Shown here piece after piece: positions 1 through 64,000 of a stretch of 64,000 bases of DNA. The stretch is from Oscillospiraceae bacterium (GTDB lineage Bacteria > Bacillota > Clostridia > Oscillospirales > Acutalibacteraceae), in NCBI GenBank assembly GCA_029098185.1, contig JAQXNV010000043.1, positions 33,105 to 97,104 of the forward strand, given 5' to 3'. Under the pieces are notes generated by a model. That model searched no databases, was not told the origin of the DNA, and saw nothing but the letters and a program-made list of their open reading frames with translations. Made by a program: the position numbers and the translations under genes. Numbering within the stretch: the stretch's first letter is position 1; each line of letters begins with the position of its first letter.

Positions 1-63
1 TACCAAAGCGGCACGATTTTGTGCCGTGTCGAGGAGCCGTCCCTCCGGATAGTAGAAACGCAT
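1..63 (-). CDS. N-terminal fragment of an unidentified CDS (MRFYYPEGRLLDTAQNRAALV...), truncated by the window edge
   Basis: Minus-strand ATG at 63-61 preceded by AAGGGAGG SD; open to position 1. Confidence 0.5.
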   Translation of the reverse strand, partial: MRFYYPEGRLLDTAQNRAALV

Positions 64-141
64 AGTTTAGCCTCCCTTATTTTTGTCCAGTTATCTATAT
101 GCGCCCCCGGCGGCGAAAATAACGGCAGGCAGGGAAAAGGG

Positions 142-170
142 TTGCGCGGCGCTGGAAAGTTGGGTAGAAT
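142..170 (+). promoter_or_regulatory. sigma-A-like promoter TTGCGC-N17-TAGAAT upstream of the cyclophilin gene
   Basis: -35/-10 match with 17 bp spacing. Confidence 0.55.
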
Positions 171-209
171 AAAGAAAAGGATTTAGCAAGACCCAAGGAG
201 GAATGGAAC

Positions 210-1064
210 ATGAAACGACAATGGATCGCCATGATGAGCATAGCGGTGCTGTCGGCAGCGATGCTGTCGGGCTGCGGCGCAGAAGTATCGTCCCAAAGCA
301 GCGAAACACCAGCATCCCAGGTAAGCATCCCAGACGCTGAGACAGCTTCGGCAGTAGAAAGCACGGCGGATACTGCTGATGCGTCATTGCAGCTGGGCGA
401 TCAGCTTAAAAAGCCGAAAAAGGGCGAGGAGATCGCCGTCATCGAGACGACCCAGGGGACCATCAAGCTGCGGCTTTTTCCACAGGAAGCGCCAAAGACT
501 GTGGAAAACTTTAAAACACTGGCAAAGGACGGCGTTTATGATGGCTTACCATTTCATCGCATCATCGACAATTTTATGATCCAGACAGGCCAGAGCAGCA
601 GCACCAGCATTTACGGCGGCAATTTTGAGGATGAGTTCAGCGAGAACCTGCTCAATCTCCGGGGGGCTGTATCCATGGCAAACGTAGGGGCAGCCGATAC
701 CAATGGCACCCAGTTCTTCATCAATCAGACGCCGGCAGACCATTTTCCCGGCTGGGACAATATATTAAACGGCTACCGGGCGTATATGCAAAATCCGGAA
801 GGCTTTACCCAGGTCTACGGTACCTGGCCGGATATGTCTAAAGTGACCATGGAGATCCGGGAGTTATACGAAAAATACGGCGGCAACCCCAGTTTAGACG
901 GGGCCTACACCACCACCGGACTGGGGCATACTGTCTTTGGGCAGGTGTTCGAGGGCATGGATGTGGTAGATCGGATCGCCAAAGCCAAGGTGGATGAAAA
1001 TCAGAAACCGGTCAGCGACGACTACAAAATCAAGACCATCACCATCACCACCTATGAGGGGTGA
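210..1064 (+). CDS. Cyclophilin-type peptidyl-prolyl cis-trans isomerase, lipoprotein
   Basis: Signal peptide with lipobox LSGC; cyclophilin motifs (TTQGTIKLRLFPQEAPKTVENF, FHRIIDNFMIQTG, NGTQFFI). Confidence 0.9.
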   Translation: MKRQWIAMMSIAVLSAAMLSGCGAEVSSQSSETPASQVSIPDAETASAVESTADTADASLQLGDQLKKPKKGEEIAVIETTQGTIKLRLFPQEAPKTVENFKTLAKDGVYDGLPFHRIIDNFMIQTGQSSSTSIYGGNFEDEFSENLLNLRGAVSMANVGAADTNGTQFFINQTPADHFPGWDNILNGYRAYMQNPEGFTQVYGTWPDMSKVTMEIRELYEKYGGNPSLDGAYTTTGLGHTVFGQVFEGMDVVDRIAKAKVDENQKPVSDDYKIKTITITTYEG

Positions 1065-1105
1065 CAGGAATTTGGTGGATCGGGCAAATTGTTTCGGCGA
1101 TTTTA

Positions 1106-1135
1106 TTGACAATTCGCCGCAAAACGATATATAAT
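1106..1135 (+). promoter_or_regulatory. sigma-A-like promoter TTGACA-N18-TATAAT for pyrG
   Basis: Consensus hexamers upstream of pyrG. Confidence 0.75.
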
Positions 1136-1149
1136 GAACTATATGATTT

Positions 1150-1186
1150 TGCTCCCGTTGAGATTCCATCGAGCTGCGCGGGAGCA
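1150..1186 (+). promoter_or_regulatory. 5'UTR hairpin upstream of pyrG (TGCTCCCG ... CGGGAGCA)
   Basis: 8-bp perfect inverted repeat with 21-nt loop just downstream of the promoter. Confidence 0.5.
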
Positions 1187-1240
1187 TCATTTGTTTGACA
1201 GGATCTTAAGGCCGCAGGGCTGAAAAAACAGGAGGAACGT

Positions 1241-2839
1241 ATGTCTGCAAAATATATCTTTGTGACAGGCGGTGTTGTTTCCGGATTGGGCAAGGGAATC
1301 ACAGCCGCATCATTGGGCCGGTTGCTCAAGGCGAGAGGCCTGAAGGTAACCATGCAAAAATTCGATCCCTATCTGAACGTGGACCCGGGGACCATGAACC
1401 CGATCCAGCACGGTGAGGTATTCGTCACCGAGGACGGCGCCGAAACAGACCTGGATCTGGGGCATTACGAGCGTTTCATTGACGAAAATCTGTCCCAGAA
1501 CAGCAACGTCACATCGGGCCGCATCTACTGGAACGTGCTGCAAAACGAGCGCAATGGCCTGTATAACGGCAGCACGGTCCAGGTGATCCCGCACATTACT
1601 AATGAGATCAAAAAGCACATCGCCCAGGACAACGTGGATGTTTCCATCGTGGAGATCGGCGGCACCGTCGGCGACATCGAGAGCCAGCCGTTTTTGGAGG
1701 CAATCCGCCAGTTTGCCGCCGAGGTGGGCAGAGCCAACTGCCTGTTCCTCCATGTGACGCTGGTGCCATATCTGTCCGCTTCTGGCGAACATAAGACCAA
1801 GCCCACCCAGCACAGCGTAAAAGAGCTGCTGTCCATCGGCATCCAGCCCGATGTCATCGTGCTGCGGGCAGAGCAGGCCATCACCGAGGACGACAAAAAG
1901 AAGATCGCCCTGTTCTGCAACGTGCCGGAGAGCCATGTGATCCAGAATCTCGATCTGCCGTCCCTTTACGCTGTACCGCTGGCACTGCGGGATGAGCGGC
2001 TGGACGACATCGTCTGCAAGCACTTTGGCCTGGATACCGTCGGCCCGGATCTCACCGAGTGGAGCGCCATGGTCAAAACAGCCATGACCGTCCAGGAGAC
2101 CGTCACCATCGCCATGGTGGGCAAATATGTGGATCTGCGGGATTCCTACATCAGTGTGGTAGAGGCATTGACCCACGGCGGCATCGCCAATAAGGTCAAG
2201 GTCAACATCGACTGGATCGACTCCGAGGACATCACCAAAGATAACGTTGGAGACATCCTGGGGAAAGTGGACGCTGTTCTCGTTCCCGGCGGCTTTGGCC
2301 AGCGGGGCGTTGAGGGCAAGATCGAGGCCATCCGGTACTGCCGGGAGAACAAGGTGCCGTTCTTTGGCATCTGCCTGGGAATGCAGCTTGCCGTTGTAGA
2401 GTACAGCCGCAACGTGCTGGGCCTCACCGACGCCAACTCTGCCGAGCTGGATCCCCAGAGCACCAATCACGTTATCGACATCATGCCGGAGCAGAAGGAG
2501 GTCGTCCAGTTGGGCGGCACCATGCGCCTTGGCCGGTATCCCTGCAAGGTGATGCCGGGCACGCTGGCAGAAAAGATCTACGGCGAGCCGCTGGTCTATG
2601 AGCGTCACCGCCATCGTTTCGAAGTCAACAACGACTATCGGGAAGCGCTGGAAAAGGCCGGCCTGGTATTCTCCGGCTGCTCTCCGGACAACCACATCGT
2701 GGAAATGATGGAGCTGCCGGATCACCCGTGGTTCCTGGCTGTTCAGTCTCATCCGGAATTTAAGTCCCGGCCCAATCGGCCTCACCCCATGTTCCAGAGC
2801 TTTGTCAAAGCGGCTCTGGACCGGAAAAACAGCAAATAA
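1241..2839 (+). CDS. pyrG: CTP synthase
   Basis: [18 protein letters not shown]-terminus; GATase motifs GICLGMQ and VQSHPEF; 532 aa. Confidence 0.98.
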
Positions 2840-2848
2840 CGACAAAAC

Positions 2849-2877
2849 AAAAGCCGGGTGTTCTCCCGGCTTTTTTC
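2849..2877 (+). terminator. Rho-independent terminator after pyrG
   Basis: AAAGCCGGG-tgttct-CCCGGCTTTTTT. Confidence 0.85.
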
Positions 2878-2896
2878 AAAGAAAGGAAGTCTTTTT

Positions 2897-3328
2897 ATGG
2901 AATCAAGAGCGGACAAAGCAATGGAAAAATACCGCAGCGGTTATAATTGCGCCCAGGCTATCGCCTGCACCTACTGTGACCTGGTGGGGCTGGACGAAGA
3001 AACTGCCTTCCGTTTAGCCGAAGGCTTTGGCTTTGGCATGGGCAACGCAGACGGTACCTGCGGTGCGCTGTCGGCGGCCTGTATGCTGGTGGGCATGAAG
3101 AGCAGTACGGCCAATCTGGAAAAGCCCAACAGCAAAAAGGAGACCTACAAGCTGTGCAGCGCCATGATGGGTCCCTTTGCTGAGCAGAACGGCTCGGTGC
3201 TGTGCAAGGATCTAAAGGGCCTGGAAAACGGCAAGATCCCCGGAACGGTCCTGCGCACCTGCCCGGACTGCGTGCGGGATGCGGCGCTCCTTTTGGAGGA
3301 TGTGCTGGAAAAGTTAGAAGAAAAATAA
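2897..3328 (+). CDS. C_GCAxxG_C_C family protein
   Basis: YNCAQAI, TCGALSAA and conserved late Cys residues; ATG at 2897 preceded by an SD. Confidence 0.85.
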   Translation: MESRADKAMEKYRSGYNCAQAIACTYCDLVGLDEETAFRLAEGFGFGMGNADGTCGALSAACMLVGMKSSTANLEKPNSKKETYKLCSAMMGPFAEQNGSVLCKDLKGLENGKIPGTVLRTCPDCVRDAALLLEDVLEKLEEK

Positions 3329-3343
3329 CTGCGGGAAAAGCGC

Positions 3344-3387
3344 AAAACAAAAAGACGATGGAGATGGTTCCATCGTCTTTTTGTTTG
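3344..3387. terminator. Bidirectional terminator
   Basis: AAACAAAAAGACGATGGA...TTCCATCGTCTTTTTGTTT symmetrical hairpin with A and T tracts. Confidence 0.75.
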
Positions 3388-3395
3388 GGGAAGTT

Positions 3396-3590
3396 TTAGA
3401 AAGACTGGTTTTGCAGCGAAAGCTCTTGTTCGGAGCTGCTGCCAGTTATGGGGAAGCGCTCCCATGATCGGGCTGATTCGGCGGAAACAGTCCCGTGGGA
3501 TCGTGCAAAGATCAAAAAGCAGGGAATACTTGTCACAACGATTAGGAGTATTGCCAATAAGTTCCAGCGGAAAGATGATGATTTCTTCAC
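3396..3590 (-). CDS. Putative small (64 aa) membrane or secreted protein
   Basis: GTG start with GAGGGG SD; VKKSSSFRWNLLAILLIVVTSIPCFLIFA signal/TM segment; lies between two terminators. Confidence 0.4.
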   Translation of the reverse strand: MKKSSSFRWNLLAILLIVVTSIPCFLIFARSHGTVSAESARSWERFPITGSSSEQELSLQNQSF

Positions 3591-3724
3591 GACAGATCCC
3601 CTCTTTCTCTTTGCTGCTTTTAGCATAACAGCGCAATCTGACGGTTGTGTGACGGTTGCCTGACATCTCTGTCATCGCTTGGGAAAAAGCATCTGACTGT
3701 TTCTGCACCATTTCTTTGGCCAAA

Positions 3725-3770
3725 CAAAAACAGCCTGACCGAAAGAAGATCGGGTCAGACTGTTTTTTAT
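3725..3770 (-). terminator. Terminator downstream of rex
   Basis: ACAGTCTGACCCGATC...CGGTCAGGCTGTTTTTG hairpin on minus strand. Confidence 0.75.
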
Positions 3771-3778
3771 GCGAAAGC

Positions 3779-4429
3779 TCAGGATTCCGCAGTGTCGTGG
3801 TCACTCATCAGATAGCTGAGGGTCATGAGGCTGTCGTTAAGGTGGACGGCCTCCACGGTGACATCGGGATATTTTCTTGAAATGTTAAAGTGGCTGAAAT
3901 TCCAGAAGAAGCGGATGCCGCTGTCATACACCTGTTCTACCAGCAGTCCGGCAGGCTCTTTTGGCGTACACAGCACGGCCATCTCCGGTTTTTCCCGCTG
4001 GCAGAAGTCCACCAGCCCCGCCACATCCAGCACTTTTACGTCGTCGAAAACGGTGGTGCCGATGATGTCCGGGTTATTGTCGAAAATGCCCACGAGATGG
4101 AAGCCCTTCGTCTCAAATTCCAGATAGGCGGCAACGGCCTGCCCCAGATTACCGGCGCCCAGTACGATGGCCTTTTTGCTGTTGTTCAGGCCGAGGATCT
4201 GAGCGATCTCATCCCGGAGCTGGTCCACAATATAGCCGTATCCCTGCTGACCGAATCCGCCAAAGCAGTTCAGGTCCTGCCGGATCTGCGAAGCGGTGAG
4301 ACCCATCTTCAGCGACAGGTCCTTAGAGGAGATCCGGGTGATATTGCTCTGCATCAGCTCTGTCAGATAGCGGTAATAGCGTGGCAGTCTGCGAATGACA
4401 GACATGGAAATATTGCCTCGTTTCGCCAT
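3779..4429 (-). CDS. rex: Redox-sensing transcriptional repressor Rex
   Basis: Winged helix (LPRYYRYL, ISSKDLSLKMGLTASQIRQDLNCFGGFGQQGYGY) plus Rossmann GAGNLGQA. Confidence 0.95.
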   Translation of the reverse strand: MAKRGNISMSVIRRLPRYYRYLTELMQSNITRISSKDLSLKMGLTASQIRQDLNCFGGFGQQGYGYIVDQLRDEIAQILGLNNSKKAIVLGAGNLGQAVAAYLEFETKGFHLVGIFDNNPDIIGTTVFDDVKVLDVAGLVDFCQREKPEMAVLCTPKEPAGLLVEQVYDSGIRFFWNFSHFNISRKYPDVTVEAVHLNDSLMTLSYLMSDHDTAES

Positions 4430-4464
4430 ATAGATATCATCTCCAAACGCGGTTAAATGGTACT

Positions 4465-5676
4465 TTACAGGATCGCTTCCAGCCGCTCCTTAATGGCCAG
4501 CAGGAACGCTTCTGTATCGACGACCTGCTTGTTCTCCAAGGTGGAGAGCGCTGCCAGGTCGCCGGTCATGATGCCATCCTCAATGGTCTGGATGGTGGCT
4601 TTCTCCAGCTTGTTGGCAAAGTCCACCAGATCCGGAGTGTCATCCAGTTCGCCTCTCTTACGCAGTGCGCCGGTCCAGGCAAACAGCGTGGCCACCGAGT
4701 TGGTGGAGGTCTTTTCGCCCTTGAGATACCGGTAGTAGTGACGCTGTACTGTGCCGTGGGCCGCCTCGTACTCATAGATGCCTTCTGGAGACACCAGAAC
4801 AGAGGTCATCATGGCCAGGCTGCCAAAGGCAGTTGCTACCATGTCGGACATGACATCGCCGTCGTAGTTTTTGCAGGCCCAGATGTAGCCGCCTTCGGAG
4901 CGGACTACTCTGGCTACGGCGTCGTCGATGAGGGTGTAGAAATACTCGATGCCGGCGGCTTCGAACTTATCCTTGTACTCTGAGGCATAGATCTCTGCAA
5001 AGATGTCCTTGAAGCGGTGGTCGTATTTTTTGGAGATGGTGTCCTTTGTGGCGAACCACAGATCTTGCTTGGTATCCAAAGCAAAGTTGAAGCAGGCACG
5101 GGCAAAGGAACCGATGCTCTTGTCGATGTTGTGGAGGCCCTGGATGATGCCTGGGGTGTCAAAGTTGTGGATCAACTCTCTTGTCTCGTTGCCGTCCTTG
5201 TCGGTGACGACCAGCTCGGCTTTGGAATTTTCGTCCACCAGCATCTCCACGTTTTTATACACATCGCCGTAAGCGTGACGGGCAATGGTGATGGGCTTTT
5301 TCCAGCTTGGGATAAAGGGGGTGATGCCCTTGACCAGGATCGGAGAACGGAACACGGTGCCGTCCAAGATCGCGCGGATGGTGCCGTTAGGGGACTTCCA
5401 CATCTGGCTCAGGTTGTATTCTTTTACCCGGTCAGCATTTGGCGTGATGGTAGCGCACTTGACGGCCACGCCATATTTTTTGGTGGCGTTAGCGGCATCG
5501 ACAGTGATCTGATCCTTTGTCTCCTCACGCTTTTTCAGGCCCAGGTCATAATATTCGGTATTCAGCTCCACATAGGGGGTCAGCAGATTGTCCTTGATCA
5601 TCTTCCAGATGATGCGGGTCATTTCGTCGCCGTCCATCTCCACCAATGGAGTTTTCATTTTAATTTTGTCAGCCAT
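4465..5676 (-). CDS. icd: NADP-dependent isocitrate dehydrogenase, eukaryotic-type (IDH1/2-like)
   Basis: [76 protein letters not shown] before ATG at 5676. Confidence 0.95.
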
Positions 5677-5697
5677 GGTCAAATCCTCCCAGCAAGA

Positions 5698-7629
5698 TCA
5701 GTTATGTTCACGGGTGTAGTTCAGCAGGCCGCCTGCCAGCACCAGACCTCTCTGACGATCGGTGAGGACCGGCTCCAGCTCCATCTCGGTGCCCTTGGTC
5801 AGGTTCTTCAAAACGACCTTGCCATTGTTTTCGATGGCCTCACGGATGTTTGGCAGCTCCAGCTCGTCCATCTGGTCGATGGTGTCGTAATCCGCCTCGT
5901 TTTTAAAGACGAAGGGCAAAATACCGGCGTTGGCCAGGTTTGCGCAGTGGATGCGGGCAAAGGACTTGGCGATGACGGCCTTGATGCCCAGATACAGCGG
6001 AACGAGAGCGGCGTGCTCACGGGAAGAGCCCTGGCCGTAGTTTGCGCCGCCGACGATGATGCCCTTGCCTTCCTTGCGGCAGCGCTCCGGGAACGCTTCG
6101 TCACAGACGGCAAAGCAGAAGTTGGACAGGTACGGGATGTTGGAACGATAGGGCAGGATCTTGGCGCCGGCTGGCATGATGTGGTCGGTGGTGATGTTGT
6201 CGCCCACCTTCAGGAGGCATTTTGCCGTGATGTCGTTCTCCAGGGCGTCGCTCTGAGGGAACTCCTTGATGTTGGGACCACGGAGGATCTCTACGGAATC
6301 CATTTCGGATTCCGGTGCCGGCGGGATGATCATGTTGTCGTTGATGAGGAAGGTCTCCGGCAGCGGGATGTCCACTGCGTCGCCCAGCTCCTGCGGGTTG
6401 GTGAATACGCCGGTGAGGGCGGAGACAGCGGCAGTCTCTGGGCTGACCAGATAGACCTGGCCATTCTTGGTGCCGGAGCGGCCTTCAAAGTTCCGGTTGA
6501 AGGTGCGCAGGGAGATGCCGTTGGAGTTGGGGGACTGACCCATGCCGATGCAGGGACCGCAGGCAGACTCCAGGATTCTGGCGCCGGCGGCGATGAGGTC
6601 TGCCAGAGCGCCGTTCTTTGCCAGCATATTGAATACCTGCTTGGAGCCGGGGGCAATGGACAGGGAAACGTCCGGATGGCAGGTCTTGCCCTTGAGGATG
6701 GCGGCGACCCGCATCAGGTCGAGGTAAGAGGAGTTGGTGCAGGAGCCGATGCAGACCTGGTCGATCTTCTTCTTGCCGATCTCGTCGATGGTCTTGACGT
6801 TATCTGGCATATGGGGGCAGGCTGCCATGGGCTTTAAGGCGGACAGGTCGATGTCGATGACTTCATCGTAAACGGCGTCGTCGTCGGCCTTCAGCTCAAC
6901 CCAATCCTCCTCACGGCACTGGGCCTTGAGGAAGGACTTTGTCACTTCGTCAGAGGGGAAGATGGAGGTGGTGGCGCCCAGCTCCGCGCCCATGTTGGTG
7001 ATGGTGGCGCGCTCCGGCACGGTGAGGGTCTTGACGCCCTCGCCGCCGTACTCGATGATCTTGCCCACGCCGCCCTTAACGGTCATGATGCGCAGCACTT
7101 CCAGGATGACGTCTTTTGCGGAGACCCATGGCTGGAGCTTGCCGGTCAGATTGATGCGGACCATCTTTGGCATGGTGATGTAGTATGGGCCGCCGCCCAT
7201 GGCCACAGCCACATCGAGGCCGCCGGCGCCCATGGCCAGCATACCGATACCGCCGCCGGTGGGGGTATGGCTGTCAGAGCCGATCAACGTTTTGCCGGGG
7301 ATGCCGAACCGCTCCAGGTGGACCTGGTGGCAGATGCCGTTGCCGGGACGGGAGAAGTAGATGCCGTGTTTTTTGGCGATGGACTGGATGAACCGATGGT
7401 CGTCAGCGTTTTCGAAACCGGTCTGCAGCGTATTGTGGTCGATGTATGCCACAGAACGCTCTGTTTTGACGCGGGGGACACCCATTGCCTCAAATTCCAG
7501 ATACGCCATGGTACCGGTGGCGTCCTGGGTCAAGGTCTGGTCGATCCGCAGGCCGATGTCACTGCCAACGGTCATCTCACCGCTCAGGAGATGCGCTTTG
7601 ATAATTTTTTGTGCAATCGTGAAACCCAT
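5698..7629 (-). CDS. acn: Aconitate hydratase
   Basis: SDSHTPTGGGIGM, IGSCTNSSY, SACGPCIGMG, GANYGQGSSREHAAL. Confidence 0.95.
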   Translation of the reverse strand: MGFTIAQKIIKAHLLSGEMTVGSDIGLRIDQTLTQDATGTMAYLEFEAMGVPRVKTERSVAYIDHNTLQTGFENADDHRFIQSIAKKHGIYFSRPGNGICHQVHLERFGIPGKTLIGSDSHTPTGGGIGMLAMGAGGLDVAVAMGGGPYYITMPKMVRINLTGKLQPWVSAKDVILEVLRIMTVKGGVGKIIEYGGEGVKTLTVPERATITNMGAELGATTSIFPSDEVTKSFLKAQCREEDWVELKADDDAVYDEVIDIDLSALKPMAACPHMPDNVKTIDEIGKKKIDQVCIGSCTNSSYLDLMRVAAILKGKTCHPDVSLSIAPGSKQVFNMLAKNGALADLIAAGARILESACGPCIGMGQSPNSNGISLRTFNRNFEGRSGTKNGQVYLVSPETAAVSALTGVFTNPQELGDAVDIPLPETFLINDNMIIPPAPESEMDSVEILRGPNIKEFPQSDALENDITAKCLLKVGDNITTDHIMPAGAKILPYRSNIPYLSNFCFAVCDEAFPERCRKEGKGIIVGGANYGQGSSREHAALVPLYLGIKAVIAKSFARIHCANLANAGILPFVFKNEADYDTIDQMDELELPNIREAIENNGKVVLKNLTKGTEMELEPVLTDRQRGLVLAGGLLNYTREHN

Positions 7630-7725
7630 ATTGTTGCTCCTCTCAGATTCAGTATTCTGCCGCGCGTTCCCGGCGGCTTTTTGGGGAACCGGCAGGAAGG
7701 CGCAAAATTACACTATACAAGTAAT

Positions 7726-7754
7726 ATTATCTATGATTCTAGTGGATTTGTCAA
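7726..7754 (-). promoter_or_regulatory. sigma-A-like promoter TTGACA-N17-GATAAT for acn-icd-rex
   Basis: Reverse complement of 7726-7754. Confidence 0.65.
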
Positions 7755-7993
7755 TGATTCCGCCAAGTTTTTTGCGTTTCTTACGGCAATATCACGAAGG
7801 AAACCGTTTCCTTTTGCGCCGGAGCTTTTTCGGAAAAAACGTGCATTTTCGGGCGGGATATGGTACAATGCTATTTGTGGTAGTTTCTGCTTTTTCCCTT
7901 TTCCGCAAAAAATGAGCTTCCGATGGGCATAATCGCCTGTCTTTTGGCGCATCCTAACGGTCAGACTATTGCTGACAGCGGGAGGGAGCACAA

Positions 7994-8737
7994 TTGGAGC
8001 AGAAAAAACCAGTGGCGGAGGGAGCCGCCCTTCTGGAAAAAGACGACAATACAAAAAGCGACGACCAGCAGGACCGGGACCGCATTACGGAATCGGGGGC
8101 TGTCGTCACCCGTAACGGCGGGCATACCATTCACACCCTGACCATTATCGGGCAGATCGAGGGACACACGGTATTGCCCAGTCAGAACAAGACGACGAAA
8201 TATGAGCACGTCATCCCGACGCTTGTTTCCATTGAGGAGGACCCGGAGATAGACGGCCTGCTGATGATTCTCAACACCGTCGGCGGCGACGTGGAGGCCG
8301 GCCTTGCCATCGCCGAGCTTGTGGCCGGCATGAAAAAGCCCACCGTATCCCTGGTACTGGGCGGCGGCCATTCTATCGGCGTGCCGTTGGCCGTGGCGGC
8401 AAAATATTCGTTCATCGCCAAATCGGCGTCTATGACCGTTCACCCTGTGCGGATGAACGGGCTGCTGCTGGGGGTGCCGCAGACATTCACCTATTTTCAG
8501 CGGATGCAGACCCGCATCACCCAGTTCGTCACGGAGAATTCCCACATCACACCGGAGCGGTTCCACACCCTGGCCATGAACACCGAAGAGCTGGTCATGG
8601 ACATCGGCACAGTGCTGGACGGGCAGAAGGCGGTGGACGAGGGCCTCATTGATGCGGTGGGCAGTCTCTCAGACGCCATCGAAAAGCTCAATGCCCTCAT
8701 TGCAGAGCAAAGGCACCCCGACAAAGATCGGGACTGA
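7994..8737 (+). CDS. tepA: ClpP-fold translocation-enhancing protein TepA-like
   Basis: [35 protein letters not shown]; adjacent to ftsK/spoIIIE as in Bacillus; TTG start. Confidence 0.8.
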
Positions 8738-8846
8738 CAGCAGGCGGCGTGTCCGCCGCATACATACGCCCTTTTCGCTGACATCAAACCGCAAGAGAAA
8801 GAGACAAAAATAGATGAATCTGCAAGGTATAGAAAGGTGATACATA

Positions 8847-11465
8847 TTGGCAGGAAAACATACAAAAAAAGCAGCTCAGCAAAAATCAGCGCCAAAGTCG
8901 GCCCCAAAAAGCCGGAAGCCCGCCCGGGCGTCCACCACCCGGCCGCGGGATGTGGAATCTTTGCGCCGCCGCAATCAGATCACAGCCATCATCCTCTTTG
9001 CCGTAGCGGTGGTGCTGTTGTTCCTCGTCTTTATCCGGGGAGAGTCGGTCTGGATGTGGGTCCATGATTTTATCCTGGGGATGTTCGGCTATCTCAGCAT
9101 CGTTTTGCCCGTATTGCTGGGGTATATCGCCGTCACCATCGCCATGGGACGCTCTTCCAAGCCAAGGACCGTGGGACGCACCATTTTGATCTTTGTCACC
9201 GTGGCGCTGGCCTGTTCGGTGGCGTATATCTTCCAGCACGGCGATGTACAGCACGGCCAGAACTTCTTCCAGAACCTGGGAGATCTATACGTTCTGGGCA
9301 TGGAAAATCAGAGCGCCGGCCTGTTCAGCGGACTCATCGGCATTCCCTTTGTGGCGCTGATGGGCGTGACGGGGGCAAAGATCGTGTCTATCGTGGCGCT
9401 GATCGTTTCCCTGATGCTGCTGACGGGTACATCTCTGCTCCAGCTCTTCCACATGATCACAAAGCCGACCCGAAAAGCAGCGGAGGGGCTCAGTAATGCC
9501 AGGGAGCGCCGGGAAGAAAAACGGGCAGCCCGGCAGAGTGCGCCGCCTCCTGCGTTTGCCGGAGACGATCTGCTGGACATCCCTCTGGACGGAGAAGCAA
9601 AAGCGGCAGCTTCCCGCCGGAAGCTGGAAAACTTTAAGCGCGCCTTTGAAGAGGACGGTAAAGCTGCTCCGGAAAAGGAAGCAGAGACTCGGAGCACCAG
9701 AAAGCGTGACCGCCGTAACGACGTTACCGAGGAGCTGGATCCCATCGATATTCCCCTGCCCACAGAGCCTGCCCGGGGGACAGCGCGGAGCGGCATTCCT
9801 GGGCGGCAAACAGGAACAGAGCCGGAACTGGAAGATGCCGGGGCGGCGGCAGCGGCGGCCGCTTTTGTCAAGAAGATGCAGGAGAGCCAGTCTCAGGAGC
9901 TGGAGGCGGCAGCGGCGGAAGCGATCCCGATGCAGAAGGAAACGTACCGTTTTCCGCCTGTGGAGCTGCTCAAAGCCAGCCCTGTCACCAATCAAAAGGA
10001 CATCACCCGGGAACTGCAGAGCAACGGTCAAAAGCTGGTAGAAGTTTTAAAGAGCTTTGGCGTGCAGACACGGATCGTGGACATCAGCCGTGGCCCGGCA
10101 GTCACCCGGTACGAATTGCAGCCGGCCGCCGGTGTGAAGATCAGCAAGATCACCAATCTGGCCGACGACATCGCCATGAATCTGGCAGCTTCCGGCGTGC
10201 GGATCGAAGCGCCGATCCCCGGTAAGGCTGCTGTCGGCGTGGAGGTGCCAAACAAGAACGTCAGCGTCGTGAAGATGCGGGAGCTCATTGAGTCTGCTGC
10301 CTTCCAAAATGCCAAGAGTAAGCTGACAGTGGCGCTGGGACGGGATATTTCCGGCAAGATCACTCTGGCCGACCTTGCCAGGATGCCCCACCTGCTCATT
10401 GCCGGCGCCACCGGTTCCGGTAAATCGGTGTGCATCAACTCGCTCATCATCAGCCTGCTGTATAAAGCGTCGCCCGACGAGGTAAAGCTGCTGATGGTAG
10501 ACCCTAAAGTGGTGGAGCTGGGCATTTATAACGGCATTCCCCATCTGCTGGTGCCGGTAGTCACCGATCCCCGAAAGGCCGCCGGCGCCCTGGGCTGGGC
10601 CGTGACGGAGATGCTCAACCGCTACAAGACCTTTGCGGACAACAACGTCCGGGATCTTTCGGGCTACAACGAGATGGTGGGCGACGGCATGGTGCGGCAG
10701 GATGGTGTCAAGCTGGAGCCCATGCCCCAGATCGTCATCATCATCGACGAGCTGGCCGATCTGATGATGGCCGCCCCCAACGAGGTGGAGGATTCCATCT
10801 GCCGATTGGCCCAGATGGCCCGTGCTGCCGGAATGCACCTGGTCATTGCCACCCAGCGGCCGTCAGTCGATGTCATCACTGGCGTCATCAAGGCCAATAT
10901 TCCCAGCCGTATCGCCTTTGCCGTGTCGTCCCAGATCGACTCCCGCACGATCCTGGACGGTTCCGGCGCCGAAAAGCTCCTGGGCCGCGGCGATATGCTT
11001 TTTGCGCCGTCGGGCTCGCCGAAGCCCATGCGGGTGCAGGGCTGTTTTGTCGATGACAAAGAGGTGGAGCAGATCACCTCTTTTGTGAAGAAAAAGCATG
11101 AGACAGAATACGATAAGGCCGTCATTGAGGAGATCGAAAAGAATGCCGTGGAAAGCAAATCCGGCAAGGAAGAAGCATCCGACAGCACCGGCAGTACCGA
11201 TCCCATGATGCCGGAAGCCATCAAGTGCGTGGTGGAGGCGGGACAAGCCTCTACATCGCTGCTCCAGCGGCGGCTGCGGCTGGGCTATGCCCGTGCCGGT
11301 CGGCTCATCGATGAGATGGAGCAGATGGGCATCGTCGGCCCCCATGAAGGCTCTAAGCCGCGGCAAGTGCTGATGACGTACCAGCAATACCTGGAGATGC
11401 AGATGCAGCAAAACGGCGAAGGCAGCAGTCCGTCAACGGCTTCTGTCAACGAGCCGCTGGAATAA
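8847..11465 (+). CDS. FtsK/SpoIIIE DNA translocase
   Basis: Four N-terminal TM segments, Walker A GATGSGKS, gamma domain near C-terminus; TTG start. Confidence 0.95.
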
Positions 11466-11477
11466 AGGAGGAGGAAA

Positions 11478-13409
11478 ATGGCCTTTTTACCGATTACAAA
11501 ACAGGAGATCGAAGCGCTGGGCTGGGATGCGCCGGACTTTGTCGTGGTGACGGGGGATGCCTATGTGGATCACCCTACCTTTGGCACGGCGATCATTTCC
11601 CGGATCTTGGAGCACTATGGCTACAAGGTGGCCATCCTGGCCCAGCCGGACTGGCACAGTGACCGGGATTTTACCCGGTTTGGCCGGCCGCGGCTGGGAT
11701 TCATGGTGTCCTCCGGCAATATCGACTCCATGGTGGCCCACTATACCGCCGCTAGGAAAAAGCGAAGTGACGACGCTTATTCTGCCGGGCGCAAAGCCGG
11801 CAAGCGGCCCGACCGGGCAGTCATCGTCTACACCAGGAAGATCAAGGAGATCTATCCCGACTGCCCGGTCATCATCGGCGGACTGGAAGCGTCTTTGCGC
11901 CGGTTTGCCCACTACGATTACTGGGATGACTGCGTAAAGCCGTCCATTTTGCTGGAATCCGGCGCCGATCTGCTGTCCTACGGCATGGGAGAAAAGCAGA
12001 CGCTGGAGATCGCCGCCCGGTTAAACGACGGCGAGCCGATCTCCGCCCTGACAGATATCCGGGGCACCTGTTATGCCATCCCGACCAGCCAGTATCAGCC
12101 GGGCCCGGCGGTGGACTGTCCCAGCTATGAGCAGGTGTGCAGATCGAAGCGGGAATACGCCATCTCCTGCCGAAAACAGCAGGACGAGCAGGACGCTGTC
12201 ATTGGCCGCAAGGTCATCCAGAAGCACGGCAATGTCATCGTTGTCCAGAACCCGCCCATGCCCATGCTCGACCAGCAGGAGCTGGACGCTGTTTACGAGC
12301 TGCCCTACGAGCGGACCTATCATCCCGTCTACGAAAAGGAAGGGGGCGTGCCGGCGATTCAGGAGGTGGAGTTTTCCATCACCCACAACCGGGGGTGCTT
12401 TGGCGCCTGTAATTTCTGCTCCATTGCCTTTCACCAGGGCAGGATGATCACATCCCGCAGTGAGGAATCCATTTTGCGGGAGGCAAAGCTGCTGACAGAA
12501 AAGCCCAACTTTAAAGGGTACATTCATGACGTAGGCGGCCCCACGGCCAATTTCCGGACCTGTGCCTGTAAAAAGCAGGCAAAGCACGGACTGTGCAAGG
12601 ACCGGAAATGTCTTGCGCCGACGCCCTGCAAAGCACTGCAGGTGGACCACACAGAATATCTGGATATTCTGCGAAAGCTGCGCGCGCTGCCAAAGGTGAA
12701 GAAGGTCTTTATCCGTTCCGGCATCCGATACGATTATCTCATGGAGGACAAGGATGACACCTTCTTCCGGGAATTGGTGGAGCATCACGTCAGCGGCCAG
12801 CTAAAGGTAGCGCCGGAGCATTGCTCGGCCGCCGTGCTGGACAAGATGGGCAAGCCCCACATCCAGGCCTATAAAGCGTTCCAGAAGCGGTTTTTTGCGA
12901 TCACCAAATCGGTGGGTAAGGAGCAGTATCTGGTGCCGTACCTGATGTCGTCCCACCCGGGCAGTACGTTGAAGGACGCCGTGGAGCTGGCCCTATTCTT
13001 AAAAGAAGAAAACCTGCGTCCGGAGCAGGTCCAGGATTTTTATCCCACGCCGGGGACCATCTCCACCTGTATGTTTTATACCGAACTGGACCCCTATACG
13101 CTGGAACCGGTATTTGTGCCGAAAACGGCAAAGGAAAAGGCCATGCAGCGGGCATTGCTCCAATATTTTAACCCGAAGAACCAGAAGCTGGTCATCGAAG
13201 CGCTAAAGGCGGCGGGACGCACTGATCTGATCGGCAACAGTGAGCGCTGTCTTGTACGGCCGCTGCCGGGAACGCATTTGGGCCAGAAGGAGCGCAGGCA
13301 AAACAGTAAAAACGCTGTCAGCGCCAAAGGAAAGGGAAAACGCACATGGAACGGCAACGAAAAACGCCACGCCGCGCCAAAGTCTCGTGGAAGCGGACGG
13401 CGGCCCTGA
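11478..13409 (+). CDS. YgiQ family radical SAM protein
   Basis: GCFGACNFCSIAFHQGR (CxxxCxxC) and YgiQ N-terminus GWDAPDFVVVTGDAYVDHPTFG. Confidence 0.93.
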   Translation: MAFLPITKQEIEALGWDAPDFVVVTGDAYVDHPTFGTAIISRILEHYGYKVAILAQPDWHSDRDFTRFGRPRLGFMVSSGNIDSMVAHYTAARKKRSDDAYSAGRKAGKRPDRAVIVYTRKIKEIYPDCPVIIGGLEASLRRFAHYDYWDDCVKPSILLESGADLLSYGMGEKQTLEIAARLNDGEPISALTDIRGTCYAIPTSQYQPGPAVDCPSYEQVCRSKREYAISCRKQQDEQDAVIGRKVIQKHGNVIVVQNPPMPMLDQQELDAVYELPYERTYHPVYEKEGGVPAIQEVEFSITHNRGCFGACNFCSIAFHQGRMITSRSEESILREAKLLTEKPNFKGYIHDVGGPTANFRTCACKKQAKHGLCKDRKCLAPTPCKALQVDHTEYLDILRKLRALPKVKKVFIRSGIRYDYLMEDKDDTFFRELVEHHVSGQLKVAPEHCSAAVLDKMGKPHIQAYKAFQKRFFAITKSVGKEQYLVPYLMSSHPGSTLKDAVELALFLKEENLRPEQVQDFYPTPGTISTCMFYTELDPYTLEPVFVPKTAKEKAMQRALLQYFNPKNQKLVIEALKAAGRTDLIGNSERCLVRPLPGTHLGQKERRQNSKNAVSAKGKGKRTWNGNEKRHAAPKSRGSGRRP

Positions 13410-14302
13410 TCTTGGCAGCAGTCTGTGTCATCGGTTCGCTGGCCATCACCGTGACCGGGACATGGAAGCAGGTCTATGGCTTTTTTGGCCTGACCGAATT
13501 GGGCGATGAAGCGGAAAGCGCGCCTTTTTCGCTCCATGTCCTGGACGTGGGAAAGGCTGATGCGCTCCTTGTCTGCTGCGGCGACAGCCGGATGCTGGTA
13601 GACTGCGGCCGCAGTCCCGATGGGGATGCCGTTGCCCTGTACCTGCAAAAGCGGGGCATCTCCCATTTGGATTATGCCATCTGTACCCATCCCGACAGCG
13701 ACCATGTGGGCGGTTATGGCACGCTGCTGCAAAAGGTCAGCGTAAACAGCTTTTTCGCGCCGCCCCTCGATGAAAACTTGACAAAAGATAACGAAGTGTA
13801 CAAGTCCCTGCTGGAGGTACTGGACGAAAAGCAGGTGCTGCGGAAAACCATGCGCTCCGGCGACACCTTTTCCCTAGGACAAGCGTTTGTGCAGGTGCTG
13901 TGGCCTCAGGAGGCCATGGACAGTACCAACGACAGCTCTCTGGTGCTGAGGATCACCTATGGCGACACCCGATTTTTGCTCATGGGCGACGCCGGGGAGA
14001 AAGTGGAAGCGCAGCTTTTGTCCAGCGGGGAGGACCTCAGGGCCGATGTGCTAAAAGTCGGCCACCACGGCAGTAAGACCGCCAGCACAGACGCATTTTT
14101 AGAAGCGGTATCGCCGCAGTATGGCGTGATCTCCGTAGGCGAGGACCGCAATCAGCTGCCAAAGGACGAAACGCTCCGGCGGCTGGAAAAGCATCAGATC
14201 ATCACCTGCCGCACGGATCTGGACGGTGACGTACTGTTTCTCAGCGATGGCAAAACGATCACCGCGAAAACACAATATGACGCCGGCGCTTTGGCCGGAT
14301 AG
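13346..14302 (+). CDS. ComEC-like metallo-beta-lactamase-fold hydrolase with N-terminal TM
   Basis: DVGKADALLV, THPDSDHVGGY, LKVGHHGSKTAS. Confidence 0.88.
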   Translation: MERQRKTPRRAKVSWKRTAALILAAVCVIGSLAITVTGTWKQVYGFFGLTELGDEAESAPFSLHVLDVGKADALLVCCGDSRMLVDCGRSPDGDAVALYLQKRGISHLDYAICTHPDSDHVGGYGTLLQKVSVNSFFAPPLDENLTKDNEVYKSLLEVLDEKQVLRKTMRSGDTFSLGQAFVQVLWPQEAMDSTNDSSLVLRITYGDTRFLLMGDAGEKVEAQLLSSGEDLRADVLKVGHHGSKTASTDAFLEAVSPQYGVISVGEDRNQLPKDETLRRLEKHQIITCRTDLDGDVLFLSDGKTITAKTQYDAGALAG

Positions 14303-14313
14303 GAGGAATCATC

Positions 14314-14565
14314 ATGGCAAAAACGATGAGCATCGACCGGTTTGAAGGCGGCTACGCCATTTGCGAGCCCCTGACAGACGGAAAGCCCAAAAAGAAAAAA
14401 GAGCAGCACTATTACGGCATCGACATCACAGAACTGCCACAAGGCGCAAAGGAAGGGGATGTGCTGGTCATCGGTGACGACGGCACGTTGACCCTGGACG
14501 AAGCAGCCACAAAATCTCGCCGGGAAAAGCTGCAAAAGCTGCAAAAAAGCGTCTGGGAGGACTAG
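14314..14565 (+). CDS. DUF3006-like protein
   Basis: SIDRFEGGYAICE motif; follows the ComEC-like hydrolase. Confidence 0.75.
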   Translation: MAKTMSIDRFEGGYAICEPLTDGKPKKKKEQHYYGIDITELPQGAKEGDVLVIGDDGTLTLDEAATKSRREKLQKLQKSVWED

Positions 14566-14580
14566 TTCCGGACAAAAGAA

Positions 14581-14607
14581 AAAGCCTGCGCAAAGCAGGC
14601 TTTTTTT
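14581..14607. terminator. Terminator between convergent DUF3006 and argS
   Basis: AAAGCCTGCgcaaaGCAGGCTTTTTTT. Confidence 0.85.
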
Positions 14608-14624
14608 GATGCTGTTTTCGATGC

Positions 14625-16319
14625 TTACATCTTCTCCGGTGTGGAGATCTTAAACATGGTCAGCACGTTGCAGATGACCGTAGAGGTGGCGTCGCACAGA
14701 GCCATTCTGGCAGCAGTCAGATGCGGGTCGTCCCCCTTGACCCGGCAGGCGTCGTAGAACTTGTGGAACAGCGTTGCCAGCTCGATGACGTAGCGGGTGA
14801 GGACAGACGGGTTGTAGTCCTTGGCAGATAGGATGATCTGGTCGGTGTAGGCGGCCAGGTGGCGCATCAGCTCGATCTCTGCCGGAGCAGTCAGCAGCGC
14901 AAGCTCCTCATCGGTGCAGGGACGCAGATGGATGCCGTCCTGTGCCAGCGCACGGAAGATGCTGCAAATTCTGGCCCGAGCGTACTGGACGTAGTAGACC
15001 GGGTTCTGGGCGTCCTCCTTCACAGCCAGGTCCAGATCGAATTCCATCTGGGTGTTGGCTTCCCGCATAGTAAAGAAGAACCGGGCGGAATCCACCGGGA
15101 CTTCCTCTAACAGGTCGCCTAATTGGATGGCCTTGCCGGTCCGCTTGCTCATGCGTACCACTTCACCGTCCTGTACCAGCCGGACCAACTGCATCAGGAT
15201 CACGTCCAGCTTATCGCCGTCCAATCCCACAGCGTTCATGGCGCCCTTCATCCGGGCAACGTGACCGTGGTGGTCGGCGCCCCAAATGTCGATGCACCGG
15301 GAAAAGCCCCGCTTTTGGAACTTGTTCCGGTGATAGGCGATGTCGGCGGCAAAGTAGGTGGGATTGCCGTTTTGGCGCACCAGGACATCATCCTTTTCCG
15401 CGCCGTACGCCGTGGCCTTGTACCAGAGAGCGCCTTCCTTTTCGTAGGTCATGCCCCGGCCCTTGAGGATCTGGATCGTTTCGGCCACTTCGCCGTTCTG
15501 GTGCAGCTCGCTCTCCAGGAACCACTTGTCGTAGGTGATGCGGTACTTGTTTAAGTCAGACTGCATCTTCTCGATATTCTTTGGCAGGGCATAGCCCACC
15601 AGTGCCCGCTTGCGGACATCCTCGTTGGTGTGGAGGAATTCCTCGCCGTAGATGGTGGCAAATTCGGCGGCGCGCTCTTTAATATCCTCGCCCTGATAGC
15701 CGTCCTCCGGGAAGGGAACAGCATCCTCGCCCTGGTAGATCTGGAGATAGCGGGCGTTTAAGGAGTTGGCGAATTTCTCGATCTGGTTGCCGGCGTCATT
15801 GACGTAAAATTCCCGCCATACGTTGTAGCCTGCGGCATCCAGCACGGCGGAGAGACAGTCGCCCAGGGCGCCGCCTCTGGCATTGCCCATGTGCATGGGG
15901 CCGGTGGGGTTGGCGGAGACGAATTCCACCATGACCTTTTCGCCTTTGCCGTAGTCGCTGCGACCGTAGTCCTTGCCCAGTTTTTGAATATCCTGCATCA
16001 CGTCGATGTAGAACCGCTGGTCGAGGAAAAAGTTGATAAAGCCCGGACCGGCGATGGCAAAGCGATTGAGGTAGGTGCCGGAAAGATCCAGGTGATCGGT
16101 GATGGCTTCGGCGATCTTCCGAGGGGCCTGATGGAACGATTTGGCCGAGACCATAGCCAGGTTGGTGGCATAGTCGCCGTGGGTGTGGTCGGCAGGCACC
16201 TCGATGGCGAAATCGGGAATGGCGCATTCGGGCAGATCGCCTGCGGCCATGGCAGCGTTAGCGGCGTCGATGAGACGCTGCTTGAGCTGCTCGGTAGCTT
16301 GATGAACGAGTTTTGACAT
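14625..16319 (-). CDS. argS: Arginyl-tRNA synthetase
   Basis: VEFVSANPTGPMHMGNARGGALGD; SKRTGKAI; C-terminal anticodon domain. Confidence 0.97.
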   Translation of the reverse strand: MSKLVHQATEQLKQRLIDAANAAMAAGDLPECAIPDFAIEVPADHTHGDYATNLAMVSAKSFHQAPRKIAEAITDHLDLSGTYLNRFAIAGPGFINFFLDQRFYIDVMQDIQKLGKDYGRSDYGKGEKVMVEFVSANPTGPMHMGNARGGALGDCLSAVLDAAGYNVWREFYVNDAGNQIEKFANSLNARYLQIYQGEDAVPFPEDGYQGEDIKERAAEFATIYGEEFLHTNEDVRKRALVGYALPKNIEKMQSDLNKYRITYDKWFLESELHQNGEVAETIQILKGRGMTYEKEGALWYKATAYGAEKDDVLVRQNGNPTYFAADIAYHRNKFQKRGFSRCIDIWGADHHGHVARMKGAMNAVGLDGDKLDVILMQLVRLVQDGEVVRMSKRTGKAIQLGDLLEEVPVDSARFFFTMREANTQMEFDLDLAVKEDAQNPVYYVQYARARICSIFRALAQDGIHLRPCTDEELALLTAPAEIELMRHLAAYTDQIILSAKDYNPSVLTRYVIELATLFHKFYDACRVKGDDPHLTAARMALCDATSTVICNVLTMFKISTPEKM

Positions 16320-16331
16320 GGAGATCCTCCT

Positions 16332-16796
16332 TTATGCTTCGGCGATGGGTTGGTCATCGCCGGCTTCTTTGATCTTGATGGTGATGGCGTTGATGCTGGA
16401 CAGATTGGTGTTGACGTCCAGGGTATACTCCATCTCGATTGTCCCGCCGGTGTCGGTGAGCTGGTCGTCGATCCGGGAGGTGAACACGCCGAGGGTCAGG
16501 CAGCCAAAGGCCGTGCCGTACTGGCACAGATGACGCTTGCCCTGCTCCAGCACCAGATTGGTCCTGCCGTGCTGGGGCGTATTGCGGATCAGCGAAACGA
16601 TCTCATGGTCGCCGGTGGCGTCCACCTTCAGGGTCGAGGTCTGTTCCGTCTGATTTTCCTGTTCAAATTCCCGGTATACGATATACCGCTTGCCGTCCCG
16701 CAAAACGTAGGCGCCTTTGGTGGTCAGGGTGAATTCCTCCACCGTGTCCTCAATGCGTTGGCGGTTTGTGATTTCAATGAGATATTTTTCTTCCAT
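16332..16796 (-). CDS. DUF1934 (YwiB-like) protein
   Basis: Beta-barrel-like sequence directly upstream of argS. Confidence 0.75.
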   Translation of the reverse strand: MEEKYLIEITNRQRIEDTVEEFTLTTKGAYVLRDGKRYIVYREFEQENQTEQTSTLKVDATGDHEIVSLIRNTPQHGRTNLVLEQGKRHLCQYGTAFGCLTLGVFTSRIDDQLTDTGGTIEMEYTLDVNTNLSSINAITIKIKEAGDDQPIAEA

Positions 16797-17645
16797 TTAT
16801 GCTTCACTTTCTGTTGTTTTAGCGTGGGCCTCCGCAAACTCCACGATGTCGATATAGCTGACGTTGTCGGTCACATCCCGGTCCAAAAACAGGGAGGCCG
16901 CCTTGGAAAAGCCCTCTGTACTGTCGCTGACGAAGAAGGAACATCGGCCCGTCTCGCCGCTTTCGCACAGGGCGTTTTCCTTGCGGAGCAGCTCCATGGC
17001 GCAGGCGGCAGTCTCCCGGCCGCTGTCGATAAGCACCACCTGCGGCCCCATGACCTGCTGGATGGTCTCCCGCAGAAGGGGATAGTGGGTGCAGCCCATG
17101 ATGAGGGTATCGACGCCGGCCTGTTTTAGCGGCGCCAGATAGCGCTCGGCCACCAGACGGGGAACGGGATTGTCCGGGTGGTAGAAATCGTTTTCCACCA
17201 GGGGGACAAAGAGGGGGCAGTCCTGCTCAAAGACAGAGAGATGTTTATCCAGGGCGTGGATGGCCCGGCGATAGGAGCCGCTGCGGATAGTGGCCGTTGT
17301 GCCGATGACGCCGATCTTGCCGTTGCGGGTAGCAAGGCAGGAGGCCAGCGCCGTGGGGCGCACCACGCCGGTATAGGGTACCGGGAGAGCATCGCCCAGC
17401 GCGCCGGCAACGGAGCTGACAGTGCCGCAGGCAGCGATGACCAGCTTAACATCCTTTGAGCGGAGAAAGGCCATATCCTGGGCGGCGTATTTTAAGATGG
17501 TCTCCCGGCTGCGGGTGCCATAAGGAACCCGGCCGGTGTCCCCAAAGTAGACGACGTTTTCCTGGGGCATGATGTTGAGGATTTCCCGCACGGCAGTCAG
17601 TCCGCCGAGGCCGGAATCGAAAACGCCGATGGGTCTGTTATCCAT
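16797..17645 (-). CDS. murI: Glutamate racemase
   Basis: IGVFDSGLGGLT, GDTGRVPYG, GCTHYPLL; start at 17645 or an upstream TTG. Confidence 0.92.
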   Translation of the reverse strand: MDNRPIGVFDSGLGGLTAVREILNIMPQENVVYFGDTGRVPYGTRSRETILKYAAQDMAFLRSKDVKLVIAACGTVSSVAGALGDALPVPYTGVVRPTALASCLATRNGKIGVIGTTATIRSGSYRRAIHALDKHLSVFEQDCPLFVPLVENDFYHPDNPVPRLVAERYLAPLKQAGVDTLIMGCTHYPLLRETIQQVMGPQVVLIDSGRETAACAMELLRKENALCESGETGRCSFFVSDSTEGFSKAASLFLDRDVTDNVSYIDIVEFAEAHAKTTESEA

Positions 17646-17667
17646 AGTGAACGATCCATCCTCCAAA

Positions 17668-18738
17668 TTACTTTCTGGCAAAAGCCAGGTCGATCAGGGC
17701 GTCCAGCAGTTCTCCGTAGGGCAGCCCTGTTTTCTCCCACAGCTTGGGGTACATACTGATATTGGTAAAGCCGGGCATGGTGTTGAGCTCGTTGAGGAAG
17801 ATCTTCCCGTCGCTTTTGCGCACGAAGAAATCTACCCGGGCAAGGCCGCCGCAGCCGAGAGAACGGTAGGCGTAAACGGCGGTGCGGCGGATCTCCTCGG
17901 CGGTCTCCTCAGGAATCCGTGCCGGGAGGAAGAGCTGGGACGTACCGTTGATATATTTGTCCTCGTAGTCGTAGAAATCAGCGCTGGAGGCGATCTCGCC
18001 GACGATAGAGGCCTTTGGCTCCTCGTTGCCCAGAACGGCGCATTCTACCTCCTGGCCAAGGATCCCCTCCTCGATGACGATGCGGCTATCCTCGTGGGCA
18101 GCCTTTTGGATGGCGTCGTCCAGCTCTGCTTCACAGTGGACCTTGCTGACGCCCACAGAGGACCCGGCGTTGGCCGGCTTGACAAAGACCGGGTAGCCGC
18201 CGAGACGGCTGTCGATCTCCCGGCGGATCTCATCTTTTCGCTTGTCATAGTCCCGGCTATATAGCCACAGGAACTCTGCCTGGGGCACGCCGGCGGCCTC
18301 CAGCAGCGTGTTGGTGACGCTCTTGTCCATGCAGGCGGCAGAGGACAGCAGATCGCAGCCCACAAAGGGGATGCCGCTCAATTGCAGCAATCCCTGCAGC
18401 GTGCCGTCCTCGCCGTTTTTGCCGTGGAGCACCGGAAAGACCACATCTACCTTTTGGAGCGCAAAGCCGTCGTCCTGCCGGACAATGAGGCCGCGGGTGG
18501 AATGATCCGGGGAGAAAAAGGCGGTGCGATTGTCGGGATGCGATTCCCAGGAGCCGTCGGCGATCTGCTCGATGTCGCCGCAGAAGCGCAGCCAGCGGCC
18601 ATCTCCGGTGATGCCGATCATGATGACATCGTACCGGTCACGGGACAGGTGGCGCAGCACCGATGTGACAGACAGCAGAGAAACGTCGTGTTCCGAGGAC
18701 ACGCCGCCAAACAAAACGGCAACAGTTTTTTTATCCAT
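17668..18738 (-). CDS. ddl: D-alanine--D-alanine ligase
   Basis: VLFGGVSSEHDVS, FPVLHGKNGEDGTLQG, KPANAGSSVGVSK, NELNTMPGFT. Confidence 0.96.
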   Translation of the reverse strand: MDKKTVAVLFGGVSSEHDVSLLSVTSVLRHLSRDRYDVIMIGITGDGRWLRFCGDIEQIADGSWESHPDNRTAFFSPDHSTRGLIVRQDDGFALQKVDVVFPVLHGKNGEDGTLQGLLQLSGIPFVGCDLLSSAACMDKSVTNTLLEAAGVPQAEFLWLYSRDYDKRKDEIRREIDSRLGGYPVFVKPANAGSSVGVSKVHCEAELDDAIQKAAHEDSRIVIEEGILGQEVECAVLGNEEPKASIVGEIASSADFYDYEDKYINGTSQLFLPARIPEETAEEIRRTAVYAYRSLGCGGLARVDFFVRKSDGKIFLNELNTMPGFTNISMYPKLWEKTGLPYGELLDALIDLAFARK

Positions 18739-19029
18739 TCAAAAAACCCTCCATTTATTATCGGAATACAAACTGTGTTGCTTTTGATAGAAAGATTCTA
18801 AAGAATAATCATAACACATCCCAACCAATGGCGCAACTTACAATTCCCGCAATTTTTGCACAAACGCAAAAGACGTTCCGCCGGCGCTTTAGGGAAAAGT
18901 CAGAAAAGAATCAAAACAAAAGGGTGACAAACAGCGCAAAATAGTGTATAATGACTGGTAATCATGGAAAGCAATCGGGCAAAGGCGCCCGGATTTTTTG
19001 AAAAGGATAGACAGAGCGGAGGAATCATT

Positions 19030-19863
19030 TTGGAAGAAAAAGCATTTGAGTTGATTGCTTCCCAGACCGAAAAGGTGCTGGAGAAGCAGGGCTTTCGGCG
19101 GCAAAAAGGCAAGGTAGAGGAAAAGGATGGCACGGCGGTGGTTTTTGTCGGCGAGAACACGGCCTACAGCATCCTTTACAATAAAGCTGGCAAGCAGTTT
19201 GAGCTGCGCAGCACCCTGATGACCGACGAAGGTCCCGACGACGGCAACTGGAAGTCGATCTCCAACTGGATCTTCGACCCGGAAACAGACACCACCAAAG
19301 AGGCGGAGTCCATCGCCAACGACTTCTGCACCACATTGGACGACTCTAAGCGCCGGGCAGCCATCCGCGCGGCAAAGCGCAAGGCTACCAAGGATAACGA
19401 CAACAACCCTGGTCCGGTGTTCTTCTACAAGCGGCTGGTCAGCGTGTTCCCGGAATTGCGGGAGGAGATCGCCGAGGAGCGGGAAGCCTATGAGGATTTC
19501 CGTGCCGTGACCTTTGCCAGAGCCCACATCGTGCCGAAGATCGACGCTTTGGGCAAGAAGAAAACGTCCCAGCAGCTAAAAAAGGTCTGCAATCTGTGCG
19601 AGGAATTTTACAAGAACGGCGACATGGACGTCCGGTCCATCATCACCATGGTCATCTTTAACGGCGTCAGCGTAGAATCCCGGGACAATATGCTCGCCTA
19701 CATGAGCGACACGTTCCAGAAGTACTACAAAAAGTGCGAAAAGTACAAGACAAAGACGGTCAAGCCCGAAAAGGTCAAGAAGTCCGATCTGCGCCGGTCT
19801 GCCAGCAGCGACATCCCGGAGCGTCTTTCCGGCGATGTGCCAAAGGAATACCGCAACAAATAA
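19030..19863 (+). CDS. Conserved-looking hypothetical protein
   Basis: TTG start preceded by GCGGAGGAATCATT; 277-aa charged soluble ORF with codon usage like its neighbours; terminator follows. Confidence 0.7.
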   Translation: MEEKAFELIASQTEKVLEKQGFRRQKGKVEEKDGTAVVFVGENTAYSILYNKAGKQFELRSTLMTDEGPDDGNWKSISNWIFDPETDTTKEAESIANDFCTTLDDSKRRAAIRAAKRKATKDNDNNPGPVFFYKRLVSVFPELREEIAEEREAYEDFRAVTFARAHIVPKIDALGKKKTSQQLKKVCNLCEEFYKNGDMDVRSIITMVIFNGVSVESRDNMLAYMSDTFQKYYKKCEKYKTKTVKPEKVKKSDLRRSASSDIPERLSGDVPKEYRNK

Positions 19864-19883
19864 GACGGAGCACCGTCAGCAAC

Positions 19884-19912
19884 AGCCGCCCCTTTTGGGC
19901 GGCTTTTTTGCG
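19884..19912 (+). terminator. Terminator
   Basis: AGCCGCCCcttttGGGCGGCTTTTTT. Confidence 0.85.
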
Positions 19913-20012
19913 GTGAGGCATAGCGGCGCATAGCCTTTTTGCTCTTTGCGGGGCGGGGAGAGCGCAGGCAGGGAGAGCAGGCGAAAAAGAATGGGAAAAA
20001 TGAAAAATCCTC

Positions 20013-20041
20013 TTGACCGGGATTTTCTTTTATGGTATAAT
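20013..20041 (+). promoter_or_regulatory. sigma-A-like promoter TTGACC-N17-TATAAT for rpmG-secE-nusG
   Basis: Hexamers and spacing. Confidence 0.7.
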
Positions 20042-20145
20042 ACCCTTACCTCGAGATTAGGGGTTCTTTTTTTGTGCCCTTTTAGAGGGAGGCTTTCGGG
20101 CTACGATACAGCCTAATTTATTTCCGGAAAACGGGAGGTGCCGTC

Positions 20146-20295
20146 ATGAGAGTGAAGATCACTTTGGCTTGCACAGAGTGCAAGCAGCGCAACTACAACA
20201 CAATGAAAAACAAGAAGAACGATCCAGACAGACTTGAAATGAACAAGTATTGCAGATTCTGCAGAAAGCACACTCTGCACAAAGAAACAAAGTAA
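20146..20295 (+). CDS. rpmG: Ribosomal protein bL33 (49 aa)
   Basis: Translates to [57 protein letters not shown]; below the ORF-track length cutoff. Confidence 0.97.
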
Positions 20296-20313
20296 AGTCG
20301 GGAGGAACAGCAA

Positions 20314-20535
20314 ATGGCTGAAAAAGCAATGGAGAAGAAGCCAGGAATTGGTACCCGGATCCGCAAGTTTTTTCACGACTTTAAAGTTGAGCTGAAAAAA
20401 ATTGTCTGGACCAAACCGGGCACGGCCTTCAAAAATATGGGCATCGTGCTGGTCGCCATCACCCTGGTGGGGCTGTTTGTGTTTGGTCTCGATACGGGAC
20501 TGGTCGCTTTGCTCGGTCTGTTCATGCACGTTTAA
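20314..20535 (+). CDS. secE: Preprotein translocase subunit SecE
   Basis: Single-TM SecE, ELKKIVWTKPG; between rpmG and nusG. Confidence 0.95.
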   Translation: MAEKAMEKKPGIGTRIRKFFHDFKVELKKIVWTKPGTAFKNMGIVLVAITLVGLFVFGLDTGLVALLGLFMHV

Positions 20536-20573
20536 GTTTGGTATCAAAGTCAGAATCGGAGGAATGAAACAAA

Positions 20574-21095
20574 ATGCCTGATGAAGCAAAATGGTATGTG
20601 GTGCATACCTACTCAGGGTATGAGAACAAAGTAGCGTCCAACCTTGAGAAAACGGTGGAAAACCACAACTTGCAGGATTTAATTCAAGCCATTTCCGTGC
20701 CTACCGAAACCGTTGTCGAGATCAAGGACAACAAGCGCAAAGAGGTGGAGCGGAAGATCTTCCCCGGTTATGTTTTGGTCAAGATGGTTTTGACAGACGA
20801 GTCCTGGTATGTTGTTCGCAACATCCGCGGCTGCACCGGGTTTGTCGGCCCTTCCTCTAAGCCTATCCCGCTGACAGAGGAAGAGATCGCCAGACTGGGT
20901 GTGGAGAAGAAAACCGTTGAGGTTTCTTACGACGTGGGAGATTCCGTCACCATCACCGACGGCCCGCTGGATGGGTTCACCGGTGTGGTGGAGGAAGTCG
21001 ACGTCGAAAAAGGAAGCGTCCGGGTCATGGTTTCCATGTTCGGGCGGGAAACGCCGGTGGACCTGGAGTTAGACCAGGTAGAGCCGGCGGAATGA
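20574..21095 (+). CDS. nusG: Transcription termination/antitermination protein NusG
   Basis: WYVVHTYSGYENKVASNLE; KOW domain. Confidence 0.98.
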   Translation: MPDEAKWYVVHTYSGYENKVASNLEKTVENHNLQDLIQAISVPTETVVEIKDNKRKEVERKIFPGYVLVKMVLTDESWYVVRNIRGCTGFVGPSSKPIPLTEEEIARLGVEKKTVEVSYDVGDSVTITDGPLDGFTGVVEEVDVEKGSVRVMVSMFGRETPVDLELDQVEPAE

Positions 21096-21154
21096 CGTCA
21101 AGCAAAGTTAATTATCCAGCGTTGGCTGTTTAATTAAGAAGGGGGTTTTCCCCT

Positions 21155-21204
21155 GTGGGAGGAACCGATTAAATCTTTGCAAAATCAGTTCCGGTAGTTA
21201 CCAC
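21155..21204 (+). promoter_or_regulatory. Candidate r-protein autoregulatory leader upstream of rplK
   Basis: GTGG..CCAC outer stem enclosing GGAACCGATT/AATCAGTTCC near-perfect stem. Confidence 0.5.
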
Positions 21205-21225
21205 GAATTTTGGAGGTGCAAACAA

Positions 21226-21651
21226 ATGGCGCAAAAGGTAGTGGGCTTGATTAAGCTCCAGATCCCAGCCGGTAAAGCAACACCGGCACCACCGGTTGGC
21301 CCTGCTCTTGGTCAGCACGGTGTAAACATCATGTCCTTTACAAAGGAATTCAACGAGAGAACAAAGAATGACGTTGGTCTGATCATTCCGGTTATCATCA
21401 CAGTGTATGCGGACCGTTCTTTCACATTCGTCACCAAGACTCCTCCGGCAGCAGTTCTGCTGAAGAAGGCCGCCGGCATCGATAAGGCTTCTGGTGAACC
21501 AAACAAGAACAAGGTTGCTTCCGTAACAAAGGAGCAGGTGCAGAAGATCGCCGAGACAAAAATGCCAGACCTCAACGCCGCTTCTCTGGAAGCCGCTATG
21601 AGCATGGTGGCCGGCACTGCACGCAGCATGGGTATCACAGTAGAAGACTAA
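21226..21651 (+). CDS. rplK: Ribosomal protein uL11
   Basis: [32 protein letters not shown]. Confidence 0.99.
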
Positions 21652-21659
21652 TGACCCGG

Positions 21660-21690
21660 GTGGGAGGAACACCAAATCCGATTTTACCAC
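21660..21690 (+). promoter_or_regulatory. Candidate second r-protein leader element upstream of rplA
   Basis: GTGGGAGGAAC...TTTACCAC, same flanks as the rplK element. Confidence 0.4.
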
Positions 21691-21708
21691 TTAATTGGGA
21701 GGACAAAC

Positions 21709-22407
21709 ATGAAACACGGTAAAAAATATGTCGACAGCCTCAAGCTGTTCGACCGCACAAATCTCTATGAAGTAAGCGAAGCTCTTGACCTGTGCGTCAA
21801 GACCAGCACTGCAAAGTTTGACGAAACTGTCGAAGTACACGTCAAGCTGGGCGTTGATGGCCGTCACGCTGACCAGCAGGTCCGCGGCGCCATCGTTCTG
21901 CCAAACGGTACCGGTAAATCCGTCCGCGTTCTGGCAATCTGCAAGGGCGACAACGAGAAGGCAGCGCAGGCTGCCGGCGCAGATTTCGTCGGTGCAGAGG
22001 ATATGATCCAGAAGATCCAGTCCGAAGGCTGGGTAGACTTCGACGTCTTGGTCACCACCCCGGATATGATGGGTCTGGTTGGCCGTCTCGGTAAGATCCT
22101 CGGTCCCCGCGGTTTGATGCCAAACCCGAAGGCTGGCACCGTGACACCGGACATCGCTAAGGCGATCCACGACGCGAAGGCCGGTAAGATCGAGTACCGT
22201 CTGGACAAGACCAACATCATTCACTGCGCGATCGGTAAGGCTTCCTTTGGCCCTGAAAAGCTGAAGGAGAACTTTGACGCTCTGCTGGGCGCCATCGTCA
22301 AGGCAAAGCCGGCTGCTGCAAAGGGTCAGTACATCAAGTCCTGCGTTGTTGCAACAACCATGGGCCCAGGTGTCCGCATGAACCCGGTAAAGGTTGGCCT
22401 CGAATAA
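21709..22407 (+). CDS. rplA: Ribosomal protein uL1
   Basis: [22 protein letters not shown]. Confidence 0.99.
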
Positions 22408-22422
22408 TTTTTTAGAAAAAAC

Positions 22423-22451
22423 TTGACAAGCCCTTTGGGCTGTCGTAAAAT
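22423..22451 (+). promoter_or_regulatory. sigma-A-like promoter TTGACA-N17-TAAAAT for rplJL
   Basis: Hexamers and spacing. Confidence 0.75.
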
Positions 22452-22457
22452 ATCATT

Positions 22458-22615
22458 TAGCTGTACTTTATCCAAAGACAGCAGGTGTACCGCATAATGG
22501 GAGGAACTCCCGCCTGCCGAGGAAAAGCGATGGAATCATCATGATCGCGTGATCGAGAACATGATCGTAATGACAAAGCCTTTCCCGCCCGTTGCGAGAA
22601 GGGCTTTTTTCCTTC
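22458..22615 (+). ncRNA. L10 (rplJ) leader with intrinsic attenuator-like terminator
   Basis: About 160-nt structured UTR before rplJ ending in AAGCCTTTC...GAGAAGGGCTTTTTT. Confidence 0.8.
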
Positions 22616-22653
22616 ATATTATGCGCACGGAATCACTATGGAGGTGAATAGGT

Positions 22654-23169
22654 TTGCCAAGCGAAAAGATTTTGGAACAAAAGAAGCAGGCTGTTGCTGA
22701 ACTCAGCGCAAAGCTGAAGGAGTCCTGCGTTGGTGTCGTTGTCGATTACAAGGGCATCTCCGTTGCAGATGACACTAAGCTCCGCAAAGAGATTCGGGAA
22801 AGTGGTGCGACAACTTATGCAGTTGTCAAGAACACCCTGCTCTCCAGAGCCCTGAAGGATGCTGGCATCGAGGGTATGGACGATGTGCTGGAAGGCACAA
22901 CAGCAATTGCTTACAGTAACGAGGATTACACCGCTGGTGCAAGAATCCTGAACAACTATGCAGAAAAGAGCAAGACCTTCAACATCAAGGCCGGCTTCAT
23001 CGACGGTAAAGTCGTAAGCAAGGAAGAAGTTGAAAAACTGGCTAAGATCCCGTCCAAGGAAGGTCTCATCGCACAGATCCTGTATGGTCTCAATGCGAAC
23101 ATTGCTGGTCTGGCAAGAGCAATTCAGGCTGTTGCAGACAAGAAGTCCGAAGAAGGCGAAGTAGCATAA
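22654..23169 (+). CDS. rplJ: Ribosomal protein uL10
   Basis: [25 protein letters not shown] start. Confidence 0.97.
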
Positions 23170-23221
23170 GCTGCCGCCAAAGAACGATTTTAACATTAAC
23201 CTGTATTTTGGAGGTATTATC

Positions 23222-23599
23222 ATGTCTGAGAAGATTACAAACATCATTGAAGAAGTAAAGGCTCTCTCCGTTCTCGAGCTGTCCGAGCTGGTTAAGGCAA
23301 TCGAAGAGGAGTTCGGCGTATCCGCTGCTGCTCCAGTTGCTGTTGCTGCTGCAGGTGCTGCTGCTCCTGGCGCTGCTGCTGAGGAAAAGACCGAGTTTGA
23401 CGTTATCCTGAAGGGCGCTGGCGCAAACAAGATCGCTGTTATCAAGGTTGTCCGTGAGATCACCGGCCTGGGCCTGAAGGAAGCTAAGGCTGTTGTTGAC
23501 GGCGCTCCGAAGCCTGTTAAGGAAGGCGTTTCCAAGGATGATGCTGAGGCAATCAAGACAAAGCTCACCGAGGCTGGCGCAGAGGTAGAAGTGAAATAA
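23222..23599 (+). CDS. rplL: Ribosomal protein bL7/L12
   Basis: Ala-rich hinge and [35 protein letters not shown]. Confidence 0.99.
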
Positions 23600-23627
23600 G
23601 TTCTTTTACAGAGCGTACGGTAAAGGA

Positions 23628-23676
23628 AATCGTAAGCGGTTTGGTGGCAGAAATGCCATCAGGCCGCTTTTTTGTT
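23628..23676 (+). terminator. Terminator after rplL
   Basis: AAGCGGtttggTGGCagaaatGCCAtcaggCCGCTTTTTTG. Confidence 0.75.
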
Positions 23677-23780
23677 TGGCGTTGTTGCTTTTAGAGAAAT
23701 TTGGGCGGAAAGTTTTTCGGAAAAATGATGAAGAAATTGTAAATTAGCGGGATGATGACGTCTTTGTCACAAAAAATCGG

Positions 23781-23809
23781 TTGCAGGAAGCAGGAAAATA
23801 TACTATAAT
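23781..23809 (+). promoter_or_regulatory. Promoter TTGCAG-N17-TATAAT
   Basis: Hexamers and spacing upstream of the flippase-like gene. Confidence 0.6.
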
Positions 23810-23891
23810 ACCTGTTAGGTGTTTTTACACGCGGGCAAGTGTGTAAAGTTGTTAGTCGAAAAGAAGAAATATGACGGTATGAGGAATCGAG

Positions 23892-24995
23892 ATGGAATTT
23901 AGCTTAAAACAACTCTTTAAGAAAAATTGGCTTGCCATCGTCACAACAGCCATTACGGTGGCGGTCCTGGTTTATTTTCTTGTCACCACAGACGGCATCA
24001 ATGCCTTTTTGTCTGTGGCCAGTGACCTGAAGGTCTCCTGGATCGTGTTGATGTTTGTGGCGGTGTTTGCCAACTGGGCCCTGGAGGGAACGGCTCTCCA
24101 CTACATTACCCGGCGGATCTATCCGGACTGGCCCCTGAAAAACTCCATTGTCATCGGCATGGTCGGCCTGCTCTACGGTGCGCTGACGCCGTTTTCGTCC
24201 GGCGGCCAGCCGATGCAGGTCTACTTTATGAAAAAAATGGGCGCCGATCCCGGAAAAGCAGCGGCGGTCATCACGGTCAAGACCATGGTGTATCAGGTGG
24301 TCATGGTGATCTTTGCGGTGGTCATGGTGGTGTGGAAGCTGCCCTTCTTCCAGCAGCAGAACATCAGTAATTTCTGGTTCATTACCCTGATCGGCCTGGC
24401 GGCAAACCTGCTCTTTATCAGCGCAGTGTTTTTCTTTTCTTTCCACCAGAAGCTGACCAGCCGCATCGTTACAGCGCTCATTAACCTGCTCCACAAGATG
24501 CACCTGTGCAAAAATCCCGAGAAGCGCAAGGAAAGCATCCTGGGCGCTTTCCGGATGTACTTTGAAAGCACTCGTCTGGTGGGCAGATCGGTATCGATGT
24601 ATCTTGTGGTCGGCATCATGCAGATGGCCCAGATCTTTGTCACCTGCATCGTGCCTTACTGCATCTATCGCAGCTTCGGCTTCCACGGCGCATCGCTGAT
24701 GAATATGGTGGCGGCCCAGTCCTTCGTCACCATGGTGTCGGCCTTTGTGCCGCTGCCGGGCGCTTCCGGCGGTGCCGAGGGCAGCTTTTACATCTATTTC
24801 AATATGTTCTTCCAGAAAAATACGTTGGTGCCGGCCATCTTTATCTGGCGGATCATGACGTATTATCTGACGATCTTTGTGGGCTGCTTTTTTGCGGTGT
24901 TCGGCAAGCGCATCCCCTGTCGTACGCTGCGGGAAAATCCCAAGCTGGCCAAGGTGCAGCTGCAATCGCCCGACGATATACCCTTTTCCGAATAA
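23892..24995 (+). CDS. Lysylphosphatidylglycerol synthase TM region / UPF0104 flippase-like membrane protein
   Basis: Multi-TM; TPFSSGGQPMQVYFMKK and PLPGASGGAEGSF motifs. Confidence 0.85.
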   Translation: MEFSLKQLFKKNWLAIVTTAITVAVLVYFLVTTDGINAFLSVASDLKVSWIVLMFVAVFANWALEGTALHYITRRIYPDWPLKNSIVIGMVGLLYGALTPFSSGGQPMQVYFMKKMGADPGKAAAVITVKTMVYQVVMVIFAVVMVVWKLPFFQQQNISNFWFITLIGLAANLLFISAVFFFSFHQKLTSRIVTALINLLHKMHLCKNPEKRKESILGAFRMYFESTRLVGRSVSMYLVVGIMQMAQIFVTCIVPYCIYRSFGFHGASLMNMVAAQSFVTMVSAFVPLPGASGGAEGSFYIYFNMFFQKNTLVPAIFIWRIMTYYLTIFVGCFFAVFGKRIPCRTLRENPKLAKVQLQSPDDIPFSE

Positions 24996-25014
24996 TCAAG
25001 ATCATCAAACTCCC

Positions 25015-25048
25015 GCAGGCGGTGGCGCAGACCACGGCCTGCTTTTTT
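25015..25048 (+). terminator. Terminator
   Basis: GCAGGC...GCCTGCTTTTTT. Confidence 0.75.
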
Positions 25049-25124
25049 CTGCCTTTTTAGGGGGTAGTCTATTTTTTGCGCCCGGCGCATAGGATAGAAC
25101 ACAACGAAAAAGGTGGTGGGATAG

Positions 25125-27737
25125 TTGCAGTATCACGGACTTTCCATAGCGGAGAGCTTATCCCGATGCCGCAGCAGCCAAAAGGGACTTACGCCGGAAC
25201 AGGCGGCCAACCGGCTGCGGGAGCAGGGAGAAAATAAACTGGTCACAACAAAGAAAAAGGGCATTGTTCGGCGGTTTTTCGCCCAGTTTGCCGACTTCAT
25301 GATCTTGATTTTGCTGGCGGCTGCCGCCATTTCCTTTGTGACGTCTTATTTGCAGCACGACACAGATTATATCGACTCCATCATCATTCTGGCCATTGTG
25401 GTCCTCAATGCCATCACGGGGATGATCCAGGAGAGCCGGGCAGAAAAGGCCATCGAGGCGTTAAAGAAAATGGCATCGCCTCAGGCGACGGTACTGCGGG
25501 ATGGCAAGGAACAGAAGATCCCCGCCACACAACTGGTGGTCGGGGACATCGTTCTGCTGTCTATGGGAGATCTGGTTCCAGCAGACCTAAGATTGCTGGA
25601 AGGCCATCATCTGCGCATCGAGGAATCGTCCCTAACGGGAGAATCCCTGCCGGTAGAAAAAGAGCCGGACCGGGTCTTTCCGGAGGAAACCTCTCTGGGC
25701 GACCGGAAAAACATGGCCTTTCTGGGCAGCAGTGTTTCCGAGGGCCGGGGTGTGGGATTGGTCGTAGCTACCGGCATGGATACCCAAATGGGCCACATCG
25801 CCCACATGATCCACACAGAGGAGTCGCCGGAGACACCGCTTCAGCGGCGGCTGGCCAAAACGGGAAAGGTGCTGGGCCTCTGCGCTTTGGGCATCTGCTT
25901 CCTCATTTTTATTTTGGGCTTGTTCCAGTCTATCCCGCCGCTGGATATGCTGTTGGTATCTATCAGCCTGGCAGTGGCCGCCATTCCTGAAGGGCTGCCG
26001 GCAGTAGTCACTATCGTGTTGGCCATGGGCGTCCGGCGGATGGCGCAAAAGCGGGCCATCGTCCGGCGACTGCCCGGAGTGGAAACGCTGGGCAGTGCCA
26101 GTGTTATCTGTTCCGATAAGACCGGCACGCTGACTCAGAACCAGATGACGGTGGTGGAAACGGCTACCCTGGACGGGAAGGTAGCCATGGAGGGAAAAGA
26201 GGGACAGTTTTTGCTGGAGCTGGGCACACTCTGCTCCAACTGTACGCTGCAAAACGGCACAGTGCTGGGCAACCCCACCGAAGTTGCTATCGGGAAAGCC
26301 GCCGGCCGCACAAGGGCATCTTTAGAGCGGACGGCGCCCCGGGTGTATGAGGTGGCCTTCACCTCGGCCCGCAAGCGGATGACTACGGTCCACCGCCTTT
26401 CGGAAGGAGGCTATCAGGTCATCTGCAAAGGCGCGCCGGACGTTTTGCTGGAACGGTGCCGGTACGTTCTTCACGGCGGCAGGGAACAGGTGCTCTCGCC
26501 GTCTCTGCGGCAGAGCTTACTGCGGCAGAACAGCGCCATGGCGTCCAGAGCGCTGCGGGTGCTGGCCGTGGCTTATAAGCGCATGGACCGATTGACCCGG
26601 TCGGAGGAATCCCTGGAGAGAGATCTGATTTTCTGCGGATTTATCTGCATGATGGACCCGCCCCGCAAAGAAGTAAAACAGGCAGTGGATCTGTGCCATC
26701 AGGCCGGCATCAAAACGGTGATGATCACCGGCGACCATTTGGCTACAGCGGAAGCTATCGCCAAAGAGATCGGCATTTTGCGGCCCGGTGATAAGACGAT
26801 GACCGGTGCGGAGCTGGATCGGATGGATCAGGTGACGCTGGAGCAGCACATTTATGATTACGCTGTTTACGCCAGAGTGTCGCCGGTACACAAGGCCCGG
26901 ATCGTCAAGGCATTCCAGTCTCACGGAGAAGTCGTTGCCATGACCGGCGATGGCGTCAATGATGCCCCAGCTCTCAAGGTAGCCGACATCGGTTGTGCGA
27001 TGGGTCGTTCCGGCACAGATGTAGCCAAAGGCGCCGCCGACCTCATTTTGACCGACGACAACTTCTCCACCATCGTAGAGGCGGTACAGGAAGGCCGAGG
27101 CATCTACGCCAACATTCGCAAGACGATCCACTTTTTGCTGTCCTGCAATGTGGGCGAGATTTTGACCGTGCTGGTGTCTTTCCTGCTGGGATTGCCCACG
27201 CCGCTGTTGGCCATCCAACTGCTCTGGGTGAACCTGGTGACCGATTCCCTGCCGGCGTTGGCGCTGGGCGTAGATCCCATTGAGAAGGATCAGATGAATT
27301 CGCCGCCAGTCAAGCAAAATTCGGGTTTTTTCGCAGGCCACCTAGGGTATCATATCGTCGTAGAGGGCTGTATGATCGGTTCGCTGGCGGTGCTGGCCTA
27401 TACCATCGGCCGGGTCTTTTTCGACCTGGATCCCAGCGTGCCCATCATTGGCCGGACCATGGCCTTTGCCGTCCTCAGCTTGTCCCAGTTGGTCCATGCG
27501 TTCAATATGCGGTCGGAAAGATCTCTGTTCCGTGTGGGCATTTTCCGCAACAAAAGTCTCGTTTTGGCATTCTTTGTCTGCGCGCTGTTACAGGTATCGG
27601 TCATCGTGATCCCACCGCTGTCCGCCCTGTTTAAGACGCAGATGCTCACCGGGATGCAGTGGCTTATCGTTGCGGGGCTGTCGCTGGTGCCTTTACTTTT
27701 AGTAGAAATTGAGAAATGTTTTATCAACAGAAAATGA
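25125..27737 (+). CDS. Cation-translocating P-type ATPase (P2A/calcium type)
   Basis: DKTGTLT, TGD and GDGVNDAPALK motifs; cation N-terminal domain; TTG start. Confidence 0.95.
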   Translation: MQYHGLSIAESLSRCRSSQKGLTPEQAANRLREQGENKLVTTKKKGIVRRFFAQFADFMILILLAAAAISFVTSYLQHDTDYIDSIIILAIVVLNAITGMIQESRAEKAIEALKKMASPQATVLRDGKEQKIPATQLVVGDIVLLSMGDLVPADLRLLEGHHLRIEESSLTGESLPVEKEPDRVFPEETSLGDRKNMAFLGSSVSEGRGVGLVVATGMDTQMGHIAHMIHTEESPETPLQRRLAKTGKVLGLCALGICFLIFILGLFQSIPPLDMLLVSISLAVAAIPEGLPAVVTIVLAMGVRRMAQKRAIVRRLPGVETLGSASVICSDKTGTLTQNQMTVVETATLDGKVAMEGKEGQFLLELGTLCSNCTLQNGTVLGNPTEVAIGKAAGRTRASLERTAPRVYEVAFTSARKRMTTVHRLSEGGYQVICKGAPDVLLERCRYVLHGGREQVLSPSLRQSLLRQNSAMASRALRVLAVAYKRMDRLTRSEESLERDLIFCGFICMMDPPRKEVKQAVDLCHQAGIKTVMITGDHLATAEAIAKEIGILRPGDKTMTGAELDRMDQVTLEQHIYDYAVYARVSPVHKARIVKAFQSHGEVVAMTGDGVNDAPALKVADIGCAMGRSGTDVAKGAADLILTDDNFSTIVEAVQEGRGIYANIRKTIHFLLSCNVGEILTVLVSFLLGLPTPLLAIQLLWVNLVTDSLPALALGVDPIEKDQMNSPPVKQNSGFFAGHLGYHIVVEGCMIGSLAVLAYTIGRVFFDLDPSVPIIGRTMAFAVLSLSQLVHAFNMRSERSLFRVGIFRNKSLVLAFFVCALLQVSVIVIPPLSALFKTQMLTGMQWLIVAGLSLVPLLLVEIEKCFINRK

Positions 27738-27844
27738 CTGTTTTCGACAAGAATCCATCGGTAGTATCTATGGATTGTTGAAAATCTATATGTAGATGAG
27801 CAATGGATCTAAAGAACTTTTGGGAACTTTGTAGACAATACGGA

Positions 27845-27873
27845 TTGCAACAAGGGAGAAAATCCCCTATGAT
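27845..27873 (+). promoter_or_regulatory. Promoter TTGCAA-N17-TATGAT
   Basis: Hexamers upstream of the 27917 gene. Confidence 0.5.
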
Positions 27874-27916
27874 TTAAGTGAACATAATTCACATAGAAAA
27901 CAAGGAGATCGAACCA

Positions 27917-28165
27917 ATGAAGAGACAACGAATCGGCACCGTCAGATTGCAGGAAGGAGGAGATATACTGTACTACTATTTGCTCGGCAGCCGCCGGGAA
28001 GGCTACGGGCTGGAGGTGGTGCGCCATGTTTCGGGGCAGATGACCCGGGAGCGCTGCGAGAAGATTTCCAGGAGCCGGCAAAAGGTGCTGACGTTGGGCA
28101 AAGCTGTTTTTCGTGGAATTGTGTTCCCAGGCTTTTTGTCTGAGATCGTGGAGGAGTGGAAGTGA
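27917..28165 (+). CDS. Small protein, possibly DUF6514-like
   Basis: AAGGAG SD; YGLEVVRH...LSEIVEEW pattern resembles DUF6514 by recollection only. Confidence 0.55.
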   Translation: MKRQRIGTVRLQEGGDILYYYLLGSRREGYGLEVVRHVSGQMTRERCEKISRSRQKVLTLGKAVFRGIVFPGFLSEIVEEWK

Positions 28166-28179
28166 TCCGCCCGACGCAA

Positions 28180-28212
28180 ACAAGCGGCCCGTGTCCCCCG
28201 CGGGCTGCTTTT
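28180..28212 (+). terminator. Terminator
   Basis: AAGCGGCCCG...CGGGCTGCTTTTCCTTTTT. Confidence 0.65.
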
Positions 28213-28257
28213 CCTTTTTCCCATTGCGAAACGGGAGAAAATCCGGTACAATATGCC

Positions 28258-28352
28258 TTGCGGAGAGAAAAACACAGCCCGGTTGGTAGTCCGGGCGAAG
28301 GACACTTGTCCTTTCAGTAACCTGCCTCCTTGGTTGTCCCCTCTCTGCGGAA
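28258..28352 (+). ncRNA. Probable yjdF riboswitch
   Basis: Promoter-like TTGCGA-N17-TACAAT directly upstream; closing stem GCGGAGAG/CTCTCTGC; hairpins GCCCGG/CCGGGC and AAGGAC/GTCCTT; precedes a YjdF-family gene. Confidence 0.75.
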
Positions 28353-28373
28353 ACGCAAAAAGGAGGAATGGCC

Positions 28374-28787
28374 ATGAATACGCTCTCAGTACGGCTGCAA
28401 ATTTTGTTTGAGGACCCCTTTTGGATCGGTTTGCTGGAGCGGCGGGAAAACGGGACCCTTTCTGTTTCGAAGGTGACCTTTGGGGCGGAGCCGCGGGAAC
28501 CGGAGGTGCTGGCGTTTTACATCAAAAACTGGCGCCATCTGCGGTTTAGTCCAGCAGTCCCTTGTCCGGAACAGGAAAAGCACCAGAACCCCAAACGGCG
28601 CAGCCGGGATGCCCGGCGCATACAGCAGACGGGCATCGGGACCCGATCTCAGCAGGCGCTGCAACTGCAGCGGGAGCAGCAGAAACAGGAACGCAAGATG
28701 GTTTCCAAGGAAGAAAAACTGCGGGAACAGGAGCGTCAGTTTCAGCTTCGGCGCCAAAAGAAAAAGGAAAAGCACAAAGGCCACTAA
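28374..28787 (+). CDS. yjdF: YjdF family protein (DUF2992)
   Basis: LSVRLQILFEDPFWIGLLERRENGTLSVSKVTFGAEPREPEVLAFY and a long basic C-terminal tail; SD AAGGAGG. Confidence 0.85.
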   Translation: MNTLSVRLQILFEDPFWIGLLERRENGTLSVSKVTFGAEPREPEVLAFYIKNWRHLRFSPAVPCPEQEKHQNPKRRSRDARRIQQTGIGTRSQQALQLQREQQKQERKMVSKEEKLREQERQFQLRRQKKKEKHKGH

Positions 28788-28807
28788 AGACTGCTTTCGT
28801 GTTCGGC

Positions 28808-28843
28808 CAAAAAAACGCCCCGGTTTAGCCGGGGCGTTTGCTC
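28808..28843. terminator. Terminator between convergent yjdF and NAPRTase
   Basis: AAACGCCCCGGtttagCCGGGGCGTTTG. Confidence 0.8.
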
Positions 28844-28853
28844 GTTTTGCCGA

Positions 28854-30317
28854 TTAGATCTTCTTTTCGGACAACAGACGGTTTTTCTCGTTCCACAGCT
28901 TTTGGGACAGATCCACATAGTAGATGTGAGGATATTCAAACCGCTTGACTTCTTCCCACAGGGTATCTACCTGCTGGGCGCAGTAGGTCTGGATCTCCTT
29001 TAACGTGCGCTTTTTGGAGATGTCCACGCCGTTATCGAAGATCTTCTCCCGGAGCTGGACGGCACGGAAGTTTTCCACCACCTTTGTTTTCCAGGTGTAC
29101 TCTTTGTCGAAAATGGTGTAGGGCTTGGAGTCGTCGATGACCTCATCGAACAGCGTCACCACGTCGGCGATGGCCTTGCCGGTATCCCGATCATAAAGCC
29201 GCCACAGGTTCTTGAAGCAGGGGTTGGTGATCTTCACCACGTTTTCGCTGATCTTAATTTTCGGGATGATGTTGCCGTGTTCGTCCTCGGCGGCCGCCAG
29301 TTTGTAAACGCCGCCGAATACCGGGGCAGAGGACGACGTGATGAGCCGTTCACCTACGCCAAAGGAATCCACCTCAGCGCCCTGCATCAGCATATCCCGG
29401 ATGATATACTCGTCCAGGGAGTTGGAGGCGCAGATCTTGCAGTCGGGGAAGCCGGCCTCATCCAGCATCCGGCGGGCGTGCTTGGAAAGGTACGTCAAGT
29501 CGCCGCTGTCAATGCGGATAGCCTTTGGCCGGAAGCCCCGGGGCACGATCTCCTCCCGGAATACCCGGATGGCGTTGGGGATGCCGGACTTGAGCACATT
29601 GTAGGTGTCCACCAGCAGCGTGCAGTCCTGGGGATATTCTCTGGCATAGGCACGGAAGGCGTCCAGCTCGTTGTCAAAGAGCTGGACCCAGCTATGGGCC
29701 ATGGTGCCCAGGGCCGGGATGTCGAATTGCTTGCCCACCAGGGTGCAGGCGGTGCCGACGCAGCCGCCGATAAACGCGGAGCGGGCGCCGTAGATGGCAG
29801 CGTCGATGCCCTGGGCCCGGCGGGAACCGAATTCCATGACCGGACGGCCTTTGGCAGCCCGGCAGATGCGGTTGGCCTTGGTGGCGATGAGGCTTTGGTG
29901 ATTGATGCACAGCAGCACCATGGTCTCGATGAGCTGAGTTTCAATGACCGGGCCTCGGACGGTGATCAGCGGTTCGCCGGGGAAGATGGGTGTACCCTCC
30001 GGCACGGCCCACACATCGCAGGAGAAGTGGAAGTTTTCCAGATATTGGAGAAATTCCTCGCCGAACAGACCGGTTTCCCGGAGAAAAGCAATGTCCTCCT
30101 GGGAGAAGTGCAGGTGATTTAAGTAGTCGATGAGCTGCTCCACGCCGGCCATGATGGCAAAGCCGCCGTTGTCGGGGTTGCGGCGGTAGAACATATCGTA
30201 GTAGGCGATACGGTCTTTCAGGCCGTTGACAAAAAAGCCGTTTGACATGGTGATCTCATAAAAGTCTGTCAGCAGCGTCAGGTTTTGTTTCAGATCCATG
30301 GTTTCCATTTGATACAT
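28854..30317 (-). CDS. Nicotinate phosphoribosyltransferase
   Basis: LLTDFYEITMSNGFF, EFGSRRAQG, RIDSGDLTYLSK; ATG 30317 with GGGAGG SD. Confidence 0.93.
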   Translation of the reverse strand: MYQMETMDLKQNLTLLTDFYEITMSNGFFVNGLKDRIAYYDMFYRRNPDNGGFAIMAGVEQLIDYLNHLHFSQEDIAFLRETGLFGEEFLQYLENFHFSCDVWAVPEGTPIFPGEPLITVRGPVIETQLIETMVLLCINHQSLIATKANRICRAAKGRPVMEFGSRRAQGIDAAIYGARSAFIGGCVGTACTLVGKQFDIPALGTMAHSWVQLFDNELDAFRAYAREYPQDCTLLVDTYNVLKSGIPNAIRVFREEIVPRGFRPKAIRIDSGDLTYLSKHARRMLDEAGFPDCKICASNSLDEYIIRDMLMQGAEVDSFGVGERLITSSSAPVFGGVYKLAAAEDEHGNIIPKIKISENVVKITNPCFKNLWRLYDRDTGKAIADVVTLFDEVIDDSKPYTIFDKEYTWKTKVVENFRAVQLREKIFDNGVDISKKRTLKEIQTYCAQQVDTLWEEVKRFEYPHIYYVDLSQKLWNEKNRLLSEKKI

Positions 30318-30500
30318 AATAGGGCCTCCCAAAGTATTGCACGGCCAAACTCAACCAACGCCGCGCGCCAAGATAACTTTCATAGTCAAAAAATCAGGTA
30401 TAAACATATTATAGCAAAGAAGGGACAAAATGACAATTTACAATTTTACGCATTTGGCGTGACAAAATCGTGACAAATCAGTAAAATTGCTATTTTTCTA

Positions 30501-30529
30501 TTGTTTTTTTGCCCCAATCATTGTATAAT
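30501..30529 (+). promoter_or_regulatory. Promoter TTGTTT-N17-TATAAT
   Basis: Hexamers upstream of the XRE gene. Confidence 0.55.
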
Positions 30530-30693
30530 GTTCCTATGGATTTGAAATGATTCTCCTTTTTAAAGAAAAAAGGAGCAAAAATCCGAAAAAGTCTTTGGAA
30601 GCATCACGGCTTCTGGTGTGAAAAATGCTCAACGCAGGGCGGGATGTCCCGCTTTGGGATAGGGTTCTAGGTCGAAGAGCGTGAAATCTGGTT

Positions 30694-30957
30694 ATGGGAG
30701 TGAGGCGCATGAGACTTCGGAAGCAGGAGCTGGGCAATCGAAATTTAGTTGGCGCCAGAGTAGAGTTAGCGAGAAAAAACCAGGGCATGAAGCAAAAGGA
30801 GCTTCTGGCACAATTACAGGTCAGCGGTGTGGACATGAATGCCTCCGGGCTGTCGAAGCTGGAGGGACAGGTCCGCCACGTTACGGATTTTGAACTGGTT
30901 GCGCTGGCAGATATTTTGAGTGTATCCGTCGATTGGCTGCTCGGCAGAGAAGTGTAA
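30694..30957 (+). CDS. XRE-family HTH transcriptional regulator
   Basis: HTH: GARVELARKNQGMKQKELLAQLQVSGVDMNASGLSKLEGQVR; start may be 30709. Confidence 0.85.
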   Translation: MGVRRMRLRKQELGNRNLVGARVELARKNQGMKQKELLAQLQVSGVDMNASGLSKLEGQVRHVTDFELVALADILSVSVDWLLGREV

Positions 30958-30974
30958 CATCCAACGTAAAATGA

Positions 30975-31006
30975 TGATGACCGGCAGAAGATGCCGGTCA
31001 TTTTTA
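30975..31006 (+). terminator. Terminator
   Basis: ATGACCGGCAgaagaTGCCGGTCATTTTT. Confidence 0.8.
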
Positions 31007-31086
31007 TGGCGCCAAAAAAGCAACCTTGCAATTTTAACCATCCGGGCGTATCATAAAAACAGCAACAACAGAAGGGAGCAACAGCG

Positions 31087-31599
31087 ATGACATTTCTTGA
31101 CTTAGCGAAAAAACGATATTCCTGCCGCAGCTACAGCGACCGCCCTGTGGAACCAGAGGTGCTAAAGCAGATCTTATCTGCGGCCCATGTAGCGCCCACC
31201 GGCGCTAACCGCCAGCCTCAGCGGCTCATCGTGGTGCAGACAAAGGAGGCTATGGAACAACTGGGGAAAGCTGCTAATCTCCACGGCGCGCCCATGGCCA
31301 TCGTTGTCTGCGCGGACCGTGACGTTGTCTGGACGCGGGAGTGCGACCACAAGCAGATCACCGACATCGACGCCACCATCGTCACCGACCACATGATGCT
31401 GGCCGCCGCCGACCTGGGCGTCGATTCCGTTTGGATCTGCGCCTTTGACCCGACCATCGTGCGCACAGCGTTCCAGATCCCGGATCACTGGGACATCGTG
31501 AACATATTGGCTTTGGGCTACGGCAACGGCCCGGTAAAGTCTCCCGACCGCCACGATACGGAACGATTCCCGATGGAGACCTATACCAAGACTGTTTAA
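31087..31599 (+). CDS. Nitroreductase family protein
   Basis: KKRYSCRSYSDRPVE...AAHVAPTGANRQPQR; GYG near C-terminus. Confidence 0.92.
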   Translation: MTFLDLAKKRYSCRSYSDRPVEPEVLKQILSAAHVAPTGANRQPQRLIVVQTKEAMEQLGKAANLHGAPMAIVVCADRDVVWTRECDHKQITDIDATIVTDHMMLAAADLGVDSVWICAFDPTIVRTAFQIPDHWDIVNILALGYGNGPVKSPDRHDTERFPMETYTKTV

Positions 31600-31644
31600 A
31601 GCACAGCAAAAGAAAACCGCCCGGCAGAAAATTCCGGGCGATTC

Positions 31645-32022
31645 TTATTTGGACGGCGCTTCTGTGCGCTGCATATAGTTTTTGATGTGGTCGAAGGTCT
31701 CCTGACTGACGACGTGCTCGATGCGGCAGGCATCCGGCTCTGCCACGGCTACGTCCAGACCCAATACCTGATGCAAAAACGCTGTGATGGTCTGGTGGCG
31801 GTCATAGATGGCAGAAGCCTTTTCCATGCCCTTGTCCGTCAGCAGGATGTTGCCGCTGGGTTCCACGGTGATGTAGCCGTTTGTCTTGAGGATCCCCATG
31901 GCCCGGCTGATGCTGGGCTTGGAATAGCCCAGCTTGTTGGCAATATCGACTGATCGGACATAGCCCTGCTTCTGGTGCAGGATGAGGATCGTTTCCAGAT
32001 AATTTTCTCCGGATTCTTGCAT
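31645..32022 (-). CDS. DtxR/MntR-family metal-dependent regulator
   Basis: ENYLETILILHQKQGYVRSVDIANKLGYSKPSISRA; metal site CRIEHVVS. Confidence 0.9.
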   Translation of the reverse strand: MQESGENYLETILILHQKQGYVRSVDIANKLGYSKPSISRAMGILKTNGYITVEPSGNILLTDKGMEKASAIYDRHQTITAFLHQVLGLDVAVAEPDACRIEHVVSQETFDHIKNYMQRTEAPSK

Positions 32023-32259
32023 ACCTAGCCCTCCTTTAAAAGCAGATTATTGCAAGTGCTCTTACTATACCATATTGCGGAAAAAAAGGCAATGTTTTGC
32101 AGGAGAAATCGGACAAATGACAGAAATTCCATAAAGGGAATTGATTTCCCACGCCCGGGTGTTTATAATGAATCTGCCGGTATGTGGAAAAAGCATTTTG
32201 CACAATTGTTCGCTTTTGTCCGGCCGGCGCAAGAAGGGATAGGATCGAGAGGGGATAAA

Positions 32260-32784
32260 ATGGAATTTACCTTGCGGCAATGGCGTCTGAGCGATGCGCC
32301 GTCGGTGGCAAAATACGCCGACAATCCCAAAATCGCCAGAAATCTGCGGGATGGGTTTCCCACACCGTACAGCCTGGCCGATGCCTGGGCTTATGTCAGC
32401 GACTGTGTGGACAACGAAGGGCAGGAGCAGTGCTGCCGGGCTATCGTCGTCAACGGCGAGGTGGTGGGCAGCGTCGGCGTCTTTTTTCAAAAGGACATTT
32501 ACCGTTACTGCGGCGAATTAGGCTACTGGCTGGGCGAACCGTTCTGGGGCCACGGCATCATGCACCGGGCTGTAGAGCAGCTTTGCCATATGCTGTTTGC
32601 ACAGACGAAGCTGCTGCGCATTTATGCCGAGCCCTTTGCCCGGAACATCGGTTCCCGCCGAGTGCTGGAAAAGGCCGGATTTCAATTGGAGGGCGTTATG
32701 CGTCAGGGCGCAGTGAAGAACGGCGTTTTAGAGGATTGGTGTATGTATGCCCTGTTAAAAGCGGAAAGGAAGTCAGTATCATGA
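32260..32784 (+). CDS. GNAT family N-acetyltransferase
   Basis: RimJ/RimL-like: LGYWLGEPFWGHGIMHRAV, NIGSRRVLEKAGFQLEGVMRQG. Confidence 0.9.
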   Translation: MEFTLRQWRLSDAPSVAKYADNPKIARNLRDGFPTPYSLADAWAYVSDCVDNEGQEQCCRAIVVNGEVVGSVGVFFQKDIYRYCGELGYWLGEPFWGHGIMHRAVEQLCHMLFAQTKLLRIYAEPFARNIGSRRVLEKAGFQLEGVMRQGAVKNGVLEDWCMYALLKAERKSVS

Positions 32785-33209
32785 AAGCAGTATCAGAAAT
32801 CGCATTTCTCTATAATTTTAACGATCCGGAGCGGCTGCGCAAGCTGAAAAGCGCCCTGCTCTGCATGAAGGTCCGCACAAAGGTGGTGGACCGGGAACAG
32901 TTCCAGCAGCCCATCGGCGTGCTGGCAGGCCTTGTGGACATCGCCTTTGTGGAGCCGGAGGACGACAGTGATTTTACCGAGGAAATGCTGGTGCTCTACC
33001 GGTTTTCCAGCCGCCGCATCGACGAGCTGTTGATGCGCATAAAAAAGGCCGGTGTGGGGAATATCCCCTATAAAGCGGCGGTGACCCAGACCAATTTGAA
33101 CTGGAGCGGCGTGCAGCTTTACCGGGAGCTGAAAAAGGAACACGAAGCCATGGCACAGGGAAAGATGGCCCACCAGGCAGCGACTGAGGAAGCGGAAAAA
33201 AGCGAATAA
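32781..33209 (+). CDS. DUF3783-like protein
   Basis: ATGA overlap with the GNAT gene; 142 aa; family name from recollection. Confidence 0.6.
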   Translation: MKAVSEIAFLYNFNDPERLRKLKSALLCMKVRTKVVDREQFQQPIGVLAGLVDIAFVEPEDDSDFTEEMLVLYRFSSRRIDELLMRIKKAGVGNIPYKAAVTQTNLNWSGVQLYRELKKEHEAMAQGKMAHQAATEEAEKSE

Positions 33210-33216
33210 GAAAGAC

Positions 33217-33257
33217 AGTAGCGTCGGCAGAGCAGTTTGCTCCCGGCGCTTTTTTTA
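33217..33257 (+). terminator. Terminator
   Basis: AGCGTCGG...CCCGGCGCTTTTTTT. Confidence 0.6.
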
Positions 33258-33362
33258 TGGGGATTTTTGGCAAAAGGACATGGCGGGACAGATCTTCCGG
33301 CATAAAGGGGACAACGGGGACATATAGATTGACATAGAAAAATGGGAAAAGGAGAGAAGCGC

Positions 33363-34895
33363 ATGGAATACAAACAAAGGCGAGAAACGATCACCGTCAA
33401 TGAGGTGATCTATGACGGCTGCCAGGAACAGCCGGTAGACCTGGAATTGACGCTGCCGGACTACTGCCCCGACATCCAGAAGATCTTAAAGTGTCAGGTG
33501 GAGCCGTCTATTTTATCGGCCAGCCTCGTGGGGGACAGCGCCGACATCAACGGCAGCATGACGGTCCGGGTGCTGTATCTGGACGCCGACAGCAAAAAGA
33601 TCAGATGTTATGAAAACACCTCCCAGTTTTCTGCCAATCTTCCGGTCAAGACCACAACGGGCAACGGCGTAGTCCTTCCCCGCACCAACGTGGAATATGT
33701 CAATTGCCGGGCTACCAGTCCCCGGCGGCTGGACATCCATGGAGCGTTTTCCGTCTGCGCCTGCGTCTGGGAGCAGCGGGACCTGGAACTGCTCCACAGC
33801 GTAGAGGACGATGACGTAGAGCAATTGCAGGAGGAAGTCTCCTTTAGCACCTGCGAGGGCGTAGCGCAGCAGATGATCTCCATAGAGGAGGTGCTGGAAT
33901 TGGGGGCAGGCAAGCCCTGCGCTGACCGGATCCTGCGGACAGACGCCACGGTTTCTGTGGAGGAATGCCGTGTGCTGGACAGCCGGATGCTCTGCAAAGG
34001 AACGGTGCTGCTGAAGGTGCTGTACCTCACCGATTTGCGGGACGCTTTGCCGGAAACGATGGAATATGGGCTGCCCTTCCAGCAGATGCTGGATTGCCGT
34101 GCCGCTGACCGCAGTCAGGCAGACGTGTCTATTCGTCTGATGGGGGCCAACGTGCAGATCAAAAGCGATTCCGCCGGAGAAAATAATCTGTTGGAAGCGG
34201 AGGTCAAGCTGTTAGCCACCGTTCAGTCTTACGGGGACAGCACCGTCACCATGGTCACCGATGCCTATTCCCGGTCGCTGGAGGTAACGTTGGAGCATCA
34301 GCAGCGGACATTTTTGCAGTTTGGCGGCAGCTATACCGACCACTGCGCCCAAAAGAACACCTTCTCCTTCCCGGAAGGCGGGCTGAGCAAGGTCATCGAC
34401 ATCTGGAACGAAAGCTGCGTCGTCACCGCCGCCGAGGAGGAGGGGACACTGCTCTACAAGGGGAAATATAATCTGTGCCTTCTGGCGCTGAACAACGAGG
34501 GAACGCCTTTTTATTTTGAGCGGACGCTGGAGATGAATTACGGTCGGGAGCTAAACGGCGAGGGCGGATGCCAGTGCCGCACCAGTGGGTCTGTATCCAA
34601 TCTGACCTATCGCATTACAGGCGGTGACAGCATGGAGATCAAGACGGAATTTTCTTTAGAAACGACGGTGTTCCGTGAGCGCACCTGCCGCTTTTTAACA
34701 GAGGTCATCCCCAACCCGGACATGGAAAAGCCCAAGGACCGGTCAGCGTCTCTCGTGCTGTATTACACCGCCGGCGGCGAATCCCTGTGGGAGATCGCCA
34801 AGCAGTACGCCACCAGCGTCCAGGCCATCCAGTCGGAAAATGATCTGACCGAGTCGGTGGCGGACCAGCCGGGGATGCTGCTGATCCCGATTTAA
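33363..34895 (+). CDS. sipL: DUF3794 + C-terminal LysM protein, SipL-like spore morphogenesis factor
   Basis: Repeated DUF3794-like blocks (VDLELTLPDYCPDIQKILKC), C-terminal LysM (YYTAGGESLWEIAKQYATSVQAI...LLIPI), directly upstream of spoIVA. Confidence 0.85.
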   Translation: MEYKQRRETITVNEVIYDGCQEQPVDLELTLPDYCPDIQKILKCQVEPSILSASLVGDSADINGSMTVRVLYLDADSKKIRCYENTSQFSANLPVKTTTGNGVVLPRTNVEYVNCRATSPRRLDIHGAFSVCACVWEQRDLELLHSVEDDDVEQLQEEVSFSTCEGVAQQMISIEEVLELGAGKPCADRILRTDATVSVEECRVLDSRMLCKGTVLLKVLYLTDLRDALPETMEYGLPFQQMLDCRAADRSQADVSIRLMGANVQIKSDSAGENNLLEAEVKLLATVQSYGDSTVTMVTDAYSRSLEVTLEHQQRTFLQFGGSYTDHCAQKNTFSFPEGGLSKVIDIWNESCVVTAAEEEGTLLYKGKYNLCLLALNNEGTPFYFERTLEMNYGRELNGEGGCQCRTSGSVSNLTYRITGGDSMEIKTEFSLETTVFRERTCRFLTEVIPNPDMEKPKDRSASLVLYYTAGGESLWEIAKQYATSVQAIQSENDLTESVADQPGMLLIPI

Positions 34896-34962
34896 CGATG
34901 GGCACCATGATTGACGCAAAATATTCACGCGGCAGCCCGTACTGCCGGAACTGGAGGTTGAA

Positions 34963-36441
34963 ATGAAAGACCGCAATCTATACAACGACATTTCGGAGCG
35001 GACCAACGGGGATATTTACATCGGTGTTGTCGGCCCGGTCCGCACCGGTAAATCTACCTTTATCAAAAAATTTATGGACCTGATCGTCCTGCCCAACATG
35101 GGGGAGGAATACCAGCGGGAGCGGGCCATCGACGAAATGCCCCAGTCGGCCGCCGGCCGCACCATTATGACCACCGAACCCAAGTTTATCCCGGAGCAGT
35201 CGGTGTCCATCAGCGTGGACAAAAGCGCCTCGTTCAACGTGCGGATGATCGACTGTGTCGGCTACATCGTCCCCAGCGCTCTGGGCTATGTAGAGGGCGA
35301 TTCGCCCCGGATGGTCATGACGCCCTGGTACGAGGAACCGATCCCCTTTAATATGGCGGCGGAGATCGGCACAAAAAAGGTCATCACAGAGCATTCCACC
35401 ATCGGGCTGGTCGTCACCACCGACGGCTCTATCGGGGACATTCCCCGGGAAGAATACGAGGAGGCGGAAGAACGGGTCATCGGGGAATTACAGGAGATCC
35501 ACAAGCCGTTCATCATCCTGCTCAATACCGCCGATCCGTCCAGTGAGCAGACAAAAGCGCTGGCTGCCCAGTTGCAGCAGCGCCACGGCGTGCCGGTGAT
35601 GCCGGTGAACTGTCTTGATCTGACCGAAGGGGAGATCCGGGAGATCCTGTCAAAGATCCTCTTTGAGTTCCCGATCAAGGAGATCAAGGTGGAGATGCCC
35701 GCCTGGCTGACCCAACTGGACAAAACCCATTGGCTGCGCTCGGAGGTGCTCCAGGCCATCAAGGACGCCGCTGCCAAGATCGAGCGGATCCGTCAGCTCA
35801 ACGACGTCCACCAATCGCTGAAAAGCTGTGAGCATCTCCAAAGCTCCTTTACCTCCCAGATCGATCTGGGCAAAGGCATGGCGCGGATCGCCGTCGTGAT
35901 TAAACCGCAGATATTCTTTAAGGTATTGGCGGAACAGACAGGCATCTCCATTGAGGACGAGAGCGACCTGCTGCACTGTATGTTGGATTTTGTCGCCATG
36001 AAAAAGCAGTACGATAAATTGAAGGAAGCCTATGAGCAGGTGCAGGAGACCGGTTATGGCATCGTCATGCCGGATATGGACGAGATGACGCTGGAGGAAC
36101 CGGAGATCGTCAAGCAGAGCGGCAAGTACGGCATTCGCTTAAAGGCCAACGCCACAGCCATTCACATGATGAAAACGAAGATCTCTACAGCGGTGACGCC
36201 GATGGTCGGCTCTGAGCAGCAGTCGGAGGAGCTGATCTCTTATCTCATGACCGGCTTTGAGGAGGACCCGGGCAAGATCTGGGAGTCCAACATCTTTGGC
36301 AAATCTCTCCATGAGCTGGTCAACGAGGGACTGCACACCAAGCTGAACAAAATGCCGCCAGATGCCCGGAACAAGCTGCGGGAGACGATCGAGCGCATCA
36401 TCAACGACGGCTGCAACGGATTGATCTGTATCATTCTGTAA
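34963..36441 (+). CDS. spoIVA: Stage IV sporulation protein A
   Basis: NDISERTNGDIYIGVVGPVRTGKSTFIKKFM; 492 aa. Confidence 0.98.
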   Translation: MKDRNLYNDISERTNGDIYIGVVGPVRTGKSTFIKKFMDLIVLPNMGEEYQRERAIDEMPQSAAGRTIMTTEPKFIPEQSVSISVDKSASFNVRMIDCVGYIVPSALGYVEGDSPRMVMTPWYEEPIPFNMAAEIGTKKVITEHSTIGLVVTTDGSIGDIPREEYEEAEERVIGELQEIHKPFIILLNTADPSSEQTKALAAQLQQRHGVPVMPVNCLDLTEGEIREILSKILFEFPIKEIKVEMPAWLTQLDKTHWLRSEVLQAIKDAAAKIERIRQLNDVHQSLKSCEHLQSSFTSQIDLGKGMARIAVVIKPQIFFKVLAEQTGISIEDESDLLHCMLDFVAMKKQYDKLKEAYEQVQETGYGIVMPDMDEMTLEEPEIVKQSGKYGIRLKANATAIHMMKTKISTAVTPMVGSEQQSEELISYLMTGFEEDPGKIWESNIFGKSLHELVNEGLHTKLNKMPPDARNKLRETIERIINDGCNGLICIIL

Positions 36442-36459
36442 ACGGGGAAAGGAGGCCTT

Positions 36460-36669
36460 ATGCGGGAACGCAAAAATAGGACGGCGCTTTCCCGGGTGTG
36501 TCTGGTGCAGATCGGACTATGCACGGCTGCGCTGTTGGCCATCGTTGTGTGGAAAACCATCGGCGGCAGCGTTTATACCCGTGCCAGCGCATGGTATCAG
36601 CACACGGTCAGTGATTCTGTCATCGTAAAGATGGAGCCGTTCTCCTCCATGGCTTCCTCCGATGGTTGA
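36460..36669 (+). CDS. Small single-pass membrane protein upstream of the SpoIVFB-like protease
   Basis: AAAGGAGG SD; one TM (VCLVQIGLCTAALLAIVVW); 8-nt overlap with the next gene. Confidence 0.7.
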   Translation: MRERKNRTALSRVCLVQIGLCTAALLAIVVWKTIGGSVYTRASAWYQHTVSDSVIVKMEPFSSMASSDG

Positions 36670-37285
36670 GTTTTCTCTGGGCCCCTGTAAAGTCCGGCTC
36701 CATTTCCTCTTTTTGGCCGCTATGGGTATCGTGCTGTTCACCGATGTGCGGGGCACGGCACTGTTGGGCATTGGCGCCGTGGTGATACACGAGAGCGGAC
36801 ACCTGCTGCTGATGCTGCTGTTCGGCATCCCGCCAAAACTGGTGGAGATCCATCCCTTTGGGGTCATCCTAAAGGAGCCTGCCGATTGCCAGACCACAAT
36901 GGTGCAGGAAGGCTGGATTTCTCTGGGCGGGCCGCTGGCCAATGGTCTGGCAGCTATGGTGCTGCTGCTCCTGCGGCCATGGCTGCCTGCTTGGGGCGAG
37001 GAATTCCTGCTGTACCACCTGGCTTTGGGCATCTTTAATCTGCTGCCGGTGGAATCCTTAGACGGCGGTCGGGCGCTGACGCTGTTTTTGCTGCCGGTCT
37101 TGGGCGGCCGCCGGACAGGGATCCTTGTGACGATCTTGTCTCTTTTCTGCCTCATCCCCCTGGGGACAGTGGGCTTTTTGCTGCTGCTGCAGTCTCCCTG
37201 GAACTTTTCCCTTTTGCTGGTCAGCGTGTATCTGATGCTGTGTTTAGTGCTGAAAAATCAGGGCCTTTTTAGCCGAGAACCTTGA
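36662..37285 (+). CDS. M50 site-2-type intramembrane metalloprotease, SpoIVFB-like
   Basis: VVIHESGHLLLM (HExxH) and NLLPVESLDGGRAL (NxxP...DG). Confidence 0.88.
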   Translation: MVEFSLGPCKVRLHFLFLAAMGIVLFTDVRGTALLGIGAVVIHESGHLLLMLLFGIPPKLVEIHPFGVILKEPADCQTTMVQEGWISLGGPLANGLAAMVLLLLRPWLPAWGEEFLLYHLALGIFNLLPVESLDGGRALTLFLLPVLGGRRTGILVTILSLFCLIPLGTVGFLLLLQSPWNFSLLLVSVYLMLCLVLKNQGLFSREP

Positions 37286-37310
37286 CTTTTTCGCAAAACA
37301 GCGCTAGAAT
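37282..37310 (+). promoter_or_regulatory. Promoter TTGACT-N17-TAGAAT
   Basis: Hexamers upstream of the Crp/Fnr gene. Confidence 0.55.
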
Positions 37311-37375
37311 TTTAGGGAAATCAAGTTCAAATTTTGGGGAAAGTGTTTCTCCGTTTTCTATGGAGGATCTCAGAA

Positions 37376-38053
37376 ATGGGAGAACAGGAAAAGATCGAAT
37401 TGCTGCAAAAGAATTTTGGCGCCTGGGAGCATTTGTCCGACGAAGAGAAAAAAGGACTTGTGAAGAACAGCTATTTTACCACCTGCCAAAAAGGGGAGAA
37501 CGTCCACCGGGGCGAGCGGGAATGTAAAGGGCTGATCTTTGTCTGCAAGGGATTGCTGCGGGCGTACATGATGTCGGATGAAGGGAAGGAGGTCCCCTTG
37601 TACCGGATGGACGAGGGAGAATGGTGTATCCTGTCGGCTTCCTGTGTCATCTCCAACATCACCTTTGACGTACACATCGAGGCGGAAAAGGAGACAGAGC
37701 TGCTCATCATCAGCGCGCCGTATTTCCGCCGGATGACCACCAACAACATCTATGTGGAATGTCTGGCTTACAAAATGGCCACAGACGGTTTTTCAGAAGT
37801 GATGTGGGCTATGCAGCAGATGCTCTTTATGAGCTTTGATAAACGGTTGGCCGTATTTTTGTGGGACGAGAGCAGCGCCTGCGGCAGCGACACCATCAAA
37901 ATGACCCACGAGCAGGTGGCAAAGCACACCGGCAGCGCCAGAGAGGTCGTCACCCGGATGCTCAAATCCTTTGCCAATAACGGCATTGTAGAATTATCTC
38001 GAGGCGGCATCAAGATCATCGACAAGGAAAAGCTGCGCAAGCTGACCGAATAA
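37376..38053 (+). CDS. Crp/Fnr family transcriptional regulator
   Basis: cNMP-like domain and C-terminal HTH (MTHEQVAKHTGSAREVVTRMLKSFANNGIVELSRGGIKI). Confidence 0.92.
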   Translation: MGEQEKIELLQKNFGAWEHLSDEEKKGLVKNSYFTTCQKGENVHRGERECKGLIFVCKGLLRAYMMSDEGKEVPLYRMDEGEWCILSASCVISNITFDVHIEAEKETELLIISAPYFRRMTTNNIYVECLAYKMATDGFSEVMWAMQQMLFMSFDKRLAVFLWDESSACGSDTIKMTHEQVAKHTGSAREVVTRMLKSFANNGIVELSRGGIKIIDKEKLRKLTE

Positions 38054-38055
38054 GG

Positions 38056-38094
38056 AGACCGGTAGGAGACATCCTGCCGGTTTTGTGTTTTTAA
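38056..38094 (+). terminator. Terminator after the Crp/Fnr gene
   Basis: ACCGGTAGGAgacaTCCTGCCGGTTTTGTGTTTTT. Confidence 0.7.
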
Positions 38095-38125
38095 TCGACA
38101 GGTGTCTGTGATATTATGGGACAAC

Positions 38126-38163
38126 GTGTGAAATTTATAACAATATTGCTAAAACTTTAACAA
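38126..38163. promoter_or_regulatory. Tandem Rex-type operators upstream of the alcohol dehydrogenase
   Basis: GTGTGAA-N4-ATAACAA (38126-38143) and TTGCTAA-N4-TTAACAA (38146-38163). Confidence 0.6.
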
Positions 38164-38272
38164 ATTTTTGTGTGATTTGGTCACTGTTTTCCTAGGAAAG
38201 GACTGGTAGAATAAAGACAGTTCAAACAATAAAAACCCAAAACATACAAAAATCATTTAGGAGGAACATCTC

Positions 38273-39433
38273 ATGGCATCTACTTACTATTTCTTACCAA
38301 CAAGAAACGTATTCGGTGAAGGCTCCGCCGCAGAGGCCGGCGACCTGATGAAAACATTAAACGCAAAAAAGGCGCTGATCGTAACCGATAAGTTCCTGGC
38401 ATCCTGCGGCATGGCAGACAAGATCCAGGCATATTTTTCGGCAGCCGGCATTGAGAGTGCCGTATTCGACGGCGCAGAGCCAAACCCAACAGACAAGAAC
38501 GTAGAGGCTGGTCTGCAGGCCTACAAGGCAAACGGATGTGACTCCATCGTTTCCCTGGGCGGCGGTTCTTCTCACGACTGCGCAAAGGGCATCGGCCTGG
38601 TAGCAGCCAACGGCGGCCAGATTTACGACTACGAAGGCGTTGACAAGTCTAAGAACGACATGGTTCCGCTGATGGCCATCAACACCACCGCCGGTACCGC
38701 TTCTGAGATCACCCGGTTCTGCATCATCACCGATACCCGCAGAAAGGTCAAGATGGCTATTGTTGACTGGAAGGTCACTCCACAGATCTCCATCAATGAC
38801 CCAGAACTGATGAAGGGTATGCCGGCTGGCCTGACTGCCGCAACCGGTATGGACGCGCTGACCCACGCTATCGAGGCTTACGTTTCCACCGCAGCTAACC
38901 CGCTGACAGACGCTGCCGCCATCAAGGCCATCAAGATGATCCGTCACTATCTGCCAAAGGCAGTGGCCAACGGCGACTATATGCAGGCAAGAGACGCCAT
39001 GGCATACGGCCAGTATCTGGCAGGTATCGCATTCAACAACGCTTCCCTGGGTTATGTTCACGCAATGGCACACCAGCTCGGCGGCTTCTACAACCTGCCA
39101 CACGGTGTTTGCAACGCTATTCTGCTGCCATATGTTGAGCGCTTCAACCTCATCGGCAACCTGAACCGCTTTGAGGACATCGCTGTGGCAATGGGCGAGA
39201 ACATCGACGGTCTGTCCACCCACGAGGCAGCACTGAAGGCTATCGATTCCATCAAGACCCTCAGCGCAGAGGTCGGCATCCCGACTAACCTGAAGCAACT
39301 GGGCGTAAAGCCGGAGGACTTCCGCGAGATGGCCGAGAACGCCAAGAAGGACGTTTGCCAGCTGACCAACCCAAGAAAGGCTTCTGTCGATCAGGTCATC
39401 GAGATCTACCGTCAGGCATACGAAGGCGAATAA
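38273..39433 (+). CDS. Iron-containing alcohol dehydrogenase
   Basis: SLGGGSSHDCAKGI, TTAGTASEIT, GMDALTHAIEAYVS, HAMAHQLGGFYNLPHGVCNA. Confidence 0.96.
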   Translation: MASTYYFLPTRNVFGEGSAAEAGDLMKTLNAKKALIVTDKFLASCGMADKIQAYFSAAGIESAVFDGAEPNPTDKNVEAGLQAYKANGCDSIVSLGGGSSHDCAKGIGLVAANGGQIYDYEGVDKSKNDMVPLMAINTTAGTASEITRFCIITDTRRKVKMAIVDWKVTPQISINDPELMKGMPAGLTAATGMDALTHAIEAYVSTAANPLTDAAAIKAIKMIRHYLPKAVANGDYMQARDAMAYGQYLAGIAFNNASLGYVHAMAHQLGGFYNLPHGVCNAILLPYVERFNLIGNLNRFEDIAVAMGENIDGLSTHEAALKAIDSIKTLSAEVGIPTNLKQLGVKPEDFREMAENAKKDVCQLTNPRKASVDQVIEIYRQAYEGE

Positions 39434-39457
39434 GCGATCCGTTTATCGCAGTGCAAC

Positions 39458-39486
39458 AGGGCGTCCCCGAAAGGGGGCGCCCTTTC
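39458..39486 (+). terminator. Terminator after adh
   Basis: AGGGCGTCCCCgaaaGGGGGCGCCCTTT. Confidence 0.75.
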
Positions 39487-39677
39487 TGATGCTTTAGCGC
39501 AGGCCATTGCGCTGGGCTTTCGCACGAAGATCCTTCTTATCTTCCCTTAAAGGGAGATATTGCCACAAGGTGATTAAGGGGGGTTGCGGCAAGGGACGTC
39601 CCGGAATTTTGCTTGCAGTTGTGGGGGAAAACTGTTACAATAAAACCATTCCATGCGGAAAGGAATCTCATAATACG

Positions 39678-41516
39678 ATGAATCAAAAAATTGAACCATT
39701 ATTACTGCGGGTGCAAAAGCCGGGCCGCTATGTGGGCGGTGAGCTCAACGCCGTGCTCAAGGACAAAGATCAGGTAGACGTGCGTTTTGCGTTTTGCTTT
39801 CCCGATACCTATGAAGTGGGAATGTCCCACCTGGGGATGAAGATTTTATACAGCCTATTTAATGAAAAGCCATATATCTGGTGTGAGCGGGTATTTGCGC
39901 CCTGGATCGACATGGAGGCGGAAATGCGGAAAAACGCGATTCCCCTTTACGCCTTAGAAAGCGGCGACCCGATCCGGGACTTTGACTTTATCGGCTTTAC
40001 ACTGCAATATGAATTGAGCTATACCAATGTTCTGAATATGCTGGATCTGGCCGGACTGCCCTTGCGCACCGATGAGCGTACCGACGAGATGCCCATCGTC
40101 TGTGCCGGTGGCCCCTGCGCTGTCAATCCGGAGCCGATCGCCGACTTTATTGACCTGTTTTTTATCGGGGAAGGCGAAGAGATCGACTTAGAGGTCATCG
40201 AGCTGTACCGGGAGATGCGGAAAAACGGCTGCACCAAAAAGGAATTCCTTAGGGCCGCCGCAAAGATCTCTGGCGTTTATGTGCCATCTCTTTACGATGT
40301 GACCTACAAAGCGGACGGGACCATCGAGGCCGTCACCCCAAAGGACGGCGCGCCGAAGAAGATCCTCCGCCGTGTGCTGCCGGATATGAACAAGGCCTAT
40401 TACCCGGAAAACTTTGTGGTGCCCAGCATCGAGATCGTCCATGACCGGGCAGTCAGCGAAGTTCAGCGGGGGTGCTACCGGGGATGCCGGTTCTGTCAGG
40501 CCGGGTTCATTTATCGCCCCGTGCGGACAAAGACTATCGATAAGATCAACGGGGAATGCCGTGCTCTCTGCGAGAATACCGGCTATGAGGAGCTGTCGCT
40601 GGTATCGCTGAGCACCAGCGATTACCCCGACATCAACGGGCTGCTGGATCAACTGCTGACCTGGACCAATGACGAGCACGTCAGCATCTCCCTGCCGTCC
40701 CAGCGAGTGGACAGCTTTTCCACCGAGCTGATGGACAAGCTGAAATCGGTGCGCCGCAGTGGACTGACCTTTGCGCCGGAGGCCGGCACCCAGCGGATGC
40801 GGGACGTCATCAACAAAAATGTCACCGAGGAAGAACTGCTCAAAACGGTGCGCACAGCCTTTGCCGGCGGCTGGCTCAATATCAAGCTGTACTTTATGAT
40901 CGGCCTGCCAACAGAGACCATGGACGATGTGGCCGGCATCGCGAAATTAGGCCAGGCCGTGGTGGATGAATTTTATCAAAATCCCAATAGGCCAAAGGGC
41001 CGCTCGGTCAATGTGACGGTCAGTGCTTCCTCCTTTGTGCCCAAGGCGTTTACGCCGTTCCAGTGGGAGCCCCAGGATCCCATCGAGCTGCTCCACGAAA
41101 AGCAGCAGCATCTGAAAAATTCCGTCACCACCCGGAAGATCACCTGCAATTATCACGAGGCCCACACCAGCTTTTTAGAGGGCGTATTTGCCCGGGGCGA
41201 CCGTCGTCTGGCGCCGGTGCTGGAGGAAGCCCAGAAGCGGGGCTGTAAGATGGACGGCTGGTCCGAGTGCTTTGACTTTGACCGCTGGATGAAGGTCTTT
41301 GATGACTGTGGCGTAGATCCGAAATTTTACAACCAGCGCCGCCGCGCCTTTGATGAAGTGCTGCCCTGGGATCATATCGATATGGGCATCAAAAAGTCGT
41401 TCCTCATTGCGGAATGCCAGAGAGCCTATGAAAACAAGACTTCACCGGATTGCAGTCAGGAATGTTCTCATTGCGGCGCATCCCGGTTCAAAGGAGGGAT
41501 CTGCTATGGGAAATGA
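39678..41516 (+). CDS. TIGR03960-type B12-binding-domain radical SAM protein
   Basis: RFAFCFPDTYEVGMSHLGMKILY; GCYRGCRFCQAG radical SAM motif. Confidence 0.92.
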   Translation: MNQKIEPLLLRVQKPGRYVGGELNAVLKDKDQVDVRFAFCFPDTYEVGMSHLGMKILYSLFNEKPYIWCERVFAPWIDMEAEMRKNAIPLYALESGDPIRDFDFIGFTLQYELSYTNVLNMLDLAGLPLRTDERTDEMPIVCAGGPCAVNPEPIADFIDLFFIGEGEEIDLEVIELYREMRKNGCTKKEFLRAAAKISGVYVPSLYDVTYKADGTIEAVTPKDGAPKKILRRVLPDMNKAYYPENFVVPSIEIVHDRAVSEVQRGCYRGCRFCQAGFIYRPVRTKTIDKINGECRALCENTGYEELSLVSLSTSDYPDINGLLDQLLTWTNDEHVSISLPSQRVDSFSTELMDKLKSVRRSGLTFAPEAGTQRMRDVINKNVTEEELLKTVRTAFAGGWLNIKLYFMIGLPTETMDDVAGIAKLGQAVVDEFYQNPNRPKGRSVNVTVSASSFVPKAFTPFQWEPQDPIELLHEKQQHLKNSVTTRKITCNYHEAHTSFLEGVFARGDRRLAPVLEEAQKRGCKMDGWSECFDFDRWMKVFDDCGVDPKFYNQRRRAFDEVLPWDHIDMGIKKSFLIAECQRAYENKTSPDCSQECSHCGASRFKGGICYGK

Positions 41517-42177
41517 ACCATGGGTCACCATGCGGGTGTGGTTTACCAAAACAGGCCGCGCCAAATATATCTCTCACCTGGATTTGAACCGGTGTATGAC
41601 GCGGGCGGTCCAGCGGGCGAAGATCCCGCTGTGGTACACCGAGGGCTTTAACCCCCACCCGTTTTTGACGTTTGCCCTGCCGCTGTCCCTGGGCATCGAC
41701 GGGCTGCGGGAATCCATGGACATCCGATTGCTGGAGTCTGTGGACAAAGACCGGATGATCGGGGAGATCAACAAGGGACTGCCGAAGGACATCCGGGTAT
41801 TCGATGTGACAGTGCCCAAGAAGAAGCCGGGGAAGATCGCCAAAGCGTCCTATCAGATCACCATCCTGCCGGAAGACCGAACAGCCTCAGAGGCGGAACA
41901 AACGCTGCGCGCACTGCTTGCGCAGGAACAGATCATCGTGCAGAAAAAGAGCAAGTCCGGCATCAAGGATGTAGACATCAAGCCGGACCTAGATGTGCGG
42001 GATCTGCAAACGGAAGGGGATGCGGTCACCTGTACGCTGTACCTGCCGGCAGGCAGCGTGCGCAATATCAATCCCCACCTGCTGTTTGATGCGCTGGAGC
42101 AGTTTTGCATCGTCCGGTTCTATGCAAAGATCGTCCGGACCGATCTCTTTGACAGCGACGGTCAGGTTTTTGCTTAA
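41506..42177 (+). CDS. TIGR03936/DUF2344 protein
   Basis: VWFTKTGRAKYISHLDLNRCMTRAVQRA; overlaps the upstream radical SAM gene. Confidence 0.9.
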   Translation: MGNEPWVTMRVWFTKTGRAKYISHLDLNRCMTRAVQRAKIPLWYTEGFNPHPFLTFALPLSLGIDGLRESMDIRLLESVDKDRMIGEINKGLPKDIRVFDVTVPKKKPGKIAKASYQITILPEDRTASEAEQTLRALLAQEQIIVQKKSKSGIKDVDIKPDLDVRDLQTEGDAVTCTLYLPAGSVRNINPHLLFDALEQFCIVRFYAKIVRTDLFDSDGQVFA

Positions 42178-42293
42178 GGGGAGCCCGTTTTTAGCGCTTT
42201 GCTGTAGCTTTTATGGGGAATGCCTAAGCGTACAGCGAAAGGAGATGTTTACGGCTGATCCCGGATGATCGCGGTGTTTCTGCAAATTAACGG

Positions 42294-42322
42294 TTGCATT
42301 TTCGGAGAGGTTGTGCTATACT
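42294..42322 (+). promoter_or_regulatory. Promoter TTGCAT-N17-TATACT for rplS
   Basis: Hexamers and spacing. Confidence 0.65.
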
Positions 42323-42328
42323 AGGAAG

Positions 42329-42455
42329 GCATCTGAACAGCGCCTTATGCGCGTGCCGTCGAAACCGATGGGGATTGATGCCCGGCGAATGCCGAGACAT
42401 GAATGCGGGTAGTCCTCTGCCGAAGGGTCGGCTATGAATATCTGAAAACAGGAGG
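42329..42455 (+). ncRNA. Candidate structured rplS (L19) leader
   Basis: About 130-nt GC-rich UTR with local inverted repeats (e.g. CGGCgaatGCCG) between promoter and rplS SD. Confidence 0.4.
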
Positions 42456-42465
42456 ATTTATTACA

Positions 42466-42810
42466 ATGGATGCACTGAAACTGATTGCACAGGATTCCTT
42501 GAAAAAGGAAGTTCCTCAGATCGAGATCGGCGATACCATCAAGGTAGACGTCAATATCCGCGAGGGACAGAGAGAGAGAATTCAGGTTTTTGAAGGTACC
42601 GTCATCGCCAAGAAGGGCAGCGGTATTTCTGAGACCTTCACCGTAAGACGTGTTTCTTACGGCGTTGGCGTGGAGAGAGTTTTCCCGATCCACTCCCCAA
42701 ATGTGAAGGGCGTCAAGCTGGTTCGCAAGGGCCACGTTCGCAGAGCAAAGCTCTACTATCTGCGTGACCGCGTCGGTAAGGCTGCAAAGCTCAGAGAGAA
42801 AATCAGATAA
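42466..42810 (+). CDS. rplS: Ribosomal protein bL19
   Basis: [41 protein letters not shown]. Confidence 0.99.
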
Positions 42811-42820
42811 CTCAACTTTT

Positions 42821-42850
42821 CAAAAGGGACATGGAATGTGTCCCTTTTTT
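42821..42850 (+). terminator. Terminator after rplS
   Basis: AAAGGGACAtggaatgTGTCCCTTTTTT. Confidence 0.8.
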
Positions 42851-42891
42851 GCTATGCAGAGCTTTTGGATACAAAACAGGAGGGATCTTTT

Positions 42892-43539
42892 TTGGCCAAA
42901 GAGAAAAAAACACAGGAAACCGATCTGGCCTCCCCACAGGATGCCAGAGCAGGCGCCATCCGGAGCGATGTTCGCATTGCCTCCTTTGACTGGGTGGAGT
43001 CTCTGATCATCGCCATCATCGTGGTAGGCGTCGTCTTTACGTTTGTGTTCCGCATCGTCACCGTCAGCGGCACATCCATGGTGCCAAATTTGCAGAACAA
43101 TGACCGGATCATCGTGTCCAGTTGGTTTTACCAGCCAAAGCAGGGCGATGTGGTCGTGCTGAAAAAGACGGTGGGCCTTAATGAGCCCATCGTCAAGCGG
43201 GTCATCGCCACAGAGGGGCAGACGGTCTATCTCGACTATGATCACGGGGAAGTTTATGTGGACGGCAAAAAGCTGGATGAAACGGAATATCTGGGCGAGA
43301 TGAAAACGTACCGGCCCCAAACGTCGGAGATCCTCATTGCCATGCCGGAGGGCGGCGTCACTGTGCCGGAGGGCCACATCTTCGTCCTGGGCGATAACCG
43401 GGAAGTCTCTCTGGACAGCCGCTATGAGAAGGTCGGCATGGTGGATACCCGGTATATCCTGGGGAAAGCGCAGCTAAAGCTGTTCCCCTTTAACCGGTTC
43501 GGGGTCATCCAATCTTATGATCTGGAGGCAGCAGCATGA
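42892..43539 (+). CDS. lepB: Signal peptidase I
   Basis: TVSGTSMVPNL, VVLKK..VKRVIA, VLGDNREVSLDSR; TTG start with AGGAGG. Confidence 0.95.
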   Translation: MAKEKKTQETDLASPQDARAGAIRSDVRIASFDWVESLIIAIIVVGVVFTFVFRIVTVSGTSMVPNLQNNDRIIVSSWFYQPKQGDVVVLKKTVGLNEPIVKRVIATEGQTVYLDYDHGEVYVDGKKLDETEYLGEMKTYRPQTSEILIAMPEGGVTVPEGHIFVLGDNREVSLDSRYEKVGMVDTRYILGKAQLKLFPFNRFGVIQSYDLEAAA

Positions 43540-44405
43540 GTGAACCACAATCTATCCAATGGTTTCCCGGGCATATGACCAAAACAAAGCGGCAGATCGA
43601 AAAAACGCTGAAGCTGGTAGATGCCGTGGCGGAGATCGTAGACGCCCGGATCCCCATCAGCAGCCGCAACCCGGTACTGCACAAGCTGATCCAGGGCAAG
43701 CCCCGGGTCATCCTGCTGAATAAGGCCGATATGGCCGACCCGCAGCAGACCGCCCGCTGGATCGCCTATTATAAAGAAAAGAACATCCCGGCCATCGCGG
43801 TGGATTGCCGCAGCGGCAAGGGCATGAACCAGTTTATTCCCACGGTCCGGTCTGTGCTGAAGGACCGCATTGCCGCCTGGGAGAAAAAAGGCATGGTAGG
43901 CCGCACGATCCGGGTCATGGTGGTGGGCATCCCCAACGTGGGCAAATCGTCTATGATCAATCGGCTGGCCAAGGGCAGCAAGGCCGTTGTGGAGGACCGT
44001 CCCGGCGTGACGAGAGAGAACCGGTGGTTCAGCATCACGAAGGATTTTGAGCTGCTGGATACGCCCGGCGTGCTGTGGCCGAAGTTTGAGGATAAGCTGG
44101 TGGGCGAACACCTGGCCTTTACCGGCGCCGTAAAGGATGCCGTCGTCGATGTGGAGCATCTGGCTTGCCGGCTCATCGAGGTGTTGCGGGAATTGTATCC
44201 CAGCGCCCTTGTCAGCCGCTACAAGCTGGAGGACTGCGATCTTCAGGCAATGGAGAGTTACGAGATCCTGGAACAGATCGGCCGGAACCGGGGAATGTTG
44301 ATTTCCGGCGGCGAGATCAACACCGAGCGGGCGGCCATCGCCGTGTTGGATGAATTCCGCGGCGCAAAGCTGGGCCGCATAACGTTGGAGCAGGTGAAGT
44401 CATGA
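43536..44405 (+). CDS. rbgA: Ribosome biogenesis GTPase YlqF/RbgA
   Basis: [15 protein letters not shown]; circularly permuted GTPase NKAD ... [12 protein letters not shown]. Confidence 0.97.
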
Positions 44406-45016
44406 CAGATGGATTCCTTTTTGAACAAACAGCGTTACAAAACGGATATACCGCCGTTTGCGGCATTGATGAAGCAGGCCGGGGCCCTTTGGCCGGGCCT
44501 GTTTTTGCCGCTGCGGTGATCTTGCCGGAGGGCCTTGTCATCGAGGGGCTGGACGATTCCAAAAAGCTGACGGAGAAAAAGCGGGAAGCGCTTTTCGACA
44601 TCATTACCAAAGAGGCGGTCAGCTACGGCATTGCCTTTGCCACCGAGAAGGAGATCGATGAGATCAACATTTTGCAGGCGACGTACCTGGCTATGGGCCG
44701 GGCCTGCCAAAAGCTGGACCCGCCGGCAGATTATGCGCTTATCGACGGCAACCGGATGCCGCCGCTGCCCATTCCGGGCGAGACGGTAGTCAAAGGAGAC
44801 AGTCGCAGCTACAGCATCGCAGCAGCATCGATCCTGGCAAAGGTCAGCCGGGACCGGCTCATGGTGGAGATCGATAAGCTGTACCCGGAATACCGGTTTG
44901 CAAAGCACAAGGGCTATGGTACCAAGCTCCACCGGGAGCTGCTGCTGGAATATGGCCCTTGTCCCGTCCATCGCCGGTCTTTCCTGACAAAGATCCTGGG
45001 AGAAGGCCATGGATAA
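44402..45016 (+). CDS. rnhB: Ribonuclease HII
   Basis: [24 protein letters not shown]. Confidence 0.98.
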
Positions 45017-45383
45017 TGGATCGGGAAAGCTGGGCGAAGGGTATACCGCTGATTTTCTCCGGCGAAAGGGCTGTACCATTTTGGAGCGGAACTACCACAG
45101 CCGCTACGGTGAGATTGACATAATCGCTCAGCGCGGCCAGTATATTTTATTTGTCGAAGTGAAAACGCGGCGGGAAGGCAGTATGGTAGACCCGCTGGAA
45201 GCCGTGACGAAAGAGAAGCGCCGTAGGATCATCCAGACATCGCTGTGCTATCTGGAAGCGCACCCGGAATTTGCTTTGCTGTCCTGCCGCTTTGATGTGG
45301 CTGGCCTGACGACCAGCCGGGACGGCAGCAGAATAAAGCGGCTGCGCTATGTGATCAATGCCTTTGAGGGGGGATCGTGTTGA
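45009..45383 (+). CDS. UPF0102 YraN-like nuclease-fold protein
   Basis: [23 protein letters not shown]. Confidence 0.92.
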
Positions 45384-46300
45384 ACATTTTTGATCTGCAC
45401 TGCGACACCATCACGGCCTGTTACGACCGCCGTCTGTCTTTGCAGCACAATGGGGAACTGCATTTGTCTCTGGAGCGGGGAAGCCGTTATGATCCCTGGG
45501 TCCAGTGCTTTGCCGTATGGATCCCCGACACGCTGCGGGGCCAGGCGGCGGTCGATTATTTTACAGCGGTGGCCGCCTTTTTGGAAGCAACGGCAGCCAA
45601 AACAGAGCAGATGATCCTTTGCACCAAAAAGGAAGATCTCAACAAAACAGGTCCCGTTTGCCACGGCCTGCTGACGGTAGAGGGCGGCGCTGTGCTGGCC
45701 GGGGATCTATCCAATATCGAGCATCTGCATCGCCACCATGTCCGGGCGCTGACGTTGACCTGGAACGGCTCCTGCGAGATCGGCGACGGGGCCATGGTGG
45801 CGCATCCCAGAGGACTGACGCCCTTCGGGAAACAGGTGATCCCCGCCCTGGAAGAAGCGGATATTCTGGTGGATGTGTCCCATGCCAGCGAGCCGCTATT
45901 TTATGATGTGGCGTCTCTTGCGCAAAAGCCCATCATCGCCACCCATTCCAATGCCCGGGCTATCTGCGACCATCCCCGGAATTTGACCGACGAGCAGTTT
46001 CTGGAGATCAAACGGTGCGGGGGATTGGTGGGACTTAATCTCCACCGCTGGTTTTTGCGGGAGGACGGAGAAGCCACGCTGGACGATGTATTTTGCCATG
46101 TGGCGCATTTTTTGTCTTTAGGCGGCGAAAAAACGTTGGCGCTGGGCACCGATTTTGACGGGGCCGAGCTGGGTAAAGTCCTTCGGGGCATCGAGGATCT
46201 GGAGCGACTTGCCGATGATTTTTCCAGGCGGGGACTGTCCGACGGGTTGATCCACCAAATTTTCTACCAAAATGCGAAAGATTTTTTTGATTCTCTTTGA
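45377..46300 (+). CDS. Membrane dipeptidase (peptidase M19)
   Basis: FDLHCDTIT, DVSHAS, THSNARAICDHPRNLTDEQ, LGTDFDG; GTG start. Confidence 0.92.
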   Translation: MLNIFDLHCDTITACYDRRLSLQHNGELHLSLERGSRYDPWVQCFAVWIPDTLRGQAAVDYFTAVAAFLEATAAKTEQMILCTKKEDLNKTGPVCHGLLTVEGGAVLAGDLSNIEHLHRHHVRALTLTWNGSCEIGDGAMVAHPRGLTPFGKQVIPALEEADILVDVSHASEPLFYDVASLAQKPIIATHSNARAICDHPRNLTDEQFLEIKRCGGLVGLNLHRWFLREDGEATLDDVFCHVAHFLSLGGEKTLALGTDFDGAELGKVLRGIEDLERLADDFSRRGLSDGLIHQIFYQNAKDFFDSL

Positions 46301-46325
46301 CATTACGCAGAGAATCAGATACAAT
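46297..46325 (+). promoter_or_regulatory. Promoter TTGACA-N17-TACAAT for thrC
   Basis: -35 overlaps the stop codon of the M19 gene. Confidence 0.65.
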
Positions 46326-46376
46326 ATAAAATGCGATAAAATTGATTAGAGATTAGAGTAAATGGAGGGGAACACC

Positions 46377-47885
46377 TTGAAGTATCAATGCACAAGGGAT
46401 TCGTCAGTAACAGTAACAGCGTCGCAGGCAATCGTGCAGGGCATTGCCAAAAACGGCGGCCTTTTTGTACCGGAGACCCTGCCGGCCTATACCCTTGCGG
46501 ACTTGACCGCCATGAATGGCCAGTCCTATTTTGACCGGGCGGCTAAGGTCGTGTCTGATTTCCTGCCGGAGTTCACGCCGGAGGAGATCGAGGAGTGCGT
46601 CCAAGGCGCCTATGGCGGCGGCAAATTTTCCGGCGGTCATCCGGCGCCGGTCGTTGCCGTAAAGGACGGCGACTGCGCCATGAACATCCTGGAGCTGTGG
46701 CACGGCCCCACCTGCGCCTTCAAGGATATGGCGCTGCAGCTGCTGCCGCACCTGCTGACCCATTCTTTGCGCAAGACAAAGTGTGAAAAAACAGCCGTCA
46801 TTCTGGTGGCCACCTCTGGCGATACCGGTAAGGCGGCCCTGGAAGGCTTTAAGGATGTAAAGGGCACCGAGATGCTGGTATTCTATCCGGAGAACGGCGT
46901 CAGCCCCATGCAGAAGCGCCAGATGAATACGCAGGAAGGCAGCAACGTCAGCGTCTGCGCCATCGAGGGCAACTTTGACGACGCCCAGACCGGCGTGAAG
47001 AAGCTGTTTGTCGATCCGGCCATCAATGAGAAGCTCCATGCAAACGGCATGCTGTTCTCCAGCGCCAACTCCATCAACTGGGGCCGGCTGCTGCCGCAGA
47101 TCGTCTACTACGTCTCCGCTTACAGCGATTTAATGGAGCGCGGCGCCATCCAGCCCGGCGACCCCATCAACGTGGTCGTGCCTACCGGCAACTTCGGCAA
47201 CATCCTTGCCGGCTACTACGCCAGCAAGATGGGCCTGCCGGTAAACAAGTTCATCTGCGCGTCTAACTCCAACAACGTCCTCACCGATTTCCTCAAGACC
47301 GGTGAATACAACCGGAACCGGGATTTCCATGCAACGATCTCCCCGTCCATGGACATCCTCATCTCCAGCAACCTGGAGCGGCTGCTCTACGATGTGACCG
47401 GCCACGACTGCAAGAAGGTCGCCGGCTGGATGCAGGAGCTGTCCGAAAAAGGGTGCTACAAGGTGGACGACGAGACGTTCCAGAAGATCAGCGCTGTTTT
47501 TGACGCTGGCTTCTGCAGCGACGAGGACACCAAAAAGACCATCCGCCAGGTGTACGACAACGCCGGTTATCTCTGCGATACCCACACCGCTGTTGCCGTA
47601 AAGGTCTACGAGGACTATGTTGCCCGCACCGGCGATAAGACCCCGACGGTCATCGACTCTACCGCAAGCCCATATAAGTTCGCGTCCTCTGTGCTGTCCG
47701 CTGTAGATGACCAGTACGATGACAAGATGGATGAGTTTGACAAGGTAGAGCGCCTGTCCAAGCTGACCGGCACCGAGGTCCCCGCGCCCATTGCCGGCCT
47801 CAAGGAAAAGCCTGTCCGCTTCCAGAATGTCTGCGAGAAAGAGCAGATGGGCGACGTACTGCTGCGCCTGTTAGGGTTGGCATAA
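46377..47885 (+). CDS. thrC: Threonine synthase
   Basis: WHGPTCAFKDMALQLLP, ATSGDTGKAALEGF; TTG start with GGAGGGG. Confidence 0.96.
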   Translation: MKYQCTRDSSVTVTASQAIVQGIAKNGGLFVPETLPAYTLADLTAMNGQSYFDRAAKVVSDFLPEFTPEEIEECVQGAYGGGKFSGGHPAPVVAVKDGDCAMNILELWHGPTCAFKDMALQLLPHLLTHSLRKTKCEKTAVILVATSGDTGKAALEGFKDVKGTEMLVFYPENGVSPMQKRQMNTQEGSNVSVCAIEGNFDDAQTGVKKLFVDPAINEKLHANGMLFSSANSINWGRLLPQIVYYVSAYSDLMERGAIQPGDPINVVVPTGNFGNILAGYYASKMGLPVNKFICASNSNNVLTDFLKTGEYNRNRDFHATISPSMDILISSNLERLLYDVTGHDCKKVAGWMQELSEKGCYKVDDETFQKISAVFDAGFCSDEDTKKTIRQVYDNAGYLCDTHTAVAVKVYEDYVARTGDKTPTVIDSTASPYKFASSVLSAVDDQYDDKMDEFDKVERLSKLTGTEVPAPIAGLKEKPVRFQNVCEKEQMGDVLLRLLGLA

Positions 47886-48583
47886 TGTCGCTGTTTGTCA
47901 TTGCGGATCTGCATTTGTCTCTGGGCAGCAAAAAGCCCATGGACGTGTTCCGCGGCTGGGAGAACTATGTGGAGCGGCTGGAACGAAACTGGCGGGCCGT
48001 GGTGACGGAACAGGATACCGTTGTGGTGGCCGGCGACATTTCCTGGGGGATGTCCCTTGCGGAATCGAAGGCGGATTTCCAGTGGCTCAACGCCCTGCCG
48101 GGACAAAAGATCCTGCTCAAGGGCAATCACGACTACTGGTGGTCCACCAAAACAAGGATCGAGACGTTCTTTCAGGAGGAGGGGTTCACCTCTCTCCATG
48201 TGCTCCACAATAACGCCTATCTGGCCCAGGGCAAAGCCATCTGCGGCAGCCGGGGCTGGCTGTATAATTCCGAAAAGGACGAGGACATCAAGATCGTCAA
48301 CCGGGAAGTGGGGCGGCTCAAGCTGTCGCTGGACGACGCGGAAAAGCGGTTCCCGGAAGCGGAGCCTATCGTGTTTCTCCACTATCCGCCGGTCTATGGC
48401 ACCATGGCCTGTAACGGTATCTTAACGGTGCTGCGGGAGCGGAACATCCGCCGGTGCTATTTTGGGCATATCCACGGCAGTCAGGCGTCCAAACGGGCCA
48501 TCAAAGGGGAATGGGAGGGCATTAAAATGCACCTGATCTCCTGCGATTATGTAGGCTTTGTGCCGGTACTGGTCCGGGAATAG
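47885..48583 (+). CDS. Calcineurin-like metallophosphoesterase
   Basis: IADLHL, VAGDISWGMS, KGNHDYWW, FGHIHG. Confidence 0.92.
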   Translation: MSLFVIADLHLSLGSKKPMDVFRGWENYVERLERNWRAVVTEQDTVVVAGDISWGMSLAESKADFQWLNALPGQKILLKGNHDYWWSTKTRIETFFQEEGFTSLHVLHNNAYLAQGKAICGSRGWLYNSEKDEDIKIVNREVGRLKLSLDDAEKRFPEAEPIVFLHYPPVYGTMACNGILTVLRERNIRRCYFGHIHGSQASKRAIKGEWEGIKMHLISCDYVGFVPVLVRE

Positions 48584-48684
48584 AGAAAATTTACAAATTT
48601 TAAAAATTGATGGTAGTAATTTGTACAAACCTATGCTACAATAAAAAGGATAATTTTAAGTTGAAAAAGCAGGAGTGAAGTAAA

Positions 48685-50238
48685 ATGAAATTGATTTCTT
48701 GTAATAATGTAGAAACCAACCGCTATCAGTTAGAAGTTGCGGTGGACGCAAAGGATTTCAATGACGCCATAGAGAGAGCATATCAGAAGGATAAGAGAAA
48801 GATCTCCCTGCCGGGTTTCCGGAAGGGCAAGGCGCCAAGAGCTTTCATCGAGAAATACTATGGCCAGAACGTGTTCTTTGAGGACGCCATTGAGGATCTG
48901 TATCCAAAGGCACTGGACGACGCCATCACCGAGGCAAAGCTGGAGGTCATCGAGGACAAGATCGACTTTGAGATCGTGGAAGTCAGCAAGGAGAAGGGCC
49001 TGACCTTCAAGGCAACCGTCACCACAAAGCCGGAAGTCAACATCAAGGACTACCTGGGCCTGAAGATCACCCCAAAATCTGTCGAGGTCACTGACGCAGA
49101 TGTAGACGCCAAGATGAACGAGCTGCTGGATCGTTACTCCAGAATGGTCACCGTAGACCGCGGCGCAGAGAACGATGACATCGTTGTCATGGACTTTGAG
49201 GGCTTTTTGGACGGCGAGCCATTTGAGGGCGGCAAGGCAGAAAACTACAGCCTGACCCTGGGCACCAAGATGTTCATCCCAGGCTTTGAGGAGCAGCTCT
49301 GCGGCCATAAGGCTGGCGAAGATGTAGAAGTCAACGTCACCTTCCCGGAGGATTACCACGCAAGCGAGCTGGCAGGCAAGCCAACTGTCTTTAAGGTACA
49401 TATCCACGAGGTCAAGGGCAAGGAGCTGCCGGAGCTGGACGATGAGTTTGTCAAGGACATCAGCGACTTCGACACCGTTGCTGACCTGCGTGCGGATATG
49501 CGCAAGCGTCTGGAAGAGATGAAGAAGGAAGAGGTCGCCGGCGACATCGAGTATCAGCTGATGATGCAGCTCAACGATCGTCTGGAGGGCGAGATCCCCA
49601 ACGCCATGTATGAAAAGCAGATCGACACCGAGATCCGCGCATTCAACTATCGTCTCCAGTCCCAGGGCCTCCGCTTTGAGACCTATATGCAGTTGACCGG
49701 TCAGGATCCCCACACCCTGCGGGAGAGCTTCCGTCAGCAGGCTGAGAACCAGGTAAAGATCCGTCTTGCCCTGGAGAAGATCGGCGAGCTGGAGAACATC
49801 ACCGCCACCGATGAGGAGATCGACGAAGAGTTCGAGAACCTGGCAAAGATGTATCAGCAGGATGTGGAGAAGGTCAAGGAGATGATCTCCAGAGAAGGCC
49901 AGGCCAAAGACGTTGTTGCCAGAAAGGCAATGAACCTGGTCCGTGACAACGCTGTTGTTGTGCCGGCAGAAGAAGCTGCAAAGGCAGAGGAAGCACCTGC
50001 TGAGGAGAAGAAACCGGCCAAGAAGCCAGCGGCGAAAAAGACAACAAAGAAGGCAGCCGAGGGTGAGGAAGGCGAGAAGCCAGCCAAGAAGCCGGCAGCC
50101 AAGAGAACGACCAAGAAGGCAGCGGAAGGCGAAGAGGCAGAGAAAAAGCCAGCGAAGAAGCCAGCTGCAAAAAAGACAACAAAGAAGGCAGAAGAAAAGA
50201 CCGAGGAGCAGGCGGAGAAAACAGAAAACGCTGAATAA
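48685..50238 (+). CDS. tig: Trigger factor with lysine/alanine/proline-rich C-terminal extension
   Basis: FRKGKAPRAFIEKYYG ribosome-binding motif; PPIase and chaperone domains; KPAAKKTTKKA tail. Confidence 0.96.
   Translation: MKLISCNNVETNRYQLEVAVDAKDFNDAIERAYQKDKRKISLPGFRKGKAPRAFIEKYYGQNVFFEDAIEDLYPKALDDAITEAKLEVIEDKIDFEIVEVSKEKGLTFKATVTTKPEVNIKDYLGLKITPKSVEVTDADVDAKMNELLDRYSRMVTVDRGAENDDIVVMDFEGFLDGEPFEGGKAENYSLTLGTKMFIPGFEEQLCGHKAGEDVEVNVTFPEDYHASELAGKPTVFKVHIHEVKGKELPELDDEFVKDISDFDTVADLRADMRKRLEEMKKEEVAGDIEYQLMMQLNDRLEGEIPNAMYEKQIDTEIRAFNYRLQSQGLRFETYMQLTGQDPHTLRESFRQQAENQVKIRLALEKIGELENITATDEEIDEEFENLAKMYQQDVEKVKEMISREGQAKDVVARKAMNLVRDNAVVVPAEEAAKAEEAPAEEKKPAKKPAAKKTTKKAAEGEEGEKPAKKPAAKRTTKKAAEGEEAEKKPAKKPAAKKTTKKAEEKTEEQAEKTENAE
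50008..50200 (+). repeat. Three imperfect about 63-66-nt coding repeats in the tig 3' end
   Basis: EKKPAKKPAAKKTTKKAAEGEE / EKPAKKPAAKRTTKKAAEGEEA / EKKPAKKPAAKKTTKKAEEK. Confidence 0.9.
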
Positions 50239-50394
50239 GCGCTCTGCGCTGATCCAATACTGATGAACAAGAATATGTCGGCCGCCGGTCCGGTGCGCTG
50301 AAAAACGTCCCATCTGCTGTCCGCCGCACAGGACGGCAGATGGCTTGTTCATCCTGAGACAGTTTCATTTTTGTGCGGAGAAAAGGTGGTTCCA

Positions 50395-50931
50395 GTGAGT
50401 TTAGTCCCTTACGTTGTAGAACAAACGAGCCGCGGTGAGCGGTCCTATGATATTTATTCCCGTCTGCTCAATGACCGGATCATTATGCTGACAGAGGAAG
50501 TCAACAATGTAACAGCCAGCCTGGTTGTGGCGCAGCTTCTGTACCTGGAGGGGCAAGACCCCAACAAGGACATCAGCCTGTATATCAACAGCCCCGGCGG
50601 CGTGGTCACAGCCGGTCTGTCCATTTACGACACCATGCAGTATATCAAGTGTGACGTTTCCACCATCTGCATGGGCATGGCGGCCAGCATGGGCTCTTTC
50701 CTGCTGGCAGCCGGCACCAAGGGCAAGCGCTACTCCCTGCCCAACAGCGAGATCATGATCCACGCAGACCACATCCAAAAGACGAAAGACCGTCTCAATC
50801 GCATCCTGGCAGAGCGTACCGGCCAACCGCTGGAGGTCATTGTTAAGGATACTGAGCGGGATAACTTTATGGATGCCCAGCAAGCGCTGGAATACGGCCT
50901 GATTGACAAGATCATTACAGGACATAACTAA
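50395..50931 (+). CDS. clpP: ATP-dependent Clp protease proteolytic subunit with apparent 16-residue internal deletion
   Basis: [45 protein letters not shown] joined directly to [15 protein letters not shown], lacking QPLGGxQGQATDIEIH. Confidence 0.93.
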
Positions 50932-50950
50932 TGTAGGTTGGTGAAAACTG

Positions 50951-52264
50951 ATGTCAGGTGACGATAACAGAAAAGAAATCTGCTGTTCCTTCTGCGGCAA
51001 GCCTCAGAGCGAGGCCCGCAGATTGGTGGCAGGTCCCGGCGTTTATATTTGTGACGACTGTATCCGTCTCTGCGCCACCATGCTGGAGGAGGAGCTGGGA
51101 CAGGAAGCTCCGGCGAAAAAGCCTCATCCGGCGCCTCAGGTGCTGCTCAAGCCAAAAGAGATCAAGGAGCTTTTGGATCAGTACGTCATTGGCCAGAACG
51201 AAACGAAGCAGGCGCTGGCCGTAGCGGTCTACAACCACTATAAGCGCATCCTGCACGGCAGTGACGACGACGTGGAGATTACCAAGAGCAACGTGCTGCT
51301 CCTGGGCTCTACCGGCGTTGGTAAAACGCTGCTAGCGCAAACGCTGGCGAAAATTCTCGATGTGCCCTTTGCCATTGCCGACGCCACCACATTGACTGAA
51401 GCCGGTTATGTGGGCGAGGATGTGGAAAACATCCTCTTGCGTCTCATCCAGGCCGCCGATTACGACATTGAGCGGGCGGAACAGGGCATCATCTACGTCG
51501 ACGAGATCGACAAGATCGCACGGAAATCGGAAAACCCGTCCATTACCCGCGACGTAAGCGGCGAGGGCGTGCAGCAGGCTCTGCTGAAGATTTTGGAGGG
51601 TACCGTTTCCAACGTGCCGCCTCAGGGCGGCAGAAAGCATCCGCAGCAGGAGTTTTTGCAGATCAATACGGCAAACATCCTGTTTATCTGCGGCGGCGCC
51701 TTCGATGGACTGGAAAAGATCATCGAAAAGCGCACCTCTACCTCCGCCATGGGATTTGGCGCCGACATCCGGGACAAAAAAGAACGGAGCAAAACGGCGC
51801 TGTTCCAGGATGTAGTGCCCCACGACCTGGTCAAATACGGGTTGATCCCGGAGCTGGTAGGCCGGATGCCGGTCATCACCACACTGGACAGCCTGGACGA
51901 GGACGCGCTGGTGCGCATCCTGACGGAGCCGAAAAACAGCCTGGTCAAACAGTATACCCGTCTGTTCCAGTTGGACAACGTGGAGCTGGTGTTCCAGGAA
52001 GCGGCCCTGCGCGAGGTCGCCAAAAAGACGCTGGAGCGGGATACTGGCGCCAGAGGTCTGCGCGCGATCATGGAAGAAACGCTGGGTGATCTGATGTACA
52101 CTGTGCCATCGGATTACACCATCGCCAAGGTGGAGATCACCCCGGAGGTCGTGGTAAACGGCGCACAACCGCTGATCACGCGGGACGACAGCCGTAAGCC
52201 GGAGAACCAGTTGGAGCTGCCGGACAGCAGCGCTAAGCGGGGGAGAAAAAACAGCGCGTCTTAA
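50951..52264 (+). CDS. clpX: ATP-dependent Clp protease ATP-binding subunit ClpX
   Basis: N-terminal zinc finger [29 protein letters not shown]+ motifs. Confidence 0.98.
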
Positions 52265-52437
52265 CAAAATGAAAGTCTGCTGCCGCGGGCAGGGCGTTGG
52301 GTCGCTCTGCTCTGCGACAGCTTTTTCTATTTCCGGGGCCGGGAAGAAAGTGCGGCCCCATTGCCCTAGCTTTTTTAGAGAATCAGGGCACGACTTTACA
52401 GAAAGCATCGCCTTTCTGCACAAGGAGTGTGATTAGG

Positions 52438-54867
52438 ATGAATCAAACGACAGAGATGCAAACAGAACCGATTTTTAATTTGCCGATGATCGCCCTGCGG
52501 GGGTTGGTGATCTTCCCCAATTCTTCCGTACAGTTCGACGTGGGCCGAAAAAAATCCATGCTGGCCGTCAATGCTGCCCTGGAGCATGGCCAGAAAATTT
52601 TCCTCGTGGCACAAAAAGACTTGTCCGACGATGATCCCGGTCAGGATAAGATGTATTCTACCGGCGTAGTGGCCACGGTCAAGCAGGTGTTCCGCCAGTC
52701 GGACAACGGATTGCGCTTGCTGGTAGAGGGCTTGCAGCGGGCAACGCTCTGCGAGATCACCCAGCAAAGGCCATTTTTGCGGGCCGATGTTGTGCTGCGG
52801 GAAGAGATCCCGTCCACGAAAACGCCCCGTTCTGAGGCGTTGATCCGCCGGATGCAGAACCTGTTTGAGCATTATATTCAAAACTTCCGCCAGGTCCCGC
52901 CGGACATCGTCGTCAACGTGGTCAAGCAGAAGGACTGCGGCCGCCTGGCCGATTTTATCGCCGCCAACGTGGCCCTCGATTATGAGGACAAGCAGGAGAT
53001 CCTGGAGGAGAAGGATCCGGTCAAGCGGCTCCAGACGCTCATCAATATTTTAGAAGAAGAGATCCGTGTTTTGGAGATCGAGAACGAGATCGCCGCCAAG
53101 GCCAAGGAGCAGATCGACTTGAGCCAGCGGGAATATTATCTGCGGGAGCAGATGCGGGCCATCGCCGAGGAGCTGGGCGACGAGGAAACACCTCTGGAAG
53201 AGGCCGATGCGTTCCGCGCCAAGGTAGCGGAGCTGGCCTTGCCGGAGGTGCAGACCCAGAAGCTGCTCAAAGAGATCGATAAGCTGTCCAAAATGCCCCA
53301 AAGCTCCCACGAATACAGCGTCCAGCGGAACTATATCGAAACGTGTCTGGAGCTGCCGTGGAACGTGTCCGATGACGACACCATCCATTTGGACAAGGCC
53401 CAGAAGATCCTCGACAAGGACCACTATGGCCTGGAAAAGGTGAAGGAGCGCATTGTGGAATCTCTGGCTGTGCGGAAGCTGGCCGGAGACAACGCTGCCA
53501 ATATTATCTGTCTGGTAGGCCCGCCGGGCGTGGGCAAAACGTCTATCGCCAAGTCGGTGGCCAGAGCTACAGGCAGAAAGTACGTCCGCATCTCCCTGGG
53601 CGGCGTCCGGGATGAGTCGGAGATCGTCGGTCACCGGAAAACGTATGTGGGCTCTATGCCGGGCCGCATCATCGCGGCGCTGAAGCAGGCGGGCACCAAC
53701 AACCCGCTGATCCTCCTTGATGAGATCGATAAGCTCTGTTCCGATTTCCGGGGCGATCCGGCTTCAGCACTGCTGGAGGTGTTGGACAGTGAGCAGAACA
53801 GCGCTTTCCAGGACCACTACATTGATATGCCATTTGATCTGAGCCACGTTATGTTCCTGACGACAGCCAACGATGCCAGCACCATTCCGGCGCCGCTGTA
53901 CGACCGGATGGATGTCATCAATCTTTACAGCTATACCCGGGAGGAGAAATTCCAGATCGCCACAAAGCATCTGGTGCCAAAGCAGCTCAAAAAGCACGGC
54001 CTCACCGCCAAACAACTGAAGATCACCCCCAAAGCGATCCGGGAGATCATCGACGGCTACACAAAGGAAGCCGGCGTGCGCACACTGGAGCGGACCATCG
54101 CCTCGCTGTGCCGGAAGGCGGCCAAGGCTGTAGTGGAGGACGAAAACGCCAAGCTGACCATCAATAAATCCAATCTGGAAACGTACCTGGGCCCACGGAA
54201 ATTCCGCGGGGAGGAGCTGGTCAAGACCGACGAAGTGGGCCTTGTCAACGGGTTGGCCTGGACAAGCGTTGGCGGCGAGATGCTGCCAATCGAAGTGGCT
54301 GTTATGGAAGGCAGCGGCAAGATCGAGTTGACAGGCAATCTGGGCGACGTCATGAAGGAGTCGGCCAAGGCGGCCATCACCTGCGTGCGGACCCGTGCCG
54401 AGGGGTTGGGCATCCCCACCGATTTTCACAGTAAGATGGACATCCACATCCATGTGCCGGAGGGCGCCATTCCAAAGGACGGCCCGTCTGCCGGTATCGC
54501 CATGGGCACTGCCATCACCTCCGCCCTGACAGAGATCCCCATCCGCCATGACGTAGCCATGACGGGAGAGATCACGTTACAGGGTCGGGTGCTGCCCATT
54601 GGCGGCCTGAAAGAAAAATCCATGGCCGCTTACCGGGCCGGCATCAAGGATGTCATCATCCCCAAGGACAACGAGCCAGATCTCAGCGAGATCGAGTCTG
54701 TGGTAAAGGAGGCCGTTCGGTTCCACCCGGTCCAGCGGATCGACGAGGTGCTGGAGATCGCCCTGTGCAAAAAGCCGAAGCCGCTGCCAAAGCGCAAGAC
54801 GGGGGAGCCGGATCCCTCGGTGCTGGTGCCGTCTAAGCAGGGAGACGGCAAGGCCATTTCCCAGTGA
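52438..54867 (+). CDS. lon: ATP-dependent protease Lon
   Basis: [15 protein letters not shown]; catalytic [23 protein letters not shown]. Confidence 0.98.
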
Positions 54868-54879
54868 GGAGGTCTTTGC

Positions 54880-55518
54880 ATGGTAAAATATGAAACGGCG
54901 GAATTTGAATTTGCGGCGGGCCGTCTGGATCAGCTTCCGCCCTCGGATGTGCCGGAAGTCGTGTTTTCCGGCAAGTCCAACGTGGGTAAGTCGTCGCTGA
55001 TCAACAAGCTGCTCAACCGCAAAGGGCTGGCCCGTGTCAGCGCCACGCCGGGCAAGACCGGCACGATCAATTTCTATAATCTGACGGGCATTCGGCTGGT
55101 GGATCTGCCGGGTTACGGATACGCTAAGGTGTCCCAGAGCGAAAAGCGCCGCTGGGCCACCCTGGTGGAGGGGTATCTCCAGTCCGACCGGAATATCAGC
55201 ATGATCGTTCAAATTATCGATATGCGCCACGCGCCGACCCAGGATGATATTCACATGATCCAGTTTCTGCTGGACCAGGAGCTGCCATTTGTCATCGTGG
55301 CCACCAAAAGCGATAAGCTGAAGGTGACGGCACGGAGGAAACAGCTGGAATTTCTGGAAGATTTTCTGCGGGACAGCGAAGGGGAACCCATTGCGGAGCT
55401 GATCCCGTTTTCCGCCCAGACCGGCGAAGGCGTCGATGTGCTCAAGGGGTATCTGGAGGAGATCGACCAGGCGTATGTGGCCTTAGGAGAGGAAGCGACA
55501 AAATCCGAGGAAGGATAA
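54880..55518 (+). CDS. engB: Ribosome biogenesis GTP-binding protein YsxC/EngB
   Basis: EVVFSGKSNVGKSSLINKL; ATPGKTGTINFY. Confidence 0.97.
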   Translation: MVKYETAEFEFAAGRLDQLPPSDVPEVVFSGKSNVGKSSLINKLLNRKGLARVSATPGKTGTINFYNLTGIRLVDLPGYGYAKVSQSEKRRWATLVEGYLQSDRNISMIVQIIDMRHAPTQDDIHMIQFLLDQELPFVIVATKSDKLKVTARRKQLEFLEDFLRDSEGEPIAELIPFSAQTGEGVDVLKGYLEEIDQAYVALGEEATKSEEG

Positions 55519-55548
55519 AGTTTAATCAAAAGGAATGAGGGGTTTTAA

Positions 55549-56847
55549 ATGTTTGTAGCCGATTGTCTGAACGTCAATGAAAAGGGTCATCTGACGATCA
55601 GCGGATGTGACACGGTGGCGCTGGCCAAGGAGTACGGCACACCGGTCTATGTGATGAGTGAGGATGAAATTCGAAAGACCTGCCGGATGTATCGGGATTC
55701 CATTACGGAATACTATCACGGCCGGGGATTGGTCTGCTATGCCAGCAAAGCGTTCTGCTGCAAAGAGATGTGCCGCATCATGAAAGAGGAAGGCATGGGA
55801 TTAGATGTGGTGTCCGGCGGCGAGCTGTATACGGCCATGCAGGTCCAGTTCCCGCCGGAAAAGATACAGTTCCACGGCAATAACAAGACAGAAGCGGAGA
55901 TCAAGATGGCGCTGAACTACAACGTTGGCCACTTTGTTGTGGACAATATCAGCGAGCTGGAGACCATCGACCGCCTGGCTGGGGAAGCCGGCAAGATCGC
56001 CAATGTTTCCCTGCGCATCAAGCCGGGCATCGATGCCCATACCCACCAGTTTATCATGACCGGGCAGATCGACTCCAAGTTCGGCTTTGCCCTGGAGACC
56101 GGTGAGGCGCTGGAGGCCGTAAAAGCGGCATCATCGTATGCGCATATCCGTCTGCGGGGGCTGCACAACCACATCGGCTCCCAGATCTTTGATGTGGATC
56201 CCTTTGTGGCGGCGGCAGAAGTCATGATGGACTTCATTGCCCAGATCAAACAGGAGACCGGCATCGTCATCGAGGATCTGAACCTGGGCGGCGGCTTTGG
56301 CATCAAGTATCTGGAAAGCGACCAGCCGGTGCCTTACGGCGATTACATGAAGGCAGTCTCCGCCGCGATTTTCCAGAAGTGCGATGCGCTGGGATTAGAC
56401 GTTCCTTACATCTATATGGAGCCGGGCCGTTCCATCGTCGGCGAGGCGGGCATCACCCTCTACACCGTCGGCTCCATCAAGCACATCCCCAACATCCGCA
56501 CCTACGTTTCTGTAGACGGCGGAATGTGTGATAATCCCCGCTACATTCTGTATCAGGCAGACTACACCGTGCTGGTGGCCAACAAAGCTGACCAGGAGCG
56601 GGACACAAAGATCACCGTTGCCGGCAAGTGCTGCGAAAGCGGCGATCTGATCCAGGAGCATACCCTGGTGCAGGATGTGGAGGTAGGCGATATTCTGGCG
56701 GTACTGTCCACCGGCGCCTACAACTACTCCATGGCCTCCCACTACAATCGGACGCCGAAAGCGCCAGTGGTCATGGTAAAGGACGGCAAGGCCCGTGTGA
56801 TCATCCGCGGCGAGACCTTTGAGGACCTGCTGCGCTGTGATGTGTAA
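55549..56847 (+). CDS. lysA: Diaminopimelate decarboxylase
   Basis: YASKAFCCKEM, HNHIGSQI, GGGFGIKY, EPGRSIVGEAG, CESGDLI. Confidence 0.95.
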   Translation: MFVADCLNVNEKGHLTISGCDTVALAKEYGTPVYVMSEDEIRKTCRMYRDSITEYYHGRGLVCYASKAFCCKEMCRIMKEEGMGLDVVSGGELYTAMQVQFPPEKIQFHGNNKTEAEIKMALNYNVGHFVVDNISELETIDRLAGEAGKIANVSLRIKPGIDAHTHQFIMTGQIDSKFGFALETGEALEAVKAASSYAHIRLRGLHNHIGSQIFDVDPFVAAAEVMMDFIAQIKQETGIVIEDLNLGGGFGIKYLESDQPVPYGDYMKAVSAAIFQKCDALGLDVPYIYMEPGRSIVGEAGITLYTVGSIKHIPNIRTYVSVDGGMCDNPRYILYQADYTVLVANKADQERDTKITVAGKCCESGDLIQEHTLVQDVEVGDILAVLSTGAYNYSMASHYNRTPKAPVVMVKDGKARVIIRGETFEDLLRCDV

Positions 56848-56941
56848 AGGGGAAATGGGAGTTTGCGTTTCTTTACTTTTTCACTTTTGTGTGTTAAACT
56901 AATAGAGGAAAAATAAGACGAAGAAGAAAGGGTGGATCGGT

Positions 56942-57244
56942 TTGAACTCCAAGATTAAAGACGAAAGCGTTGATTTTTTGTTCCATTCGATTCTGGCGCT
57001 GCAAACACTGGACGAGTGCTATGATTTTTTTGAGGACCTGTGTACCGTGCCGGAAATCAAGGCCATGTCACAGCGGATCAATGTGGCGTATCTGCTCAGC
57101 GAAAAGCGGGTCTATAGCGAGATCGTCGCCAAGACCGGCGCGTCTACCGCAACAGTCAGCCGGGTGAACCGGTCGCTGAATTACGGCTGTGACGGCTACG
57201 ATCTGGTGTTCAACCGTCTGCCGGACGAGGTGAAACCGAAATGA
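56942..57244 (+). CDS. YerC/YecD-type TrpR-related protein
   Basis: TrpR-like HTH: ALQTLDECYDFFEDLCTVPEIKAMSQRINVAYLL...TGASTATVSRVNRSLNYG. Confidence 0.88.
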   Translation: MNSKIKDESVDFLFHSILALQTLDECYDFFEDLCTVPEIKAMSQRINVAYLLSEKRVYSEIVAKTGASTATVSRVNRSLNYGCDGYDLVFNRLPDEVKPK

Positions 57245-57987
57245 GCAGCTACGCTGCCTTTGCCGACTACTACGACGCCCTGACCAAAAATGTGGACTAC
57301 GACCGGTATGCCGGGTATCTGTGCGAGATCTTAAAGCGCCATCATCACGAGGCCGGGATCACGCTGGACCTGGCCTGCGGTACCGGCAGCCTGACGTTGG
57401 CCCTTTCGGACCGGGGGCTGGATGTCTATGGTATCGACGGCTCACCGGATATGCTGTCTGTCGCTCAGCAAAAAGCCATGGAACAGGGAAAACAACTGCT
57501 GTTTCTTTGTCAGAAAATGCAGAGCATCGACCTGTACGGCACCGTCAATACGGTATTCTGCGTGCTGGACAGCATCAACCACCTGACAAAACAGCAGGAT
57601 GTCCAGAAAACCTTTGACCGGGTCTCCCTTTTTTTGGAGCCGGACGGGTATTTTGTGTTCGATGTCAACACCATCTACAAGCATCAAAAGGTGCTGGCCA
57701 ACGAAACCTTTGTCTACGATACCGACGATGTTTACTGTGTGTGGCAGAATCAGTATCAGGGAGAAGAACAGCATCTGGTGCAGATCGACCTGGATTTTTT
57801 TGCCCGGGACGGAGAGATCTATCGCCGCAGCTCCGAGCAATTCTGGGAGCGGGCGTATTCTGTAGAGCAGCTAAAAGCGTGCCTCCAAAAGGCCGGCCTG
57901 GAGCTGCTGGAGATCTATGACGCGCTGCACTTTACCATGCCGAAGGCAGACAGCCAGCGTCTGGTGTTCGTTGCGCGAAAGCCGTAA
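57241..57987 (+). CDS. Class I SAM-dependent methyltransferase
   Basis: LDLACGTGSLTLALSDRGLDVYGIDGSPDML. Confidence 0.92.
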   Translation: MSSYAAFADYYDALTKNVDYDRYAGYLCEILKRHHHEAGITLDLACGTGSLTLALSDRGLDVYGIDGSPDMLSVAQQKAMEQGKQLLFLCQKMQSIDLYGTVNTVFCVLDSINHLTKQQDVQKTFDRVSLFLEPDGYFVFDVNTIYKHQKVLANETFVYDTDDVYCVWQNQYQGEEQHLVQIDLDFFARDGEIYRRSSEQFWERAYSVEQLKACLQKAGLELLEIYDALHFTMPKADSQRLVFVARKP

Positions 57988-58087
57988 ACACGACCATTGT
58001 ATTTTGTGGAGAAAACTGCACGGCCGGGGAGATCCGGGGCGTGCAGTTTGATTCTGTTTTGCAAAATAAACGAAAGGAGGGGGAACG

Positions 58088-59023
58088 ATGGATCCACGGG
58101 TCCATCCGGATTTTCAAAAATTGAGCCATCTATCCTTGCCCATGCACACCACATCTTTGATGGCCACCAACCAGTTTCTGCGCTCATATCGCAAAGCGGT
58201 CCATCCGCTGCCCGGTACGGTGATGACGCTTCGAAGGGCTGTCAGCCGGGACGGCACGCTGATCCCCCTGCGCCTATTTTCGCCGGAAAAACAGGAGCAA
58301 TCGGGGGCTTGCCTCATTTATTTTCACGGCGGGGCCTTCGTCCTGACGGCGGCGCCGTATCATTATAAGCTGGCAAATCTCTATGCCCAGCAGGCCAATT
58401 GTACCGTCGTCATGGTGGATTATCGATTGGCGCCCCAGCATCCCTTTCCCCAGGGGCTGGAGGACTGCTTCAGCGCTTTGGAATGGGTCCATCACAATGC
58501 CGCTTTGTTGGGCATCGACCATCGCCGGATCGCCGTGGGCGGCGACAGCGCCGGAGGTAATCTGGCGGCCGTCACCGCCCTGCTGGCCAGGGATGAAGGA
58601 ACGCTGCCCCTCTGCGGTCAAATGCTGATCTATCCCGTAACAGATGTTCGCATGGAGACGCCTTCCATGCAGGAATTTCCCGATTCCCCTGTCTGGAACA
58701 GCCGCTTGACGGCGAAAATGTGGCAGATGTACCTGCCCCATCCGGTAAGACGCCCCTGGCAGGTATCGCCCATAGAAGCGCCTGCTCTGGAGGATCTGCC
58801 GGATACCTATCTGGAAACGGCGGAAGTGGACTGCCTGCGGGATGAGGGCATAGCCTACGGGCAATCGCTTTTGCGGGCGGGCAATGCGGTCACGCTGCAC
58901 CAGACTAAGGGAACGATCCATGCCTTTGACATGGAGCTGCACAGTACCATCGTGCAGTCGTGTATTGCAGAGCGTGTGGCCTGGCTGCGGGACCGTTTTA
59001 CGTTATCTGAAAATCAGGAATAA
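58088..59023 (+). CDS. Alpha/beta hydrolase (HSL-like esterase/lipase)
   Basis: YFHGGAF oxyanion motif; GGDSAGGNLA nucleophile elbow. Confidence 0.92.
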   Translation: MDPRVHPDFQKLSHLSLPMHTTSLMATNQFLRSYRKAVHPLPGTVMTLRRAVSRDGTLIPLRLFSPEKQEQSGACLIYFHGGAFVLTAAPYHYKLANLYAQQANCTVVMVDYRLAPQHPFPQGLEDCFSALEWVHHNAALLGIDHRRIAVGGDSAGGNLAAVTALLARDEGTLPLCGQMLIYPVTDVRMETPSMQEFPDSPVWNSRLTAKMWQMYLPHPVRRPWQVSPIEAPALEDLPDTYLETAEVDCLRDEGIAYGQSLLRAGNAVTLHQTKGTIHAFDMELHSTIVQSCIAERVAWLRDRFTLSENQE

Positions 59024-59039
59024 CCGAAAGGAGAACCTT

Positions 59040-59975
59040 ATGGGAAAAGATAAGATCATTCGCTGTATTACATCGGACGGCACCATCATGGCGGCAGCCA
59101 TCGATTCCGGCAACATCGTGCATACGGCCCAGTGCGTCCATCATACCAGTCCTGTGGCCACAGCGGCGCTGGGACGGCTGTTAACGGCATCTTCCATCAT
59201 GGGCGCTATGCTGAAAAAAGACGACGCTGTGGTGTCGTTAAAAGCCAACGGCGGCGGTCCACTGGGCAGCGTCTGCGCCCTGGCCGACAGCCGCGGCAAC
59301 TGCCGGGGCTTTGTAGAGCATCCGGAGGTGGATCTGCCCCTGCGGCCCGACGGCAAGCTGGATGTGGGCAGTGCTGTGGGCAAAAACGGCCTGCTCACCG
59401 TCATGCGGGATCTAGGTGACGGCCAGCCCTATACAGGCAGTACAGAGCTAGTCACCGGCGAGATCGCCGAGGACGTGACGGCCTATTACGCCTACAGTGA
59501 GCAGATCCCCACCGTCTGCGCACTGGGCGTCCTGCTGGATAAGGAGGACCACAAGGTGCTGCTGGCCGGCGGACTGCTGATCCAGGCGCTGCCGACGGCT
59601 ACCGAAGAAGAACTGATGAAGCTGGAAGAAAACGTCAAAAAGATGGAGTCTGTCACGACGATGCTGGCTAAGGGCATGGACATCCTGTCCATCTGCAAAA
59701 AGGCGTTAGACGGCTTTACGGTAGAAGTGCTGGATGAATTTGAAGTGGGCTATACCTGTACCTGTAGTAAGGAGCGGGTCGTACACGCTCTGTGTACCTT
59801 AAAGCCGGAGGAGATCGAAACGCTGGCCGACGAGGAGACCGGTTATATGGAGGCCCATTGTCAGTACTGCAATAAGCACTATCAGTTCAGCAAAAAAGAG
59901 CTCAAAGCCATTGCGGACCGTCTCCGGGAGAACCAGTCAAAAAGAGAGACGGAAAAACCGGAGCAGGAGTCATGA
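59040..59975 (+). CDS. hslO: Hsp33 redox-regulated chaperone
   Basis: CITSDGTIMAAAID; C-terminal CTCS ... CQYC zinc site. Confidence 0.95.
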   Translation: MGKDKIIRCITSDGTIMAAAIDSGNIVHTAQCVHHTSPVATAALGRLLTASSIMGAMLKKDDAVVSLKANGGGPLGSVCALADSRGNCRGFVEHPEVDLPLRPDGKLDVGSAVGKNGLLTVMRDLGDGQPYTGSTELVTGEIAEDVTAYYAYSEQIPTVCALGVLLDKEDHKVLLAGGLLIQALPTATEEELMKLEENVKKMESVTTMLAKGMDILSICKKALDGFTVEVLDEFEVGYTCTCSKERVVHALCTLKPEEIETLADEETGYMEAHCQYCNKHYQFSKKELKAIADRLRENQSKRETEKPEQES

Positions 59976-60253
59976 GTCGGCCAAAGGTGACCATTACGCT
60001 CATTGACCAAAAGGGAGACTGTCCCTGCCATCGCGGGCACAAGATCGGAGACCGCTTTGATTTCGATACGGAGCGGGGCAGTCTGTGTCCCATGGCCATG
60101 CACGTTGCGTTTCCCTTTGTAGATATTCTCCGCTATGGCGGCACCCTGCCGGGGCAGCCGGAAGGGAGAGCGGTTTTCTGCTGTCCGGATCCCGACACGA
60201 TCAATGTGTTTTCGGCAGAGATCGAGAAAGGGGAGTTTGGAGAAGAAGGATGA
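59972..60253 (+). CDS. TIGR04076-like protein
   Basis: VTITLIDQKGDCPCHRGHKIGDRFDF; ATGA overlap with hslO. Confidence 0.75.
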   Translation: MSRPKVTITLIDQKGDCPCHRGHKIGDRFDFDTERGSLCPMAMHVAFPFVDILRYGGTLPGQPEGRAVFCCPDPDTINVFSAEIEKGEFGEEG

Positions 60254-60315
60254 ACCATAGAAATCGGTGTCACATTGGGGAAGAAAAAATTTTTGAAAAA
60301 ACTTTTGAAAAAGTG

Positions 60316-60344
60316 TTGACATCTTTTGCGGTTCATGGTATTAT
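60316..60344 (+). promoter_or_regulatory. Promoter TTGACA-N17-TATTAT with upstream A-tracts for the tRNA cluster
   Basis: Hexamers and spacing. Confidence 0.75.
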
Positions 60345-60388
60345 ATAACACGTCGCCGGTGAGAAATTCTCAGTAAGGACGACGGGAT

Positions 60389-60464
60389 GGGAGCATAGCT
60401 CAGCTGGGAGAGCATCTGCCTTACAAGCAGAGGGTCACAGGTTCGAGCCCTGTTGTTCCCACCA
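60389..60464 (+). tRNA. tRNA-Val (TAC), CCA encoded
   Basis: Cloverleaf by eye; anticodon loop CTTACAA. Confidence 0.95.
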
Positions 60465-60467
60465 TGA

Positions 60468-60544
60468 GGCCTAGTAGTTCAGTTGGTTAGAACGCCAGCC
60501 TGTCACGCTGGAGGTCGACGGTTCGAGCCCGTTCTAGGTCGCCA
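60468..60544 (+). tRNA. tRNA-Asp (GTC), CCA encoded
   Basis: Cloverleaf; anticodon loop CTGTCAC. Confidence 0.95.
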
Positions 60545-60547
60545 TTT

Positions 60548-60623
<76 letters not shown>

Positions 60624-60628
60624 TTGAT

Positions 60629-60704
60629 GCGGATGTAGCTCATCTGGTAGAGCGCCACCTTGCCAAGGTGGAGGTAGCGAGTTCGAGCCTCGTCATCCGC
60701 TCCA
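60629..60704 (+). tRNA. tRNA-Gly (GCC), CCA encoded
   Basis: Cloverleaf; anticodon loop TTGCCAA. Confidence 0.95.
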
Positions 60705-60752
60705 AGCACGCGATGAAATGACGCTCAAAGCAGCGTCATTTGTCGCATCTAT

Positions 60753-60827
60753 GGTGCCATAGCCAAGTGGTAAGGCCAAGGTCTGCAAAACCTTTATTCC
60801 CCGGTTCAAATCCGGGTGGCACCTCCA
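60753..60827 (+). tRNA. tRNA-Cys (GCA), CCA encoded
   Basis: Cloverleaf; anticodon loop CTGCAAA. Confidence 0.95.
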
Positions 60828-60896
60828 AAATAAGCAGGTTCTTCGGAGCCTGCTTTTTTTCTTTTTTATCATCAATGTTCCCGAAAAAATTAAAAT

Positions 60897-60912
60897 AATA
60901 ATGAGAATTATT
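60897..60912. promoter_or_regulatory. Fur/PerR-family operator candidate AATAAT-GAGA-ATTATT
   Basis: Perfect inverted repeat abutting the ahpC -35. Confidence 0.55.
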
Positions 60913-60913
60913 C

Positions 60914-60942
60914 TTGACAAGGAAAAATTTGTGTGGTATGAT
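60914..60942 (+). promoter_or_regulatory. Promoter TTGACA-N17-TATGAT for ahpC
   Basis: Hexamers and spacing. Confidence 0.75.
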
Positions 60943-61094
60943 AATGCCACAGAAGAACAAACTATCTTCTGAAAGGCAAGGCAGCGTTAGGGCGCTTTTT
61001 CTGCGCCGCTGTTTTGCGGTTTTGGTTAAGAAAAAACAGAACACAAACTTGTGAACAAAATGATGCAAATTTAAAGAAAAAGGAGTTTTTACGG

Positions 61095-61658
61095 ATGTCT
61101 ATCATTAACAAAGAAGTCAATGAATTTTCCGCACAGGCTTATGTCAACAACAGCTTTAAAACCATCACCAAGGCAGATATTCTGGGAAAGTGGAGCGTAT
61201 TCTTCTTCTATCCGGCAGATTTCACCTTTGTGTGCCCAACAGAACTGGAAGATCTTGCCGATATTTATGACAAGTTCCAGGCAGCAGGCTGCGAGATCTA
61301 TTCCGTTTCCACCGATACCCACTTTGTCCACAAAGCATGGCACGATTCCTCCGAGCGGATCAAGAAGATCCAGTTCCCCATGCTGGCTGACCCGACCCAT
61401 GCCCTGGCAAAGGACTTTGAAGTCCTCATCGAGGCCGATGGTCTGGCAGAGCGCGGCAGCTTTATCGTGAACCCAGAGGGCAAGATCGTCTCTTATGAGG
61501 TCAATGCAGGCAACGTTGGCCGCAATGCGGAAGAGCTCCTCCGCAAGCTGCAGGCGTGCCAGTTTGTTTACCAGCACGGCGACGAGGTCTGCCCGGCCAG
61601 ATGGCGGCCCGGCGCAAAGACCCTCAAGCCAAGTTTGGATCTGGTGGGCCAGCTGTAA
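61095..61658 (+). CDS. ahpC: Alkyl hydroperoxide reductase subunit C (2-Cys peroxiredoxin)
   Basis: PADFTFVCPTELEDLAD; resolving Cys GDEVCPARW. Confidence 0.97.
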   Translation: MSIINKEVNEFSAQAYVNNSFKTITKADILGKWSVFFFYPADFTFVCPTELEDLADIYDKFQAAGCEIYSVSTDTHFVHKAWHDSSERIKKIQFPMLADPTHALAKDFEVLIEADGLAERGSFIVNPEGKIVSYEVNAGNVGRNAEELLRKLQACQFVYQHGDEVCPARWRPGAKTLKPSLDLVGQL

Positions 61659-61730
61659 GGAGCCGTTCAGAACTAGCGCCGGAAGCGTTTTCTCCGGCGC
61701 TATTTTTGAACCAAAAAGGGGGAATATGCG

Positions 61731-63371
61731 ATGGAGAATCTCTATGATGTAGTGGTGGTCGGCGGCGGTCCCGCAGGTCTGACGGCGGCCCTTTACCTGG
61801 CAAGAGCCAAATATCGTGTGGTAGTGGTAGAAAAGGCCGTCATCGGCGGCCAGATCATCCTTACCAGCGAAGTAGTCAATTACCCCGGGGTAGAGCGCAC
61901 CAGTGGCGCTGCCCTAACCGAAACCATGCGGAAACAGGCCGAGAGCTTTGGCACTGAATTTTTAACAGCGGAGGTGCAACGGCTGGACATGGACGGCGAC
62001 ATCAAAACGGTGTACACGAGCCGTGGTGCCCTGCAATGCTTTGGTGTGCTGCTGGCCACCGGAGCCCATCCCCGCAGAGTTGGCTTTGCGGGAGAGGAGA
62101 CCTTCCGCGGCCGGGGCGTCAGCTATTGTGCTACCTGTGACGGCGGCTTTTTCACCGGCAAGGAAGTGTTCGTCATTGGCGGCGGATTCGCAGCGGCAGA
62201 AGAAGCCATGTTCCTGACAAAATTTGCCCGCCATGTGACGATCCTCATCCGCAAGGACGATTTCCGCTGCGCCAAAAGCGTTGCCGATGCTGCCCGCAGT
62301 CATCCGAAGATCACCGTTCTCACCAATACAGAGGTGGAGGAGGTTTCTGGCGATATGGCGCTCCGCTCGATCCGGTACCGCAATAACCTGACCGGGGAAG
62401 TGACCGAATACCGGGACCCGGAAGGAAAGAATATCGGCGTCTTTGTCTTTGCCGGTTATGCGCCGGCAACGGATCTGGCGGCCGATCTAGCCCAAAGAAA
62501 TGCACAGGGGTATCTGTTGACAGACGCTTCTATGCAAACGACCTGTGAAGGCCTGTATGGCGCCGGAGACGTCTGCGTAAAGGAACTGCGTCAGGTGGTC
62601 ACAGCCGTTGGAGACGGCGCTCTGGCGGCCACATCCCTGGAAAAGTATGCGTCTGCTCTCCAGGAAAAGACAGGCATCGTGCCCCATAAGATGTCGTCAC
62701 AGCCGGAAGAAACGCCGGAGACAGAAGAGAAGTCGCCACAGCCAAAAGCAGACAGTAGTGTCAGCGCTCTTTTTGACGAAGAAATGCTGACCCAACTGCA
62801 CACGGTCTTTGGTCGGATGGCGTCGCCTTTAGTGCTTCGGCTGTCCCTTGATGACCGACCGGTTTCAGCAGAGCTGAAGCACTATGTAGAGGAACTGGCG
62901 TCCCTGACAGACCGGCTCACGGTGGAGATGGATGCAGACCAAGCAGAAGCGCCCTGCGTGCGTGTCTGCCGGGCAGATGGCCAGTGGACGGGCATTGCCT
63001 TCCACGGCGTTCCCGGCGGCCATGAATTCACCTCTTTTGTACTGGGCCTGTATAATGCCGCCGGACCGGGACAAGAGCTGGAGGACGATGTGCAAAAGGA
63101 GATCCAGGCGATCTCCAAGCCCCTGGATCTGAAGATCCTTGTGTCGCTGTCCTGTACCATGTGCCCGGAGCTGGTCATTGCATCCCAGCGCATTGCAGCA
63201 GAAAACGAGATCGTCACCGCCCAGGTATATGATCTGGAGCATTTTCCAGATCTCCGGGATCGGTATCAGGTGATGAGCGTTCCCTGCCTGATCGTCAACG
63301 ACGGCGAACAGGTCAGTTTTGGCAAGAAAAATATCCGGCAGCTTCTGGCGTTCCTCAACACCGGAAACTGA
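61731..63371 (+). CDS. Thioredoxin-reductase-like flavoprotein fused to C-terminal AhpF-NTD-like tandem thioredoxin folds
   Basis: N-terminal VVVVGGGPAGLTAALYLARA and ATCDG; C-terminal SLSCTMCPELV...VMSVPCLIVND. Confidence 0.88.
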   Translation: MENLYDVVVVGGGPAGLTAALYLARAKYRVVVVEKAVIGGQIILTSEVVNYPGVERTSGAALTETMRKQAESFGTEFLTAEVQRLDMDGDIKTVYTSRGALQCFGVLLATGAHPRRVGFAGEETFRGRGVSYCATCDGGFFTGKEVFVIGGGFAAAEEAMFLTKFARHVTILIRKDDFRCAKSVADAARSHPKITVLTNTEVEEVSGDMALRSIRYRNNLTGEVTEYRDPEGKNIGVFVFAGYAPATDLAADLAQRNAQGYLLTDASMQTTCEGLYGAGDVCVKELRQVVTAVGDGALAATSLEKYASALQEKTGIVPHKMSSQPEETPETEEKSPQPKADSSVSALFDEEMLTQLHTVFGRMASPLVLRLSLDDRPVSAELKHYVEELASLTDRLTVEMDADQAEAPCVRVCRADGQWTGIAFHGVPGGHEFTSFVLGLYNAAGPGQELEDDVQKEIQAISKPLDLKILVSLSCTMCPELVIASQRIAAENEIVTAQVYDLEHFPDLRDRYQVMSVPCLIVNDGEQVSFGKKNIRQLLAFLNTGN

Positions 63372-63377
63372 CCGATC

Positions 63378-63460
63378 CCACAGCTTTCTTTGCACAAAAG
63401 AAGGCTGTTTTTTCTTTTTTAAAAAGAAAAAAGACTGCCTAAACAGACAGCCTTTTGCAA
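63378..63460. terminator. Terminator region after the AhpF-like gene
   Basis: ACAGC...GGCTGTTTTTTC and a second hairpin with AAAAGACTG...CAGACAGCCTTTT. Confidence 0.6.
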
Positions 63461-63557
63461 AAATTATTCTTTGTTTCTGTATCTATATTACCATATTTTC
63501 GGGAAAAGTTCAAGTCTTGTCCTTTTTTGCCGATGCGATATGATGGGTATCGAGGTG

Positions 63558-64000
63558 ATGGAGATGAACGACAACAAGAAGATGACAGCGCTGGTCAGCC
63601 TGTTTGCTCTGGCGTATCACAGAGAACGATACGGCGTGACGGTCTACGATGATCCACTATCGAAGCGCTTACTGTCAGAGGAAACATACAGCGCCATCGC
63701 AGAGGAGATGACGAAGGGCGCTCCCTTTTTTGACAGCCGGTTAAAGGATGATCCCGAACCCCTCCGCCGTGTGGTGGATGGATTTTTATCGCCGGCTCCG
63801 CTGGCAAGGGCAGCTTTTTGTGCGCAGTCGCTGGAAACAGCATCCCGCCTTGGCACCACCCAGTATGTGCTGTTGGGCAGCGGCTTCGATACCTTTCCTT
63901 ACCGCCAGCCGGATTGGGCGAAACGCATGACCATCTTTGAAGTGGATCGTCCCGAGGTGATTGAAGAAAAGCAGAAGCGTCTTTCCCAAAGCGGGATCGA
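63558..64000 (+). CDS. Class I SAM-dependent methyltransferase (leucine carboxyl methyltransferase/PPM-like), truncated by the window end
   Basis: YDDPLSKRLL, YVLLGSGFDTFPYR, IFEVDRPEVIEEKQKRL. Confidence 0.85.
   Translation, partial: MEMNDNKKMTALVSLFALAYHRERYGVTVYDDPLSKRLLSEETYSAIAEEMTKGAPFFDSRLKDDPEPLRRVVDGFLSPAPLARAAFCAQSLETASRLGTTQYVLLGSGFDTFPYRQPDWAKRMTIFEVDRPEVIEEKQKRLSQSGI

Follow-up and report, generated by a model that had tools for sequence, protein, structure and literature searches.

Two adjacent palindromes before an iron-containing alcohol dehydrogenase gene, in a 64-kb stretch of DNA from an uncultured anaerobe (the window, 64,000 nucleotides in full), probably form a tandem Rex operator that would repress this gene and be relieved at a higher NADH/NAD+ ratio. 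The Rex-type reading of both sites is supported by their ranks under an independent scoring matrix, by the motif found upstream of adhE genes, by the Rex protein encoded in the window, and by pairs of the same spacing in other species. Motif, rank, pair geometry and recurrence, and the presence of Rex are shown by sequence here.

Candidate sites and abundance of the motif

The features of the window that bear on this reading are the following.

3779-4429, minus strand: rex, redox-sensing repressor of 216 aa, above the cut-off of the NCBIfam Rex equivalog
37334-38053, plus strand: Crp/Fnr-family regulator gene (Pfam HTH_Crp_2 and cNMP_binding)
38055-38084, plus strand: intrinsic terminator of the upstream Crp/Fnr gene, a 13-pair stem with a T run
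38089-38117, plus strand: P2, predicted alternative, weaker promoter, TTTTAA-17-TATTAT with TG extension (consensus scan)
38126-38143: site 1, weaker candidate Rex-type operator GTGTGAAATTTATAACAA (GTGTGAA-ATTT-ATAACAA), 3 mismatches to TTGTTAA-N4-TTAACAA
38146-38163: site 2, stronger candidate Rex-type operator TTGCTAAAACTTTAACAA (TTGCTAA-AACT-TTAACAA), 1 mismatch to TTGTTAA-N4-TTAACAA
38172-38184, no strand: weak palindrome GTGA-N5-TCAC, possible Crp/Fnr activator site (read from sequence)
38204-38212, plus strand: P1, likeliest promoter, predicted extended -10 TGG-TAGAAT (read from sequence)
38273-39433, plus strand: iron-containing alcohol dehydrogenase of 386 aa, presumed target (Pfam Fe-ADH and ADH_Fe_C)

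Reading of the sequence confirmed the coordinates of both sites as given in the preliminary description, and the mismatch counts agree with its account of site 2 as a single departure from the Rex consensus and of site 1 as a weaker 18-bp match, which departs in both half-sites. The centres lie at 38134.5 and 38154.5, so that the claimed spacing of 20 bp is exact; the claim that dimers would occupy the same face of the DNA holds only approximately, since 20 bp correspond to 1.9 turns. Both sites are located in a 219-bp intergenic region, after the terminator, and sites 1 and 2 start 147 and 127 bp, respectively, before the alcohol dehydrogenase, a putative NADH-linked fermentation gene whose best NCBIfam matches are under their cut-offs. 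Its product shares 80-83% identity with Enterobacterales proteins (Symbiopectobacterium, Kosakonia, Brenneria) and about 78% with those of Flavonifractor, and among 150 family genomes close copies occur within its own genus only. This likeness and the near-absence from its own family suggest horizontal transfer.

A site with at most one mismatch is expected 0.00 times by chance in 64 kb (0 of 100 shuffles), and dinucleotide shuffling of the 219-bp intergenic region yielded one in 17 of 20,000 cases. A tandem pair, defined as two sites with at most three mismatches each and 18-23 bp apart, appeared in 2 of 20,000 such shuffles. Site 1 by itself is at chance level for a 3-mismatch site (2 found vs 1.0 expected); given site 2, the shuffles yield P = 0.004 for a partner with at most three mismatches at that spacing. 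A scoring matrix was trained on 26 adhE operators, all from family members other than the window's genome. Among all 18-mers of the window, this matrix placed site 2 first (22.0 bits) and site 1 second (18.4 bits), and the third-ranking 18-mer scores just 9.2.

Among the 32 regions upstream of adhE, drawn from 30 family loci and two congeners, 26 have the motif at two or fewer mismatches, compared with 0.5 expected as the average over 60 scrambled palindromes. Exact matches number 36 in 150 family genomes vs 4 for the reversed control, an approximately 9-fold difference. The genome-wide motif scan proposed in the preliminary description gave a divided answer, as the number of sites is not raised in the 1.63-Mb genome of the window, yet good matches are found at fermentation genes. 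There, sites with at most two mismatches number 8 vs 11 for the reversed control and those with at most one mismatch 2 vs 2, in neither case an excess, and because of this lack of enrichment it is placement and conservation that carry the argument. In the same genome, a hydrogenase-type gene cluster has two good matrix scores of 26.1 and 26.3, adhE has 22.1 with an overlapping 15.3, and a second iron alcohol dehydrogenase has 19.9; the candidate regulon is therefore coherent, though total matches are at background. The AT-rich intergenic DNA and the background-level motif count could be taken to mean that both sites are chance palindromes without function, but the shuffle statistics, the matrix ranks and the recurrence of the pair make this extremely improbable.

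Rex proteins and the neighbouring Crp/Fnr regulator

The window encodes rex where the preliminary description had placed it, and the 216-residue product belongs to the NCBIfam Rex equivalog. Its best solved relative is a Rex, 3wg9, from Thermoanaerobacter ethanolicus, and its recognition segment TASQIRQDLNCFGGFGQQGYGY differs from the 3wg9 Rex at one residue. The operator of T. ethanolicus Rex is ATTGTTANNNNNNTAACAAT (ATTGTTAN6TAACAAT) (PMC5886521). A rex gene was present in 13 of 13 genomes checked. The window's genome also encodes a second, diverged Rex-family protein of 217 aa with an altered recognition helix (G000:C48:14374-15027; L282:5375-6028). This gene is found downstream of the second iron alcohol dehydrogenase and an NfnA-like gene, and a Rex-like site GTGTTAAATTATTAACGA is located about 40-60 bp upstream of that alcohol dehydrogenase. 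In the window, acn-icd-rex is found without adhE, which is located elsewhere in that genome; in the congeners G002 and G001 (L090 and L091), adhE lies directly downstream of acn-icd-rex and has tandem Rex sites. The congener adhE is about 49% identical to that of the window's genome over its N-terminal part. In G002, a perfect Rex consensus (L095:2690) precedes by about 50 bp an operon whose genes we read as oxaloacetate-decarboxylase/pyruvate-carboxylase-like.

A gene for a Crp/Fnr-family regulator is located directly upstream of the alcohol dehydrogenase; its start codon is uncertain, perhaps 37376, and its closest solved relative is 3dv8. This raises the question whether the sites, or at least site 1, belong to that regulator, which would then activate adh together with the GTGA-N5-TCAC palindrome. 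The latter is centred at -41 of P1, a promoter with a poor -35, site 1 contains TGTGA-N6-TAACA, fitting a CRP-like TGTGA-N6-TNACA, and by our own reading the recognition helix SAREVVTR retains the R-E-x3-R pattern of CRP. However, the tandem pair recurs at other alcohol dehydrogenase loci, and the Crp/Fnr neighbour is present at none of the 110 loci examined except that of the window. Site 2 lacks GTGA/TCAC half-sites, the -41 palindrome is short (4+4 bp only), and relatives of the regulator adjoin thioredoxin and CoA-disulfide-reductase-like genes. Ownership of the sites by the Crp/Fnr neighbour is thus quite unlikely.

Assignment as a CRP/FNR site (TGTGA-N6-TCACA or TTGAT-N4-ATCAA) was rejected: site 2 fits neither form, site 1 has one mismatch, and the -41 palindrome has a spacer of 5 bp. 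The Crp/Fnr protein was likewise rejected as the regulator of the arrays described below, being absent from every other homologous locus examined. It is nevertheless a reasonable partner regulator. At L197-L203, its relatives stand beside thioredoxin, thioredoxin-reductase and CoA-disulfide-reductase-like genes (our own reading of the names), hinting at a role of these relatives in thiol or sulfur stress.

Recurrence of the pair and its position relative to the promoter

The sites are conserved before orthologous genes, as a pair in five other species, but the pair is absent from the two closest orthologues. These two, which are congeneric and 84-86% identical, have a single strong site instead; it lies about 450 bp ahead of the start codon, and its 18-mer, TTGTTAATTTCATAACAA, is the same in both. 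In the five other species, which comprise Flavonifractor and further Oscillospiraceae-type records with about 78% identity, the two sites are exactly 20 bp apart. Counting the window, the distance from the start of the first site to the gene is 145-152 bp in all six. The exact 20-bp pair thus occurs in 6 of 6 promoters, the window included, vs at most 1 in 500 shuffles; three of the six are from Flavonifractor and not mutually independent. Beyond the pair, the Flavonifractor-type promoters have a weaker third palindrome at a further 22 bp, Clostridiales 1_7_47_FAA has a triple array with 21-22 bp steps, and C. citroniae a weaker triple array. Paired sites were also found in Dethiosulfatibacter, Anaerosolibacter and 54-55%-identical homologues of two congeners. 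Pairs scoring at least 30 were obtained for 9 of 44 Firmicutes homologues, for 0 of 37 others, and for 7 of 3673 control tiles. By these sequence comparisons, the tandem upstream pair recurs before relatives' versions of the alcohol dehydrogenase. The full upstream regions have diverged too far for their alignment to be informative beyond the sites.

The terminator closes the upstream Crp/Fnr gene, and adh therefore probably has its own promoter. Transcription from P1 is predicted to start near 38219, so that the sites would lie at -64.5 and -84.5, and a P1-type extended -10 is found at a similar distance in the two closest orthologues (TGC-TAGAAT and TGC-TAAAAT). P2, which overlaps the T tail of the terminator, has a predicted start near 38124, with the sites at +10.5 and +30.5. 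Both sites are thus upstream of P1 and downstream of the weaker P2, with start positions predicted in either case. Because a simple sigma-70 scan gave no promoter scoring 9/12, these promoter positions are provisional.

In the family, the adhE operators overlap the predicted -10 or start, as is classical for a repressor, and the positions -7.5, +6.5 and -26.5 relative to the predicted start recur among them. Unlike these, the alcohol dehydrogenase pairs lie upstream of the likeliest promoter; the Flavonifractor-type arrays are at about -77.5 and -97.5, with a third site near -55.5, and are followed by a good -35/-10 pair (predicted starts). The adhE genes of the congeners G001 and G002 have a tandem one-mismatch pair 21 bp apart, resembling that of the window; there, however, it occupies the classical repressor position (-7.5 and +13.5 from the predicted start), whereas the window's pair lies upstream relative to P1. 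At five adhE promoters (L218, L219, L225, L227 and L240), two Rex-type sites are 53-54 bp apart, about five helical turns, vs 0.02 expected from shuffles, and these are possible looping or cooperative pairs.

A position just upstream of the -35 is typical of activators, and in several clostridia it is occupied by two or three palindromes at intervals of 20-22 bp, often with flanks of TAGTTA/TAACTA and not TTGTTA/TAACAA. A regulator other than Rex, recognising a GTTA-N6-TAAC-like motif and probably acting as an activator, could accordingly bind the phased array. The sites in the window, in contrast, score like true Rex operators under the adhE matrix, no regulator gene is evidently common to the alcohol dehydrogenase neighbourhoods, and rex was found in every one of the 13 genomes. 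TAGTTAA half-sites also occur in adhE operators adjoining rex and in predicted Thermoanaerobacterium saccharolyticum adhA and hfs sites, and TAGTTA, TGGTTA and TAACTA variants are among the predicted Rex sites at adhA, asr and hfs (PMC5886521). A different regulator of the phased array before these alcohol dehydrogenases is therefore unlikely, although at the degenerate arrays of other species an activator with a similar motif may act. The Flavonifractor array sites score 9-21 bits and the strict Rex motif is not enriched in those genomes, which counts against the Rex reading. The TAGTTA-N6-TAACTA variant alone is not enriched either, with fewer sites than its control.

With Rex as the favoured regulator, NAD+-rich cells would have adjacent Rex dimers bound upstream of the alcohol dehydrogenase, keeping expression low. 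A rise in NADH/NAD+ would release Rex and switch the gene on, and the induced enzyme would re-oxidise NADH by aldehyde reduction. Binding, release by NADH and repression are drawn here from known Rex biology. Because the sites lie upstream of the likeliest promoter, simple repression is unproven. From -64/-84 Rex may exclude an activator or upstream contacts of RNA polymerase; alternatively, it may act at the second promoter, which the sites overlap. Rex footprints span 23-29 nt (PMC5355995), so that dimers 20 bp apart would touch, and cooperative binding or mutual exclusion is therefore expected. A more general proposal, possible but doubtful, is that Rex arrays in helical phase, located upstream of the -35, recur as a promoter architecture of this clostridial alcohol dehydrogenase, in which adjacent dimers act without covering the promoter, as activator, anti-activator or cooperative switch.

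Comparison with known Rex systems

The established role of Rex is repression relieved by NADH, and the earlier statement that Rex control of alcohol dehydrogenases is already known was correct in this sense (PMC8457756; PMC5886521). Deletion of rex in T. saccharolyticum raised adhE and adhA expression (PMC5886521), whereas an activating role of Rex has been proposed without being demonstrated (PMC8457756). In the part of the literature covered, multiple Rex sites per promoter are described, none of them a tandem with 20-bp spacing that precedes the promoter. Rex control of fermentation genes is thus known already, and what is unusual here is the side-by-side pair and its position relative to the promoter. 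Sequence support for membership of this iron alcohol dehydrogenase in the Rex regulon of its host, an uncultured anaerobe, is unusually good, and the recurrent phased arrangement of two or three sites offers a test case for cooperative Rex action or for action other than blocking RNA polymerase.

The clostridial Rex operator consensus is given as TTGTTAANNNNTTAACAA (Ravcheev et al. 2012, as cited in PMC8457756). With the clostridial operators, the window shares the motif, the alcohol dehydrogenase target class and a Rex with a matching helix encoded in the genome. Those operators lie over the -10 or the start, whereas the two sites of the window, 20 bp from each other, apparently precede the promoter. 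In T. saccharolyticum, two predicted Rex sites likewise precede an alcohol dehydrogenase gene, adhE, but they are located at -150 and -31 from the gene and are not adjacent, as they are in the window (PMC5886521). Judged by sequence, the pair described here is a well-supported addition to the known class of Rex operators.
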